Positions 1-56,120 of a stretch of DNA of 56,120 nucleotides are shown in pieces. Source of the stretch: Burkholderiaceae bacterium (GTDB lineage: Bacteria; Pseudomonadota; Gammaproteobacteria; Burkholderiales; Burkholderiaceae_E); assembly GCA_900299025.1 (NCBI GenBank), contig OMIE01000092.1:1-56120 (forward strand). The letters are read 5' to 3'. Position 1 is the stretch's first letter; each line of letters starts with the position of its first letter. A model generated the notes under the pieces. That model saw only the letters and a program-made list of their open reading frames with translations, did not search any database and had not been told where the DNA came from. The position numbers and the translations under genes are program-made.

Positions 1-187
1 CCTCGGGGGTGGCAGGGCCCGGATGGAGTCCGGGGCGGCGCTCGCGGGCGAGCCGGTCGTTGAGGTTCACCGGGCCGTTGGGCTGCACCCCCTCAAACAG
101 CGCCACCTGGCGCGCGTAGTAGTGCAGAGACGGCTTGAGGATCCCCACCATCGCCAGAGGCTCATCGGTGCGGCGCTTGGCGAAGCC
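1..187. other. GC-rich contig end, possible chimeric or foreign sequence
   Basis: The first ~190 bases are visibly richer in G and C than everything that follows. On the plus strand the reading frame that leads into the PhoX tail gives a peptide that does not look like PhoX before about position 188. On the minus strand an uninterrupted frame reads into the window edge and gives a protein-like composition (for example the stretch DEPLAMVGILKPSLHYYAR, followed by ALFEGLQPNGPVNLNDRL), which I do not recognise. Either a minus-strand gene runs off the left edge and abuts the phosphatase, or this is an assembly join. A full PhoX protein cannot be fitted here because only its last ~85 residues are present. 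Confidence 0.4.
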
Positions 188-451
188 CGACTGCGACGCT
201 TTCTTGTCGCGCCAAAGGGCTCGGAGGTCACGGGTATTACAGAGACTACTGATGGCAAGACCCTTTTTGTCAATATCCAGCATCCGGGCGAGAACACGCC
301 AGCGATCGGGACAGCGGCTGACTTCGCCTATGAAAGCGTCTGGCCGACAAACGGCGGCGGTATCACTGCCGGTGCGTACGGTCCTGGTAAGCGCCCTCGT
401 TCTGCCACACTGATGATTACCCGCACTGATGGCGGAAAAATCGGTCTGTAA
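188..451 (+). CDS. PhoX-type alkaline phosphatase, C-terminal fragment
   Basis: Only the C-terminal ~87 residues are present. The peptide LRRFLVAPKGSEVTGITET followed by DGKTLFVNIQHPGE is the characteristic end of the PhoX (DUF839) calcium-dependent periplasmic phosphomonoesterases, which release phosphate from organic esters. The catalytic propeller and the Tat signal that family members carry would lie upstream and are missing. The stop codon shares its last base with the ATG of the following protease gene (TAATG), so the two are translationally coupled. The left boundary is the point at which the PhoX similarity begins, not a real gene start. Family assignment is good; whether the gene is intact in the genome cannot be told. 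Confidence 0.7.
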   Translation, partial: RLRRFLVAPKGSEVTGITETTDGKTLFVNIQHPGENTPAIGTAADFAYESVWPTNGGGITAGAYGPGKRPRSATLMITRTDGGKIGL

Positions 452-2154
452 TGCGTTTTAGATCGCAGCTATCCGGACTTATCGGATTGCTGCTTTTACT
501 CGGTGCTTGCTCTTCAGGGGGCGATGCACCGAGTCAAGCAACTGGTAACACGAACCAGGGCACAAGCGGCCAAGGCTCAAACCCAGTTTCAGCGGCAGGA
601 TCAGCGCAAGGCCCAGATCCACAGCGCGCATTGCAATGGCACTTAAGCCTTGCTGAATTCTCCCCACAGGGCACAACACAATCCTCAAGCGAAATTCGTC
701 CGCTATACGATTTAGCATTAGGCAATCTCAGCGAGCGTGGTCGTGGTATTAGGATCGCTCTTATCGATGGAACGGTTGACGCCACGCACCCTGACCTTTT
801 GGGGCGACTTCTTGATTCATCGGCGATCTGCTGCGACTGGGTCCCGCTTACCAGGCAAAGCAACTCATCCAGTGAGAGTCCTGATAGCGCTATGCGCTCA
901 AGGGTCGCTGAAACGGGTCATGCCACAGGGCTTGCCGCACTGATTGCCGCAACTGAAAACAACAGCATCGGAGGCCATGGTATTGCGCCAGCAGCAATGC
1001 TCGTTAGCCTTAATGCGATCGCTAGCGGCGACGACAGCCGGCTTGTACAGGCACTACAGGTTGCTTTGGGTAGTGGTGCATCGGTGATCAACAACAGTTG
1101 GTCCCCGCCAGATCCCAATGAGGGCGGCAGCCGAAGCTTTTATCCTGCGCCACAAGCTTGGTACAGCGCCCTTGATGAGGCGCAAAGCAAGGGGCGCTCG
1201 GGCTTAGGCGCCATCATCGTAAAAGCAGCCGGTAATGGTGGTGCAGCCTTCAGTCCGTCGCGGCCTCGCAGCGACTCGGCAGACTCTGCTAATTATGATG
1301 GCTATGCACAACACCCTGCTGTCATCGGCGTTGGCGCTGTGGATGCTTTTGCAAGACCACTTGCTTTATCGGAGCCCGGTGCCCAGGTACTCGTTTCAGC
1401 CTTTTCGTCTCAGACAAATAGCCCAAGCCTGTCGACCGGTACGGAAGCGCTGCCCTCGGGAACCTCAAGCGCCGCTGCTATGGTGAGTGCCTTAAGCGCT
1501 TTAATGCTTGAAGCAAACCCCGGCTTAACTTGGCGCGATCTGCGCTGGATTCTTGCGACTACCGCGCGTCCTGTACCAGGCTACGACCAACCAGGTATCA
1601 GCAGCGCACAATCGCTGCTTCGCAGCCACGGCTACCACCAGCAAGTCGGGTTTGGGCTGGTCGATGCTGGCGCAGCGGTTCAATCCGCCAAAAGCTTTCA
1701 AGGTTTACCGCCCTTACTGAATTGTTCACTTAATGCAAAAAAAGATGCTCCGATCGTTACGCGAGTTAGTACCGGTGAGCAATTTGCTATGCCGTGGCAT
1801 CAGGTAGCGATAGCCCGAGAAAACTCAAAAATTTCATTTTCCTTTGATTTGGCAAAGGCTCAGTGCTCCATTGATCGCATCGAAAGCGTGGTGCTTTCGC
1901 TTGCTAGCTCGCATCAAGACGCAACAGGCTTGCGCATCACACTGATTAGTCCGCTTGGTCACGGTGTTCAGTTCGCAGCGCCGCGTGATTGCGCTCACAC
2001 GGCCTGCATGAATTTAAATGATGGCTTTCAGTTTCATAGCGTTCGCTTTATGGCCGAGCCTGCCGCGGGTCGCTGGATGCTGCAGATCAGTGAGGAAAGC
2101 GGCAAATCAATTGGGACCCTTAGCAAGCTTCAGCTAAGCCTTTGGGGTCACTAA
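451..2154 (+). CDS. Subtilisin-like (S8) serine protease lipoprotein with P-domain
   Basis: A 567-residue secreted protease. The N-terminus is a lipoprotein signal with lipobox LLGAC, the lipidated Cys being residue 20, followed by a Ser/Gly/Gln-rich linker. The S8 catalytic domain runs from about residue 95 to 415, with Asp106 in LIDGTVDATHPDL, His157 in ETGHATG, an oxyanion Asn in KAAGNGG and Ser339 in SGTSSAAAM. Residues ~430-567 resemble a proprotein-convertase P-domain, ending GTLSKLQLSLWG. This order is that of kexin-like bacterial proteases; here the protein is probably membrane-anchored in the periplasm or at the outer membrane. The His motif is GHATG instead of the usual HGTHVAG, but the triad is complete. 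It is coupled to the PhoX gene by a TAATG overlap; its substrate is unknown. Confidence 0.85.
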   Translation: MRFRSQLSGLIGLLLLLGACSSGGDAPSQATGNTNQGTSGQGSNPVSAAGSAQGPDPQRALQWHLSLAEFSPQGTTQSSSEIRPLYDLALGNLSERGRGIRIALIDGTVDATHPDLLGRLLDSSAICCDWVPLTRQSNSSSESPDSAMRSRVAETGHATGLAALIAATENNSIGGHGIAPAAMLVSLNAIASGDDSRLVQALQVALGSGASVINNSWSPPDPNEGGSRSFYPAPQAWYSALDEAQSKGRSGLGAIIVKAAGNGGAAFSPSRPRSDSADSANYDGYAQHPAVIGVGAVDAFARPLALSEPGAQVLVSAFSSQTNSPSLSTGTEALPSGTSSAAAMVSALSALMLEANPGLTWRDLRWILATTARPVPGYDQPGISSAQSLLRSHGYHQQVGFGLVDAGAAVQSAKSFQGLPPLLNCSLNAKKDAPIVTRVSTGEQFAMPWHQVAIARENSKISFSFDLAKAQCSIDRIESVVLSLASSHQDATGLRITLISPLGHGVQFAAPRDCAHTACMNLNDGFQFHSVRFMAEPAAGRWMLQISEESGKSIGTLSKLQLSLWGH

Positions 2155-2163
2155 ATCGCTTGC

Positions 2164-2190
2164 AAAAAAAAGCCTGCGATATGGCAGGCT
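2164..2190 (-). terminator. Intrinsic terminator of the candidate small RNA
   Basis: Seven-base-pair perfect stem AGCCTGC (2171-2177) with GCAGGCT (2184-2190) and a six-base loop. In the minus direction the stem is followed by eight consecutive T (2171-2164). There is no T-tract on the plus side, so it does not serve the protease gene that ends at 2154. With no minus-strand protein gene upstream, it needs a non-coding transcript to terminate. Confidence 0.75.
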
Positions 2191-2240
2191 GAATACCCCA
2201 CGCGTCGAGGGGTTGGGAGACAACCCGGAGGACGGGCTGT
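2164..2240 (-). ncRNA. Candidate small RNA (~77 nt), minus strand
   Basis: Read on the minus strand, a promoter-like pair (TTGACA, 16 bp, TTAAAT) at 2275-2248 is followed within about 10 bases by a compact structured stretch ending in a strong intrinsic terminator at 2190-2164. Hairpins visible on the way are GGGTTG/CAACCC (2226-2221 with 2215-2210), then CCCC/GGGG (2212-2209 with 2199-2196), which overlap and are alternatives, then the terminator stem. The RNA would expose pyrimidine-rich stretches GUCCUCC, CUCCC and CCCCUC that resemble anti-Shine-Dalgarno loops. No protein is encoded on this strand here. The transcript start near 2238-2240 is inferred. An alternative is that the plus strand, which has GGAGG at 2227-2231, is a leader remnant. 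Confidence 0.5.
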
Positions 2241-2247
2241 GATGTCA

Positions 2248-2275
2248 ATTTAACTGGACAGTTTTTAATTGTCAA
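2248..2275 (-). promoter_or_regulatory. Predicted sigma-70 promoter, minus strand (small RNA)
   Basis: Minus-strand -35 TTGACA (2275-2270), a perfect consensus match, a 16-bp spacer and -10 TTAAAT (2253-2248), 4 of 6. The -35 is the left arm of the TGTCAA-N6-TTGACT palindrome, so a repressor bound there would block this promoter. The predicted start is near 2240. Confidence 0.5.
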
Positions 2276-2308
2276 TCTATTTTGACTTTATTGTTCTGGA
2301 CAATTAAA
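2254..2308. promoter_or_regulatory. Clustered operator half-sites (TGTN12ACA-like)
   Basis: Core palindrome TGTCAATCTATTTTGACT at 2270-2287 (TGT-N12-ACT, one base from the PpsR/CrtJ consensus TGT-N12-ACA). Around it are a direct repeat CTGGACA(G/A)TT at 2254-2263 and 2296-2305, 42 bp apart or four helical turns, and a perfect 10-bp inverted repeat TTTAATTGTC (2264-2273) with GACAATTAAA (2299-2308). That makes four GAC/GTC-type half-sites between the two predicted -10 elements. A nearly identical palindrome precedes the BLUF gene at 55130. The binding protein is not encoded in the window; PpsR/CrtJ or a MerR-type LitR/CarH regulator are the reasonable candidates. Confidence 0.55.
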
Positions 2309-2310
2309 GT
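2282..2310 (+). promoter_or_regulatory. Predicted sigma-70 promoter of the cobalamin-binding genes
   Basis: Plus-strand -35 TTGACT (2282-2287), a 17-bp spacer and -10 TAAAGT (2305-2310), both close to consensus (5 of 6 and 4 of 6). The -35 is the right arm of the palindrome at 2270-2287. It and the minus-strand promoter are thus placed back to back, six bases apart, and could be controlled by one bound protein. The predicted leader to the gene at 2381 is about 65 nt. Confidence 0.5.
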
Positions 2311-2380
2311 CTGCCCAGAAAACTTCACAAACGCATTTTTCGTTTTGTTCGACAAGGAAACTTAACGGCGATCACGTCCA

Positions 2381-3229
2381 ATGACCGACGGTTTTGATAG
2401 ATCTTTTACGCACGCAATCGATACAAGTCAGGCATCGATCGAAGCTGTTTTCCTCAAGCGAGTTGTCCCGCTCATGGCAGCCCATCGCAGCGCTTGGCTT
2501 CGCGCCGGCGTACAAGCTAGGCTTTGTATCAGTACCGAGGAATTCGATCGCTTTTGTCGGTATTGTCTTTCGGGAGATGCTGATTCAGTTCATGCGCTTT
2601 GCGACTTATGGCTTGTGCGCGGCGTTTCGGCGGAATCAATTGTTGATGCAGCGATCACAAAGGCCGCACAAAGCTTTGGACAGCGATGGCTTGATGATCA
2701 TGCTCACTTTGCCGAGGTGACGCAGGCCTGTTGGCAGTTACAAAAAGTCTTGCAGCAGCTAACGCCCACGCTTGAGAAGCCGATCACGGCGCATGCTTCA
2801 AAGCCAAGAGCGCTCATGCTTGGCGCCGAGCAATGCAGCCACAGGCTTGGCCTCATGGTCGCATCGAGTCTATTGCGCCGTGAAGGCTTTGAGGTTGAAT
2901 GCGGATACTTTTCAACGAGAGCCCCATTCCTTAGCAAAGCACAGGCACTCGATGACGCAGGTTTGCAGCTGCTTGCCTTCAGCCTTAGTTGTAGCGATCA
3001 ACTCAAGGCCTGCAAAGCACTCGTGAAGCACATTCGCCGAAAGCGACCCGACCTTCGCCTTGTGCTCGGTGGGTCCCTCATCAGCGAAGCTTTCACAGCA
3101 CGATCTATTGGGGTGCCCGTGGATGCAGTGATTGTCGGAAAACCGGCTTGGTCTGAGATCCTTGAAGGGCTGGGAATTAGCCCGACCAAGCTTTGTCCAT
3201 GGCAAGAAAATGCTTGCCACTTGTCCTAA
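2381..3229 (+). CDS. Cobalamin-binding (SCHIC/AerR/PpaA-like) protein, copy 1
   Basis: A 282-residue cytosolic protein with the layout of AerR, PpaA and the AppA C-terminus: a helical cap (about residues 60-125) with W103 in QRWLDDHAHFAEVTQACWQLQ, then a Rossmann-like B12-binding fold (about 140-270). These proteins act as light- or redox-sensing antirepressors of PpsR/CrtJ in purple bacteria; that role is inferred here. The cobalamin loop reads QCSHRLG with His154. The Asp of the usual DxHxxG motif is replaced by Cys, although the second copy downstream keeps it. No helix-turn-helix or DNA-binding domain is visible, so it must act through a partner. The ATG lacks a clear ribosome binding site. 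The gene is preceded by the shared palindrome and followed 103 bp later by its paralogue. Confidence 0.75.
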   Translation: MTDGFDRSFTHAIDTSQASIEAVFLKRVVPLMAAHRSAWLRAGVQARLCISTEEFDRFCRYCLSGDADSVHALCDLWLVRGVSAESIVDAAITKAAQSFGQRWLDDHAHFAEVTQACWQLQKVLQQLTPTLEKPITAHASKPRALMLGAEQCSHRLGLMVASSLLRREGFEVECGYFSTRAPFLSKAQALDDAGLQLLAFSLSCSDQLKACKALVKHIRRKRPDLRLVLGGSLISEAFTARSIGVPVDAVIVGKPAWSEILEGLGISPTKLCPWQENACHLS

Positions 3230-3277
3230 CTTGGATCGATACTCGATGCGGGGGAAAAGACCTTTCGTTTTCCTCGA

Positions 3278-3291
3278 CACGGCGCGCCGTG
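3278..3291. promoter_or_regulatory. Perfect 14-bp GC palindrome between the two cobalamin-binding genes
   Basis: CACGGCGCGCCGTG is perfectly self-complementary and lies midway in the 103-bp gap. It is preceded by an A/T-arm hairpin GGAAAA (3252-3257) with TTTTCC (3268-3273). There is no T-tract, so it is not an intrinsic terminator. It may be a protein-binding site or an RNA processing or attenuation element separating expression of the two copies. Confidence 0.35.
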
Positions 3292-3332
3292 CCTCCTCAG
3301 ATTCATGAAGATTTCAACTTGGGGAGACGAGT

Positions 3333-4163
3333 GTGGGATCAAGGCGTTCACATGATAGAGATTCAACCCAGCATGCCATCGGCGACATGGTGGAACAACT
3401 TGTGCTGCCGAAAATGGTTCAAAGCCATCGCGAACTAGGACTAAGACCCAAACTTATTTGCGACCTCGATGGCTTTATTGAATTATTGCTTTCAAACGAT
3501 CAGCCTAGCCTGATCGCATCGATTGAGACGATGCGCGAGGCGGGTCACCCGCTTGAACTGATCTATAGTGAGGTCTTAACACCAGCTGCGCGTAGGCTCG
3601 GCGAAAAGTGGCTTCGCGATGAATTCAATTTCAGTGAAGTAACGATTGCGACCTGGCAGATTGAACAGCTTCTGCACCACTTTCACCAGGCCTTTGAAAA
3701 TAGCCAGCGTAGGCACACGAGTAAGGCATCGATACTTATCAGCATGATGCCTGGTGACCAGCATAGCCTTGGTGCGAAAATGCTGAGCACTTTTTTCAGG
3801 AAAGACCACTGGGAAGTCACCCTGCTACAGCCGCAAAGCCTGCAGGCCATTCACGACGAGGTCATCGCCTCGAATCCGAGTTTGATAGCCATAACCGTGT
3901 CACAAGTTGAATCGCTCGGGCAAGTAAAGCTTTTGCTTAAACTCGCCAGGCAGCAGCCAGCGCTAAGATCGATGCCCTGGATGATTGGCGGTCGCGTGAT
4001 CAATGAGCACCCGATGCAAGCCGTTGCGGTGCTATCTGACCGCAATATTCATCTTTGCCAGGGCGATGCAAATCAAGCATTGGTGCTAGCCAGAAGGCTT
4101 CTCGGTCTTGAAGCTAGAGGACAAGCGCAAAGCGAGCATAGCAAGGCCGCAACCCAGCATTAG
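3333..4163 (+). CDS. Cobalamin-binding (SCHIC/AerR/PpaA-like) protein, copy 2
   Basis: A 276-residue paralogue of the preceding protein with the same order: a helical cap with W93 in EKWLRDEFNFSEVTIATWQIE, then a B12-binding domain with the complete base-off motif DQHSLG (Asp142, His144) in MPGDQHSLGAKML. Complete DxHxxG and the F-x-EVT stretch after the cap Trp place it with AerR/PpaA/AppA-SCHIC rather than metabolic B12 enzymes. The start is a GTG, chosen because GGGGAGA at 3321-3327 gives an excellent ribosome binding site five bases upstream; an internal ATG further in lacks one. The Ser/Arg/His-rich first ~18 residues are not conserved-looking. It is probably co-transcribed with copy 1. 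The pair may be one haem/cobalamin sensor plus one diverged partner, which is inference. Confidence 0.75.
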   Translation: MGSRRSHDRDSTQHAIGDMVEQLVLPKMVQSHRELGLRPKLICDLDGFIELLLSNDQPSLIASIETMREAGHPLELIYSEVLTPAARRLGEKWLRDEFNFSEVTIATWQIEQLLHHFHQAFENSQRRHTSKASILISMMPGDQHSLGAKMLSTFFRKDHWEVTLLQPQSLQAIHDEVIASNPSLIAITVSQVESLGQVKLLLKLARQQPALRSMPWMIGGRVINEHPMQAVAVLSDRNIHLCQGDANQALVLARRLLGLEARGQAQSEHSKAATQH

Positions 4164-4232
4164 GCCTCTGCTCAGAGCAGGGTGAAGCTTTTCACTGCCC
4201 AGTACAAGCCCATGCTTTGCTATGCTTAGGGC

Positions 4233-4856
4233 ATGAATGCACCTGCCCCATCGCAAAGCCTCGCCCACTTCTCGGAAGCCTCGCCCAGACGCCTGATGCA
4301 CACCCGTCGCATCGAATCGCAGGGTTTTCGACGCGAAGACGGTTTGTGGGATATCGAAGCAAGAATCGTCGACACCAAGCCTTTTGCCTATGAGGAACCC
4401 TACCGTGGCCATCGCGAAGCAGAAAGTGATGTACACAATATTGCGATTCGTCTAACGCTTGATGATGACTTCGTTGTGCACGATATCGAAGTACTCATGC
4501 CGGCCGTGCCTTATCCAAGTTGTGCCGGCGCCATTCCGAATTTCAAGCTTTTGATCGGTGCGAAGGTCGGTGCTGGCTGGCGTAAAGCTGTTCAGGCGGT
4601 GGTGGGATCGACAAAGGGCTGTACCCACGCCCGCGAACTGCTTTTTCCGATGGCAACGGTTGCATTTCAAACGCTTTTTGGCTGGGAAGATGAGGCCGAA
4701 AGCCAGCAAGAGAAAGAGCGCCGCGCGCAACGCGAAGCGATGCGTGGCCAACAAGCAGGACGCCCCCATTTCCTGGATGGCTGCCATAGCTGGGCAAGTG
4801 ATGGCGAAGTGGTGGCAACGCTCTACCCTCAATTCTTCACCCCTAAAAAGCTCTGA
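4233..4856 (+). CDS. DUF2889 family protein
   Basis: A 207-residue soluble protein. HTRRIESQGFRREDGLWDIEARIVDTK and the distal block KGCTHARELLFPMATVAFQT are the two signature regions of DUF2889, a family of unknown function common in Beta- and Alphaproteobacteria, sometimes near degradation genes. Family length is matched. There is no signal peptide or membrane segment. The 69-bp gap upstream contains a weak hairpin (GTGAA/TTCAC) and a possible TATGCT -10, so it may have its own promoter rather than belonging to the cobalamin-binding operon. It converges on the LysR-type gene, with 53 bp between the ends. Confidence 0.75.
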   Translation: MNAPAPSQSLAHFSEASPRRLMHTRRIESQGFRREDGLWDIEARIVDTKPFAYEEPYRGHREAESDVHNIAIRLTLDDDFVVHDIEVLMPAVPYPSCAGAIPNFKLLIGAKVGAGWRKAVQAVVGSTKGCTHARELLFPMATVAFQTLFGWEDEAESQQEKERRAQREAMRGQQAGRPHFLDGCHSWASDGEVVATLYPQFFTPKKL

Positions 4857-4909
4857 TCCCTAGGGTGCGGATAAGGCCTCAAACCCGTGTTTTCTTGTTA
4901 GTCCTTGGC

Positions 4910-5845
4910 TTACCCCTGCGAGGTGGGTGCGGACTCGACCTGTCTTCGCAGGTCATCGGGTTGGAGGGTTTGGGTACAAAGTTGCGCGAAACGATAAGCA
5001 TAACGTTTTAATATTTGACCTCTTCTAAAAGCCATCACGGTTGTGTTAGGACCGAAGAGATGCCCTGCTTCAATCTTTCTTAAGCCCAGATCACGCATCG
5101 GATCAAAGGCCATCGACGCGATAATCCCAACGCCAAGTCCACAAGCGACATAGGTCTTAATCACGTCTGCATCAAGCGCCGACATCACGATATTTGGCCT
5201 TTTTGCGTGACGCATAAAACCTTGCTCAATGCGCTGTCTGCCGGTAAACCCACTGTGATAAGTAATCAGCGGCCATTTTGCCAGGGACTCGATGTCGAGC
5301 GGATGGCGCAGCAGTGGATGGTCTGCGGGCACGACCACCGCGTGAGCCCATTGATAATAGGGAAAACTCACAAGCTCATCGTGCTGTGAAAGCGACTCCG
5401 TCGCAATGCCGATCTGCGCCTGACCTTTCAACAACCACTCTACAATTTGTTGCGGACTGCCTTGCTGCAAGCTCAATTGAACCTTTGGAAACTCGCGACG
5501 AAATGTCACAACCACATCGGGCAAGACGTAGCGTGCTTGAGTATGCGTCGTTGCAATGCTCAACTGACCGCTATCGCCTTCGCGAAACTGTTCAGCCACA
5601 AGACTTATGTTGCTTGCCTCAAGCAGCAAACGATCGAGCATGGGCAAGACCTGCTCACCAGCCTCGGTAAGTCCCGTAAAGCGTTTACCCTTGCGTACAA
5701 AAATGCCAAGACCCAACTCGATTTCTAAGTCACGAATTTGCTTGCTCAGCGCAGACTGCGAACTATGCAAGACTTGAGCCGCATCGGTGAGCTTGAAGTC
5801 CTGACGGACGACTTCGCGGACCACACGCAATTGCATTAGATTCAT
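4910..5845 (-). CDS. CysB/Cbl-like LysR-family transcriptional regulator
   Basis: A 311-residue regulator. Residues 1-60 are the winged helix-turn-helix (LTDAAQVLHSSQSALSKQIR, then DLEIELGLGIFVRKGKRFTGLTEAG), closest by eye to the CysB/Cbl subgroup, which opens with the same MNLMQLRVVREVV pattern. Residues ~90-295 are the two-lobed effector domain, with TTHTQARYVLP as in the CysB sulfate/O-acetylserine pocket. Members activate sulfate or sulfonate assimilation genes. No cys genes lie nearby, so it probably acts in trans. It is divergent from dsbB with only 35 bp between starts, which contain an ATCAA-N3-TTGAT inverted repeat suited to autoregulation. Confidence 0.85.
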   Translation of the reverse strand: MNLMQLRVVREVVRQDFKLTDAAQVLHSSQSALSKQIRDLEIELGLGIFVRKGKRFTGLTEAGEQVLPMLDRLLLEASNISLVAEQFREGDSGQLSIATTHTQARYVLPDVVVTFRREFPKVQLSLQQGSPQQIVEWLLKGQAQIGIATESLSQHDELVSFPYYQWAHAVVVPADHPLLRHPLDIESLAKWPLITYHSGFTGRQRIEQGFMRHAKRPNIVMSALDADVIKTYVACGLGVGIIASMAFDPMRDLGLRKIEAGHLFGPNTTVMAFRRGQILKRYAYRFAQLCTQTLQPDDLRRQVESAPTSQG

Positions 5846-5851
5846 GGCAGG

Positions 5852-5864
5852 ATCAATCCTTGAT
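5852..5864. promoter_or_regulatory. Inverted repeat between LysR regulator and dsbB
   Basis: ATCAA-TCC-TTGAT, a perfect 5-bp arm palindrome inside the 35-bp divergent gap. LysR regulators typically bind such a site next to their own start and repress themselves. The gap is too short for two ordinary promoters, so some promoter sequence must lie inside the genes. Confidence 0.3.
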
Positions 5865-5880
5865 GGATGTTTGAAGACCT

Positions 5881-6426
5881 ATGATGTTTAACCTTATCAT
5901 TCGATTAGAACAGCTTCGCGGCCTGATCGCTGGCTGGATTGCACTCTTGTTGCTTTCGCTTGGCGTTGCGCTCTACAGCCAACACGGCCTTGGCATGATG
6001 CCTTGTCCTTGGTGTGTGATTCAGCGCCTTTTCATGCTGCTATGCCTAGGCTTAAGTTTCCTAATGCTCAGTAGCGTTAGAATTCCGATAGCGATGCTAG
6101 CACCCGCCTTTGCCCAGTTCTTGCTGCAATGCGCCGGGATGGCTGCCGCCATATACCAAGCGCTTGTTGCCAGCGAAGATAGCCAGTGTGTTATGGGCCT
6201 TGCCGATAGGCTCTTGATGGCAAGCGGCCTTGAGCAAGCTTGGCCCTGGATGTTTGCTGCCTCGACTTCTTGTGCCGAGGCAGCCCAAGCCAAGCTTTTT
6301 GGCCTGAGCTTTCCATGGCTTGGCTTTGGGCTCTTTTTCGTCGGCGCTCTATGCTCTATGGTTTGTATAGGATTATCGCTAAGAGCAAGCTTTAGCCCGC
6401 GCATGAAGGATAGACCTATCCCATGA
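5881..6426 (+). CDS. dsbB: Disulfide bond formation protein B
   Basis: A 181-residue inner-membrane protein with four hydrophobic segments (about residues 15-35, 45-63, 68-87, 140-165). The first periplasmic loop carries PCPWCVIQR, the CxxC pair that passes electrons to quinone with the conserved Arg after it. The second loop has the Cys pair in DSQCVMG and TSCAEA. DsbB reoxidises DsbA so that secreted proteins can form disulfides. Length and topology are normal. ATGATG gives two possible starts one codon apart. The stop overlaps the start of the VWA gene (ATGA), so the two are translationally coupled, an unusual pairing. Confidence 0.93.
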   Translation: MMFNLIIRLEQLRGLIAGWIALLLLSLGVALYSQHGLGMMPCPWCVIQRLFMLLCLGLSFLMLSSVRIPIAMLAPAFAQFLLQCAGMAAAIYQALVASEDSQCVMGLADRLLMASGLEQAWPWMFAASTSCAEAAQAKLFGLSFPWLGFGLFFVGALCSMVCIGLSLRASFSPRMKDRPIP

Positions 6427-7583
6427 CTGATTCAAACCAAGGGCATCTTGCTGAGAATATTGTTCATTTCGCGCGGGTACTACGGACCGCGGGATTGGCG
6501 ATTTCAAGCGACCGGATAGTCATGGCCACCGAAGCCGTCCTCGCAGTTGGCCTAGCGTCGCTAGACGATTTGCGCTATACCTTGTGTTGCACGTTAACCA
6601 GCAGTGCAGATCAGCAAAGTCTCTTCGATCAAGCTTTTACAGCATTTTGGCGCGATCCCGATTTACTTGGTAAGGCCATGCAAATGCTCTTGCCAAAGGT
6701 CGATGGCGGTATGGCATCACCACAAGAAGCAAACCGAAGGCTATCCGAGGCCTTGGCTCCACCTGCAAGAGCGCGCAGCGCCTCGGATCAAGACGATGCT
6801 GAGCCACAGACGCTTGAAGCGACCATGAGTTTTTCAAATCGAGAATTGCTACAAAAGGCTGACTTTGAAACACTTAGCGCTGCAGAGTGGATCGCGGTAA
6901 GCAGGTTGATTTCACAAATGCTGCCTCAGATGCCGCTTGTACTATCAAGACGAAAGCAGCCTGCATGGCACCGAGGTCCGATCGATATGCGTCGCGTCGC
7001 ACGCTATGCACTTCGAAGCGGCGGTGAGATCATGCAGCTGCCTCGGCGCTTGCCTCGAAAGCAAGCGATGCGGGTCGTCGCCTTGCTTGATATCTCAGGT
7101 TCGATGACGAGTTATTCGCGCATGTTCTTATATTTTTTGCATGCGCTCACGCGTGCCGACCCTCGCACACAAACACTGGTCTTTGGTACTCGACTGAGCG
7201 ATTTGTCATCTGCGATGCGCGAGCATGACCCTGATGAGGCGGTGGCAGCAGCGGTAAGTCTTGTTCATGACTGGAATGGCGGGACTCGTATCGCATCAAA
7301 TCTAGCACGATTTAATAAAGATATCGGTCATCGGATGGCTGGATCACGAAGTATGGTTTTACTTGTGACCGACGGCTTAGAGCGCGATGATCCAACTGCG
7401 CTTGGCAGGGAAGCGGCGCGATTAGCAAGACGCTGCCGTCGGTTGATTTGGCTAAACCCTTTACTTCGGTATCACGGTTTCGAACCTAAAGCGAGCGGTG
7501 TGCGCGCGCTATTACCCCATGTCAACGAGCACCTACCGGTTCACAATCTCCAAAGCCTGATGGCCATTGCAAAACTCAGCTAA
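6423..7583 (+). CDS. CoxE-like VWA domain protein
   Basis: A 386-residue soluble protein. The C-terminal half (about 215-375) is a von Willebrand A domain with a MIDAS motif DISGSM followed by SRMFLYFLHALTR and the later VTDGLERDD. The N-terminal half is the helical region found in CoxE, the accessory factor of aerobic CO dehydrogenase and related molybdenum enzymes, and in general MoxR-associated VWA proteins. CoxE proteins normally work with a MoxR/CoxD AAA+ ATPase, but none is encoded in the window. It overlaps dsbB by four bases. It may load a metal centre or act as a chaperone for an enzyme encoded elsewhere; the client is unknown. Confidence 0.8.
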   Translation: MTDSNQGHLAENIVHFARVLRTAGLAISSDRIVMATEAVLAVGLASLDDLRYTLCCTLTSSADQQSLFDQAFTAFWRDPDLLGKAMQMLLPKVDGGMASPQEANRRLSEALAPPARARSASDQDDAEPQTLEATMSFSNRELLQKADFETLSAAEWIAVSRLISQMLPQMPLVLSRRKQPAWHRGPIDMRRVARYALRSGGEIMQLPRRLPRKQAMRVVALLDISGSMTSYSRMFLYFLHALTRADPRTQTLVFGTRLSDLSSAMREHDPDEAVAAAVSLVHDWNGGTRIASNLARFNKDIGHRMAGSRSMVLLVTDGLERDDPTALGREAARLARRCRRLIWLNPLLRYHGFEPKASGVRALLPHVNEHLPVHNLQSLMAIAKLS

Positions 7584-7627
7584 AGGCGCATTGTTGTTGG
7601 TTTTATAGGGCAACAGAATTTATGGGT

Positions 7628-8554
7628 TTAATAAACCTCGGGAATGTACATTTCCAGAGGCACCGGAGTACGAAAATACTCTGGATTTCTAACCCTCTCC
7701 GGAAGTACCACTTCTTCATGCTGCACTTCCTGATACGGAACCTGATGCAGCAAATGATGAATGCAATTCAATCTTGCTCGTTTTTTATCGACGGCCGCCA
7801 CAACATGCCAGGGTGCTTCATCGATATGAGTCCGCTCCAGCATATTCTCTTTAGCCCGTGTGTAGTCTTCCCAACGCTTGCGGCTTTCGAGATCCATAGG
7901 GCTGAGTTTCCACTGCTTTAAGGGATCATGAATACGCGCAAGGAATCTTGCGTGCTGCTCCTCATCGGTGATCGAAAACCAATACTTCACGAGTTTGATA
8001 CCGCTTCTAACCAGCATGCGTTCAAACTCGGGCGTTGAACGAAAGAATTCTTCGAGATCGTTATCGTTACAAAAACCCATCACTTTCTCGACGCCTGCCC
8101 TGTTATACCAACTACGATCAAAGAGCACGATCTCGCCAGCAGCGGGAAGATGAGAAACATAACGTTGGAAATACCATTGCGTTTTCTCGCGATCGTTTGG
8201 TGCAGGCAAGGCTGCGACCCGACAGACACGCGGATTTAGTCGCTGGGCAATACGTTTGATCACGCCGCCTTTACCTGCCGCATCGCGTCCTTCAAAGACA
8301 ACCACAAGGCGGAATTTATGCGCGACAACCCAGTCTTGTAACTTGACCAGTTCACGCTGCAGTCGAATCAACTCGGTGAAGTAAACCCTGCGCGGTAAGG
8401 CACTAGCCGATTCAACGATGTTTGGATGCTCGCCACCAGCCGGAAACACAAGGGTTTCATCTTCGAGCTCAAGCTCGAGTTCTTCGTCTAGGGTATCAAG
8501 CAATTCCTCGCGAAGTCTCTCCATCGCCTGACTATCTAACGTTTTCTCGTCCAT
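7628..8554 (-). CDS. ppk2: Polyphosphate kinase 2
   Basis: A 308-residue PPK2-family enzyme, which transfers phosphate between polyphosphate and nucleoside di- or monophosphates. Walker A is FEGRDAAGKGG, Walker B is EIVLFDRSWYNRAGVE, and the lid Arg-rich module follows (PNDREKTQWYFQRY). The family core spans about residues 55-280. The acidic N-terminal ~45 residues are an extension. I placed the start at the ATG at 8554 because AGAGG sits six bases upstream; ATGs at 8560 and 8584 are in frame but have poorer sites. It is the last gene of a minus-strand group with nadX and the hydrolase, with 39 bp to the hydrolase stop. The family is certain; the preferred nucleotide cannot be told. Confidence 0.92.
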   Translation of the reverse strand: MDEKTLDSQAMERLREELLDTLDEELELELEDETLVFPAGGEHPNIVESASALPRRVYFTELIRLQRELVKLQDWVVAHKFRLVVVFEGRDAAGKGGVIKRIAQRLNPRVCRVAALPAPNDREKTQWYFQRYVSHLPAAGEIVLFDRSWYNRAGVEKVMGFCNDNDLEEFFRSTPEFERMLVRSGIKLVKYWFSITDEEQHARFLARIHDPLKQWKLSPMDLESRKRWEDYTRAKENMLERTHIDEAPWHVVAAVDKKRARLNCIHHLLHQVPYQEVQHEEVVLPERVRNPEYFRTPVPLEMYIPEVY

Positions 8555-8593
8555 GGCCATCCTCTGGTGTCGCCAAAATATCAAGTAGAAGAT

Positions 8594-9631
8594 TTACTCA
8601 GATTGATTGCCAGATGATGACGAAGGCTGCAAAAAGTCGCGTATTGCCCTGGCCGTTGCTTCAGGTTTTTCTTCAGCGATAAAGTGGCCGCAGTCCAGGC
8701 TGAGCTCGCGAACAGTCCTTGCCCAGCGCTGCCATGTCGCTAAGGGTGACTGGCTATTTAGGTATTGCTGGGCCCAAATCACGAGCACATCGCATTCGAT
8801 TTTCCGCGCAGCCTCCCTATCTGCCAGGTCATTCAATCGATCGACGGTGGCACCAGCGCGATAATCTTCACAACAAGCTTCAATCATTCGCGCTTGGGCA
8901 TAGCGCTGTTCGTAATCTTTCATAGCACGTGGATCAAGCGTGGCCCCGCGCCCTTGCCAGCGTCCGATCAAGTGATGTAAATAGTAGATCGGATCGGCAC
9001 CGATCAGGCGTTCAGGCAGTGGAGCTGGCTGTGCCAACAACAGCCAATGGTAGCTGCGCAGCGCCCCTGACATCGCCATGCGCTCCCACATATCAAGTGT
9101 TGGAACGATATCAAGCACAATCAGTTTTGTAATCGCCTTTGGATGATCCAAGGCCAGGCGATATGCAACACGACCACCCCGATCGTGTCCACATACTGCA
9201 AAGGTCGAGTACCCCATCGTTTGCATCATGGCAATCGCATCCGCGGCCATGCTACGTTTGCTATAGGCTTGATGATCATCGCTGGCTGAGGGTCCCAAAC
9301 TTCGCCCATAGCCTCGCAGATCTGGAATAACAAGCGTGAAATGATCTCGAAGCCGAGCAGCCACGGCATGCCAGGCAGCAAGTGTTTGCGGGTAACCGTG
9401 CAGTAACAACAAGGGTGGACCACGGCCTGCACTGAGCCAAAATAGATCGGCCCCCTGATGTTTTAACCGATGACTACTAAAGCCAGGGAAAAGGCTAACA
9501 AGCGGGTCTGTTTCACTGCCAAGCACCATCAAGCTTTCATGGCATTGACGCTCACTTTGGGCTTGGCTTTGACCTTCACTTTGAACTTCACCTTGAGCGT
9601 CACTTTGGGCTTGGCTATGGTCCTGCTTCAT
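8594..9631 (-). CDS. Alpha/beta hydrolase, haloacetate dehalogenase-like
   Basis: A 345-residue alpha/beta hydrolase. The N-terminal ~30 residues are a Gln/Ser/Glu-rich low-complexity tail (QSQAQS-type repeats) absent from relatives. Then come LLLLHGYPQTLAAWH (oxyanion loop), PDLRGYGRS, the nucleophile motif VCGHDRGGR with Asp as nucleophile, and a C-terminal His in DCGHFIAEEKPE. An Asp nucleophile in GHDRG is the mark of the fluoroacetate dehalogenase/epoxide hydrolase branch rather than the Ser esterases. The substrate is unproven. The start is ATG at 9631, which avoids overlap with nadX; a longer reading frame exists. The cap region contains several Trp residues as in FAcD. Confidence 0.8.
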   Translation of the reverse strand: MKQDHSQAQSDAQGEVQSEGQSQAQSERQCHESLMVLGSETDPLVSLFPGFSSHRLKHQGADLFWLSAGRGPPLLLLHGYPQTLAAWHAVAARLRDHFTLVIPDLRGYGRSLGPSASDDHQAYSKRSMAADAIAMMQTMGYSTFAVCGHDRGGRVAYRLALDHPKAITKLIVLDIVPTLDMWERMAMSGALRSYHWLLLAQPAPLPERLIGADPIYYLHHLIGRWQGRGATLDPRAMKDYEQRYAQARMIEACCEDYRAGATVDRLNDLADREAARKIECDVLVIWAQQYLNSQSPLATWQRWARTVRELSLDCGHFIAEEKPEATARAIRDFLQPSSSSGNQSE

Positions 9632-9650
9632 GTTGTGCCTATACCGGGTA

Positions 9651-10448
9651 CTAGGTCCCAATCGCCAAGTGCCCACCCATCTTTCGTAAGAGGGCAATCA
9701 CTGATTGCGCGGTGATTCGGCCGGTTTTGGGGTTTTCTGAGGGAATATTTTCGATTTTCATGCTGAGTCTTGCCGCATCGGATTCGACGACAAGCTCATG
9801 GGTGTTGCGCGTAATGGTCGGGTCTGCCCAAATCTCAAGTTTGGTGCGATCGACGCCAATGCCGGCAAGCGATGCCGCTATCGCAACATTAAGGTTGGCT
9901 GGAAACCCGGTTGCAGCTTCGCGCGCTGAGCCCGCATAAAGTTGCATGGGCTCCTTAATACCCAACACCTCGATGCCTCGTTGGACAAGAAAAGGTGCGC
10001 CGTGAAAGCCAAGCGGTGGTTTGCTGCTCTTCATGGTGACTGAGTGAATTTCCCCCTCTGCCGCAGCAATGATGGCATCAAGTCCAATCAATGCCCCTGT
10101 TGGGATATGAATTTTTGCACCGTGGGCCTTTGCGAGCTCGATCAGATCTTCATTGAGCAAGAGGGCGCCAACGCTTAGGATGACCAGGTCTTTACCGGCT
10201 TGGAGCACAGGCTCTGCCAGCTCGCGCAAAAAGGCCGCAGGCGCTGATTCGATCACGATATCGGCATGCTGAGCCAGTGCGTTGAGCGCGAGCACCCGCG
10301 GTGGCCTTTTTAGCCCAGTTAAAAATTCACTTGCCTTTTGTGGATTTCCAACGGCCACAGCCTCGAGCGCCATGCCTGGGATACCGTCATCGAGCGCCTT
10401 GGCGATTTTTCGTCCGATGGCACCCATGCCGGCAATTGCAACGTTCAT
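9651..10448 (-). CDS. nadX: L-aspartate dehydrogenase
   Basis: A 265-residue NAD(P)-dependent aspartate dehydrogenase, giving iminoaspartate for NAD synthesis or deaminating aspartate. The N-terminal Rossmann motif is VAIAGMGAIGRKIA. The family landmarks ESAPAAF, LSVGALL and IPTGALIGLDAI are present, and the catalytic His lies in the TITRNTHEL block near residue 214. The ATG at 10448 is chosen because AGGA lies seven bases upstream; an in-frame ATG eight codons earlier has none. It is first in a minus-strand group with the hydrolase and PPK2. It faces the quinone reductase gene across ~175 bp. Confidence 0.88.
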   Translation of the reverse strand: MNVAIAGMGAIGRKIAKALDDGIPGMALEAVAVGNPQKASEFLTGLKRPPRVLALNALAQHADIVIESAPAAFLRELAEPVLQAGKDLVILSVGALLLNEDLIELAKAHGAKIHIPTGALIGLDAIIAAAEGEIHSVTMKSSKPPLGFHGAPFLVQRGIEVLGIKEPMQLYAGSAREAATGFPANLNVAIAASLAGIGVDRTKLEIWADPTITRNTHELVVESDAARLSMKIENIPSENPKTGRITAQSVIALLRKMGGHLAIGT

Positions 10449-10623
10449 CGACTTGTCCTGCTGATTACGCATCGTCTATCCCTTGAGCGATGTTTTATAA
10501 GAGAAAATCCCCAACATTGAAACAGTAGCTCACCCAATGGGCAGCGGACTATGGCAATGTGGCTTCCGAATGTAGCTCATCCTGTCAACACGAGTTGGCG
10601 CTTCCCCTTAGTCTGGAGCCAGC

Positions 10624-11613
10624 ATGCGAACCCAAGCGATACAGATCACCGACTTTGGTGGTCCGGAAGTCTTAAAAGCCACCGACATTGAGATTGGCGA
10701 ACCCGCCCAAGGCGAAGTCCGAGTACGTCATCAGAGTGTGGCGGTCAATTTTGTTGATGTTTATCACCGGATAGGACAACTTCATGGTGATGGCCCCAAA
10801 CCACCCTTTATCGCTGGCGTTCAGGCCAATGGCGTCATCGAAGCCCTTGGTGAAGGACTAGCCGAAAGCGATTTGCGAGTCGGTGATCGGGTCACCTACG
10901 CCAATATTGGTATCGGCAGCTATGTCGGCCATCGCAACCTGCCCGCTGATCGTCTCGTCAAAATACCCGAGGCACTAAGCGATGAAATCGTTGCCGCTTC
11001 CTACCTGCGCGGACTGACTGCGCATTACCTGCTCAAGCGCCTCTACAAGGTCCAAGCGGGCGATACGGTCCTCATCCACGCTGCCGCAGGCGGTGTAGGC
11101 CAATTAATGGTTCAATGGGCAAAAGCCTTAGGCGCCATCGTCATCGGCACGGTTTCAAACGAGGAAAAGGCTGCCTTGGTGCAACGTCTTGGTTGCGACT
11201 ATCCCATCGTCTACACCAAAGAAAATTTCGCTAACCGCGTGCTGCAAATCACCGACGGTGAAGGCGTACCGGTTGTGTATGACTCGGTCGGACGCGATAC
11301 CTTTAAAGAGTCGCTTCGCTGTACCCGTCCGATGGGTATTGCAATCAACTACGGCACCGCCTCGGGGCAGGTCGAACCCTTTCCTTTGCAAGACTTGCAC
11401 AGTAAATCGCTCTCGGTTTGCAGGCCAACGCTAAGAACCTGGATTGCCAAGCGGAGCGACTTACTTCGGGCCTCTCACGAACTTTTTGATTTGCTGGGCA
11501 GCGGACGCCTGCGAATCGATATCGCCGCGCATGTGCCCTTGCACGATGCTGCTCAAGCCCATCGCTTAATTGAAGATCGTCGAACCGCCGGGGCAATCAT
11601 TCTAGACCCTTAA
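10624..11613 (+). CDS. NADPH:quinone oxidoreductase (MDR family)
   Basis: A 329-residue zinc-free medium-chain reductase. The N-terminal GroES-like part has VNFVDVYHRIGQ; the nucleotide-binding part has HAAAGGVGQLMVQWAKALGA and YDSVGRDTF, as in Qor. The enzyme reduces quinones or enones with NADPH. The start is supported by GGAG five bases before the ATG. It is the first of a plus-strand run continuing with the Bug protein, a second MDR and the efflux pair, although a promoter-sized gap with palindromes separates it from the Bug gene. Confidence 0.88.
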   Translation: MRTQAIQITDFGGPEVLKATDIEIGEPAQGEVRVRHQSVAVNFVDVYHRIGQLHGDGPKPPFIAGVQANGVIEALGEGLAESDLRVGDRVTYANIGIGSYVGHRNLPADRLVKIPEALSDEIVAASYLRGLTAHYLLKRLYKVQAGDTVLIHAAAGGVGQLMVQWAKALGAIVIGTVSNEEKAALVQRLGCDYPIVYTKENFANRVLQITDGEGVPVVYDSVGRDTFKESLRCTRPMGIAINYGTASGQVEPFPLQDLHSKSLSVCRPTLRTWIAKRSDLLRASHELFDLLGSGRLRIDIAAHVPLHDAAQAHRLIEDRRTAGAIILDP

Positions 11614-11635
11614 AGAGGGCGGCCAGATCTTGATC

Positions 11636-11659
11636 TTACATTCTTTTATGTAACGTTAC
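11636..11659. promoter_or_regulatory. Overlapping palindromes upstream of the Bug protein
   Basis: TTACAT-N6-ATGTAA (11636-11653) is a perfect inverted repeat and overlaps GTAACGTTAC (11650-11659), a perfect 10-bp palindrome with the central CG usual in LacI/GalR operators. The A/T-rich stretch after it carries TATAAC at 11673-11678, a fair -10. Together these look like a controlled promoter for the transporter gene at 11707. Confidence 0.45.
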
Positions 11660-11706
11660 TTTATCTTGTTTTTATAACTACGAATCAAAAGTAAAAGGAG
11701 ACCACC

Positions 11707-12717
11707 ATGATCGATCTGAAAACACGCAGAGCACTGCTGTCTTCGGGCGCAGCACTGTCTGCCGGCACCCTGCTTGCGGCAGGCTGGTGTCGAGAGTCTA
11801 TCGCGCAAGCAAAAAAGACTTGGCCCGAGCGACCCGTTAAGCTGGTATTAGGTTATCCAACAGGTGGCGCTGCTGATGCCGTTGCCCGCCCGATGCAAAA
11901 CAAAATTGAAGCTGCTATCGGCCAACCACTTATTTTCGAGTACAAGCCAGGGGCAGGGGCTACGATTGGTGCAGACTTTACAGCAAAGTCCGCCCCTGAT
12001 GGCTATACTATTCATTACGCAGACTCAGGCCCACTCACCATTCTTCCCAACGGTAAAAAGCTCTCTTATGATCCAGTAAAGAGCTTTTCACCCATTGGCA
12101 TCGCTTGCAGTGGTGGCACGGCCCTGGTAGCCCACCCCTCAGTATCGGCTAATAACCTTGAAGAACTATTGCGCTTGATACGCGCCAAACCGGGTGGCAT
12201 GACTTACGGCACCTCAGGAATCGGCGGTGCGGGTCATCTTGCAGGCGAACTCTTTCAGTCGATGACAAAAACCGACATGGTTCATGTCCCCTACAAAGGC
12301 GGTGGTCCGGCTATGGTTGAATTGCTCGGCGGACAAGTGCCCCTCTTATTCGCTTCGATGCCGACCGCGGTACCACACATCAAGTCGGGCAAAATAAAAG
12401 TGCTTGGCGTCACAAGTGCCACCCGATCATCGGCTCTTCCTCAAGCACCCACGATCGCCGAACAGGGTCTAAGTGGCTTTGAAGCGGCTATTTGGTGGGG
12501 CCTTTTGGGACCGGCAGGCATGCCAGCCGATATCGTTCAAAAACTTAATGCAGCCATGAATGCAGCCTTGAGCGACGCCGCAGTTGCCGAAAAAGTCCGC
12601 TCACAAGGCTATGAACCGATGACATCAACGCCAGCCGAATGCGCGGCACGCATCGTGGCAGACCTGGCTAAATGGGGCAAGGTCATTCGCGATGCAAAAA
12701 TAACATTTGAGGGATAA
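11707..12717 (+). CDS. Bug/TctC-family tripartite tricarboxylate transporter solute-binding protein
   Basis: A 336-residue periplasmic binding protein. The N-terminus has a Tat-like signal (TRRALLSSGAALSAG, then LLAAG), with probable cleavage after SIAQA. The mature part starts with WPERPVKLVLGYPTGGAADAVAR, the typical Bug opening that contacts the ligand carboxylate, and has GTSGIGGAGHLAGELF and VPYKGGGPAMVELLGGQV further on. Burkholderiales have many Bug paralogues without cognate TctAB, as here. The ligand is probably a carboxylate but unidentified. The site AAAAGGAG seven bases before the ATG is strong. The stop precedes the next MDR gene by 13 bp. Confidence 0.92.
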   Translation: MIDLKTRRALLSSGAALSAGTLLAAGWCRESIAQAKKTWPERPVKLVLGYPTGGAADAVARPMQNKIEAAIGQPLIFEYKPGAGATIGADFTAKSAPDGYTIHYADSGPLTILPNGKKLSYDPVKSFSPIGIACSGGTALVAHPSVSANNLEELLRLIRAKPGGMTYGTSGIGGAGHLAGELFQSMTKTDMVHVPYKGGGPAMVELLGGQVPLLFASMPTAVPHIKSGKIKVLGVTSATRSSALPQAPTIAEQGLSGFEAAIWWGLLGPAGMPADIVQKLNAAMNAALSDAAVAEKVRSQGYEPMTSTPAECAARIVADLAKWGKVIRDAKITFEG

Positions 12718-12730
12718 GCAGGTAATGACC

Positions 12731-13726
12731 ATGCAAGCCGCATACTACCGTCGCAAGGGGCCAGCCGCTGAGGTCTTGCAACTTGGCGAGCTCGAGACAC
12801 CGCAGCCAGCGCAAGGCGAGGTAAGAGTTCGTATTAAAGTTTCAGCGGTCAATCCGTCAGACACCAAAAACCGTGGCGGCCATCGTGGCAATATCCACAT
12901 GCCCTTTCCTTTGATCATTCCGCATCAGGACGGATCAGGGATTATCGAAGCCGTCGGTGAAGGTGTTTCCAAAGATCGTATCGGCGAGCGCGTTTGGGTT
13001 TATGAGGCAACGCTTGGCAGAGCTTTAGGAACTTGCGCTAGCTTTTGTTGCGTTCCATCTTCAAAAGCTATAACGCTACCTGATGCTGCTGACTTCGAAG
13101 CAGGTGCTTGTATGGGCATACCAGCCATGACAGCGCATCGTTGCGTCTTTGCCGATGGAAGTGTTGCTGGCAAGCGCGTCTTGGTCTTGGGCGGCGCAGG
13201 TGCCGTGGGTTTTTACGCAGTCCAAATGGCCAAACTCGATGGCGCGGCGTCGGTCATCGCCACGGTTTCGCGTCCCGAGCAGGCGCAGGTCGCTATCAAC
13301 GCGGGTGCAGATCATGTGATTAATTACAAAGAACAAGATCTGGTTGCCAGTTGTAGAGAGCTCTTTCACGAGGACAACCCCATTGATCGCGTGATTGATG
13401 TTGCCTTTGGAGCAAACCTTCCTCAAAGCCTTGCGCTTTTGCGAGCACGCGGTGTAATTGCGACTTATGCCTCGGATGCTGTTCCAGAACCTAGCATTCC
13501 CTTTTGGCCCATGCTTGCCAAAGACTTAACGGTTCGCTTTGTGCTGGTCTATGCGATGGGCGAGCAAGCACACAGGGATGCAGCGCTTTATATCAACGAA
13601 TCACTTAAGAAAAACCAGCTTAAGCATCAAATTTACAAACGCTATCATCTTCATGATGTTGTTTCGGCTCACGAGGACTGTGAGAGCATGAAAATTCTGG
13701 GTAAGGTGCTCATCCACCTGGATTAA
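12731..13726 (+). CDS. NADPH:quinone oxidoreductase (MDR family), second copy
   Basis: A 331-residue zinc-independent MDR. The N-terminus MQAAYYRRKGPAAEVLQLGE and VSAVNPSDTKNR match the quinone-reductase group, and VLVLGGAGAVGFYAVQMAKL is the cofactor loop. It differs clearly from the enzyme at 10624 and is not a recent duplicate. The start is the ATG at 12731, where AGGT lies seven bases upstream; in-frame ATGs at 12707 and 12725 would overlap or abut the Bug gene. It is four bases from the EmrA-like gene, so the two are surely co-transcribed. Confidence 0.86.
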   Translation: MQAAYYRRKGPAAEVLQLGELETPQPAQGEVRVRIKVSAVNPSDTKNRGGHRGNIHMPFPLIIPHQDGSGIIEAVGEGVSKDRIGERVWVYEATLGRALGTCASFCCVPSSKAITLPDAADFEAGACMGIPAMTAHRCVFADGSVAGKRVLVLGGAGAVGFYAVQMAKLDGAASVIATVSRPEQAQVAINAGADHVINYKEQDLVASCRELFHEDNPIDRVIDVAFGANLPQSLALLRARGVIATYASDAVPEPSIPFWPMLAKDLTVRFVLVYAMGEQAHRDAALYINESLKKNQLKHQIYKRYHLHDVVSAHEDCESMKILGKVLIHLD

Positions 13727-13730
13727 GACC

Positions 13731-14975
13731 ATGAGCCAAACTGTTACAGCCACTTTGCGACCTACTGGTCGCAAAGGACGACTTGCTGTTTTGAGCATCC
13801 TCGTTGTAATCATTGCATTAGGTGCTTTTAGTTACTGGGATCACTTCTTGCGCGATATCGTTGCGACTGATAACGCCTACGTACAAGGGCATGTGGTGCC
13901 GGTAAGCGCACTTACTGCCGGCACGATTCGCGAAGTCTACGTCGCAGAAACCGAGCATGTTCAGGCGGGACAGCCCTTAGTTGCCTTTGACGAAAGCGAC
14001 ATTGATATCCATTTGCAACAGCTTGAATCGGATCTTGGCAAAACCGTTCGTGAAATTACCGCTTTATCGCGACAGGTATCGGTCAGCGAAGCCCAAGTCA
14101 AAGCAAAGCATGCTGAGTGGATTCGCGCTCAACATGAGCTAGAACGTCATAAAGCGTATCGCGAACGGCGCGCTGCACTGGTCAATCGAGGACTAACTAC
14201 CCAGGAAGACTATAGAAACGCCGAGACACAAGTACGTTCGGCGGAGGCACAGGTTGAAGCGGCGCGCTCCCAATGGGAGGCCAGTCAACAGCAAGCGGTG
14301 GCCTCCAAAGCCTTGCTACGTGATAGTTCTATATTTGAGCACCCGACCGTATTGGGTCAGGTCGCCAAGCTTCGGGAGGCCTGGCTTGTGAAGCAGCGCG
14401 CTCAAATTCTTGCTCCAGTAAGCGGTCAGGTCGCCAAACGAAATGCTCAACCGGGTCAACGCGTTGCCCAGGGTAGTTCGATGATGGCAATTGTCCCGCT
14501 TGATCAGCTCTGGGTTGATGCCAACTTTAAGGAAAACCAAATTGCAGCTTTAAGGGTCGATCAGCCTGTGAGCCTCACAGCCGACCTCTATGGCGATGAA
14601 ATCCGCTTTCGTGGCCGCCTTCTTGGACTGTCCCCGGGAACCGGGACTGCATTCTCATTGCTACCTGCCCAGCAGGCAAGTGGCAATTGGGTCAAGGTTG
14701 TCCAGCGTGTACCGGTTCGAATTGCGATTGAACCCGACGATTTAAAAAGTTATCCCTTACGAGTCGGCTTATCCATGCGCGTTCGCGTTGATGTGAGTCG
14801 CAAAGACGGCTTGAGGCTAACCCATGTAAGCACTGAGACTGCAAATGCCCAAGAATTAATAGCAAATCCGGCGAAGCCGGCAAAGCAACCGAGTCAGCAA
14901 TCAGCGATTGCGGCCGAAGACCCCGCGATCCATGCAAAGATTCGAAGCATCATCGAACAGCATGCGCAGCCTTGA
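13731..14975 (+). CDS. emrA: EmrA/HlyD-family membrane fusion protein
   Basis: A 414-residue periplasmic adaptor of a tripartite drug efflux pump. There is one N-terminal transmembrane segment (about 20-40), a lipoyl half-motif DNAYVQGHVVPVSALTAGTI, a long coiled-coil hairpin (about 95-215, rich in Glu/Gln/Ala) and the second lipoyl/beta-barrel half with ILAPVSGQVAKRNAQPGQRV and LWVDANFKENQ. This is the EmrA architecture. A short Lys/Pro/Gln-rich tail follows. It is four bases downstream of the MDR gene and overlaps the partner transporter gene by 14 bases. An outer-membrane channel is not encoded nearby. Confidence 0.9.
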   Translation: MSQTVTATLRPTGRKGRLAVLSILVVIIALGAFSYWDHFLRDIVATDNAYVQGHVVPVSALTAGTIREVYVAETEHVQAGQPLVAFDESDIDIHLQQLESDLGKTVREITALSRQVSVSEAQVKAKHAEWIRAQHELERHKAYRERRAALVNRGLTTQEDYRNAETQVRSAEAQVEAARSQWEASQQQAVASKALLRDSSIFEHPTVLGQVAKLREAWLVKQRAQILAPVSGQVAKRNAQPGQRVAQGSSMMAIVPLDQLWVDANFKENQIAALRVDQPVSLTADLYGDEIRFRGRLLGLSPGTGTAFSLLPAQQASGNWVKVVQRVPVRIAIEPDDLKSYPLRVGLSMRVRVDVSRKDGLRLTHVSTETANAQELIANPAKPAKQPSQQSAIAAEDPAIHAKIRSIIEQHAQP

Positions 14976-16539
14976 TCAAGCGAGCGCACAGCCCCAAGCC
15001 CTGCAAGGCGCTGCACTCGCGCTGCTGACTTTAATGATTTCCCTGGGCACCTTCATGGAAATCCTCGACATCACGATTGCCAACGTTGCCGTTGCCAGCA
15101 TCGCAGGCGATTTGGGCGTATCACCCCAACAAGGCACTGCCATTATTTCTTCGTATTCGATTGCCTGCGCTGTGTCGCTTCCCTTAACTGGTTGGCTTGC
15201 AAGACGATTTGGTGAGGTTCGCGTCTTTGTAATCGCGGTGTGCGCATTCACCGCTGCAAGCCTTCTTGCCGCGCTATCAAACAGTCTAGAGATGCTAGTG
15301 AGCATGCGTTTGCTACAAGGCTTAGCGGGTGGTCCTCTCCTGCCTTTATCTCAAACTTTATTGCTTAGGTGCTATCCGCCTCAGAAGCGGGGCCAAGCCA
15401 TGGGGCTATGGGCCATGGTGGTCGTGGTCGCGCCGGTGATTGGTCCAGTACTCGGCGGCTTTTTGGTCGACCGTGTTCACTGGAGTTGGCTCTTCCTCAT
15501 CAACGGCCCTGCGGGTGTCGCAGTCGCTTACACGGTTTGGAAGCTGATGCGTTCGCGAGAGTCGGCGTGTCACCCTGTGCGGCTTGATCTTGTTGGTGTT
15601 TGTCTGTTGGTCGTTGGCGTAGCATGCCTTCAATGGGTGCTCGAACACGGCCGGGAGGAAGACTGGTTTGAGTCGCCCAATGTTATCGCCATGACCGTCA
15701 TTGCCTTGCTTTCGATTGCCTATTTTGTGGCCTGGTCATGGAACGAAAAAGAAGCAGTCGTCGATTTAAGCTTGCTCAAGGGCGTTCAATACACCACGGG
15801 TGTGAGTATGCTAACAATCGGTTTTATGACCTATTACGCTACCGTGGTTGTGTTTCCGCTTTGGCTTTTGCTTGTGATGGGCTACAACACCGTTCAAGCA
15901 GGCTTAGCTATTGCGCCTATCGCCATTTTTAATTTGGTCTTTTCACCGTTGGTTGGGCGAAACATCCATCGGCTCAATCCTCAATATTTGTCGTTGCTCT
16001 CCTTTAGCCTTTTAGCAGTGATTTCATTTTGGAATAGTACCTTCACCCTTGAGGCTGGGTACTGGGAAATCATCATGCCTCGATTGTTACAAGGATTTGG
16101 TATGGCAATATTTTTCATACCGATCCAAAGTTATATGCTTGCCGGCATCGCCAATGACCGACTAGCTGCTGCCACCGGGTTTTCAAACTTTGCACGCATG
16201 CTTGGTGCAGCGCTCGGTGCTGCGATCGGCGTCAGCGCCTGGGATCGCTGGGCAGCCGAAGCTTATGTTGAGTTGGGAAGCCGCTTGAACGCTCTCGACA
16301 CGACGACGATCGACTATTTATCGTCGATCCGTCAGCTTGGCATTGAAGGAAGCGGCGAGCTTGCAATCGCTGAGCGACTCGTGTTTGCCCAAGCCTATAT
16401 GATGGCTACCAATCGCTTTTTTTACGCCTGTGGTGTGATCTTCGCGCTGATGGCGCTTGGCTTAGTCGTCACTTGGGCTTGGCGTCCTCCTTGGGGGCGA
16501 CGGCCTGCTTTGAGTCCTCATGCAGCCAAGCACGGATGA
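14962..16539 (+). CDS. emrB: EmrB/QacA-family (DHA2) drug efflux transporter
   Basis: A 525-residue major facilitator with about 14 transmembrane segments. Motif D-like MEILDITIANVA lies in the first segment, GWLARRFGEVRVF is motif A after segment 2, and RLLQGLAGGPLLPLSQTLLL and GPVLGGFLVDRVHWSWLFLINGP (motif C region) follow, all as in EmrB/FarB. It exports hydrophobic toxicants by proton antiport with the preceding adaptor. The ATG at 14962, which overlaps emrA by 14 bases, is preferred over an earlier in-frame ATG that would overlap by 68. Its last 71 bases overlap a small minus-strand gene. Confidence 0.9.
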   Translation: MRSLDQASAQPQALQGAALALLTLMISLGTFMEILDITIANVAVASIAGDLGVSPQQGTAIISSYSIACAVSLPLTGWLARRFGEVRVFVIAVCAFTAASLLAALSNSLEMLVSMRLLQGLAGGPLLPLSQTLLLRCYPPQKRGQAMGLWAMVVVVAPVIGPVLGGFLVDRVHWSWLFLINGPAGVAVAYTVWKLMRSRESACHPVRLDLVGVCLLVVGVACLQWVLEHGREEDWFESPNVIAMTVIALLSIAYFVAWSWNEKEAVVDLSLLKGVQYTTGVSMLTIGFMTYYATVVVFPLWLLLVMGYNTVQAGLAIAPIAIFNLVFSPLVGRNIHRLNPQYLSLLSFSLLAVISFWNSTFTLEAGYWEIIMPRLLQGFGMAIFFIPIQSYMLAGIANDRLAAATGFSNFARMLGAALGAAIGVSAWDRWAAEAYVELGSRLNALDTTTIDYLSSIRQLGIEGSGELAIAERLVFAQAYMMATNRFFYACGVIFALMALGLVVTWAWRPPWGRRPALSPHAAKHG

Positions 16540-16810
16540 CCGCAACAACCGTTTGTGGGTCGGACTGAAAACTTGCTCTGACCGCATCACGCTCAAGGTC
16601 AAAGGCCGCCTCTTTCGGATCTTTGGCCGCTGAGCTTGGCTTGGCCGCGCCTGCTGCCTTAGCCTGACCCGCTGCCTTTGACGTGGCGGCTGCCCGCACT
16701 TGACTTGATGCCTGTGCCTCGCTTGCTGCCTTAGCGACCGGCTTGGCTTGCACTTTCTGCTGTTTCTCAAGCCCCAAGGATTGTTTTAATTTATTCCACA
16801 TCATCAACAA
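16469..16810 (-). CDS. Small Ala/Lys-rich protein of unknown function
   Basis: A 113-residue protein: a short basic head [16 protein letters not shown], a long Ala/Lys/Ser low-complexity middle, and a compact tail with DPQTVVAVIRAWLHED. The tail resembles the VxxVIRxWL helix found at the C-termini of some flagellar M-ring and related proteins, but that is weak. The gene starts 20 bases before the end of the FAA hydrolase gene and overlaps the 3' end of emrB antisense by 71 bases. Its first codons offer three Met; the third (MWNK) is likely the start. It may be real because of operon placement; coding evidence is otherwise modest. Confidence 0.5.
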   Translation of the reverse strand: MLMMWNKLKQSLGLEKQQKVQAKPVAKAASEAQASSQVRAAATSKAAGQAKAAGAAKPSSAAKDPKEAAFDLERDAVRASFQSDPQTVVAVIRAWLHEDSKQAVAPKEDAKPK

Positions 16811-17666
16811 TCGGGTTGCTTAAGACGCCGATACCGTCAACTTCAATCTCGCACATATCGCCCGCTTTCATAAATACCGGCGGTTTTCGCGCATAGCCAA
16901 CTCCAGCCGGTGTTCCTGTAATGATCACATCGCCCGGTTCAAGCGTCATACAAGCTGAAATAATGACCAGCGCCTCGCGCACATCAAAGAGGAAATCCTT
17001 GGTGTTTGCATCTTGCATCACTTGCCCGTTTAGCCGCGACTGTATGCGCAAACCCGCTGCGCCGAGCGGCAGCTCATCGCAAGTGACAAGCCACGGACCA
17101 AAAGGCCCGGTCGCATCAAAATTCTTCCCGATAGTCCACTGGCTGGTTTTACGCTGGAAGTCACGAATCGAAGCATCGTTAAATAAACTATATCCCGCGA
17201 CACAATCAAGCGCTTGATCGCTTCTCAGGTGGCGCGCGCGATGACCAATGATCACCGCAAGTTCTGCCTCATAATCGAGCTGATCACTCTGCCGTGGGCG
17301 AATGATCGCCTCGCCCTGACCGAGTAAGGAACTGTTAGCGCGCAGAAAGAAGCTTGGGTAATCGGGTTTGGCATGCCCACCCTCAGCAGCATGGTCTGCG
17401 TAATTCAAGCCCATGCAAATGAGCTTGCCGGGCTCAGGGATCAGAGGGGCGTAGCGAAGCGCACTGCAGTCGCGTTTCAAAGCATCGGGCGCAGTCGCTA
17501 AAGCCGCATTGATTTTCTCGAGGGCCTTAGGGATGGCCAAAAGTGCTGGCATGCTTGGTGGTGCCCAAGGCGCTATATCCTCGAGTGAATAAAACGACAG
17601 CCCTGCTGCCGAACTCAAAACACCGAGTTTGACCTGCTCACCGTCTCGAAATGAAAACAATCGCAT
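16791..17666 (-). CDS. Fumarylacetoacetate hydrolase family protein
   Basis: A 291-residue FAH-fold enzyme of the ureidoglycolate lyase/5-oxopent-3-ene-tricarboxylate decarboxylase type, which cleaves or decarboxylates keto-acid ring-fission products using a divalent metal. The metal ligands are in [11 protein letters not shown] (two Glu/Asp) and the lid Glu-His in [52 protein letters not shown] and [16 protein letters not shown] complete the family pattern. AAGGAG upstream of the ATG confirms the start. It is divergent from the SDR gene, with a shared palindrome between them, so both likely serve one catabolic pathway. Confidence 0.9.
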
Positions 17667-17684
17667 GGACCTCTCCTTGGAATG

Positions 17685-17694
17685 TCATGCATGA
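17685..17694. promoter_or_regulatory. Palindrome TCATGCATGA between FAA hydrolase and SDR genes
   Basis: A perfect 10-bp palindrome in the 65-bp divergent gap, 18 bp from the FAA hydrolase start and 37 bp from the SDR start. It is well placed to control both. GntR- and IclR-type regulators of aromatic pathways use sites of similar form, but no such regulator is in the window. Confidence 0.35.
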
Positions 17695-17731
17695 TAAGCA
17701 GATTCCACGCTTGTTCAAGGAGATCTGTTTC

Positions 17732-18490
17732 ATGTCAACGCTATCAAAAGTCGCTATCGTCACAGGCGCTGGCAGCGGCGTAGGCCGCGCCGTGAGTTTG
17801 GCCTTTCTTGGAGCAGGCTATCGCGTTGTGCTTGCAGGTCGCAGACAAGACACCTTGCATGAAACCATAGCGATGGCGCAAGACGCTCAAGGCAGAGCGC
17901 TCGCTAAAGTTACCGACGTTTGCGACGCCTCTTCAATCGACGATCTTTTTGACGCCTGCGTTGCCGCCTTTGGGCGGCTTGATGTGCTCTTTAACAACGC
18001 AGGTATTGGTGCCCCTGCCGTACCCATTGATGAGTTGCCGATCGAGACCTGGCGACATGTGGTCGACACGAACCTCACCGGTTCGTTTCTTTGCACCCGT
18101 GCGGCTGTTAAACAAATGAAATCGCAAGACCCCCAAGGCGGAAGAATTATTAATAATGGATCGATCTCTGCTTATGCACCTCGACCCAATTCGATCGCAT
18201 ACACCGCAACCAAACACGCGATGACAGGCCTCACAAGGTCTACAGCACTCGATGGGCGTCGATTTAATATCGCCTGCGGTCAAATCGATATAGGTAATGC
18301 CGAAACGCCGATGGCCGCTCGGATGGCCAAAGGCGTGCCGCAGGCCAACGGCGAGATCGCAGCAGAGCCTTTAATGGATGTGACCCATGTTGGCCAATCG
18401 GTACTCCACATGGCCGAGTTACCCCTGCAAAGTAATGTACTTTTCATGACGGTAATGGCAACCAATATGCCCTATGTGGGCCGCGGATAG
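17732..18490 (+). CDS. Short-chain dehydrogenase/reductase
   Basis: A 252-residue classical SDR. The cofactor loop is [11 protein letters not shown], then NNAGIGAPA, the catalytic Ser in [10 protein letters not shown] and the YxxxK pair in [10 protein letters not shown]. Arg-Arg after the second strand (LAGRRQD) suggests NADP preference. The ATG at 17732 follows AAGGAG by ten bases; an in-frame ATG 27 codons earlier would run through the control region. The amidase gene starts 19 bases after its stop. Oxidation of a hydroxy acid or alcohol intermediate in the neighbouring catabolic route is likely; the substrate is unknown. Confidence 0.88.
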
Positions 18491-18509
18491 TTTTGAGGCT
18501 AACATCGTT

Positions 18510-20000
18510 ATGAAATCGCTTTATCCACAAGCCTTTGAATCGGCCATCGCGATTGCAAACCGCGTCAAGCGCGGGACCTTGAAAGCAAGCGATGTGCTTT
18601 CGGCGCAAATCGAACGCATCCAAAAGCACGATCAAGCAATAAATGCGGTGGTCGTGCGCGATTTTGATCAGGCAAGACTTGCAGCCGAGCGTATTGATCG
18701 AATCGTGCAACGTGGCTCCGAACGCCAAAAGCAAGCCCTTGGCCCGCTTGCAGGCGTACCGATCACGGTTAAGGAGTCCTATGATCTTGCCGGTCTGCCA
18801 AGTACTTTTGGTCGGGTCGAGATGCGCGCCAACATCGCCCAATCAGATGCGCTCATGGTTTCAAGGCTCAAGCAAGCAGGCGCGATTGTGATGGGCAAGA
18901 CCAATGTGCCCGTGCGCCTTTCAGATTGGCAAAGTTTTAACCCGATTTATGGCACAACAAATAATCCCTACGACCTCACACGTGTTCCGGGTGGATCGAG
19001 TGGCGGGGGTGCAGCAGCGCTTGCCGCAGGGTTCAGTTTTCTAGAACTTGGCAGCGATATCGGCGGATCAATCCGCGGACCGGCACATTTTTGCGGTGTT
19101 TTTGGGCATAAGCCAAGCATCGGCGTGCTGAGCGGTGAAGGCCATGCCTTACCCGATGCTCTGGCAACCGCCGATTTAGTCGCCTATGGGCCATTAGCAA
19201 GACATGCGCGTGATCTTAAGCTCAGCTTTGATGTTGCGCTCGGCGAGGATCTTGCAGGGTATGGCTTGGTCAAGCCCGCAGCGCGCCTGGCAAGGCCCAG
19301 TGGCTGGCGGGTTGCTTTGCTAAGCGATGCCAAAACTTGTCCGGTCGATCGAGAAATTGTCAAGGGACTTGAAGCGCTGGGTGATCGGCTCGAAAAGCTA
19401 GGCATGAAGGTACAACGCAAAGGTCCTCCTATTGAATTGGAGCATTTGCACAAGCTCTACATTCGCTTGCTGCGCGCCGCAACCTCGCGTGGCCTATCGG
19501 ATCAGGCCTTCAAGGAGCAGGCCGAAGTGGCCGAGGCCTATCGTCATGGCACGCGCCAGGAGCGAAAAGGCTACGATTACTACGCTTGGATGGTGCAAGC
19601 CAACACCATGACTCACCGTGAGTGGTTACAGGCACACGAAGAGCGCATGGCGATGGCTCGTACTTGGGGAGCGTGGTTTGAAGAAGTCGACGTCCTACTT
19701 TGCCCTGTTGCATCAATGCCCGCCTTTCATCACATGCAATCGGGGGAACGCTGGGAGCGCATGATTGCGGTCAATGGTCAGCAACAACCCTCAACCCAGA
19801 CCATGTTTTGGGCAGGGATGTCAACCCTTTGTGGTCTTCCCGGCACCGCGGTTCCCGCAGGACAAACGACAAAGGGACTTCCCTTTGGTGTGCAGGTCAT
19901 AGGGCCGCGCGACGGTGACCAGATCACCCTTGCCTTTGCCGAATTACTCGAGAAGTACGCTGGCTGCCAATTCCAACCACCCCCGGCGTTTGCATCCTAG
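18510..20000 (+). CDS. Amidase signature family enzyme
   Basis: A 496-residue amidase. The Ser-cisSer-Lys triad is visible: Lys in GVPITVKESYDLAG, the cis Ser in VPGGSSGGGAAALAAG and the nucleophile Ser in GSDIGGSIRGPAHFCG. The ending GLPFGVQVIGPRDGDQITLAFA is the family C-terminus. It hydrolyses an amide or carbamoyl bond of a small molecule; a GatA role is unlikely because no gatC/gatB is adjacent. The start at 18510 is chosen for family length, with a distant GAGG upstream. Its end overlaps the convergent glycine-zipper gene by four bases. Confidence 0.9.
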   Translation: MKSLYPQAFESAIAIANRVKRGTLKASDVLSAQIERIQKHDQAINAVVVRDFDQARLAAERIDRIVQRGSERQKQALGPLAGVPITVKESYDLAGLPSTFGRVEMRANIAQSDALMVSRLKQAGAIVMGKTNVPVRLSDWQSFNPIYGTTNNPYDLTRVPGGSSGGGAAALAAGFSFLELGSDIGGSIRGPAHFCGVFGHKPSIGVLSGEGHALPDALATADLVAYGPLARHARDLKLSFDVALGEDLAGYGLVKPAARLARPSGWRVALLSDAKTCPVDREIVKGLEALGDRLEKLGMKVQRKGPPIELEHLHKLYIRLLRAATSRGLSDQAFKEQAEVAEAYRHGTRQERKGYDYYAWMVQANTMTHREWLQAHEERMAMARTWGAWFEEVDVLLCPVASMPAFHHMQSGERWERMIAVNGQQQPSTQTMFWAGMSTLCGLPGTAVPAGQTTKGLPFGVQVIGPRDGDQITLAFAELLEKYAGCQFQPPPAFAS

Positions 20001-20716
20001 TATCTGCGGCGACGCTGATCGATCGGCGCATAGGTTGTCAGTGGCGCTGCCATCAGATAACTGGGATCCGGCGTAATGACCAAGGGGAGCGTTTCTCCGG
20101 GATCGCGGTTTAGCTGGGCGCTATACTGCCTACCAGCGTATTCATACACGACGGTATAGCCGGCAACCCGGGTCTCAAGCGCCTGGCTGCCCTGACAAAC
20201 AATCGCAGGTGCGGCTGGCAAGGGCCCAATAGGTGCCACGGCACCTGGAGCACCCGCAGGATTTGAGGTGATGGCCACAGCAGCCTCGCCGCCGGCCTGA
20301 CTAATCGGCGCAGCCGTCCCTAAATGGCTACCTGCTGCTGCAGGCGCATTATCAACCCTGTCACCAATGATAGCGCCAGTTGCTGCACCGATCGCTGCAG
20401 CAGCAACCCGACCATCGCCGCGCCCCACCGTGCTGCCAAGCAATCCACCGGCGATGGCTCCCACAACAGCGCCTGCGTTGGAGCGCTCCGCATGAACTGC
20501 GGGCGCAGGGGCAAGTCGCTGTGCGCAATAAGATGAGGGCACGAGCACTTGTTGTAGATTTGCGGTTCGAGAGATCACGCGCGCCGCATCCTGGGCATGA
20601 GCAAGCCCAGTCCATGCCAGGCAAAAAAGGCTTGTCAGTGCTGCCATGCTTCGAAAAGCCTTGATCGTCGACAAGGCCAAATGGCTGGGAAGGTTGTTTG
20701 TCATATGCTCTTTCAT
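19997..20716 (-). CDS. Glycine-zipper 2TM domain periplasmic/outer-membrane protein
   Basis: A 239-residue exported protein. A signal peptide spans about residues 15-41 (AALTSLFCLAWTGLAHAQ). A glycine-zipper segment follows at about 79-117 (NAGAVVGAIAGGLLGSTVGR, then AAAAIGAATGAIIGD), then an Ala/Pro-rich linker and a C-terminal part with GYTVVYEYAGRQYSAQLNRDPG, as in SlyB/17-kDa-antigen-like proteins of Burkholderiales. It is not a lipoprotein by sequence (no lipobox Cys). It probably stabilises the envelope. The start has GGTGG five bases upstream; a second in-frame ATG lies four codons in. Confidence 0.8.
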   Translation of the reverse strand: MKEHMTNNLPSHLALSTIKAFRSMAALTSLFCLAWTGLAHAQDAARVISRTANLQQVLVPSSYCAQRLAPAPAVHAERSNAGAVVGAIAGGLLGSTVGRGDGRVAAAAIGAATGAIIGDRVDNAPAAAGSHLGTAAPISQAGGEAAVAITSNPAGAPGAVAPIGPLPAAPAIVCQGSQALETRVAGYTVVYEYAGRQYSAQLNRDPGETLPLVITPDPSYLMAAPLTTYAPIDQRRRRY

Positions 20717-20815
20717 ATCGCCACCCTTATTTCGAGACTGAGGACCAGTTCGCCATCATATGTTTAGGATACTTCGCAATGATGCCTTTAAACATCGTCA
20801 TTACCTCTTCAATGC

Positions 20816-21490
20816 ATGAGCGCCGCCCTGGTTGACTTAGAAGGCTTGAAATTTTCCTGGGGTGCGAAGGAAACTTTGATCGATCTCCCTCGCTGGCAGG
20901 TTCAGGCGGGCGAACAGCTCCTGATTAGCGGCCCTAGTGGATGCGGCAAGAGCACCTTGCTCGCACTGATCGCTGGCATCATGGTTGCACCCAAGGGTTC
21001 GGTCAAATTGCTCGGGGTTGATCTTGCCAGCCTCACAGCAGCCCACAGAGACCGCTTTCGCGCTGACCATATCGGCATCGTTTTCCAACAATTCAATTTG
21101 ATTCCCTATTTAAGTGCGCTCGACAATATGGTGCTTGCCTGCCGACTAAGTTCCCGCCGCAGTCAGTCATTCAGTACGGTTAACAGTATGCGAGATGCAG
21201 CGAGAAAGCTGGCGAATGATCTCGATCTTGACGCTAAAGCCATAGCTCGACCGGTTACCCAACTTTCGATTGGCCAGCAACAACGTGTCGCCGCCGTGCG
21301 AGCGCTGCTCGGTGAGCCCGAATTATTGCTGGCCGATGAGCCAAGCTCAGCACTTGATGCAAAGCGTGAGTCACAACTCATCGATCTGCTCACCCGTCAA
21401 TGCCGGCGCCAGGGAACAGCGCTGATTTTGGTAAGCCACCACCAAGCCCTTGAAAAGCATGTTGACCGCCATTGGCGTATGTCGCTATAG
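20816..21490 (+). CDS. ABC transporter ATPase, LolD/MacB-like
   Basis: A 224-residue ATPase. Walker A is SGPSGCGKSTLL, the Q-loop is GIVFQQFNLIPYLSA, the signature is LSIGQQQRVAAVRAL (SIGQQ replacing the usual SGGQQ), Walker B is LLLADEPSSALD and the switch His lies in LVSHH. The size and Q-loop sequence fit the LolD/MacB/FtsE branch that works with FtsX-fold permeases. The permease gene follows after 21 bp. In Pseudomonas a similar ATPase-permease-DUF3299 set belongs to a zinc-responsive (Zur) operon; no convincing Zur box is seen upstream here. No good ribosome binding site precedes the ATG. Confidence 0.9.
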   Translation: MSAALVDLEGLKFSWGAKETLIDLPRWQVQAGEQLLISGPSGCGKSTLLALIAGIMVAPKGSVKLLGVDLASLTAAHRDRFRADHIGIVFQQFNLIPYLSALDNMVLACRLSSRRSQSFSTVNSMRDAARKLANDLDLDAKAIARPVTQLSIGQQQRVAAVRALLGEPELLLADEPSSALDAKRESQLIDLLTRQCRRQGTALILVSHHQALEKHVDRHWRMSL

Positions 21491-21511
21491 CAACTAAACG
21501 CCCACTTAATC

Positions 21512-22843
21512 ATGTCGTCTCAACGATCTTTCAGCCAAACCGCAGCGCTCATCTTTGAGCTCGCAAGTAAGAGCCTTTGGCATCGCCGAATTGCGCTCAG
21601 TTTACTCATACTAGCCATGTCTTTATCTTGTGCGTTATTGTTTTTTATAGAACGTTTACGCGTCGATATCAAAACATCGTTTGCCCAGTCGATTAGCGGT
21701 ACCGATTTACTGGTTGGCCCAAAGGGTCATCCTGCTCAGTTACTGCTTTCGACCGTCTTTCATCTGGGCGAGCCACGTGAAGCCCTAGCCTTTGAAAGCT
21801 TGAAATGGCTTCGCGCATTAGACTCGGTCGCATGGGCTGTTCCTATTTCGCTGGGCGACTCGCATGGGCCTTATCGGGTGATCGGCACCGAGCATCAATT
21901 CTTTGAACATATTCGTACCGGTGAAGCTGAACCGCTTGTTTTTACCCAAGGTAAGGCCTTTACAGGATTATGGGAGGTCGTCATCGGTGCCTCCGTGGCC
22001 AGGCAATTGGGCTACAAGCTCGATGCCTCGATTGTTCTGGAACACGGCTTACCAAGCGATGAGTCACAAACTAAGCCCTCAATCGCTCCAAAGAGCTTTG
22101 GCGTATCGGCAAGTCACGAGGACAAACCATTTCGCGTGGTTGGTCTGCTTGCGCCAACGGGTACTGCGATTGATCGAAGTTTATTTGTATCGCTTGAATC
22201 GATCGAGGCTTTGCATGTGGGCTGGCAGGCCGGTGCGCCAATACCAGGATTGAAGCTATCGGAAGCGATGGTTAGAAAGTTTGACCTAAGTCCTAAGCAA
22301 ATCAGCGCGGTTTACATTGGGCTCAAGCAACGCAACCTTCTCTTTCGTACCCAGCGTCAAATCGAATCGGGTGGTGCTGCCGCCATGACGGCCGCCGCAC
22401 CTGGGCTTGCGCTTGCCGATCTCTGGCAGCTTATCGGTAAAGCGGAGGCTGGGTTTTCTCTGCTCGCTTTTGTTATGCTTATTGTATCCATGCTCGGCAT
22501 GGGCGCAAGTTTGCTGGCTTCGATGCGTGAGCGCGAGCGCGAGCTTTCACTGCTTCGAGTGCTCGGTGCGCGACCCTGGCAAATCGCCCTCCTCGTGGTG
22601 GTCGAAGCCTTGCTTGCAGCAAGCCTTGCCCTGGTATGTTCATTATTAAGCCTAAGCGCCTTGATATTCTTTTTCCGAGAGGCGCTCCTGGTTGAAGCTG
22701 GCCTTCGCATGTCCGCGCAATGGCTTCGCTATGACGAATGGCCCTTTGTCGCTTCGGTTTATGCTTGCGCCTTGTTGGTAAGTTTGCTGCCCGCTTTGCG
22801 AGCTTATCGCATCTCCCTACAACAAGGCATGATGGAGCGCTAG
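21512..22843 (+). CDS. ABC transporter permease, FtsX/MacB fold
   Basis: A 443-residue permease with one N-terminal transmembrane helix (about 27-47), a large periplasmic MacB-type domain (about 50-290) and three C-terminal helices (about 315-340, 365-390, 412-432). The FtsX-like signature MRERERELSLLRVLGARPWQIALLV follows the second helix. It is co-transcribed with the ATPase and with the DUF3299 gene, which starts three bases after its stop. The complex is expected to extract a lipoprotein or move a substrate in the periplasm rather than import nutrients; its cargo is not known. Confidence 0.88.
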   Translation: MSSQRSFSQTAALIFELASKSLWHRRIALSLLILAMSLSCALLFFIERLRVDIKTSFAQSISGTDLLVGPKGHPAQLLLSTVFHLGEPREALAFESLKWLRALDSVAWAVPISLGDSHGPYRVIGTEHQFFEHIRTGEAEPLVFTQGKAFTGLWEVVIGASVARQLGYKLDASIVLEHGLPSDESQTKPSIAPKSFGVSASHEDKPFRVVGLLAPTGTAIDRSLFVSLESIEALHVGWQAGAPIPGLKLSEAMVRKFDLSPKQISAVYIGLKQRNLLFRTQRQIESGGAAAMTAAAPGLALADLWQLIGKAEAGFSLLAFVMLIVSMLGMGASLLASMRERERELSLLRVLGARPWQIALLVVVEALLAASLALVCSLLSLSALIFFFREALLVEAGLRMSAQWLRYDEWPFVASVYACALLVSLLPALRAYRISLQQGMMER

Positions 22844-22845
22844 GC

Positions 22846-23421
22846 ATGATCGACCCGGTTTCAAAGGCCCGTATGCGACGAGGCTTACTTGCACTTAGCC
22901 TGCTTCCAACGGCCATCGCCCTACTGAAATCACCCGGTGTGCTTTCGCAAACTCAGAACAAGGTTCGCGATTTGAGCTGGGATGATTTGATTCCAGCCGA
23001 CTGGAAGCCCGAAAAGTTGCTCGAGGGCATGAATTTTGCACTCTTACAAGACGGCGATCCTCGCGCAAACGAAGCGATGGCCAAACTGCGCGAACTTTGG
23101 GATAAGGCGCCAGCAGTCAACAGCCTACACGGCCAGCATATCCGTTTGCCGGGTTTTGTCGCGCCGCTTGAGCGAAGTGCGAAAGGCATCAGTGAGTTCT
23201 TACTCGTACCCTACTTTGGCGCATGTATCCACTCACCGCCTCCCCCGGCAAACCAAATCGTTCATGTTATAAGTACTGAACCGATTAGCGAAAAAACCGC
23301 GCAAGCAGCCGTTTGGGTGAGCGGTCGGCTTGATGTGGTTCGCTTTGAGTCTGCCCTCGGTGTATCAGGTTATCGCATGCCGCAATCCAAAGTACAGGTC
23401 TATCAGGGCAAGAAAAATTAG
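22846..23421 (+). CDS. DUF3299 periplasmic protein
   Basis: A 191-residue protein with an N-terminal export signal headed by MRRGLLALSLLPTAIA. The mature part has WDDLIPADWKPE, LHGQHIRLPGFVAPLE and LVPYFGACIHSPPPPANQIV, the diagnostic DUF3299 block, with a Cys-His pair that could bind metal. Family members sit next to a LolD/FtsX-like ABC pair, as here, and in Pseudomonas such a cluster is Zur-controlled, so a zinc-related role is a fair inference. The DUF2796 protein that usually accompanies the set is absent. Its stop lies inside the first copy of a 22-bp direct repeat. Confidence 0.82.
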   Translation: MIDPVSKARMRRGLLALSLLPTAIALLKSPGVLSQTQNKVRDLSWDDLIPADWKPEKLLEGMNFALLQDGDPRANEAMAKLRELWDKAPAVNSLHGQHIRLPGFVAPLERSAKGISEFLLVPYFGACIHSPPPPANQIVHVISTEPISEKTAQAAVWVSGRLDVVRFESALGVSGYRMPQSKVQVYQGKKN

Positions 23422-23476
23422 ATCGGTCTACTCATGATATAAGGGAGCGAAACATTAGATCGATCTACTCATGGTA
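23418..23476. repeat. Imperfect 22-bp direct repeat
   Basis: Two copies, 23418-23439 and 23455-23476, with 20 of 22 bases identical and a 37-bp period. The shared core is TTAGATCG(G/A)TCTACTCATG. The first copy includes the stop codon of the DUF3299 gene and the second abuts the end of the convergent gene, so the whole convergent gap consists of this duplication. No terminator is seen there. Confidence 0.7.
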
Positions 23477-23477
23477 A

Positions 23478-23987
23478 TTATGAACGAATTGCTGCAAGTA
23501 ATTGTGTTCGTGTGAAACGCCCGTTTTTTCGAAACGGGATGCGAAAAAGGCCGCCCAACTCAGCCGTACCTTCAATATCATAGCGAAGGCCCTCGCCAAA
23601 CAGGGCCACCAAGCCTCGATCGATCGCACCAGGAATCGCACGCAGCGGAATCAGCACACGAAAGCTCGCATCGGCACTACCTAAAGCGGGCAAACGCAAA
23701 CTTTCAGTTGTTTGACCCTTGGCTAGTTCGCGCTCTTCGATACGTGCGAGAAACTGTATCGTTGAAAGCGGAATAGGCACAGGATTACTATTATCAAGCT
23801 TTAGCACAACCAGCAAACGCAACTGCTCACGATCAATACCCTGAAGCTGCACCTCTTTGACCGCAACCTCGGGGGCACCTATCGCCTGAACTCGCGGTGG
23901 CTGCAGCAACAGGGCTACCCCTAGACTCTGACCCAGGAGCGGCGCAGTCATCGCAGTCCTCGCAAAACATCGGCGTGAAAACTTCAT
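23478..23987 (-). CDS. LEA type-2/WHy-like exported protein
   Basis: A 169-residue exported protein with a signal peptide (MKFSRRCFARTAMTAPLLGQ and a hydrophobic run). The mature domain VAVKEVQLQGIDREQLRLLV, then LKLDNSNPVPIPLSTIQFLA, is the beta-rich LEA-2/WHy pattern (water stress and hypersensitive response), including the Asn-Pro in NSNPVPI. In bacteria such proteins are periplasmic and of unclear role. The ATG at 23987 is chosen since GGGAGG lies four bases upstream and it overlaps the metallophosphoesterase stop by four bases; longer in-frame starts would lie inside that gene. It is the last gene of a three-gene minus operon. Confidence 0.75.
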   Translation of the reverse strand: MKFSRRCFARTAMTAPLLGQSLGVALLLQPPRVQAIGAPEVAVKEVQLQGIDREQLRLLVVLKLDNSNPVPIPLSTIQFLARIEERELAKGQTTESLRLPALGSADASFRVLIPLRAIPGAIDRGLVALFGEGLRYDIEGTAELGGLFRIPFRKNGRFTRTQLLAAIRS

Positions 23988-24820
23988 GAAACCTCCCATC
24001 GCAATGGCACAACCTTTGCCGGATCGAACTGAGGATTTTCCCATTGCAAAGCTTTCGGGCTATTTGCCTGAGCAATGTTTAGAGCGTAGCTGCCGGGGTT
24101 CACCACAACGCGGCTGCTTCCAATCATGTAATCAAAACTATTATGGACATGGCCATGAATCCAAAGATCTGCAAGGCTCAAAAGGCTACCAAGGTCTGAT
24201 ATAAATCCTGGATTTGCGGGATGCTTCGCAAACCGCGGATGGACAGACTTCGGATGAACACCATGATGCGTGATGGCTACTGTGGGTCCACCGAAGGCCT
24301 CCTGTAATTGTTCAGTCAACCATGTACGTTCATACTGATGAATCTGCAATGCATCTTCAGGTAAGAAACGCTTGCGCTTGGCATCAACGCCTTGAATCAA
24401 TCGATGGTCAACCATGAAACGTTCACAGGTTTGCATGGCGAGCGTCTTTCTTATGCCTGTACCGAGAAGCTCATAATCGGTCCAAAGCGTGCAGCCAATA
24501 AAGCGCACGCCCTCTACGATTGTGACGTCTTGCGACAAAACCTGCACCATGGTGCCACGCGCCGCTTCACGTAAGGCTACTAAAGCTTGATCGATTCTTG
24601 TTTCATAATATTCATGGTTACCCGGAACGTAAAGCACAGGGATGGGCCAATCGGCGAAACAGCGGATGGCCTCTACACCATTATGAATATCGCCTGCGAG
24701 CACGAGCAGGTCCGCTCTGTCTGCCTCTAAACGATCAACTCGATACCAGTTCGGAAAGGGCTTTCTGAACATTTCGAGATGCAAGTCGGAGGCGATCTGA
24801 ATACGAATCGTTCGATGCAT
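23984..24820 (-). CDS. Calcineurin-like metallophosphoesterase
   Basis: A 278-residue cytosolic phosphoesterase with all five metal motifs in order: SDLHLE, LAGDIHN, PGNHEYYE, ITHHGVHPKS and GHVHNSFD. These bind the dinuclear metal centre. The group is broad and the substrate (a phosphodiester or nucleotide) cannot be deduced. GAAGG is found nine bases upstream of the ATG. It sits 19 bp after the CBS-DUF294 gene and overlaps the LEA-like gene. Confidence 0.88.
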   Translation of the reverse strand: MHRTIRIQIASDLHLEMFRKPFPNWYRVDRLEADRADLLVLAGDIHNGVEAIRCFADWPIPVLYVPGNHEYYETRIDQALVALREAARGTMVQVLSQDVTIVEGVRFIGCTLWTDYELLGTGIRKTLAMQTCERFMVDHRLIQGVDAKRKRFLPEDALQIHQYERTWLTEQLQEAFGGPTVAITHHGVHPKSVHPRFAKHPANPGFISDLGSLLSLADLWIHGHVHNSFDYMIGSSRVVVNPGSYALNIAQANSPKALQWENPQFDPAKVVPLRWEVS

Positions 24821-24839
24821 TGTGTTAGACCTTCAAAAA

Positions 24840-26396
24840 CTACGCAGCGAAATCCATGCGCAAGCGCTCTCTCAGCTGAGCGATGCTTTGCACGTAAGCC
24901 CTAAAGTGCGAGCGTTCATTGCTATGGAGCGCGAGCAGATTGATGTGATTCGGAGCAGGCATTTCCTGATCCGACCCTCGATTGCCTGAAGCACACATGT
25001 GCTCATCTGATCGCTTCGCAAGCATAGCCATCTGCTTTTCCAATCGCCAATGCGTTAGGGCCTCAAAGGCTTCAATCAAAGCTGAGGCCTCGTCTTTGCT
25101 CATGATGTGATTACGTTCTAACCATTGCAAGCGCTCGACCGTTCCATGAGGCATCCATTGACCAGAACTCAGTTTGCTCAATACCAGAAATCTCACCGCA
25201 TCCACAATCAGCGCGGTACCATGAAGCTTGATATCGCGCTGACATAAGTGCTTGGTACGAGCACCACCGATCATGCGATAAAGGCTAAGCTGCCATTCTG
25301 CAGGCACTGCTTGCACGCCCCGCTCAAGCAAGTCAGAGAGCATGGTGCGAAGAAAGGACTGGCGTGCGGCGCTTTGAAGCTGATCAGCGCTGCGCTGTGC
25401 AAAAATCGTCGAAAAACCTTTTTCAAGCGATTCAACAAGCAAGCGGTCGCCAGCAACCCATCTAAAATCGAGTGCGATCTGGGCTTTAAGAATGGCTCTT
25501 GGATTTGGACTTTTCAACCATGATTGTGCCTGGGTAATCCAGCGCTCAAGGCTCATACACCAATCCTCATGCATGGCCATGACACCCCCCTTGCATAGTG
25601 GAAATCCCATCCGATCAAGCAAGTGGTTGACTTTCATAGCGATGTCCAAAAAGCGTGGAACCAGGGACTCATCGCCAACAACGAATGCATTGTCTTGATC
25701 GGTAACCATGGTTTGCTCGGCACGCGCCTCAGAGCCGAGCGCCAGCCAGGCCCAAGGCTTATCGGGGAGGCCGTGCTGATCCTCGCTACGGACAATGAGT
25801 TCGATCGCTCGGCGGGTGAGTGCATCGTTAAGCAATGACATCATCTTCGCAATATGAAGAGCGCCGAGCCCCTCGCGGTGCAATTGCCTTGCGATGTTGG
25901 CGGCCTGCTGTCCAGCAAGAATCAATGCGGCTTCGTCTTGGGCTCTATCGATTGACACCATCAAACGATCGGGTCGATTTCGATGCTGCCGCATCAAATC
26001 ATGCTCACTTACGAGGCCAATAATCGATCCGCCCGAGGTAATTGGCAGATGCCGAAGTCGCCAACGCATCATCGCCTGCATCGCATCAAGCAGCGAACTC
26101 TCAAGGGGCAAGCTTTTTATGGGATGACTCATTACTTTGTCGACGGTGCAATCGAGCTCGAGTCGAGGCAATATGATGCGTTCAATGAGGTCGGTTCGGG
26201 TGAGAATACCGGTGCTTCCATCATCACAATCGACCAATATCGAGCCAACCGAATGCTTTTGCATTGTTGCTAGTGCTATGCCAAGCGGTTCATGCTGCGA
26301 ACAACGCAACAGTTGCGATTGCATCACATCCGAAACAGGTCTGAGCAAAGCACTGTCACCAAGCTTTGCGTGCATGGAGGATTCAGTCGCTGCCAT
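24840..26396 (-). CDS. CBS-domain DUF294 nucleotidyltransferase-like protein
   Basis: A 518-residue protein with two CBS domains (about 20-80 and 85-145, ending VSEHDLMRQ), a DUF294 nucleotidyltransferase-like domain (about 155-300) with GSEARAEQTMVTDQDNAFV near residue 220, and a DUF294 C-terminal helical domain (to about 490). The G-S-x-x-R-x-E-Q and DxDN residues are those of GlnD-like uridylyltransferases. Relatives are thought to sense adenine nucleotides through the CBS pair; the target is unknown. It is often linked to acetate or DctP transport genes or a 3'-5' exonuclease, none of which is here. It faces the ABC-F gene across 143 bp. Confidence 0.85.
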   Translation of the reverse strand: MAATESSMHAKLGDSALLRPVSDVMQSQLLRCSQHEPLGIALATMQKHSVGSILVDCDDGSTGILTRTDLIERIILPRLELDCTVDKVMSHPIKSLPLESSLLDAMQAMMRWRLRHLPITSGGSIIGLVSEHDLMRQHRNRPDRLMVSIDRAQDEAALILAGQQAANIARQLHREGLGALHIAKMMSLLNDALTRRAIELIVRSEDQHGLPDKPWAWLALGSEARAEQTMVTDQDNAFVVGDESLVPRFLDIAMKVNHLLDRMGFPLCKGGVMAMHEDWCMSLERWITQAQSWLKSPNPRAILKAQIALDFRWVAGDRLLVESLEKGFSTIFAQRSADQLQSAARQSFLRTMLSDLLERGVQAVPAEWQLSLYRMIGGARTKHLCQRDIKLHGTALIVDAVRFLVLSKLSSGQWMPHGTVERLQWLERNHIMSKDEASALIEAFEALTHWRLEKQMAMLAKRSDEHMCASGNRGSDQEMPAPNHINLLALHSNERSHFRAYVQSIAQLRERLRMDFAA

Positions 26397-26539
26397 CGTT
26401 GTTTAGCGCCATCGTTATCATTGTAGGCTCAGCTCAGTCCAGCACGGTATCGTTCGGGCTGACTTGGTCCAGCACGCTTCTTGAGCCTTTGTTGCAAGCT
26501 TTGATGTCTATGCTTTGAACCCGATGAAGTGAGAATTAA

Positions 26540-28363
26540 TTGATACAACTAATCAATATGCAGCTTGCCTTTGGCGATTTACCGCTGCTCGATGGCGCGT
26601 CGCTTTCGGTTCAACGCGGGGATAAGCTCGGACTTATCGGACGAAATGGCAGCGGCAAGTCCTCTTTACTCAAACTCATCGCCGGCTCGATCCATGCCGA
26701 TGATGGGCTCATTCAACGCGAAGACGGCCTTTACTGTGTTGCCGTTGAGCAAGAACCACACTTGACCGAGCGGGAGAGTCTTTATCTGAGTCTTTTGGCC
26801 AGAGCCGACTTAAGCGCGTCGCCCGAAGAGCCCGCCGCTTGGCAAACGCTAGCCGATATTCGAGCCTGGCTCGATCGTTTTGGGCTCGACCCAGACCGGC
26901 CCTTGCAAGGCTTATCAGGTGGTGAACGAAAGCGGGCAGCGCTCGCCCTGGCGTTCGCTTTAAAGCCTGATTTGCTATTGCTCGACGAGCCGACCAATCA
27001 TCTCGACTTGGCAGCCATCCGCCTGTTGGAAGAGTCCATGGAGCGGGTAAGTACAAGCATCGTCATCACGCATGATCGTCACTTTCTGGACCGCGTGGTC
27101 AATCGCATCGTCGAACTCGAACGCGGCATCCTGCGTAACTACCCGGGTCGCTTTGCTGACTATCAGCGCTTGCGTGCCGATCAATGGGCAGCGGAAGATC
27201 AGGCGCAAAGGCGCTTCGATCGCTTCTGGGCCGAAGAGGAAACTTGGATTCGTCAAGGCGTTGAAGCAAGACGCAAGCGCAACCAAGGCAGGGTGAGACG
27301 ACTTGAAGCACTGCGTGAAGCTCGCGAGGCGCGCAGGCAACGCGTGGGCCAGGTCAAGATGCGATTAGACAGTGGAGAGCGCTCGGGCAAGCAAGTTCTA
27401 GAATGTACATCACTAAGTTACCGGACGCCCAACGGACGCGTGCTTGTGAAATCACTTGATTGGGTCTTGATGCGCGGCGATCGTGTCGCCCTCATAGGTC
27501 CCAATGGTATCGGTAAATCAACGCTGATTCGTCTGGCACTCGGTCAACTCAAGCCCACAGAAGGTCAGGTAAAGCAAGGCACTCAATGGCAGCTTGCCTA
27601 TTTTGACCAAATGCGTGAGCAACTCAATGAAGAGCGCAGCGTTGCGCAAACGATTAGCCCTGGTTCGGACTGGATTGACATTGCTGGTAAGCGCATGCAT
27701 GTCATGAGCTATTTAGGTGATTTTTTGTTTTCACCACGCCGCGCCCAGTCACCAGTCAAAACCCTATCGGGCGGCGAGAGGAATCGACTTTTGCTAGCAA
27801 GACTATTTGCTCGGCCAGCCAATTTGCTTATTCTTGATGAGCCAACGAACGATCTTGATCTCGAAACGCTAGAATTATTAGAATCGAGCTTACAAGAGTA
27901 CGAGGGCAGTGTCTTGCTTGTCAGCCATGATCGTGCCTTCATGGATGCAGTAGCCACTCAAACCCTGGTTGCCCAAGGTGAGGGCTTGTGGCGCGAGTAT
28001 CCTGGTGGTTATAGTGATTGGATCGATCAAGGTGGTGAGTGGCTCACTGAATCAACCAAGGTCGCAGCAAAGTCGTCGAATGCATCAGCCTTGCCTGTAT
28101 CCGCCAGTGTCCAAGCGACGATCAACAACGCCCGCCGCAAACTTAGCTATAAAGAGCAACGTGAACTCGACAGCATGCCCGAACGAATCGAAGCTTTAGA
28201 ATTAGAGCAGACAAAGATACAGGCGGCTATGTCTTCGAGTGAATATTACCGCCTCGGACCCGAACAAATGCGCCAAGACAAGGCAAGGGTTGAGCAGATC
28301 GACCATGAATTACTCGCCTTATTAGAGCGATGGGAAGCCCTTCAAGCCATAGAGTCGCGGTAA
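26540..28363 (+). CDS. uup: ABC-F family ATPase Uup
   Basis: A 607-residue soluble twin ATPase. First cassette: GRNGSGKSSLLKL, LSGGERKRAALALAF, LLLLDEPTNHLD. Second: GPNGIGKSTLIRL, LSGGERNRLLLARLF, LILDEPTNDLDLETLELLE. The linker between them carries the Arg/Lys-rich ABC-F extension, and a C-terminal coiled coil (about 530-605) is typical of Uup. EPTNDLD in the second cassette distinguishes Uup from EttA. Uup acts on ribosomes and affects precise excision and branched DNA. The start codon is TTG, six bases after GTGAG; no nearer ATG is in frame except a sixth-codon one. Confidence 0.9.
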   Translation: MIQLINMQLAFGDLPLLDGASLSVQRGDKLGLIGRNGSGKSSLLKLIAGSIHADDGLIQREDGLYCVAVEQEPHLTERESLYLSLLARADLSASPEEPAAWQTLADIRAWLDRFGLDPDRPLQGLSGGERKRAALALAFALKPDLLLLDEPTNHLDLAAIRLLEESMERVSTSIVITHDRHFLDRVVNRIVELERGILRNYPGRFADYQRLRADQWAAEDQAQRRFDRFWAEEETWIRQGVEARRKRNQGRVRRLEALREAREARRQRVGQVKMRLDSGERSGKQVLECTSLSYRTPNGRVLVKSLDWVLMRGDRVALIGPNGIGKSTLIRLALGQLKPTEGQVKQGTQWQLAYFDQMREQLNEERSVAQTISPGSDWIDIAGKRMHVMSYLGDFLFSPRRAQSPVKTLSGGERNRLLLARLFARPANLLILDEPTNDLDLETLELLESSLQEYEGSVLLVSHDRAFMDAVATQTLVAQGEGLWREYPGGYSDWIDQGGEWLTESTKVAAKSSNASALPVSASVQATINNARRKLSYKEQRELDSMPERIEALELEQTKIQAAMSSSEYYRLGPEQMRQDKARVEQIDHELLALLERWEALQAIESR

Positions 28364-28448
28364 ATCCTGAGCCCTTGAGTCACGGCAAGTTTTAAGCGAT
28401 TGGCTAGCGGCAAGGCGTAGACGCGTTTTTGCAGCATGACCTTTTTCT

Positions 28449-29432
28449 TCAGCGCAGCAACGACTCGATAAGCGACTGCACCTGCCAAGCATCTTCAAAA
28501 CTCGCCCAAGTGTGAGGTTTACCCTGTGCAAAATCGGCAATATGTGCGACCTGCCTTCGATAGGCCGCATCGCGTGGATCATTTGAAGATTCCGCCATGT
28601 TTTTAAAACCAGTGCCGTCATCAATATCCAGGCGATACCAGTCGCTGATGCGAGCGGCTCCGTCATCACAAAAGACCATCAGTTCGGTTGCGTCGCGCCA
28701 ACCACCCACCATGGCAGCGACCTGCACTGCGATTGCCTTTTCACTTTGTAGCGATGCGATCAATGCGATCTCGGTTTCATTTGCATACTCATGTGCTTGA
28801 GCCGCCGTCGGATAGCTAATCGCGTGAGAAAAGCGTTTTAGTGGGCCGAGCAATCGATGCGCCAGATAAACATGGTGCGATAAGACTTCACGAACAAAAC
28901 CACCCTCTTCGCGCTGGGCAAGCCATTTAGCGTGGGCTTGGAATGGCCTAGGCCAGGCCTTAAAGTGAAGGCGAATTGACATACCGCGCACCGCCCCAAG
29001 CGAAGTTCCAGGGCCTACTAAGCTTTGTAGGCTTTGTGCACACCATGCAGAAGCGTAGGCGAAGTTAACAGCTGTCGGCAGACCTGAGCGATGAGCCGCA
29101 TCAAGCATTGCCCTGGCATCGACTTCTGAAACAGAAAGCGGCTTCTCGCACCAACATAGCTTGCCTGCCTCAAGCACAAGCTCAGCATAGCGGCGATGAG
29201 ACTTCGGAGGAGTTGCGATATAAATCAGATCGCTATGATCAACAACATCATCTGCACTGTCTGCAAAGCGCGCGCCAGCGCTTTGCGCCTCCATTACCTG
29301 CTCATGCCCCGCTGAATCGTTGGCTGGGTCCCAAATTGCGCTCACACGTAAAGCAGGCTCTTGTAAAAGATAGCGCAAGGTCCGCGTACCAACCGCACCC
29401 AGTCCAATGACGCCAACGGCAGTTTGCTTCAT
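28449..29432 (-). CDS. Gfo/Idh/MocA-family oxidoreductase
   Basis: A 327-residue NAD(P)-dependent oxidoreductase. The Rossmann motif is VGVIGLGAVGTRTL, the family CEKPLSVS loop (EKP lysine) is near residue 97, and the C-terminal beta-sheet domain has YRRQVAHIADFAQGKPHTW. The substrate is usually a sugar or cyclitol; it cannot be set here. The gene starts nine bases after the rpoD stop with no terminator between, so it may receive rpoD readthrough. Confidence 0.85.
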   Translation of the reverse strand: MKQTAVGVIGLGAVGTRTLRYLLQEPALRVSAIWDPANDSAGHEQVMEAQSAGARFADSADDVVDHSDLIYIATPPKSHRRYAELVLEAGKLCWCEKPLSVSEVDARAMLDAAHRSGLPTAVNFAYASAWCAQSLQSLVGPGTSLGAVRGMSIRLHFKAWPRPFQAHAKWLAQREEGGFVREVLSHHVYLAHRLLGPLKRFSHAISYPTAAQAHEYANETEIALIASLQSEKAIAVQVAAMVGGWRDATELMVFCDDGAARISDWYRLDIDDGTGFKNMAESSNDPRDAAYRRQVAHIADFAQGKPHTWASFEDAWQVQSLIESLLR

Positions 29433-29441
29433 AAGTCTTGG

Positions 29442-32297
29442 CTAGCCGCCCTCGAGAAAACTCTTAAGCTTATCGGAGCGACTCGGGTGCCTAAGTTTTC
29501 TCAAGGCCTTAGCCTCGATCTGCCGAATGCGTTCACGTGTGACATCGAATTGTTTACCAACTTCCTCAAGCGTATGGTCCGTGCTCATTTCCACACCGAA
29601 TCGCATACGTAAGACCTTGGCCTCACGGGGTGTGAGCGAATCAAGCACTTCTTTAACCACATCTCGCATCGACTCGTGTAGGGCTGCATCGGACGGTGCG
29701 AGCGTGGTCGTATCCTCGATGAAATCTCCCAAGTGCGAGTCATCATCATCGCCGATTGGTGTTTCCATCGAAATGGGTTCTTTTGCAATCTTGAGAATCT
29801 TGCGAATTTTGTCTTCGGGCATATCCATGCGCTCGGCCAAAGTCGCTGGATCAGGCTCCTGCCCTGTTTCCTGAAGAATCTGCCGGGAAATCCGATTCAT
29901 TTTATTGATCGTTTCAATCATATGAACCGGTATGCGAATCGTACGCGCTTGATCGGCAATCGAGCGGGTGATCGCCTGACGAATCCACCAGGTTGCATAA
30001 GTTGAGAATTTATAACCACGGCGATACTCGAATTTATCGACCGCCTTCATTAATCCGATATTGCCTTCCTGGATCAGATCAAGAAATTGAAGACCTCGAT
30101 TGGTATATTTCTTAGCAATTGAGATCACAAGGCGAAGATTCGCCTCGGTCATTTCCTTTTTGGCGCGCCTTGCTTTTTGCTCACCAGCAACCATGCGCTT
30201 GTGGATCGCTTTCAAGTCACCGAGCGGTAAAAGTACCAGCGCCTGTAGATCGATCAGCTTTTGTTGGATATCTTGTACCGCGGGAATGTTTCGACGCAGC
30301 ACACCATTCCAGGCTTGCTCTTGTTGTAACTGTTGCTCGGCCCAGAGCAGGTTCGTTTCGTTACCAGGAAAATTAGCCACAAAGTGGCTATGTGACATGC
30401 CAACCCGATGCACGCAAAGATTGCCTAACTGTCGCTCAAAGGCCCGAACCCGTTCGACCTGCCCGCGCAGGGTGTCGGCCAAACGCTCAACCATCTTGGC
30501 GGTAAAGCGAATTTCAAGTAATACATCTTGTATCGATTGCTGCGCAACCTTATAACTTTCAGATTGATAAGCCTGCTGGTCAAATGCTGCCTTCATTTGA
30601 TCGACGCCCACGCGGATCCGATCGAATCGCTCAAGGGCCAAGCCCTTAAGCTCTTCAAGCTTGGCGCTAAGTGCAGCGCCTTCTTCTTCCTCATCGGCAA
30701 AATCGGCTGCCTGTGAGGGAGGGGCAGGATCTGGCTCGGCAGCATTCGGATCAACGATCCCGTCGACCACCTCGTCCACACGCTTTTTACCCTCACGAAC
30801 CGCATCAGCGTCGTTGAGAATTTCCTGCACGGTCATGGGGCAAGCTGAGATGGCCATCACCATGTCCTTGAGACCTTCTTCGATCCGCTTAGCGATTTCA
30901 ATTTCGCCTTCACGCGTTAGAAGCTCGACCGAACCCATCTCGCGCATATACATACGGACCGGATCGGTGGTGCGGCCAAAATCGCTATCAACCGTAGACA
31001 AGGCCGCTTCAGCCTCTTCTTCGGCATCGTCGTCGTTTGCAACCACCGGGGCATCCGAGGAAATGATCAACGTCTCGGCATCGGGCGCCTGATCAAAGAC
31101 CTGTATCCCCATATCGTTGAAGGTTGTAATGATCGACTCGATCGCTTCGGCATCGACAAGGTCTTCGCCAAGATGATCGTTGATCTCGCCATAGGTCAAG
31201 TAGCGACGCTCTTTACCAAGCCTGATGAGCTGCTTGAGCTTGTTTCGCTTGGCCTCAAGCTCTTCCTCGGAGAGTGCGCGTCTTGCGAAAGCCTCTTTGA
31301 TAAGCGCTTTCTCTTTAGCACTTGCCCTGCGACCCTTGGGTTTGGGTGTGGCCTCGATCGCTTCGACTTCTTCGATCTCTGGCGGCACCTCTTCGTCACC
31401 AAAGTCATCATCACCAGCAATCAAATCCTCGGAATCGCTGTCTGCGCTATCGCCTTCGGCCGATTTCTTAGGTCTTCCGCGCTTGCTCTTGGCAGCATCC
31501 TTGGATCGTGGCTTTTTGTCAGCGTCGTGTTCTGCCAAGTCCATGTCAAGGTCATCGTCACCAAGATCATCTGCATCGATCGCCTTCGCCTTGGCTTTGC
31601 CCTTAGCTTTGGTCGCAGTAGGCGCTTTTTTTGCAGCCGGTTGATCACCCTTGTTGGCTGCTTTGTCGGCCTTTGTAGAGGACTTTTCAGCCTTCGCGGC
31701 TGGCTTATCAGCTGTTATTGCAGCGTTATCGAGCTTTGTCGCTATTTTTTCAGGCTTCGCTGCCTTCTTTTCAACAGCAACAGGGGCTTGTGTAAGCACT
31801 ACAGCTTCGCTCAACTCGGCTGACTTTTTCTGCTCAGACTTAGGCTTTGCGATTTTTGTTGCTGCTTTAGACGCTGGTTTTGCCTTGGGCTCTTGAGCAT
31901 GCTCAATGTCAGTCACAGTTTGCGCGGCGGTTGCCTGCTCAGCCTTTGCTTGCTTAGTTGCAGTCTGCTTAGTTGCTGTCTGCTTAGTTGCTGTCTGCTT
32001 AGTTGCTGCTTGCTTAGCCGCTGCCTGCTTGGCAGGCGCTTGCTCTTCGGCCTGCACCTTTGCGGTCGTTGGAGCCTCAGCGATCGCGGCCTTTTTCTTT
32101 ACCTGCTTTGGGGCTTGTTGAGCAGCATCTTGCAGCGGCTCTTTCTTTTTTACGGAGTCTTTTTTTGGCATCTCAGCAGGGCTTATGATGTCATCGGCTT
32201 GTGTAGACGCCGCAGCCGCCTTTTTGCTGGTGGCAGGGCTCGCTTTTTTTGCGGCCGAGGAAGACTTAGAGGCGGTGGATTTTGGTTGAGCAGGCAT
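29442..32297 (-). CDS. rpoD: RNA polymerase primary sigma factor RpoD
   Basis: A 951-residue sigma-70, far longer than the ~613 residues of E. coli RpoD. Residues ~1-270 are a Lys/Ala/Gln/Thr-rich low-complexity extension with five-residue repeats (AxKQT/A) and an acidic stretch before region 1.1 (about 345-395). Region 1.2 starts at [12 protein letters not shown] (about 445), the acidic non-conserved region follows, region 2 runs from [19 protein letters not shown] (about 715) through [15 protein letters not shown], and region 4 ends with [18 protein letters not shown] (about 919). All promoter-binding parts are intact. It follows dnaG in the usual macromolecular-synthesis order. Burkholderiales RpoDs often have Lys/Ala-rich heads, but this one is extreme. 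Confidence 0.97.
31951..32040 (-). repeat. 15-bp tandem repeat in rpoD
   Basis: About six adjoining 15-bp units beginning TGCTTAGTTGC on the plus strand, the first four nearly identical and the last two degraded. They encode the five-residue repeat (A/T)KQ(A/T)A in the N-terminal extension of RpoD. The unit is a multiple of three, so copy changes keep the reading frame. Confidence 0.8.
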
Positions 32298-32365
32298 GAA
32301 CGATTCCCAAAAACGTCACGACAAGGCCGCACGCAAACACTTAGGTTCACGCAGAGTAACCTTCG

Positions 32366-32384
32366 ATTATATCCCTAGTGTCAA
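32366..32384 (-). promoter_or_regulatory. Possible rpoD promoter elements
   Basis: A perfect -10 TATAAT (32371-32366 on the minus strand) stands 68 bases before the rpoD start. A perfect TTGACA (32384-32379) is only seven bases before it, too close to work as its -35, and it overlaps the dnaG stop codon. The -10 could be used with a poor -35 inside dnaG. Operon readthrough from dnaG is also possible. Confidence 0.35.
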
Positions 32385-34351
32385 GTGAGGGTGGTTTCAC
32401 CTGAGCGAATCGCGCGCCTTTGGGCGACTAAAGCCTCGTAGCGCTCGCGATCATCTGCGCTTGTAAGACCCTCTTGAACAAGCTGATCGATGGCGACCCG
32501 GATGCTTTGGTCAGCCAATTGGAGCAGTGCCCCTTGAAATTCGCTTCTTGCGGCCCGCTCATCGATTAAAAGTACCCACGCTAAAGCGCGATTGAGACGC
32601 TTTCGCCAGGGCGCCCATCGATCAGGGTTGGCCGCGCAAACTTGGTCTAAGTGGAGGCTCAGGGCCGCCAGATCCGAGCCCTGATCGGTAATGGAAAAGC
32701 CATCAAGTTTCATCGCTTCGACCAGGATCTCCGGCCAAAAGGCTTGCAAAGACGAAGGCTCCCGCAAATTCAGTCTTGGGAAACGAAGCAGCAAGACAAG
32801 GGCCTTTTCGATGAGGCTTATCGCTTGGTGTCGCGGAGCAAGCACCTGCGCCTGGCTCGATGCATAAGCTGAAGGGCGAAGTGATGCCTCAGGTGCGAGC
32901 GCATCGCCGTCAACACCCGCGTTTGAGCGATACGACGAAGACTTGCTTTGGAAGCCGGTTCGTTTGCCTGATTCAACCTGTCGCTGGCCAAGGGACTGTT
33001 GTTGTAGCGACTGCCGCTTGGCTCGTTGTGCTGCGTGCTGCTGCACAAGCTGATTGACTTCGTTCATGCCAATGTGCACCCGGTCAGCGAGCTCGCGACT
33101 CAGTTGCATACGCAAGGCCGCAAGCGGTAATTGGGTTAGCAAGGGGATGGCGGCGGCAAGCAGTGCTGAGCGGTCCTCGGCGCTGTTTTCACCATGGGTT
33201 TGGACGAGTTCGCGCATTAAGCATGCGGATAGTGGTTCGCTTCGGTCAAGCGCCTTGGCCATGCCAGCGGCGCCCTCACTGCGTACAAAACTGTCTGGAT
33301 CGTGTTCGGGCGGTAAAAACAAAAACTCAAAGCGCTTGCCATCGATGGCAAGCGGCAATGCTGTGTTGAGCGCCTTCCAAGCAGCTCGGCGACCCGCAGC
33401 GTCGCCATCAAAGCAAAAGACAACCCGGTCAACTAGCTTAATGAGTTTGGATAAGTGCTCAAGGCTGGTTGCGGTGCCAAGGGTTGCGACCGCATAGTCC
33501 ACACCATGTTGTGCGAGCATCACGACGTCCATGTAGCCTTCAACGACAAGCACCTGGTTTTCGCGGCGTAAAGCCTCGCGTGCCTCGTAGAGCCCGTAGA
33601 GTTCGCGCCCCTTCGAAAAGAGGGGTGTTTCGGGCGAATTCAGGTATTTAGGCTCGCCCTGGTCGATGACTCGGCCGCCAAATCCGATGACTTGACCCCT
33701 TGGGTTTCGAATAGGAAACATAATTCGGTCGCGAAAGCGATCCCAGCGCTCTCGCGCCTGGCCATGCCTTGATTCACCATCGGCAGCGTCTTGTGGGTTC
33801 TCTCGCTCAATCAGCAAGCCGCTCTGGACGAGAAAAGGCGATCGATACTCGGCAAAGCATGCCTCAAGTGCATGCCATCCGCCTGGCGCGTAGCCAAGCG
33901 AAAATCGCGCAGCGGTTCGGCCTTCAAGGCCACGCTTGCGTAGATAGTGAATCGCGCGGTCGGAGTCTTTGAGTCTTGCCCGATAGAAGTCCGCAGCCTT
34001 GGCCATGGCTTCAAGCATCGACTTTCGTTCATCGAGTGCTTGAACAGGCTTAGCCTCGCGCTCTTTAGGTACCGTCAAGCCCTGCTGCTGGGCAAGCGTT
34101 TCAATAGCTTCCACATAGCCCAGCCCCAAGTGCTCCATGAGAAAGCCAATCGCGGAGCCATGAGCACCACAGCCAAAACAGTGATAGAACTGCTTGCTTG
34201 GGCTTACGGTAAACGAAGGCGTTTTCTCGCCGTGAAAAGGGCAAAGGCCGCTGTAGTTTGCGCCCGCCTTTTTCAAGCGCACATGGGCGCCTACCACCTC
34301 GACCACATCGGTGCGATCAAGCAATTCCTGGATAAAGGATTGGGGTATCAC
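32381..34351 (-). CDS. dnaG: DNA primase
   Basis: A 656-residue primase. The zinc-binding domain has CPFHGEKTPSFTVSPSKQFY then HCFGCG (Cys-His-Cys-Cys). The TOPRIM core has VLVVEGYMDVVMLAQHG near residue 275 and FCFDGDAAGRRAA. The C-terminal helicase-binding region (from about 500) follows a Gln/Ser-rich linker. It makes RNA primers at the fork with DnaB. The start codon is GTG (34351) and there is no clear ribosome binding site. yqeY lies 58 bp upstream and rpoD 83 bp downstream. Confidence 0.97.
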   Translation of the reverse strand: MIPQSFIQELLDRTDVVEVVGAHVRLKKAGANYSGLCPFHGEKTPSFTVSPSKQFYHCFGCGAHGSAIGFLMEHLGLGYVEAIETLAQQQGLTVPKEREAKPVQALDERKSMLEAMAKAADFYRARLKDSDRAIHYLRKRGLEGRTAARFSLGYAPGGWHALEACFAEYRSPFLVQSGLLIERENPQDAADGESRHGQARERWDRFRDRIMFPIRNPRGQVIGFGGRVIDQGEPKYLNSPETPLFSKGRELYGLYEAREALRRENQVLVVEGYMDVVMLAQHGVDYAVATLGTATSLEHLSKLIKLVDRVVFCFDGDAAGRRAAWKALNTALPLAIDGKRFEFLFLPPEHDPDSFVRSEGAAGMAKALDRSEPLSACLMRELVQTHGENSAEDRSALLAAAIPLLTQLPLAALRMQLSRELADRVHIGMNEVNQLVQQHAAQRAKRQSLQQQSLGQRQVESGKRTGFQSKSSSYRSNAGVDGDALAPEASLRPSAYASSQAQVLAPRHQAISLIEKALVLLLRFPRLNLREPSSLQAFWPEILVEAMKLDGFSITDQGSDLAALSLHLDQVCAANPDRWAPWRKRLNRALAWVLLIDERAARSEFQGALLQLADQSIRVAIDQLVQEGLTSADDRERYEALVAQRRAIRSGETTLT

Positions 34352-34409
34352 GGCTCAGGAAGCATACCAAGCAAAGCCTCAGGCTTGACCGCTGTCGCGC
34401 AAGCTTCCT

Positions 34410-34856
34410 TCAGCGGCTCAAGCGGGTCTTCACTTGTTGCGAAACCGCCGACAGATCAGCACGCCCAGCGAGCGCAGCCTTAACCTGAGCCATGACTTTT
34501 CCCATAGCAGCCGGTCCTATGGAGCCAGCATCGCGCAGCGCCTGCTCAATCACCGCTTCAATCTCGCTCGGATCGGCCGCCTTAGGCATATAACCTTGCA
34601 AAATGATCATTTCAGCTTGCTCTTTGTCGGCTAAATCCTTGCGCCCTGCTGATAAGTAAGCTTCGATCGAATCTTTACGCTGCTTCACGAGCTTATCGGT
34701 TATTGCCACCACCGCTGCATCGTCGAGTTCCACACGTTCGTCGACCTCTTTTTGCTTCATGGCAGCAAGCAGCATGCGAATCGTGAGCAAACGATCCTGA
34801 TCGCGCGCCTTCATCGCCGTCTTCATGTCGTCTTGGATACGCTGTTTAAGACTCAT
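34410..34856 (-). CDS. yqeY: GatB/YqeY domain protein
   Basis: A 148-residue protein matching the YqeY family from SLKQRIQDDMKTAMKARDQDRL to the conserved QAEMIILQGYMPKAADPSEIE and MGKVMAQVKAALAGRADLS. The fold is that of the GatB tRNA-binding tail; its stand-alone role is unsettled. The ATG at 34856 is supported by GAGG nine bases upstream and by family length. It lies in the rpsU-yqeY-dnaG-rpoD order, with a strong terminator separating it from rpsU. Confidence 0.93.
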   Translation of the reverse strand: MSLKQRIQDDMKTAMKARDQDRLLTIRMLLAAMKQKEVDERVELDDAAVVAITDKLVKQRKDSIEAYLSAGRKDLADKEQAEMIILQGYMPKAADPSEIEAVIEQALRDAGSIGPAAMGKVMAQVKAALAGRADLSAVSQQVKTRLSR

Positions 34857-34930
34857 CGCTAAAACCTCGGTCGATCTGAGAGGAAAAAGAACACCATCTG
34901 GCTCAATCACCATTTGGCCCTAAGAAGAAA

Positions 34931-34964
34931 AAGCCGGAAGGCTTTGGAGCATTCCGGCTTTTTT
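34931..34964 (-). terminator. Bidirectional intrinsic terminator after rpsU
   Basis: Stem AAGCCGGAA (34931-34939) with TTCCGGCTT (34952-34960), a 12-base loop, preceded by A-run and followed by T-run, so both directions have a U-tract. It lies 75 bases after the rpsU stop and ends that transcript; yqeY and dnaG must then be expressed by readthrough or by a promoter in the 72 bp that follow. Confidence 0.85.
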
Positions 34965-35038
34965 GGCTTGTAAACCCTGTGAGGCTTGTCGAGCGCTTGA
35001 AGGCTATTGGAGTCCTTCAGACTGCTGAGAGCGCTAGC

Positions 35039-35251
35039 CTAGTACTTGCGCTTTGGTAGCATCATGCTACGGATACGCTTGTAATGACGCTTAACCGCCG
35101 CCGCTTTCTTGCGCTTACGCTCAGCAGTCGGTTTTTCGTAAAATTCGCGGGCCCTTAGCTCGGTGATGATTCCGGTCTTTTCAATAGTGCGTTTGAAGCG
35201 ACGCAAGGCAACGTCAAACGGCTCGTTTTCTTTGACTCGGATAATCGGCAT
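35039..35251 (-). CDS. rpsU: 30S ribosomal protein bS21
   Basis: A 70-residue basic protein, the whole length of bS21: [20 protein letters not shown] at the start and a Lys/Arg tail [14 protein letters not shown]. It sits on the 30S platform near the mRNA anti-Shine-Dalgarno helix. The site GGGGGTGA seven bases before the ATG is very strong, as expected. It follows the BaiN-like gene by seven bases and ends at the terminator at 34931. Confidence 0.97.
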
Positions 35252-35258
35252 AGACTCA

Positions 35259-36524
35259 TCACCCCCTTTCGTTGAGATAGCCCTCCAGTATAACCGATAT
35301 CGCGCGTGCCGCGCTCCAGGCAGACGACCAGGCCCATTGAAAGTTGTAGCCGCCCAACCATCCGGTGATATCGACCACCTCGCCCAGAAAAAACAAGCCA
35401 GGGTGCTTAAGCGATTGCATGCTTCGTGGATCAAGCTCCGCCACATCAACGCCGCCTGCGGCGACTTCGGCCTTTTTCCAACCTTCAGTGCCTGTTGGCA
35501 GCAACCGATCGCGCTCAAGAATCTGTCCGAGTTGGCGAATCGCACGATCGGGCCATTGATCGATCGTCGTCGTTAGCTCGGGCAATTGTGCACCTGACAT
35601 GCCAAGCCGTTGCTGCAAAAATCGCCTTGGCATTGACAACGTCGGATCAGACCCTCCAAAAATACGCTCTAGACTTTGCCGCTGGGTGGCCTTTTGCTTG
35701 ACCCAGCGCTCGGCAAAATCGCGCGTAAGCCCATTGGGTGCCCAACGTAATTCAAGCGCCTGGTCTTGGGCCCAATACGATGAAATTTGCAAGATCGCTG
35801 GCCCCGATAAGCCTCGATGCGTAAAGAGCAAGTCTTCGTCAAAACTGGGTGCGCTGCGCTGAGTCGGCAAACTCACCCGAACGTTTAGCGAGACACCTGC
35901 CAAGGCGGCATTGGCCATCCAGGGTGCCTGGAGGGTGAGCGGAACCAGGGCAGGACGCGGCTCAATAAGCTTTAAGCCTAGCGATGCCGCAAGACGTTGC
36001 CCCCAATCGCTTGCGCCAATCGCTGGTATCGAAGGACCCCCACTTGCGATCACCAGCATACGGCTGCGCAAAGGACCCGCGTCGCTCGCTAGGCTAAAGC
36101 AGGGGCCATGGTCATAGTCAGGCCGCACCGCGTGCACGGTGCTTCCCATGATACGTTGAGCACCCGCTAGCTGAGCGCGGCGGTCAAGCCAGCGAATCAC
36201 TGCTTCGCTGCCCTGATCGCAAAAGAGCTGGCCGCGGTGTTTTTCGTGAACGGATAAGCCATCACGCCTGAATTGGGCCAAAAAGGCATCAGGACCAAAG
36301 CCATTCAAAGCCTGACGTGCAAAGCGGGGCTCCTGGCCGTGATAGCGATCGAGTTTGGCGCCTTCGAGGTTGGTGATATTGCAGCGTCCACCGCCCGAAA
36401 TGCGAATTTTTTCCGCAAGTTTGGTGCTGTGATCGACCAACAGGACGCGAAAGCGTCCAGGTGGCAGGCTTCCTGCAAAAAATAGCCCTGCAGCGCCTGC
36501 GCCCACCACAATGACATCGTGCAT
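35259..36524 (-). CDS. BaiN/HI0933-like NAD(P)/FAD-dependent oxidoreductase
   Basis: A 421-residue flavoprotein. The FAD-binding start [20 protein letters not shown], the [12 protein letters not shown] signature and the C-terminal [28 protein letters not shown] define the HI0933/BaiN family. The reaction is not established for most members. The ATG at 36524 gives the usual family start; another ATG at 36536 overlaps the tsaD start codon. It is immediately upstream of rpsU on the same strand, so it may share that transcript, and is divergent from tsaD with ten bases or fewer between. Confidence 0.9.
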
Positions 36525-36534
36525 TATCTGGTCC

Positions 36535-37593
36535 ATGCTTGTTTTAGGTATTGAGACATCCTGCGACGATACCGGGGTTGCGCTTTTTGACAGCGATCGC
36601 GGCATTCTCGCTGAAGCCTTGCACTCGCAAGTCGCCATGCACACCCGATACGGCGGTGTTGTGCCCGAACTTGCCTCGCGCGATCATTTAGCACGCCTAA
36701 GTCCGATGATTGTGCGCTGCATGGCCGCTGCCCAACGAGCACTTCATGATCTCGATGCGGTTGCCTGGACGCAAGGTCCAGGTTTAGCAGGCGCCTTACT
36801 CGTTGGTGCATCGCTTGGAAGCTCGCTTGCACTCAGTCTCGGCATTAAGGGTCTGGGGATCCATCATTTGGAGGGACATTTGCTCTCACCGCTGCTTGAT
36901 GATCATCCGCCCGCTTTTCCCTTTGTTGCTTTACTTTGCTCAGGTGGCCACACCCAGTTGATGCTGGTCCAGCAACTCGGCAGTTACGAGCTTCTTGGTG
37001 ATACCTTAGACGACGCCGCTGGCGAAGCCTTCGATAAAAGCGCGAAAATGATGGGTCTGGGCTATCCGGGTGGGCCTGCGATCGCCGCGCTTGCGCAACA
37101 AGGCAACCCAACACGCTACCCCCTCCCGCGTCCGATGCTGCGATCAGGCGATTTGGATTTCAGCTTTAGTGGCTTAAAGACCGCGGTGCGAACCAAGCTT
37201 GCCTCGCTTGGGGTGCGGGCTGACGATGAGGAATCAATACAGGCCCTCAGCCACGTGCAGCGTGCCGATGTGGCGGCAAGCCTTCAGGCCGCGATTTGTG
37301 AGGTCTTGGTGAGTAAATCAATGGCTGCCATGGAAAAAACCGATCAACAAAGGCTCGTGATTGCAGGAGGCGTTAGCGCCAACCATGAACTACGAAGGCA
37401 ACTCAAGCTAGCTTGCGAGCGTCGCGGCTTTCAGCTGCACTTTCCAGCGCTTAAGCTTTGTACCGACAACGGCGCGATGATTGCACTGGCAGCGGCCATG
37501 CGGCTTGAACGCGGCGAAGGACTTCAGGGCGAAGAACTTGCCCGTGTTGGCGCAAACGTTCGCCCGCGCTGGCCATTACACGGACTCAAGTAA
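36535..37593 (+). CDS. tsaD: tRNA threonylcarbamoyladenosine transferase TsaD
   Basis: A 352-residue Kae1/TsaD protein, which with TsaB, TsaE and TsaC makes t6A37 on tRNAs reading ANN codons. [19 protein letters not shown] is the conserved N-terminus; the metal-binding HxxxH is in [43 protein letters not shown] and [16 protein letters not shown] complete the ATPase core. The start is set to the ATG at 36535, eight codons inside a longer frame. tsaE is at 42685 in this window. The 3' end overlaps the convergent ROK gene by 18 bases. Confidence 0.96.
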
Positions 37594-38496
37594 CCAGGCA
37601 GCCCCACGAACCCCTGAGGCATCACCGTGAAGCGCCGGACGCAAGCGGGTTTTCGGTTGACGGTTTGAAAAAACCCAGGCCTGCCAGCGTGCGGGCACCT
37701 CGTCATAAATCGCGGCAAGTTGGCTTAAACCGCCACCGAGCACGATCACCTCGGGGTCAATGATATTGATCACCATGGCAAGCGCCCTTGCAAGTCGATC
37801 ATAAAAGCGCTCGAGCGCCTCGGGCGCACGGGGATCGTTCAAGGCAGCTTGAGCGTTGCCGTCGTTACGACCGATATCTCTTGCAAGTGCAGGCCCACTA
37901 AGGAAACATTCGATGCACGCATGGCGCAAACACCAGCAACGCGGACCTGGAACCTCGCCCCAATCCACACGCGGCCAGGGTAGGCTGACATGGCCCCATT
38001 CGCCTGCAAGACCCCCGGCACCTGCCCAGAGCTTGCGGTTAACGACCAAACCCGCACCAACCCCGGTACCCAAAATGACTGCAAACACGCAAGAAAAGTC
38101 TGCCCCAGCGCCGTCTTCAGCTTCGGATAAAGCAAGGCAATTGGCATCATTAGCCATGGCGATAGGCTCGCCCAGCAAGGCCTGCAAGTCATCTCTCATC
38201 GCGTGACCAATCAGCCAGGTGGAATTGGCATTACGAACAATACCTTGCTCATCGAGAGAACCCGGTATGCCAATCCCGATACTGCAATGGCGAGCACGCG
38301 GATGCGCTTGCCGTGCAGCCTGCAAAAGCGCCCCAATCTGATGAAGAGTCGCTTGATAATGACCTCTGGGTGTGGGAACGCGTTGGCCCCAAATCGCCTG
38401 CCCTTGAGGGTTGAGCAGGATCGCTTCGGTTTTTGTGCCTCCTAAATCGACACCCCATCGATAGCCGCCCGGTCGTCCTGGTCGCTCTTGCTTCAC
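37576..38496 (-). CDS. ROK-family sugar kinase
   Basis: A 306-residue ROK kinase. The phosphate loop is [13 protein letters not shown], the catalytic Asp is in [14 protein letters not shown], the glucose-contact Glu is in [13 protein letters not shown], and the zinc motif [18 protein letters not shown] is intact. The proximity pattern is that of NagK/Mak-type kinases (N-acetylglucosamine or fructose); the exact sugar is open. The start codon is GTG directly after the plsY stop, with GAAGG five bases upstream, so it is coupled to plsY. Confidence 0.88.
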
Positions 38497-39120
38497 TTAA
38501 GCCTTCGAACGTTGACCAATTTTTGATTCCTCACCCCGCAAGAGCTTCGCGATGTTGGGGCGATGTCTGAGCACCAGCAAGATGCTCATCACGCTCACAC
38601 CTGCAACTAAGTCGAAGCCACCATGGAAAACATAGGCAAAACCAGGCGCAACAAAGGCTGCGGTCAATGCAGCCAGGGAGGAGTAGCGAAAGACGATCGC
38701 TGTGATGAGCCAGGTCAACACCGTGGCCGTACCCATCCATGGGTGAAGCATCAAAAGCACGCCTGCGGCAGTGGCCACGCCTTTGCCGCCCTGGAATCGG
38801 TGCCATATGGGAAACAAGTGCCCGATAAACGCAGCTAGCCCCACCAAAGCAAGACCGGCCATGCCTTGTTGGTGAAGTTTGGCAGTAGCCACTGCGAGCG
38901 CCACCGCCAAAACACCTTTACCGGTATCACCAAGCAAGGTCCAGATCGCCGCTTGACGATTGCCGGTACGCAAAACATTGGTTGCACCCGGATTGCCTGA
39001 TCCATAACTGTGGGGATCGGGCAAACCCATCCAATGACTCACCCAGACCGCAATAGAAATCGACCCAATCAAGTAGGCAAGTAAGGCCATGAGCGCAAGA
39101 ATTGCTGGGGCTTGGCTCAT
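38497..39120 (-). CDS. plsY: Glycerol-3-phosphate acyltransferase PlsY
   Basis: A 207-residue inner-membrane protein with five hydrophobic segments. The family motifs GSGNPGATNVLRT (substrate binding), GHLFPIWHRFQGGKGVATAAG and the later YSSLAALTAA are present. It transfers acyl groups from acyl phosphate to glycerol-3-phosphate, the first step of phospholipid synthesis. Length is normal. The ROK kinase gene starts on the base after its stop. In Burkholderiales plsY often neighbours ybaK and tsaD, as here. Confidence 0.95.
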   Translation of the reverse strand: MSQAPAILALMALLAYLIGSISIAVWVSHWMGLPDPHSYGSGNPGATNVLRTGNRQAAIWTLLGDTGKGVLAVALAVATAKLHQQGMAGLALVGLAAFIGHLFPIWHRFQGGKGVATAAGVLLMLHPWMGTATVLTWLITAIVFRYSSLAALTAAFVAPGFAYVFHGGFDLVAGVSVMSILLVLRHRPNIAKLLRGEESKIGQRSKA

Positions 39121-39176
39121 CGTGCGCAGCCTTTTTTACAGGGTGCGAGTAGCTTCATCATCGCGTGCATGCTCAT

Positions 39177-39671
39177 TTACTCATCGGCCAAGGCGCAATG
39201 CACAGGCTTGGCAAGCAAGACCTCGCTTAGCACCTGGGGTGATAGGCCGAGCAAAAAGCCGCGCCGCCCACCATTGATATAAATTTTTGGTAAATCGAGA
39301 ATGCTTGCCTCCACATAAATGGGCATGGCTTTGCGCAACCCGAATGGTGAAGTACCACCGACTTGATAACCTGAATGGCGCTGAGCGACCTCCACATCAC
39401 AAGGCTCAATGCTTTTTCGTCCAATTTGCCTCGCTAATTGCTTGGTCGACACCTTACGATCACCGTGCATCAGCACGATTAATGGCTTTTTTTGCTCGTC
39501 TTGCATCACCAGGGTTTTGACCACGTGATGTTCGTCAACTTGCAATTGTCTTGCCGACTCGGCCGTACCACCGTGCTCGACATAATCGTAAGCATGTTCG
39601 CTAAAGGCAAGCTTCTGGCGTCGCAACCACTGCGTGGCAGGCGTCTCTGAAACATGTCGGGATGCACTCAT
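39177..39671 (-). CDS. ybaK: Cys-tRNA(Pro)/Cys-tRNA(Cys) deacylase YbaK
   Basis: A 164-residue trans-editing enzyme of the YbaK/EbsC type. The core has YVEHGGTAESARQL, VKTLVMQDEQKKPLIVLMHG, the catalytic-site Lys-containing stretch DRKVSTKQLARQIGRKSI and VGGTSPFGLRKAMPIY near the end. It clears Cys misattached to tRNA-Pro. The first ~20 residues are an unconserved extension. The XerD-type gene ends 18 bases downstream of its start side, that is, upstream on the minus strand. Confidence 0.92.
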   Translation of the reverse strand: MSASRHVSETPATQWLRRQKLAFSEHAYDYVEHGGTAESARQLQVDEHHVVKTLVMQDEQKKPLIVLMHGDRKVSTKQLARQIGRKSIEPCDVEVAQRHSGYQVGGTSPFGLRKAMPIYVEASILDLPKIYINGGRRGFLLGLSPQVLSEVLLAKPVHCALADE

Positions 39672-39689
39672 GCTGATCGAAGGCCTTTG

Positions 39690-40613
39690 TCAGGCACGCG
39701 GATGGTGTTTGGCATGAAGCTGGCGAAGTCTTTCGCGGGCAACATGGGTGTAAATTTGAGTGGTCGTGATATCAGCATGGCCGAGCAGCAATTGAACCAC
39801 GCGTAGGTCTGCACCATGGTTGAGTAAGTGGGTGGCAAAAGCATGACGCAAGCCATGTGGCGATAAGGCTGCCTCGATGCCTGCCGCGATCGCGTACTGC
39901 TTAATCAACACCCAGAATCGCTGCCTGCTCATCGCTTCGCCCTTGGCCGTCGGGAAAAGTACATCGGAGCTCCTAGCGCCGAGCAAGCTCGCTCGTCCCT
40001 GGCTAAGCCATTGCTCAACCCAGTAAAGTGCCTCTTCACCGATGGGAACGAGTCGTTGTTTATTACCCTTGCCAACCACTCGAAGCACGGCATCGCGTAG
40101 CGATAGTTCAGCAACCCGCAAACCAACCAGTTCACTAACCCTCAGACCACTCGCGTAAAGCGTTTCGAGCATAGCCTTATCGCGTAGACCGAGGGTCTCA
40201 TCAATATTTGGCGCCTTTAATAGCGCTTCAACCTGCTCCTCGGAAAGCGTATGTGGAAAACGAGGCCCTTGGTTGGCCGAACGAATCCCAGCGCTCGGAT
40301 CGTCTTCACGGAGTCCACGTTGCATCAACCAGGCGTAATAACGGCGCATGCAAGAAAGTCTGCGGTTAGCCGAACTTGCTTTGCTTTGCGGATGCCGAGC
40401 AGCGATGTAGGCGAGCAAATCTTCAGCGCGCGCGTCCGAGAGTTGGCGCGAAGATCCCGATTCGCTCAAAAATTGCGCGAAGGCCTTGAGATCGCGGCCA
40501 TAGGCAAGCCGGGTTGCAGGGGATAATCCGTCTTCAAGCCACAAGGCATCACAAAAAGCCTCTAAACCATGGTCTTTATGCATAACCTGACGTGTCGTTG
40601 TTGCAAGCTGCAT
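39690..40613 (-). CDS. xerD: Tyrosine site-specific recombinase XerD
   Basis: A 307-residue integrase. The N-terminal SAM-like core-binding domain spans about residues 15-100 and the catalytic domain about 120-300, with Arg in YASGLRVSELVGL, Lys in GKGNKQRLVP, HGLRHAFATHLLNHGADLRV (H-x-x-R), LGHADITTTQIYTHV (His and the nucleophile Tyr). XerD resolves chromosome dimers at dif with XerC. Length fits from the ATG at 40613; that ATG overlaps the start codon of the divergent AEC gene (CATG). Placement beside ybaK-plsY is the usual chromosomal one, so this is a housekeeping recombinase, not a mobile-element integrase. Confidence 0.93.
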   Translation of the reverse strand: MQLATTTRQVMHKDHGLEAFCDALWLEDGLSPATRLAYGRDLKAFAQFLSESGSSRQLSDARAEDLLAYIAARHPQSKASSANRRLSCMRRYYAWLMQRGLREDDPSAGIRSANQGPRFPHTLSEEQVEALLKAPNIDETLGLRDKAMLETLYASGLRVSELVGLRVAELSLRDAVLRVVGKGNKQRLVPIGEEALYWVEQWLSQGRASLLGARSSDVLFPTAKGEAMSRQRFWVLIKQYAIAAGIEAALSPHGLRHAFATHLLNHGADLRVVQLLLGHADITTTQIYTHVARERLRQLHAKHHPRA

Positions 40614-41547
40614 GGTTTGCAATGCTCCCACAGATCGCAGCGCTGTGCTTGAACTCCTCGGCCCAGAGTTTGCACTGATGCTTGCTGGCCTTGCGCTGCG
40701 TCGAGGCTTAGCTTGGCCCGAGCAGGGCTGGGTGATGCTTGAAAAGCTCAATTATTTCTTGCTGTTTCCCTGCCTCTTGTTTTTGTCCATTGTGAAGGCC
40801 CCAGGAAGCATTGCATCGGCTGCCTCGATGATGCTCGCAGCCGGCACAAGTGCTGCATGCGCAATTGCCATGGGTATGGCCTGTCGTTGGATACCTCAAA
40901 CTCAGCCACAACGCTTCGCAAGTGGTGTCCAAACCGCCTTTCGCTTTAATTCTTATCTTGGTCTGGCCATGGCCGAGCGTTTAGGTGGGGCCGAAGGCCT
41001 TGCGCTCTTTTCGATCATGATTTCGGTATTGATTCCCTGCTTCAATGTTGCAGCGGTCTACCCGATGGCAAGACAGGGCAAACAAAATCTTTGGCGCGAG
41101 CTGGCAGGCAATCCCTTGATTATTGCCACCCTGGGTGGTCTTGCCTGGCGATCGCTCGAGATGCCGTTACCTGGCTTGATTCAAGCCAGCCTTGGCAGGC
41201 TCGGGCAGGCGGCTCTGCCGCTTGGCCTGCTATGCGTGGGCGCCGCTTTACGTTGGCCGCGGTCTGAGCAAGGGCTCTTGGTTGGTGATCGATGGCTTGC
41301 GCTTTGCTTCACCACGATCAAACTCATTGCGATGCCAGCAATCGCCTTATTGGTGTGCGACGCGCTTGGGCTTGGCGGCACGGCGGGTTTACTTGTCGTG
41401 ATGTTTTGTGCACTTCCAACGTCGCCCGCCTCCTATGTTTTGGCATCGCGTATGGGCGGTGATGGCGTTTATGTCGCCCAGTTAATCACGCTCTCGCTGC
41501 TCGTCTCGACCCTAACACTACCCTTTTGGATTCAGTTTGCGCGTTAG
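40612..41547 (+). CDS. AEC-family transporter (auxin efflux carrier-like)
   Basis: A 311-residue membrane protein with about ten hydrophobic segments and the AEC pattern: LLFPCLLFLSIVKAP in the second segment, FRFNSYLGLAMAE in the middle, and CALPTSPASYVLASRMGGD near the end. Such permeases move carboxylates such as malate or malonate. The start ATG overlaps xerD (CATG), with no space for an ordinary promoter. The end overlaps the convergent queG gene by four bases. The substrate is not deducible. Confidence 0.85.
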   Translation: MVCNAPTDRSAVLELLGPEFALMLAGLALRRGLAWPEQGWVMLEKLNYFLLFPCLLFLSIVKAPGSIASAASMMLAAGTSAACAIAMGMACRWIPQTQPQRFASGVQTAFRFNSYLGLAMAERLGGAEGLALFSIMISVLIPCFNVAAVYPMARQGKQNLWRELAGNPLIIATLGGLAWRSLEMPLPGLIQASLGRLGQAALPLGLLCVGAALRWPRSEQGLLVGDRWLALCFTTIKLIAMPAIALLVCDALGLGGTAGLLVVMFCALPTSPASYVLASRMGGDGVYVAQLITLSLLVSTLTLPFWIQFAR

Positions 41548-42686
41548 CGATTCAGCGCCCACTCGATATGCTCTGCGAGGATAGGGTCGGCCTGAGACCT
41601 CAAGGCAACGAGTGCTTGACGTGCCTGCAGCTTGCCAGCCTCAAGTGGCTCTTGAGCTGAGCCACTGGCAAGCAAATTACCGAGTGCAACAACCACATTG
41701 CGCTGCCATCGCCAATGGCCGATGCGACGGATAGCCATGCCCTCGGTGTTTCGCAAAAAGCGCTCCTCGCTCCAGCTCAACGCCTCAGTGAGCGATAAGT
41801 TTAAGAAAGCGGGTCGGGTTTTGAAGTCCTCGGCAGGGGTCGCAACAGCGAACTTATTCCAAGGACAAATGAGCTGACAGTCATCGCAACCATAAATCCT
41901 ATTGCCCATGGCAGCTCGAAACGCTACCGGGATAGGGCCTGGATTTTCGATCGTCAGATACGAGATGCAGCGCCTGGCATCCAAGCGATAAGGTGCAACA
42001 ATCGCCTTGGTCGGGCAGACATCAAGGCAAGCGCTACAGCTTCCACATCGATCACTCGCCGGATCGGCTTGACGCGCTTCGATCTCCCCTGCCAGTGCCA
42101 TGGGAAGCTGTTCAATCGCCCGATTGAGAAACAGCGATCCGAGAAAAAACATCGAACCCGATTGGCGATTGAGTAATAAGGTGTTTTTACCTCGCCATCC
42201 GAGCTTGGCCCGATGGGCTAACTCGACTTCCATGACGGGGGCCGAGTCACAAAAGGCTCGAAATTCAAGTCCTGGCAAGTGCTGCTTTAAGGATTGACCA
42301 AGTGCTTGCAGACGCGATCGCAGCAGCTTGTGATAGTCGCGCCCCCGCGCGTACAAAGAAACATTGGCCTGGCTGTTACGCTCAAGTTCGCCCCAGGCTT
42401 GGTCCAGCCAAGCACTGGACCGCGGGCGATAGCTCAGCGCAACCATCAGCACAGACACCGTGCCGGGAACCAATGCTGCAGGACGGGCCCGCTTTAAACC
42501 ATGGCGCGCCATATAATCCATCTCGCCATGAAAACCGGCCCCAAGCCATTGCAGCAAGCCCTCTTCGGCGTCATGCAAATCGATGTCAGTCACCCCCCAG
42601 TGCTCAAAACCTTGAGCGCGCATCCAAGCTGCCCAGTCATGGCCATTGGGGTGAGCCTTGTCTGAAGCAAGCGCGGGTAATTGCAT
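41544..42686 (-). CDS. queG: Epoxyqueuosine reductase QueG
   Basis: A 380-residue cobalamin- and iron-sulfur-dependent enzyme, the last step of queuosine formation on tRNA. Two 4Fe-4S clusters are bound by CGSCSACLDVCPTKAI and CDDCQLICPWNKF; the N-terminal part has EHWGVTDIDLHDAEEGLLQW and the cobalamin/substrate region AHRAKLGWRGKNTLLLNRQSG. The start is either ATG 42686 or TTG 42695; ATG 42686 overlaps the tsaE ATG (CATG). It depends on cobalamin, as may the two proteins at 2381-4163. Confidence 0.94.
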   Translation of the reverse strand: MQLPALASDKAHPNGHDWAAWMRAQGFEHWGVTDIDLHDAEEGLLQWLGAGFHGEMDYMARHGLKRARPAALVPGTVSVLMVALSYRPRSSAWLDQAWGELERNSQANVSLYARGRDYHKLLRSRLQALGQSLKQHLPGLEFRAFCDSAPVMEVELAHRAKLGWRGKNTLLLNRQSGSMFFLGSLFLNRAIEQLPMALAGEIEARQADPASDRCGSCSACLDVCPTKAIVAPYRLDARRCISYLTIENPGPIPVAFRAAMGNRIYGCDDCQLICPWNKFAVATPAEDFKTRPAFLNLSLTEALSWSEERFLRNTEGMAIRRIGHWRWQRNVVVALGNLLASGSAQEPLEAGKLQARQALVALRSQADPILAEHIEWALNR

Positions 42687-43314
42687 GGTTTGCAAACGTG
42701 TTCTTCACAAAGAAGACGATTGTGCCTTGCTAGCTCAAGACTTAGCCAGAATTTATAAAGCCTCGATGCTGGAGAAGCCTTCTTCCTGGAAAGTTTATTT
42801 GCATGGTGATTTAGGCGTTGGTAAAACAAGCTTCGTACGCTACCTGCTTCGTGCCCTCGGACTCAATGAGCGTGTTAAGAGTCCGAGTTTTGCCATCATG
42901 CATAGTTACAGCCTAGTCATGGATGATCAGCATCCCGACCTGCTCGGGTCAGCCTATCGAAAGAAGGGCAATGAGCCAAGCCTTTCTTTTGATGCCTATC
43001 ACTTTGACTTTTATCGACTCAACACCCCTGGCGATTGGCTGGGTGCTGGACTTGAAGACCATTTCGATGAGCCTTGCGCACTGCTGCTGGTTGAATGGCC
43101 GGAGAAAGCAAGCCTGCCTGCCGCTGATATCCGGATTCATTGGTCCTGGGGGGGTGAAGAAGGCAATCGCGAAGCCGACAGCTGCCAAGATGAACAGCTT
43201 CAAGCCGAGCTCAGCCCAAGGCATGTCACCGTGACGGCAAGACCCGACTTCTGGGCTTTTAAAGCCCTGAAGCTAGGTTTGCAAGACAAGCCCACAGACC
43301 CGCTAAAGGGTTAA
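42685..43314 (+). CDS. tsaE: tRNA t6A biosynthesis ATPase TsaE
   Basis: A 209-residue P-loop protein, longer than the usual ~150. Walker A is LHGDLGVGKTSFVRYLLRAL, followed by VKSPSFAIMHSY, FDAYHFDFYRLNTPGDWLGAGLEDHF and LLVEWPEKA, the TsaE order. It supports TsaB-TsaD in making t6A. The extra length comes from an insertion around DQHPDLLGSAYRKKGNEP and a longer C-terminus. The start is set at ATG 42685; a TTG nine codons earlier with GGGGTGAG two bases upstream is possible. The amidase gene follows after 12 bp. Confidence 0.9.
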   Translation: MVCKRVLHKEDDCALLAQDLARIYKASMLEKPSSWKVYLHGDLGVGKTSFVRYLLRALGLNERVKSPSFAIMHSYSLVMDDQHPDLLGSAYRKKGNEPSLSFDAYHFDFYRLNTPGDWLGAGLEDHFDEPCALLLVEWPEKASLPAADIRIHWSWGGEEGNREADSCQDEQLQAELSPRHVTVTARPDFWAFKALKLGLQDKPTDPLKG

Positions 43315-43326
43315 TCGCCTCCTGCC

Positions 43327-44655
43327 ATGCGCAAGCCCTTAATCGATCTGCCCTTAAGCCATACGACGACAAGGCTTGGTCGGCGTGAGCTTTTCATCAA
43401 GGGCCTTGGTTTACTTGGAATCGAAGCCTTGGGCTGGACGAGTAGTTTGGCCCATGCTGCAGGTCTTTTGGGCGTTCGCGTCTGGCCTTCTCAGGCCTAC
43501 ACCCGGGTCACCCTCGAACTCGAACAGCGTTTGGTGGTTCAGCATCAATTACTTGAGCATCCTCTACGCTTAGTGATCGACTTGCAAGACCTACAAGTCG
43601 ATGCCGCGTTGCGTCAATTGCCCTCGATTATTCCCGCCGATGATCCCTGGATCGCACAGCTGCGGGTTGGACAGTTTCAACCGAGGATCGTCCGCTTGGT
43701 TTTTGATCTGCGACAAGCCGTCCGCGTGGAGATTTTCGAGTCGCTGCCTGTTGGCCCCTATCAACGCCGTTGGATGATTGATTTGCACCCGGATCGCGAG
43801 CCTGACGCCTTGCAGGCCTTGTTGAATCGGCGCTTTGCAGCGAAATCGGATGAGCCCGGGCTCGAACAGCTGATTGAGGATTTGGCAAAGCGCGAGGTTA
43901 AAACGGCCACACCCTCAGAAAAACCATCGCTCGCATCAACCGCAAACCTCACCGGTCGGATTATTGCGATTGACGCGGGCCATGGTGGTGAAGACCCGGG
44001 AGCCGTCGGCCCGACAGGTCTGAAGGAAAAGGATGTTGTGCTTGATGTGGCACGCAAATTAGCTGAGCGACTCGCGGGGGTTGAAGGGCTTCGGCCAGCC
44101 TTAATCCGCGAGTCGGACTATTTTGTTCCCCTCGGTCAGCGCGTGCGCAAAGCACGCGCCTTGAAGGCCGATGTGATGCTTTCGGTTCACGCCGATGCCT
44201 TCACCGAAGCCAGGGCAAGAGGAGCATCGGCTTTTGTCTTATCCGAAGGCGCAGCCAGCAGCGCAAGCGCACGCTATCTTGCGCAAAAGGAAAACGCTGC
44301 CGATGAACTGGGCGGGGTTGATTTGCGTCGTCGCGATAAGGATGCAACCCGCATCTTGCTCGAACTGAGTACCCGCACCCAGATCCGCGAATCATCTGAG
44401 CTGGCAAACCTCCTACTCGGCGAACTCGGACGAATCGGGCGATTGCACAAACCTAAGGTTGAGCGAGCGGGATTCGCGGTCTTGCGCTCCCCGGATGTGC
44501 CCTCGGTCTTGGTCGAAACAGCCTTTATATCAAACCCTGAAGAGGAGCAACGGCTTGCTGACGCAAACTATCGCGATCAGCTCGCTGACGCCTTGCACAA
44601 GGGCATTAAGCAGTACCTCGTCGCGAACGCAGCCACTGGCGCAAGACCTCGATAA
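43327..44655 (+). CDS. amiC: N-acetylmuramoyl-L-alanine amidase AmiC
   Basis: A 442-residue periplasmic cell-separation amidase. The N-terminus has a Tat signal with LGRRELFIKGLGLLG. An AMIN septum-targeting domain occupies about 48-150 and the Amidase_3 catalytic domain about 213-435, with zinc ligands in IAIDAGHGGEDPG, a Glu after VLDVARKLAERL, LSVHADAF and VLVETAFISNPEEE. A tandem tsaE-amiC-mutL order is common in Burkholderiales. Its 3' end overlaps the convergent DedA gene by 50 bases. Confidence 0.94.
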   Translation: MRKPLIDLPLSHTTTRLGRRELFIKGLGLLGIEALGWTSSLAHAAGLLGVRVWPSQAYTRVTLELEQRLVVQHQLLEHPLRLVIDLQDLQVDAALRQLPSIIPADDPWIAQLRVGQFQPRIVRLVFDLRQAVRVEIFESLPVGPYQRRWMIDLHPDREPDALQALLNRRFAAKSDEPGLEQLIEDLAKREVKTATPSEKPSLASTANLTGRIIAIDAGHGGEDPGAVGPTGLKEKDVVLDVARKLAERLAGVEGLRPALIRESDYFVPLGQRVRKARALKADVMLSVHADAFTEARARGASAFVLSEGAASSASARYLAQKENAADELGGVDLRRRDKDATRILLELSTRTQIRESSELANLLLGELGRIGRLHKPKVERAGFAVLRSPDVPSVLVETAFISNPEEEQRLADANYRDQLADALHKGIKQYLVANAATGARPR

Positions 44656-45256
44656 TTGCCGGCATGCCTGGCACCACGATCAGCAACAAGGTCACCAAGG
44701 AAAAATTGGCCTGAACCCAGCTGGTATTGCCGACCACATAGCCCAGCGAGCAAAGTCCGACCACCCAGATGAGCGCGCCAACAATATTATAAATAACAAA
44801 TCGTTTGCGATTCATCGCAGCCACGCCCGCAACAAAAGGGGCAAAAGTCCGTACAAAGGGTAAGAAACGACCCACGATAATGGTGACTGCCCCATAGCGA
44901 TCGTAAAAGGCCTGGGTACGCTCAAATGATTGCTTATGAAACCAACGTGAATCTTCCCAAGCGAAGACCCTGGCACCCACCCGTCTGCCGACCGAGTAAT
45001 TCACGAAGTCACCAAGAATCGCCGCCACGCTGAGCAGGCAGCAAAGCGTGAAAAGATCCAAACCACCGAGGCCTGCAATCGCCCCGGCTACAAAAAGCAG
45101 TGAATCACCCGGCAGGAAAGGCATCACAACCAAACCCGTCTCGACAAAAATTACCGCAAACAGCGCTGCGTAAATCCAGGGACCCCAGGCTTGCGCCAAG
45201 GCGGCCAGGTGCTTATCCAGATGCAACAAGACATCGACAATCCCGCTTAGATCCAT
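44606..45256 (-). CDS. DedA-family membrane protein
   Basis: A 216-residue inner-membrane protein with the DedA/SNARE-associated fold: FVETGLVVMPFLPGDSLLFVAG, DFVNYSVGRRVG, and the distal RFLPFVRTFAPFVAGVAAMNRKRF carrying the conserved Arg residues. Family members are lipid flippases (undecaprenyl phosphate or phosphatidylethanolamine). The ATG at 45256 opens the normal family start; an upstream in-frame ATG would enter the mutL control region. It is divergent from mutL with 98 bp between. Confidence 0.9.
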   Translation of the reverse strand: MDLSGIVDVLLHLDKHLAALAQAWGPWIYAALFAVIFVETGLVVMPFLPGDSLLFVAGAIAGLGGLDLFTLCCLLSVAAILGDFVNYSVGRRVGARVFAWEDSRWFHKQSFERTQAFYDRYGAVTIIVGRFLPFVRTFAPFVAGVAAMNRKRFVIYNIVGALIWVVGLCSLGYVVGNTSWVQANFSLVTLLLIVVPGMPAIIEVLRQWLRSRRGTA

Positions 45257-45354
45257 GGGCGGCGATGATAAGCGATCCTTAATGCCCCCGCGGCTTGCTA
45301 GCATTGGGCTATGAAACCACCCACCCCGTCGGATCTCCCAACGAAAACTTGAGC

Positions 45355-47178
45355 ATGAGCGAACAAGCGTCTGAAGCCGCTCGGCGATCGATCTTACTTT
45401 TGCCCGATGTGCTGATAAGCCAAATCGCTGCAGGCGAGGTTATCGAGCGGCCGGCTTCGGTGGTGAAAGAATTGCTTGAAAACGCACTTGACGCAGGCAG
45501 CAAACACATCGAGTTGAGGCTTGAGGACGGCGGCATGCAGCGTATCGTCGTGAGCGACGACGGTATGGGCATCCCAGCGCAGGAGCTAGCGCTCGCATTA
45601 ACCCGACATGCCACGAGCAAGATCCGCAATCTGGAAGAACTCGAGCAGGTACAGAGCCTGGGTTTTCGAGGCGAGGCCTTGGCCTCGATCGCGTCGGTGG
45701 CAAGAACCTTGCTGCGCTCGCGAAGCGCTCACGAAGAACATGCCTGGCTGCTCGATTCAGCGACCGGTGCCATTGAACCGGCAGCAGGCGCTCAAGGCAC
45801 CCGGGTCGAAGTACTTGACCTTTATGCAGCAACACCAGCAAGGCGCAAGTTTCTAAAGTCTGCGGCTACCGAGGCCGGCCACGCCATCGAGGCGTTACGC
45901 CGCGTGGCGATAGCGCATCCTCGTGTGAGCTTTAGGGTGCAGTCTGAGCAGCGGGTCGTGCTGGCATGGCCACAACAAGGCTGGCAGCAGCGGGTAAGCA
46001 CCGGTATGGGCGTTGGTAGTGAACAAGCCGAAAGCCTCATAGCCTTCGACTCGGGCGATACCGCTGTGCTTCGACTTTTTGGACTACTCGGCCATCCTGA
46101 ACGTGCTAAATCTCGAAGCGATAAGCAGTATTTCTACGTCAATGGGCGTTTTGTTCGCGATCGTTTGCTGCAAGCGGCGATGCGTCAAGCCTATCGTGAT
46201 GTGTTGCATCACGATTTGCAGGCGTCGTGGTGCGTGTTTTTGAACATTTCACCTGAGCTTGTCGACGTGAATGTTCATCCAAGCAAGTTTGAAGTTCGCT
46301 TTAGAGATCCCCAGGCTGTTTTCCGCTTTATAGCCCTGCAACTTGCCGACGTACTCAAGGGATCAGGTGCAAGTACGGGCGACTTCAAACAACTCGAGCA
46401 GGCTCCAACGCCTCGCACAGCCAGTTCTTCCAACGTCAGCAGTAAGGGCCAGCAGGGCTGGCTTTCGCTTTACGCATCGAGTGCCCCGTCGGACCTGAGC
46501 GCCCTGAGCAAGCAGCACGTCGTCTCCGAACCAAAGCAAAGCCCAATAACCGATCAACAGCCCTCGCCCGAAGCCGCTGACGACGCATCGGAGTTACCCA
46601 TCTTGGGCGTGGCACTGGCGCAATTGCACGGGGTTTACCTGCTTGCGCAAAACAAGTCGGGTCTTGTGATTGTGGACATGCACGCAGCGCACGAGCGCAT
46701 CACCTATGAGCAGCTTAAGCAAGCCTACAACGGCCAATCCTTGCAGGTCCAGCAACTGCTGGTTCCGCTTAGGGTTCGCGCTCAAGAAAGTGATGTCGCG
46801 ATGGTCGAACAAGCCAGGGAGCTTTTGCTACAGCTAGGACTTGACCTTGAGCCTGGGGGGCCGCAAGCACTGGTTTTACGGGCGGTGCCAAGTTTGCTTG
46901 CCAGAGGCGATCTCGCAGCAGTGGTTCATGATGTTTTGCAAGCCTTGCAGGCAGGCTCTGCCGATTTGGTGCTTGGCAGCGCCCGGGATGCACTGCTGGC
47001 GAGTTGGGCCTGCCACGCCTCCGTGCGAGCTAATCGTCAGCTCAGCTTGAGCGAAATGAATGCCCTGTTGCGACTCATGGAGCAAACCCCGGGTTCGGAC
47101 CGCTGCAATCACGGCAGACCCACGTGGATCCATATCGGTATAGATCAGCTTGATCGCTGGCTCATGCGCGGCCGCTGA
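45355..47178 (+). CDS. mutL: DNA mismatch repair protein MutL
   Basis: A 607-residue MutL. The N-terminal GHKL ATPase has LPDVLISQIAAGEVIERPAS, VVKELLENALDAGS, SDDGMGI, TRHATSKI and LGFRGEALASIAS. A Pro/Ser-rich linker (about 345-400) leads to the C-terminal dimerisation domain with VDMHAAHERITYEQLK. The endonuclease DQHAxxE metal motif appears as DMHAAHERI: like E. coli MutL it lacks the other endonuclease motifs clearly, so Dam/MutH-type or other strand discrimination cannot be told. The start is ATG 45355; a TTG 20 codons upstream is in frame. miaA begins five bases later. Confidence 0.95.
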   Translation: MSEQASEAARRSILLLPDVLISQIAAGEVIERPASVVKELLENALDAGSKHIELRLEDGGMQRIVVSDDGMGIPAQELALALTRHATSKIRNLEELEQVQSLGFRGEALASIASVARTLLRSRSAHEEHAWLLDSATGAIEPAAGAQGTRVEVLDLYAATPARRKFLKSAATEAGHAIEALRRVAIAHPRVSFRVQSEQRVVLAWPQQGWQQRVSTGMGVGSEQAESLIAFDSGDTAVLRLFGLLGHPERAKSRSDKQYFYVNGRFVRDRLLQAAMRQAYRDVLHHDLQASWCVFLNISPELVDVNVHPSKFEVRFRDPQAVFRFIALQLADVLKGSGASTGDFKQLEQAPTPRTASSSNVSSKGQQGWLSLYASSAPSDLSALSKQHVVSEPKQSPITDQQPSPEAADDASELPILGVALAQLHGVYLLAQNKSGLVIVDMHAAHERITYEQLKQAYNGQSLQVQQLLVPLRVRAQESDVAMVEQARELLLQLGLDLEPGGPQALVLRAVPSLLARGDLAAVVHDVLQALQAGSADLVLGSARDALLASWACHASVRANRQLSLSEMNALLRLMEQTPGSDRCNHGRPTWIHIGIDQLDRWLMRGR

Positions 47179-47183
47179 CAAGC

Positions 47184-48143
47184 ATGATTGTTGTTCTGAC
47201 CGGGCCAACAGCCAGTGGCAAATCAGGCATGGCGCTTTCGCTTGCGACAAGTGGTCCCCTAGCTGATCGGCTTGAAATCATTAGCATGGACTCTGCGCAG
47301 GTTTATCGCGGCATGGACATAGGTACAGCCAAACCAAGCCCGGATGAACGTGCAGCCGTCCCGCACCACCTGATTGACCTGATCGATCCTTGGCAGGCTT
47401 ACTCGGCAGCCCGCTTTCGTGACGACGCGCTCAGCGCACTTGCAGACATCAGGCAGCGTGGGCGTATTCCTCTGGTGGTCGGTGGCACGCTGCTTTACGG
47501 GCGTGCACTTGCTGGTGGCCTTTCGGAGCTTCCTGAAACCGAAGCAGCAGTCCGTGAAGCGGTTGCTAACGAAGCCAAGGCATTCGGGTGGCCAGCCATG
47601 CATGCAGCACTCGCCCGAGTCGACCCACAAACCGCCGCTCGTCTCATGCCGCATGACGCGCAGCGCATCTCTCGAGCACTGGAAGTGTTTCGCATGAGCG
47701 GCAGGCCTCTCAGCGCGTGGCTAGCCGATCAAGCCGACAGCGTGCCCAAAGCAGGTGTTGAGACGCTTATCTGGATTAGCCTTGAGCCTCGCGATCGCAG
47801 CTGGTTACACCAACGCATTGCTCTGCGTTTTAAGCACATGCTCAAGCGCGGGCTTCTTGACGAAGTATCAGCGTTGATGGCCCAAGAGAAGATGCATGCA
47901 AGCCTTCCGTCGATGCGGGCTGTGGGCTATCGCCAATGTCTGCAATGGCTTCTCGACCAGGCCGATCAAGGCAGCTCACTTGAGGAGCAAGGCATTGCAG
48001 CAACACGACAATTTGCCAAACGCCAACTCACCTGGCTGCGCGCCATGCCACAACGCCAGGTCTTTGCGTGCGATGATTCGAGCGAGCTAAGCCGAGCACA
48101 GCAAAGGCTTGAACAGGCCCTAGCATCCGCAGCGACGGCTTGA
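47184..48143 (+). CDS. miaA: tRNA dimethylallyltransferase MiaA
   Basis: A 319-residue prenyltransferase that adds a dimethylallyl group to A37 of tRNAs reading UNN. The P-loop is LTGPTASGKSGMALSLA, then ISMDSAQVYRGMDIGTAKPS, PHHLIDLIDPWQAYSAARF and VVGGTLLYGRAL; the later RFKHMLKRGLLDEV and MRAVGYRQCLQWL complete the family. It is probably co-transcribed with mutL (five-base gap). The 75-bp region to convergent purM holds a 16-bp direct repeat but no clear terminator. Confidence 0.95.
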   Translation: MIVVLTGPTASGKSGMALSLATSGPLADRLEIISMDSAQVYRGMDIGTAKPSPDERAAVPHHLIDLIDPWQAYSAARFRDDALSALADIRQRGRIPLVVGGTLLYGRALAGGLSELPETEAAVREAVANEAKAFGWPAMHAALARVDPQTAARLMPHDAQRISRALEVFRMSGRPLSAWLADQADSVPKAGVETLIWISLEPRDRSWLHQRIALRFKHMLKRGLLDEVSALMAQEKMHASLPSMRAVGYRQCLQWLLDQADQGSSLEEQGIAATRQFAKRQLTWLRAMPQRQVFACDDSSELSRAQQRLEQALASAATA

Positions 48144-48147
48144 TCAA

Positions 48148-48203
48148 GCGCTTCATCCTGCCAGGCTTAACCAATCGCTGGCAACAGGCGCTTCGTCCTG
48201 CCA
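48148..48203. repeat. 16-bp direct repeat between miaA and purM
   Basis: GCGCTTC(A/G)TCCTGCCA occurs at 48148-48163 and 48188-48203, 15 of 16 bases identical, period 40 bp. It fills most of the convergent gap. Confidence 0.6.
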
Positions 48204-48218
48204 AATCAGCCAGCGTCG

Positions 48219-49283
48219 CTAGCTGATGTCAACGATAGGCCGACCCGGTACCCGACTGACGACTTCTCCGATTGCAAAGACTTTTTCGCCAGCTGCCCTA
48301 AGTTCGGCCTGGATTTGATCAGCCTGCTGAGGATCCACCACCGCAATCATCCCAAGTCCGTTGTTAAACACCCGATCCATCTCTGCGCGTTCGATAGCAC
48401 CGGCTTCGGCAAGCCAACTAAAAATACCAGGCAGCGCCCAACTCGAACGCTCAAGCTGTGCCGCACATCCCTCAGGTAGCACGCGAGGCAAATTGCCAAC
48501 AATGCCGCCACCGGTGATGTGTGCCAAGGCTTTAATGCGCCCCGATTGCATCGGACCCAGAAGCGAGGCCACATAAATTCTGGTGGGTTCCATCAACACA
48601 TCATCAAGACGTCGGTTATCGATCTTCTCGCCCAAATGTTCGGGGCTGATCGCTCCGAATCGCCGCATTAACACCCGTCGTACCAGCGAAAAGCCATTGG
48701 AATGAACCCCGCTTGAGGCCAGTCCAAGCAAGCGATCACCGGGCTTTACCTTTGACCCGTCAACAATGGCGGACTTTTCGACAACCCCAAGCGCAAAGCC
48801 CGCGAGGTCATATTCACCTGCCGGGTAGCTATCAGGCATTTCGGCGGTCTCGCCCCCAATCAAAGCACAGGCAGCGAGTTCACATCCTTTGGCTACCCCT
48901 GCAATGACCTGCTCGGCCTGACCGAGTTGAAGCTTGCCGCAAGCGAAATAATCCAGAAAAAAGAGTGGTTCCGCACCCTGGACCAAAATATCGTTGACTG
49001 ACATGGCAACCAAATCGATGCCCACCGTATCGTGACGGTCGAGCGCGAACGCCATTCTGAGCTTGGTACCCACACCATCGGTGCCCGAAACGAGGACAGG
49101 CTCTCGGTAGCGTCGCGGCACTTCGAAGAGTGCGCCAAAACCACCAATACCTGCAAGCACACCCTCTCGCATCGTCTTGCGGGCAAGCGGCTTGATACGG
49201 TCAACCAGGGCATCGCCCGCATCGATGTCAACGCCCGCGTCTTTGTAGCTCAAAGGCGGCTGCAAGTCTGGGTTTGAAGCCAT
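48219..49283 (-). CDS. purM: Phosphoribosylformylglycinamidine cyclo-ligase
   Basis: A 354-residue AIR synthetase, step five of purine synthesis. The opening [19 protein letters not shown] and [19 protein letters not shown], then [54 protein letters not shown] and [17 protein letters not shown], cover the whole family pattern. The ATG at 49283 is chosen because AAGTGAG lies five bases before it; a GTG three codons earlier is in frame. It is divergent from hda across 47 bp. Confidence 0.96.
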
Positions 49284-49330
49284 ATTACTCACTTAAGGTT
49301 ACGTAGAATGCGAGTGTACGATGCCCTGCC

Positions 49331-49987
49331 ATGTCCAAACCAAACCAAGACGCACTAGCCCTTGCGGTTAGCTATGTGCCCGATCTCAGCCATTTCGTTG
49401 CTGGCCCCAATGCAGAGTTGCTCGACCATGTAAGGCGAATTGGCAAGGAAGCATCGGGCTTTAGGTCACTTCATCTTTGGGGCGTTGAAGGAGCCGGCAA
49501 ATCCTTTCTTTGCGAGTGTGTTCGATCAATGGCATCGACATCCCAGCGACTTGAGATTCACGACGACATCGACAAAGCTAGTGTGAAGGAACAAGAGCAG
49601 TATTTGCACGCCTTCAATCAACTTCAGGCGACAAGACAAGGCTTTTGGTTAAGTACAAGCCGACAAACGCCAGGGCAGCTTCCGCTCTTGGCCGATTTAA
49701 GATCGCGATTGAGCTGGGGCCTTGTGTATGAGCTCAAAACACTGGCCGATGAGGACAAACTCACAGCGCTTTGCGCCTGGTCCCAGGAGCGAGGCTTACC
49801 GCTTGCCGCCGATGTGTTGCCATGGCTTTTACGCCATGAAAGTCGCAATTTGGCCCACCTCACAAGCTTGCTGCTTGAATTTGACCGTTTTGCGCTGCAA
49901 AGCAAACGATCGCTTAGTTTGACGCTCTTGCGCCAATGGCTGCAAGAACGAGGCAGCACTCGCCCCAAGCAAGACCCCCTGGGTTAA
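49331..49987 (+). CDS. hda: DnaA regulatory inactivator Hda
   Basis: A 218-residue AAA+ protein homologous to the DnaA ATPase domain without a DNA-binding domain IV. Walker A is LWGVEGAGKSFL, the Walker B region is the weak LEIHDDIDKA, the box VII arginine is in ADLRSRLSWGLVYEL, and sensor II contributes the NLAHLTSLLLEFDRFAL helix. With the beta clamp it stimulates ATP hydrolysis on DnaA to limit re-initiation. A clamp-binding peptide is not obvious in the first residues (PNQDALAL might serve). The HAD gene starts 12 bp later. Confidence 0.9.
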   Translation: MSKPNQDALALAVSYVPDLSHFVAGPNAELLDHVRRIGKEASGFRSLHLWGVEGAGKSFLCECVRSMASTSQRLEIHDDIDKASVKEQEQYLHAFNQLQATRQGFWLSTSRQTPGQLPLLADLRSRLSWGLVYELKTLADEDKLTALCAWSQERGLPLAADVLPWLLRHESRNLAHLTSLLLEFDRFALQSKRSLSLTLLRQWLQERGSTRPKQDPLG

Positions 49988-49998
49988 CATCAAAGCCC

Positions 49999-50685
49999 AT
50001 GCAACTTGCGCTCTTTGATCTTGATCACACCCTGATTCCTGCCGACAGCGATCACGCCTGGGGGCAATTTCTAGTCAATCGGGGCGAGGTCGATGGCCAC
50101 GCATATGCCGCGGCAAACGATCGCTTTTATCAGCAGTATCGTGATGGCACGCTTGATATTGAGCTTTATTTGCGCTTTGCGCTTGCCCCGCTCGCCCGCA
50201 TCGAAGCTGGGCGCTTGCTTGAACTTCAGCAGGCATTCATGCGCGAGGTCATCGAGCCGCTCATTAAGCCGCAAGCCCTCGATTTGGTGCGCAAGCATCA
50301 GGAGCGTGGCGATGTTTGCCTGATGATTACCGCAACCAATGAATTCGTGACGACCCCTATAGCCGCCCGTTTTGGCATTGAACATTTGATCGCCTGCGGT
50401 GTTGAACGCATCGACGGCCGCTACACGGGCAGGCCGCAAGGCATTGCCTCCTTCCGTGAGGGCAAGGTTACGCGCTTGGTGCAGTGGATTGAAGCAAAAG
50501 GCTATCAAGCAGAAAGCCTGCTTGGTCAAGCAAGCTTTTATTCGGACTCGGCCAACGATATTGCCCTGCTTGAGCGGGTTGGTTTTCCGGTTGCCACCAA
50601 TGCCGATAGCCGACTGCGCGCCCATGCCCACGCGAAAGGCTGGATCTGCCTTGAGCTATTCAACCATGACGAGGCCAGGGCCTAA
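49999..50685 (+). CDS. HAD-family phosphatase, SerB-like (HAD-IB)
   Basis: A 228-residue haloacid-dehalogenase phosphatase. Motif I is ALFDLDHTLIPADSDHAWG (nucleophile and acid Asp), motif II is CLMITATNEF, the Lys of motif III is in the REGKVTRL stretch and motif IV is SFYSDSANDIALLE. The helical cap is the HAD-IB type of SerB and CicA. Its position hda-HAD-pcnB is conserved in Burkholderiales and suggests a small-molecule phosphatase; the substrate is not known. The start is ATG 49999, giving family length. pcnB begins on the base after its stop. Confidence 0.9.
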   Translation: MQLALFDLDHTLIPADSDHAWGQFLVNRGEVDGHAYAAANDRFYQQYRDGTLDIELYLRFALAPLARIEAGRLLELQQAFMREVIEPLIKPQALDLVRKHQERGDVCLMITATNEFVTTPIAARFGIEHLIACGVERIDGRYTGRPQGIASFREGKVTRLVQWIEAKGYQAESLLGQASFYSDSANDIALLERVGFPVATNADSRLRAHAHAKGWICLELFNHDEARA

Positions 50686-52038
50686 ATGATTCGCAAGCTG
50701 CTTGGCAGAATCTTTCGACGTAAAAGTAGCGTTGAAGACCACCCAAAAACCTGGGTGAAGCGCCATGCTGAAGTCATGCGAGCCAGCGAACTCGGTCTTG
50801 ACCTTGCCTTGATTTCTCATGCTGCTTTGCGAACCTGCCAGACCCTGCAGCAAGCCGGCTTTAACGCTTTTGTGGTCGGAGGTGGCGTGCGCGACTTGTT
50901 GCTTGGCCGACGTCCCAAAGACTTTGACGTCGCAACCAATGCAACCCCCGAAGAAGTGGTGAAATTATTCCGACGGGCAAGAACCATCGGACGCCGATTT
51001 CAAATTGTTCATGTGCACTTTGGTCGGGAATTGATTGAGGTGTCGACCTTTCGTGCGATTCAAACCGAAGCCGAAACCGACGCCCACGGACGTGTGCTCA
51101 AAGATAATGTCTGGGGCAGCCAGGAAGAAGACGCAGCCCGCCGCGATTTCACCGTCAACGCACTTTATCTCGATCCGATTCGTGATCAATTACTCGATTA
51201 TCACCATGGCTATCGGGATCTTCAGGCCCGCACACTGCGCATGATTGGTGATCCGGCAAGCCGTTATCGCGAAGATCCCGTGAGAATGCTTCGGGTTGCC
51301 CGCTTTGCTGCCAAACTGGGCTTTAGCATCGAGCCGCAAACCCGCGCGCCCATAGCAGCCATGGCCGATTTGCTCACCCATGTGCCGGCTGCACGATTAT
51401 TTGACGAATTACTCAAGTTGCTTACCAGTGGCCACGCACTTGCCTGCATTCAAACCCTTCGCAGCGAAGGTTTACACCACGGCCTGCTCCCATTGCTCGA
51501 TGGGATTTTCGCAAGTGATGCGGGTGAGCGCTTCATTCAACAGGCGCTCAGCAATACCGACGCACGTATTGCAGCCGACAAATCGATTTCACCCGGTTTT
51601 TTGCTCGCTGCCTTGCTTTGGCCACAAGTTCTCGCAGCGTGGCACAAGCGCCTGGCCCAAGGCGAGCACACAACGCCAGCACTGATGGCAGCAGCTGACG
51701 AAGTTTTGGAGCAGCAATCCGATCGCCTCGCGATTCAGAAACGATTTGCCGCTGACATGCGCGAGATCTGGGCCATGCAGATTCGTTTTGAGCGTTGCAC
51801 GGGCCGAGCACCTTGGAGACTCATGGAACATTTGCGCTTTCGTGCTGGCTTCGATTTTCTTTTGCTGAGAGCGCAAGCAGGTGAACCCTGCGAAGCGCTC
51901 GCAAGTTGGTGGGATAGTTTCGTTCAAGCCGACGATTTGGATCGTGAGGATTTGCTCCAAAGGGCCCCAGAGGCCGCTATAAAGGGCCCGCGACGAAGCA
52001 CTCGGCGCAGAAGGCGGACTCAAAGTGCCGCTGCCTGA
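50686..52038 (+). CDS. pcnB: Poly(A) polymerase I
   Basis: A 450-residue class II nucleotidyltransferase that adds poly(A) tails to RNA for decay. The catalytic head domain has AFVVGGGVRDLLLGRRPKDF and DVATNATPEEV with the Asp pair, followed by RIIGRRFQIVHV-type VHVHFGRELIEVSTFR, RRDFTVNALYLDP and YREDPVRMLRVARFAAKLGF. The C-terminal tail is very basic (PRRSTRRRRRTQSAAA), typical of PcnB rather than CCA-adding enzyme. It overlaps folK by 14 bases and follows the HAD gene without a gap. Confidence 0.95.
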   Translation: MIRKLLGRIFRRKSSVEDHPKTWVKRHAEVMRASELGLDLALISHAALRTCQTLQQAGFNAFVVGGGVRDLLLGRRPKDFDVATNATPEEVVKLFRRARTIGRRFQIVHVHFGRELIEVSTFRAIQTEAETDAHGRVLKDNVWGSQEEDAARRDFTVNALYLDPIRDQLLDYHHGYRDLQARTLRMIGDPASRYREDPVRMLRVARFAAKLGFSIEPQTRAPIAAMADLLTHVPAARLFDELLKLLTSGHALACIQTLRSEGLHHGLLPLLDGIFASDAGERFIQQALSNTDARIAADKSISPGFLLAALLWPQVLAAWHKRLAQGEHTTPALMAAADEVLEQQSDRLAIQKRFAADMREIWAMQIRFERCTGRAPWRLMEHLRFRAGFDFLLLRAQAGEPCEALASWWDSFVQADDLDREDLLQRAPEAAIKGPRRSTRRRRRTQSAAA

Positions 52039-52594
52039 AGCTGAGCGCGCTACAAGCGCGCATGCGCCCAAGCTTGATTTCGTGTCGATGATGCCTATGG
52101 CAGTCGAGCCCGGGGCACACCGTTACTTCGTGGGGCTCGGCGCCAATCTCGGCGACCGGATAGGGACCTTAAGGGCAGCCGTGCAGCAGTTAAAGCCTTG
52201 GATGATTGAAGGCAGCTTGCGGGAGTCCTCACTTTGGGAAAGCGAAGCCATAGACGGTCCAGGGCCGGCTTACATCAATGCCGTGATTCGTTTTGACTGC
52301 AGGCTCGCCCCCTTGGCCCTGCTTGATGTGCTGCAAGGCATCGAGCTCGCGTTCGGCCGACAACGATCCACACGCAACGCAGCGCGTACCCTCGACTTGG
52401 ACCTACTGCTTGCTGATGAGCAGCGAATCGAGCAAGATCGATTGCAAGTTCCTCATCCAAGAATGCATCAGCGTGCCTTCGTGTTGCAACCCTTGCTTGA
52501 GCTCGAACCCGAGCTCAGCATCCCGGGGATTGGCCCTGCCTCGAAGTGGCTAAGTGCGAGCAGCGGCCAAACTTGCCGACGCTTAACGGTTTAA
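52025..52594 (+). CDS. folK: HPPK, 6-hydroxymethyl-7,8-dihydropterin pyrophosphokinase
   Basis: A 189-residue folate enzyme (shorter from later starts). The family runs from YFVGLGANLGDRIGTLRAAV through SLWESEAIDGPGPAYINAV, the signature RTLDLDLLLADEQ with the metal-binding Asp pair, to HPRMHQRAFVLQPLLELEP. The reading frame opens at GTG 52025, overlapping pcnB; ATGs at 52088, 52091 and 52097 are alternatives closer to the usual family start, and no site stands out. In-window order pcnB-folK-deoxynucleoside kinase is typical for the group. Confidence 0.92.
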   Translation: MPLPEAERATSAHAPKLDFVSMMPMAVEPGAHRYFVGLGANLGDRIGTLRAAVQQLKPWMIEGSLRESSLWESEAIDGPGPAYINAVIRFDCRLAPLALLDVLQGIELAFGRQRSTRNAARTLDLDLLLADEQRIEQDRLQVPHPRMHQRAFVLQPLLELEPELSIPGIGPASKWLSASSGQTCRRLTV

Positions 52595-52609
52595 TACCCC
52601 GATAAGCTC

Positions 52610-53332
52610 ATGCAAAAACCAGCCAGTCTTCGAGCCAGAGCACAGCGTCGTGACTCCCCCGCGGCGAAAACAGGTGCTCGAAACGTAGCAAACCCTTTTG
52701 AGCGTTTTCGCCATATCGTGGTTGAAGGCCCGATTGGCGTTGGCAAAACCTCGCTAGCCAGTGCGCTTGCCTCACGCTTTGGGGCTCGTCTTCAGCTTGA
52801 AGCCCCTCAGGACAATCCCTTCTTGAGTCGTTTTTACCGGGACGGCGAGCGTTGGGCCTTAGCTACCCAACTGCACTTTTTGTTTCAACGCATCGACCAA
52901 CTTAACCATGACGAGCGCAAGTCAACAGGTCACGACTTCGTGGTGGGTGATTTCCTAATCGAAAAAGATCATTTGTTCGCTCAACTGACCCTGGACGATG
53001 ATGAACTTGCGCTCTACGAGCGCATCGTTGCAGCGCAAAGCTTGAGCATTCCAAAGCCCGACCTGGTGATCTACCTCCAGGCAAACGCGCAACATTTGCT
53101 TGACCGAGTCAGCCGACGCGGCATCAGCATGGAAAAGGGGATAAGCGCTGATTACCTGAGCGCGCTGTCCGATCGATACACGCGCTTTTTCCACCACTAC
53201 GATAGTTCGCCGCTCATTATCGTTAATACCGACCACTGGAACCCGGTTGATCGATCCGACGATTTCGAGCTGTTGATCGAGCAAATGGTTGGCATGCGAG
53301 GCAGACGTGCCTTCTTCAGCCTTGCCGACTGA
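52610..53332 (+). CDS. Deoxynucleoside kinase (dGK/dAK-like)
   Basis: A 240-residue kinase. A basic N-terminal ~35 residues precedes the P-loop HIVVEGPIGVGKTSLASALA. Then come EAPQDNPFLSRFYRDGERWA, QLHFLFQRIDQ and the LID-type YLQANAQHLLDRVSRRG with the YLSALSDRYTRFFHHY end, which match the deoxyadenosine/deoxyguanosine kinase family. It salvages deoxynucleosides. Burkholderiales usually have panB next, whereas here the ChrA pair follows, overlapping by 44 bases if the TTG start is used. Confidence 0.9.
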   Translation: MQKPASLRARAQRRDSPAAKTGARNVANPFERFRHIVVEGPIGVGKTSLASALASRFGARLQLEAPQDNPFLSRFYRDGERWALATQLHFLFQRIDQLNHDERKSTGHDFVVGDFLIEKDHLFAQLTLDDDELALYERIVAAQSLSIPKPDLVIYLQANAQHLLDRVSRRGISMEKGISADYLSALSDRYTRFFHHYDSSPLIIVNTDHWNPVDRSDDFELLIEQMVGMRGRRAFFSLAD

Positions 53333-53885
53333 AGCTCGCGCAGGGCCGGGTTCACCTGCTCAGCTTTTTTGGGTGTTTTCACAATTGGCACTTGCCGGAT
53401 TCGGCGGTGTTTTGCCGATTGCAGAGGACCGATTAGTGCGCAAGGAAGGCTGGGTCAGTGCCCAGGATTTCCTCGAGACATTAGCACTTGCTCAAGTCCT
53501 GCCTGGACCGAATATTTGCAACATGGCCATCATGCTCGGCGACCGATTTCATGGCACCCGTGGTGCCTTGGCTGCGCTTGCTGGCTTGTTACTGCCACCC
53601 TTATTGCCAGTCATGTTGCTTGCCTTTTTGTATAGCACATGGGCCGACTCCGCAGTCGTCACTGGTGCGCTGCGGGCTATGGCCATGGCCGCGGCGGGAT
53701 TAATTCTGGCCATGACCTTGCGGCTATCCAAGGCCCTGAAGCACCCAAAAAGTGATGGGCTGATTGCCTGTTTGATGCTGGCTGCTCTGCTCTTGCTTCG
53801 CCTCCCTATGCTCTATGCACTCGGCCTGGTTGGAACAATTTCACTGGGCCTTGCCTGGCGTCGTCAATCAAAGCGCAAAGGCTAA
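53289..53885 (+). CDS. Chromate transporter ChrA, N-terminal half protein
   Basis: A 198-residue CHR-family half protein with about five hydrophobic segments. FSQLALAGFGGVLPIAEDRLV and FLETLALAQVLPGPNICNMA are the CHR-domain signature (usual form SFGGP and QALPGPN). Short-chain CHR proteins work as antiparallel pairs, and the partner gene starts three bases after its stop. The family exports chromate or related oxyanions; physiological role in freshwater bacteria is often uncertain. The start could be TTG 53289, GTG 53307 or TTG 53322. Confidence 0.85.
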   Translation: MACEADVPSSALPTEARAGPGSPAQLFWVFSQLALAGFGGVLPIAEDRLVRKEGWVSAQDFLETLALAQVLPGPNICNMAIMLGDRFHGTRGALAALAGLLLPPLLPVMLLAFLYSTWADSAVVTGALRAMAMAAAGLILAMTLRLSKALKHPKSDGLIACLMLAALLLLRLPMLYALGLVGTISLGLAWRRQSKRKG

Positions 53886-53888
53886 GCC

Positions 53889-54470
53889 ATGAGTGCGACC
53901 CTGCAGTTTTCGCTTGAAGCCCTAAGCCAGACCGACTGGGGTTTACTGCTCGATTTACTTGCCCATTTCGCAGGGCTTTCGGTGATGTCCGTGGGGGGCT
54001 TTATCTCAGTGGTTCCAGAGATGCAGCGCTACTTGGTGGTTGAACAAGGTCTTATCAACCAAAGCCAACTTGCCGCTTCGATCGCCATCGGCCAGGCAGC
54101 TCCTGGGCCAAACGTGCAATTGGTTGCCGTCATCGGCTGGCAAATTGCGGGGCCACTTGGCGCTGCAATCACCCTGCTCGGGGCTGTCGCTCCTTCGGCC
54201 ACGATTGCGCTATGGGCAAACCGCATTGGGATGCGCCACAACCAATCAGCTTTCATCGAAACCTTACGTGCGGGGCTTGCGCCATTAACCGTTGGTTTGA
54301 TGGGATCAGCCGGATGGGTCGTTGGATCAACGGAGGCGGCACACTGGCCCTTACTGCTGGTGGTACCGCTTGCCTTTTTCCTATCGTGGCGCAAAACGCT
54401 CAGCCCACTGGTTATTGTTCTTTGCGCAGGCGGCTACGGTGCTTTGGCAGGATGGCAGGGTTGGCTTTAA
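53889..54470 (+). CDS. Chromate transporter ChrA, C-terminal half protein
   Basis: A 193-residue partner of the preceding CHR half. LSVMSVGGFISVVPEMQRYLV and AASIAIGQAAPGPNVQLVAVIGWQ are the second CHR signature, and six hydrophobic segments follow. Separate adjacent genes for the two halves form the two-subunit SCHR type. It converges on the BLUF gene across 93 bp that can fold extensively. Confidence 0.85.
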   Translation: MSATLQFSLEALSQTDWGLLLDLLAHFAGLSVMSVGGFISVVPEMQRYLVVEQGLINQSQLAASIAIGQAAPGPNVQLVAVIGWQIAGPLGAAITLLGAVAPSATIALWANRIGMRHNQSAFIETLRAGLAPLTVGLMGSAGWVVGSTEAAHWPLLLVVPLAFFLSWRKTLSPLVIVLCAGGYGALAGWQGWL

Positions 54471-54496
54471 CCGAGCCTTTTTATCTTAGCCGCTAG

Positions 54497-54554
54497 CCGC
54501 TTTGCGCTAGTCGCGTGTGTTTCACGAGAGGGCGAGCCCGTCATCGCAAAGCGG
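54497..54554. other. Foldable convergent intergenic element
   Basis: CCGCTTTGCG (54497-54506) is perfectly complementary to CGCAAAGCGG (54545-54554). The 38 bases enclosed contain two small hairpins, CGTG-N5-CACG and GGG-CGAG-CCC. The whole could form a three-way junction in either strand. There is no T-tract directly after it, so it is not a normal intrinsic terminator, but it may protect the 3' ends of the ChrA or BLUF transcripts. Confidence 0.4.
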
Positions 54555-54563
54555 GATAAAACC

Positions 54564-55010
54564 TCAGCGCAAAGTGCGCGCGAAGGGGCCACCGCCCAAG
54601 GCGGTGAACTCAGCCAGGATCGCCGGCGCACGCTGAGGTTGCTCGTGTAATTGGTCCAACACATCGTTGGGCGCTTGAACCAGCCCGTCAATGGCACTTC
54701 CCCAATAACCTTCGCGGAAAGCGAGTTGCATATGCCAGTCACGAAATAGGCGAATCGGGATTTGTTGCTCACTCAGGATCTCGATATCGCCATGCCGCGG
54801 ATCCTGGCGAATGGCCTGCCAAAGCTTACCCATGCTTGGATCGGGGCCCTCAATCCATTGGTAAAACAAGCCACGGTCATAAACCAACAATCCTGTGATC
54901 ATCTCAGCCTGGTTACGACCTCTGGCTTGGCCGAGCAAATACAAAAGCTCGAGTTCCGTCAAAGGAATCGTGGCCTTGCTGCGATAGACCAGCGTGGAAA
55001 GCGGCGTCAA
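54564..55010 (-). CDS. BLUF-domain blue-light photoreceptor
   Basis: A 148-residue protein, nearly all one BLUF domain binding FAD. Tyr9, Asn33, Gln51, Trp92 and Met94 sit at exactly the spacings of AppA Tyr21, Asn45, Gln63, Trp104 and Met106, so the photocycle set is complete. Flanking blocks LVYRSKAT, MITGLLVYDRGLFYQWIEGP, DPRHGDIEIL and RLFRDWHMQLAF are the family pattern. Residues ~100-148 are the short capping helices; no EAL, GGDEF or SCHIC output domain is fused, so it signals by protein contact. The start codon is TTG with TAAGG ten bases upstream; no ATG is in frame. A TGT-N12-ACA palindrome lies 120 bp upstream. Confidence 0.93.
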   Translation of the reverse strand: MTPLSTLVYRSKATIPLTELELLYLLGQARGRNQAEMITGLLVYDRGLFYQWIEGPDPSMGKLWQAIRQDPRHGDIEILSEQQIPIRLFRDWHMQLAFREGYWGSAIDGLVQAPNDVLDQLHEQPQRAPAILAEFTALGGGPFARTLR

Positions 55011-55129
55011 AGTGCGTGCCTTACAAAGTCTCCTCGATGGACCCGAGGCTTGGTCAGCGGCTCATGAATCCCACCGCAGCGCTCATTATGGACCTTTCAC
55101 GCGGGTTGCATAGCCCTAAAGCCCCAATA

Positions 55130-55149
55130 TTGTCAATTTATTTTGACAA
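55130..55149. promoter_or_regulatory. Perfect TTGTCAA-N6-TTGACAA palindrome upstream of the BLUF gene
   Basis: Arms TTGTCAA (55130-55136) and TTGACAA (55143-55149) are perfect inverted repeats of 7 bp around TTTATT. The site contains TGT-N12-ACA, the PpsR/CrtJ consensus, and its left arm reads TTGACA on the minus strand, a perfect -35 for the BLUF gene (a weak -10 TATGCA would be 18 bp on). It is 16 of 18 bases identical to the palindrome at 2270-2287. It starts directly beside the stop codon of the alpha/beta hydrolase gene. Confidence 0.65.
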
Positions 55150-55926
55150 CTACGTGAGGCAATGTCGGCTGACAAATCCTTGTAATAATTGATTGAAGGC
55201 CTCTGGCGATTCGATTTGAGGAAAATGTCCTTCACCAGGCATCACACAAATGTCTGCTAAGGGTACGTGTTCAGCAATCGTATCTAGATACGGCATTGTT
55301 TCGCCTAGTTTGAGGGCATGGCGACCGCTCGCATCGGTACGGGTGGTTTGGATGACCGATAAGGGAATCGCAAAGCGCTGAACCTGTTTGAGTGCACTTT
55401 CAAACACGGCGGCGTCCCAGCCCATCATGTTGGCGCGCAAAGCCCGCGCGTCTTCGGCACGCATACGTGTCGATCGCTCAAGAATGGCCCGACGCTGACC
55501 GGCTGACATCCGGTCGGTAAACATTGCCTCAAAAAATTCACGCAAAAATTGCTTGAATCCGTCCATTCGCATCATCTCAAGCGCCTTCACCTGGGCCTCT
55601 TGTCGCGGGCCAAGCGGCGCATTTCTTGATCCGTCGACCAGCATTAAGGCAGCGACCGCAGAGGGTCGATGACTCGCAGCTTCAAGAATCACCCGACAGC
55701 CCATTGAGTGTCCAACCAAGGCAACTCGTTCGAGACCGAGCGCATCAAGTTGCTGCCACATCGACTCGGCAAGCGCCTCGAGCGACCAGCGTTCATCGGC
55801 TGGGGTATTGCCATGACCCGGCAGATCAAGAGCGAGCACCGGACATTGACGCCCGAAAAAACTCAATTGAGCGGCCCAGTCACTGCCGTCGCAGGTAAAG
55901 CCGTGTATAAAAACAAGGGTAGTCAT
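55150..55926 (-). CDS. Alpha/beta hydrolase
   Basis: A 258-residue Ser hydrolase. Oxyanion loop FIHGFTCDGSDWAAQ, LALDLPGHGNTPADE, nucleophile Ser in LVGHSMGCRV, acid Asp in the later part and His in MPGEGHFPQIESPE complete the triad. It resembles the broad esterase/lactonase group of the BioH/MhpC type; the substrate is unknown. It lies between the tRNA-Leu gene upstream and the BLUF promoter downstream. A GTGGCT/AGCCAC hairpin (55939-55953) lies between the tRNA and its start. Confidence 0.85.
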   Translation of the reverse strand: MTTLVFIHGFTCDGSDWAAQLSFFGRQCPVLALDLPGHGNTPADERWSLEALAESMWQQLDALGLERVALVGHSMGCRVILEAASHRPSAVAALMLVDGSRNAPLGPRQEAQVKALEMMRMDGFKQFLREFFEAMFTDRMSAGQRRAILERSTRMRAEDARALRANMMGWDAAVFESALKQVQRFAIPLSVIQTTRTDASGRHALKLGETMPYLDTIAEHVPLADICVMPGEGHFPQIESPEAFNQLLQGFVSRHCLT

Positions 55927-55964
55927 TCGCTTGCCTTAGTGGCTGCTAGCCACGATTTGACGTT

Positions 55965-56051
55965 TGGTGCCGGGGGCGGGAATCGAACCCGCACGCCCTC
56001 ACGGGCACTGGATTTTGAGTCCAGCGCGTCTACCAGTTCCACCACCCCGGC
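55965..56051 (-). tRNA. tRNA-Leu (anticodon CAA)
   Basis: An 87-nt tRNA on the minus strand including an encoded CCA (55967-55965). Acceptor stem GCCGGGG/CCCCGGC with discriminator A, anticodon loop CTCAAAA between CTGGA and TCCAG arms with anticodon CAA (56017-56015), a long variable arm (TGCCCGTGAGGGCGT) as in class II tRNAs, and a GGTTCGATT T-loop. It reads UUG leucine codons. Its 5' flank reaches the right edge of the window. Confidence 0.96.
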
Positions 56052-56120
56052 ACGAGGCAGAACCAAATTATGGCACAAGCGCAAGCCTAAGATTGCGCGA
56101 CGGTGAACTCATCGTCTACC

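Follow-up and report, generated by a model that had tools for sequence, protein, structure and literature searches.

A palindrome matching the PpsR/CrtJ operator precedes an AppA-lineage BLUF gene and a tandem aerR pair outside the photosynthesis cluster of a Burkholderiaceae bacterium

PpsR/CrtJ binds TGTN12ACA over the −35 and −10 regions of the genes that it controls, and its action is modulated either by AerR/PpaA, through B12 and light, or by AppA, through BLUF and heme (PMC5362033, PMC10890935, PMC9144470). The usual place of aerR is beside ppsR, and PpsR sites between bchF and ppaA are already known (PMC10890935). In Rubrivivax, PpsR binding was redox-dependent at a 9-bp spacing and not at 8 bp (PMC4452267). 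In 2009, a single-domain BLUF protein encoded near ppsR in Congregibacter litoralis was suggested to influence PpsR "in a yet unknown way" (PMC2654016), and a BLUF gene lies upstream of the photosynthesis clusters in the NOR5/OM60 clade (PMC3176799). PpsR sites may also stand before the Congregibacter/NOR5 BLUF gene: according to its legend, Fig. S5 indicates sites near sensor genes.

In this study, we analysed a window of 56,120 nucleotides, which is the entire contig C92 of the draft genome G000 (2.97 Mb, 97.7% complete, 180 contigs), and compared it with three other genomes of the same genus (G041, G042 and G043). A sequence-only reading of the window had proposed that a BLUF gene and two cobalamin-binding genes share one palindromic operator. 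The two 18-mers on which it relied, TGTCAATCTATTTTGACT (2270-2287) and TGTCAATTTATTTTGACA (55131-55148), were found at these positions with 2 mismatches in 18. As described, the BLUF gene lies on the minus strand (54564-55010), and the two genes with B12 domains lie on the plus strand (2381-3229 and 3333-4163). The features of the window were as follows.

2243-2260, plus strand: upper PpsR-type operator TGTCAATTTAACTGGACA, exact TGTC-N10-GACA, kept in G041 and G043
2270-2287, plus strand: lower PpsR-type operator TGTCAATCTATTTTGACT, TGT-N12-ACT, 9 bp after the upper one; TGTCAATCTGTTTTGACT in G041 and G043
2282-2310, plus strand: sigma-70-like promoter TTGACT-17-TAAAGT, predicted from a consensus match of 9 of 12 positions, −35 within the lower operator
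2381-3229, plus strand: aerR1 (P0001), AerR/PpaA-type B12-domain protein of 282 aa, assigned by domains, structure matches, tree and residues
3333-4163, plus strand: aerR2 (P0002), AerR/PpaA-type B12-domain protein of 276 aa with a GTG start, assigned on the same four grounds
54564-55010, minus strand: stand-alone BLUF protein of the AppA lineage, 148 aa, without a SCHIC domain, assigned by structure matches, alignment, tree and controls
55107-55136, minus strand: promoter-like TTGACA-18-TATGCA before the BLUF gene, read by eye, its −35 being one operator half
55131-55148, no strand assigned: PpsR-type operator TGTCAATTTATTTTGACA upstream of the minus-strand BLUF gene, identical in G041

Both 18-mers fitted the PpsR/CrtJ pattern TGT-N12-ACA in the way that had been claimed: the site at 55131 was exact and that at 2270 ended in ACT. 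The former agrees letter for letter with the consensus TGTcaN8tgACA, as quoted in our excerpt of PMC2654016. The exact site at 2243-2260 was absent from the earlier reading. The window held 3 matches to the joint 18-mer with at most 3 mismatches against 0.07 expected, a count reached by 0 of 100 shuffles. Over the 2.97-Mb genome, the joint 18-mer gave 9 matches with at most 3 mismatches, corresponding to 8 places (one matched on both strands), while the reversed control gave 4; the sole further genomic place with at most 2 mismatches was TGTCAATTTATTTGGACG, between bchF and ppsR. The pattern TTGTCAA-N6-TTGACAA, which the sequence-only reading had put forward for scanning, was not significant in the window (4 matches against 2.5 expected; 24 of 100 shuffles reached 4), and a looser 19-base pattern proved useless in the whole genome (198 matches against 85 in the control).

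Exact TGTC-N10-GACA sites numbered 26 in the genome against 10 for the pattern read backwards. Twenty of the 26 lay inside genes, meaning inside open frames of at least 100 aa rather than curated genes, and the six intergenic ones lay upstream of aerR1 (2243), the BLUF gene (55131), bchC, bchI, bchF/ppsR and a PF10118 metal-hydrolase gene on contig C106. With this placement, every intergenic exact site except the PF10118 one belongs to a photosynthesis promoter or a window gene. The PF10118 gene has no known tie to photosynthesis, and its site, one of the six, counts against the PpsR reading. About 0.003 exact sites would be expected in the two window stretches jointly at average genomic density, a figure somewhat low for AT-rich stretches because the density averages genes and intergenic DNA. 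Because the site-scoring matrix was built from seven sites that it then rescored, our counts rest on the plain patterns instead.

A search of the genome for ppsR, which the sequence-only reading had recommended, found a single gene inside the photosynthesis cluster, scoring 376.7 bits against the TIGR02040 cut-off of 275.4. The protein has PAS domains and a Fis-type HTH, and its gene adjoins bchF (identity backed by Pfam) on a contig other than that of the window. Judging from translations, we take bchN, B, H, L, M and lhaA to lie on one side of bchF/ppsR and bchG and bchP on the other. A second contig presumably carries the puf genes, bchZYXC and crt genes, again as read from translations, plus bchI, whose magnesium-chelatase domain alone among the genes of that contig was backed by Pfam. 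With photosynthesis genes on two contigs, the G000 organism, an uncultured betaproteobacterium, looks like an anoxygenic phototroph. The same site was found before bchF/ppsR, bchC and bchI, indicating that the expected bacteriochlorophyll targets are present; of the photolyase genes expected along with them, the one photolyase-related gene examined (C162) had no such site in its 3.2-kb locus. The genome thus encodes PpsR and carries the same site at the usual PpsR/CrtJ targets. Among 57 ppsR loci of relatives, several of them from near relatives, 40 had a site with at most 1 mismatch to TGTCA-N8-TGACA, 11 of these exact, whereas shuffles gave a mean of 3.5 with at most 1 mismatch and a maximum of 7 in 20 runs. 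Two PpsR-type palindromes 16 bp apart, overlapping by 2 bp, recurred before aerR-ppsR in several families (L112:149/165, L114:259/275, L116:431/447), and the bchF/ppsR sites of G000 overlap likewise (L028:10001/10017).

Compared with the PpsR/CrtJ regulon of purple bacteria (bchF/aerR-ppsR, bchC, crt, puc), G000 shares the palindrome, the tandem layout, the −35 overlap and the targets bchC and bchF/ppsR. It differs in that aerR is not beside ppsR but present in two copies on another contig with a double operator of its own, and in that a BLUF gene outside the cluster also carries an operator.

To characterise the tandem genes, we examined their domains, structure matches, phylogeny and cobalamin-contacting residues. 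A B12-binding domain was present in both P0001 and P0002. The B12-binding_2 domain scored above its cut-off in P0002 and just under it in P0001 (22.1 bits against 23; 24.4 bits in a second search), and the pair thus shows the B12-binding_2 plus B12-binding combination of AerR/PpaA. AerR was the only PDB match of P0001 and the best of P0002, which also matched AppA more weakly and gave a weak NCBIfam match to CarH, at 32 bits where the cut-off is 400. A quick tree of 117 domains placed the 58 AppA-type fusions in one clade (100) and P0001 and P0002 among AerR rows, on long branches with nearby supports of 88-93 and deeper forks not settled; the tree program warned of long branches (including P0001 versus P0002) and of unusual composition in 4 of 6 rows of the P0001/P0002 proteins. 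In AerR, the lower cobalamin ligand is His145 and the cap is formed by W94/F101 (PMC9144470). Counterparts of all three were seen in both proteins; as the alignment contained no R. capsulatus sequence, we placed them through the W-x6-F and QH motifs. In the three AppA-type rows aligned, Glu or Asp stood where AerR has F101, and four inserted residues were present that P0001 and P0002 lack. A His near the N-terminus was kept in AerR2 of G000, G041 and G043, and not in AerR1.

A PF02607 search of G000 returned, besides P0001 and P0002, only one MetH-like and one LitR-like protein. In five further genomes from the family, the homologue found with P0001 was the immediate neighbour of ppsR and had the same orientation; in G000, bchF and ppsR are neighbours and the aerR pair is on another contig. 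As judged from these features, the tandem proteins are putative PpsR antirepressors of the AerR/PpaA type, in two copies outside the photosynthesis cluster. The label SCHIC in the sequence-only reading should read AerR/PpaA-type cobalamin domain. A strict split AppA, with BLUF and SCHIC halves derived from one former AppA, was also considered; its B12 half is unsupported, as both tandem proteins group with AerR and retain the residues of the cobalamin cap. In domains, ligand His, cap residues and tree position the pair resembles the AerR/PpaA antirepressors, among them the long and short AerR of R. capsulatus, where two AerR forms accompany one PpsR/CrtJ, as two AerRs accompany one PpsR here. 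The two proteins may by analogy, and given the N-terminal His kept in AerR2 alone, be an opposed pair like those forms; they come, however, from two separate genes unlinked from ppsR rather than from one gene, and their cobalamin binding and opposed roles are putative.

Upstream of aerR1, two sites 9 bp apart, within the 7-9 bp usual for tandem sites, overlap the sigma-70-like promoter, with the −35 in the lower site, which ends ACT rather than ACA. The gap equals the spacing of redox-dependent Rubrivivax PpsR binding. Before the BLUF gene there is just one site, one half of which resembles a −35 hexamer; since TATGCA is without the final T, no promoter was reported at this place by the consensus scan.

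We then compared these regions among the genus relatives. The tandem B12 genes were present in G041 (90% identity) and G043 (63%), and the double operator with its 9-bp gap was kept in both (2 of 2). Between G000 and G043, the two sites differed at 2 of 36 bases and the 9-bp linker at 5 of 9; one of the differences improves the palindrome of the upper site. The 23 bases after the lower site, ending in the −10-like TAAAGT, were unchanged, and 26 of the next 42 bases were changed in an ungapped count that is inflated by an indel. The 25 bases ahead of the sites were also unchanged, so conservation there is not confined to the sites. The BLUF gene was found in G041 (99%), where 0 of 18 operator bases and 8 of the 120 bases after the operator were changed; L141 and G041:C94 probably represent a single contig and do not count as independent. 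The gene was not found in G042 or in G043, the latter 62% complete. G042 had neither the tandem B12 genes nor the BLUF gene although PpsR was present, and, at 93% completeness, both sets may be genuinely missing from this genome above all; because a contig edge coincides with the start of its ppsR, the bchF side is not visible. The bchF/ppsR sites were kept in G041 and G043, the second site with 3 changes in its spacer part. The expected retention of the motif in related genomes thus held within the genus (2 of 2 relatives having the B12 genes, 1 of 1 having the BLUF gene), while outside it the BLUF operator was weak or absent. On its upstream side the aerR pair is flanked by a gene for a subtilase that has a P-domain, and on its downstream side by a DUF2889 gene (window 451-4856); G041 and G043 showed partial frames of both, arranged alike. 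At the contig start, a frame (23-451) matched just the last 35 positions of the PhoX phosphatase profile; probably the rest of this gene lies off the contig or the assembly is mixed there.

AppA of Cereibacter/Rhodobacter sphaeroides is a BLUF-SCHIC antirepressor of PpsR. The best solved relatives of the window BLUF protein were AppA BLUF domains (69 bits, 3.3e-18), whereas the four other BLUF proteins of G000, taken as controls, best matched cyanobacterial PixD-type proteins or the BlrB-like 2byc, with AppA at just 41-47 bits. The photocycle residues Y9, Q51, W92 and M94 (Tyr, Gln, Trp, Met) were invariant in seven aligned proteins, in keeping with an AppA-like BLUF domain; a SCHIC domain was absent from the polypeptide, whose 148 aa hold BLUF only. 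In a scan of 84,980 species genomes, we examined the best 80 of 355 BLUF relatives. The first 12 were stand-alone proteins of about 150 aa from betaproteobacterial MAGs, 60 carried a SCHIC/AerR-type domain in frame, and 8 were other short BLUFs; these 80 included a 99% match in the MAG "Betaproteobacteria bacterium isolate K_Offshore_40m_m2_080". A quick tree of about 100 columns, from which L102 (frame not BLUF) and L098 (too short) were left out, set 16 ordinary BLUFs, including the four others of G000, apart from the AppA-type fusions (85). The stand-alone proteins and the window BLUF formed one clade (99) that joined three fusions (82) on the AppA-type side. This support of 82 modestly favours loss of the SCHIC domain from an AppA-type ancestor. 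Against AppA, then, the G000 protein has an AppA-like BLUF domain and belongs to a stand-alone clade among the fusions, but lacks SCHIC, and its contact with PpsR is putative.

Across 399 genomes of the order, such BLUF relatives (E up to 1e-20) occurred in 6 and PpsR (E up to 1e-60) in 49, and all 6 were among the 49. The probability of such an overlap by chance is 2.6e-6 when counted by genome and 9e-5 when counted by genus; close kinship among some of the six makes both values optimistic.

We also searched for TGTCA-N8-TGACA upstream of the 12 stand-alone and 60 fused genes among the best 80 of 355, leaving aside the 8 other short BLUFs. Before the 12 stand-alone genes, several of which are near relatives, the site was exact in 1 (the genus relative), within 1 mismatch in 4 and within 2 in 7, and had at least 3 mismatches in 5. 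Shuffles gave 0.007, 0.17 and 1.4 for 0, at most 1 and at most 2 mismatches, and 2, 0 and 0 of 300 reached the observed counts; none of 11 downstream stretches had a site with at most 2 mismatches. Before the 60 fused genes, the corresponding counts were 1, 5 and 12 against 0.013, 0.28 and 4.6 in shuffles, and 0, 0 and 1 in 58 downstream stretches. In a second family, the left palindrome half was degraded and mainly the right half kept. Predicted control of the BLUF gene by an exact operator was seen only in this genus. No site scoring at least 11 was present at the 13 BLUF loci from the family's other genera (L090-L102). The four other BLUF genes of G000 had none scoring at least 9 within 300 bp upstream. 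Sites with at most 1 mismatch lay within 300 bp upstream of 5 of the 60 AppA-type fusions (L192, L159, L193, L206, L213), and, with 0.28 in shuffles, PpsR control of appA may occur elsewhere in a minority of AppA-type genes. One of the four other G000 BLUF genes lies on the contig of the photosynthesis cluster, about 29 kb from ppsR (L029:863-1498, G000:C143:863); it belongs to the ordinary BLUFs, and no PpsR-type site stands nearby.

Because the palindrome before the BLUF and B12 genes matches the PpsR site, PpsR probably governs the expression of its own partners in light sensing. We consider it very probable that the palindrome is a PpsR/CrtJ operator and that PpsR represses the BLUF gene and the aerR pair, forming a double-negative loop through antirepressors. 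PpsR, one of two kinds of regulator suggested by the sequence-only reading, is backed in silico by the single ppsR, by the same site before bchF/ppsR, bchC and bchI, and by conservation in the genus. The other suggestion was a LitR/CarH-type MerR-cobalamin regulator, whose B12-light regulon would be independent of photosynthesis control. C162 does carry a gene for such a MerR-B12 protein, next to a photolyase-related gene, and the weak CarH match of P0002 points the same way; yet the best TGTCA-N8-TGACA matches in the 3.2-kb litR locus have 2 mismatches, the known LitR/CarH sites differ from the window palindrome, and the motif stands at bchF/ppsR, bchC and bchI. The suggestion therefore went unsupported, and we regard this regulator as highly improbable. 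Without any regulator, chance and a −35 hexamer (TTGACA) common to AT-rich promoters could also account for the likeness of the sites. The right half of each site is indeed −35-like, and it is the half mainly kept in the second family, but the left half TGTCA is kept too, the aerR1 linker changes while the sites do not, the intergenic exact sites fall mostly at photosynthesis promoters, and the expected number in the two stretches is about 0.003; this explanation has very little probability.

A rival that shares the operator holds that PpsR binds but activates the BLUF and aerR genes, or that its sign switches with the redox state or when AerR is bound. In Rubrivivax, PpsR is described as acting both as a repressor and as an activator (PMC5362033), and the 9-bp spacing here is the redox-dependent one and not 8 bp (PMC4452267). 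Both operators, however, cover the apparent −35, by eye in the case of the BLUF gene, and a protein bound there usually blocks polymerase; we consider activation unlikely, though clearly less so than the two explanations above.

In the preferred reading of repression by PpsR, the protein would bind the predicted operators over the −35 hexamers of the BLUF gene and the aerR pair and would repress, rather than activate, both promoters. The products are of kinds known to relieve PpsR/CrtJ, and the BLUF protein and the AerRs would contact PpsR. A repressor that represses its own antirepressors would form a double-negative loop: light, B12 or redox would weaken PpsR, antirepressors would accumulate, and the switch would be pushed further open. 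The BLUF protein would take part in this feedback only if in contact with PpsR. A further, tentative proposal, to which we give somewhat less than an even chance, is a dispersed AppA, in which the light input of PpsR is split between a free SCHIC-less AppA-type BLUF protein and two free AerRs, all under PpsR from unlinked operators. Feedback, in place of the usual aerR-ppsR operon, would then determine the antirepressor-to-repressor ratio.

The single regulon joining blue-light and B12 sensing, as first proposed from the sequence, is upheld in predicted form through PpsR, but the link is not wholly new, being a known AppA/AerR theme. What is new is the arrangement. Already known were PpsR sites around bchF and ppaA and the connection of blue light and B12 with PpsR through AppA and AerR. 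The literature searched, in part as excerpts and with most subscription journals beyond its reach, yielded no description of an unlinked duplicated aerR, or of a BLUF gene outside the cluster under a PpsR operator. In Congregibacter/NOR5 the BLUF gene is close to ppsR, whereas that of G000 is on another contig, is of the AppA lineage and has an identified operator of its own; this comparison is of gene arrangement. The G000 BLUF protein touches the question of how phototrophs without a fused AppA make PpsR responsive to blue light, and an AppA-lineage BLUF gene that carries a predicted PpsR operator, and whose relatives within the order occurred solely in genomes encoding PpsR, offers a concrete candidate for this input. 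An aerR unlinked from ppsR yet under predicted PpsR control is one way in which the strength of the switch could evolve.

Two further loci of G000 are recorded here. The LitR-like MerR-B12 gene adjoins the deoxyribodipyrimidine photolyase-related (DPRP) gene (L104:1156-3193, G000:C162), so that this phototroph has a second type of cobalamin light sensor. The PF10118 metal-hydrolase gene has the exact TGTC-N10-GACA site TGTCATCCAAAATTGACA 44 bp before it (L032:8103-8120, G000:C106:18102-18119) and comes after a TonB receptor gene and a PF01497 binding-protein gene. What we take from translations to be an ABC permease and an ATPase also lie ahead of it. These C106 genes possibly serve B12 or siderophore uptake, and the PF10118 gene is a possible further PpsR target.
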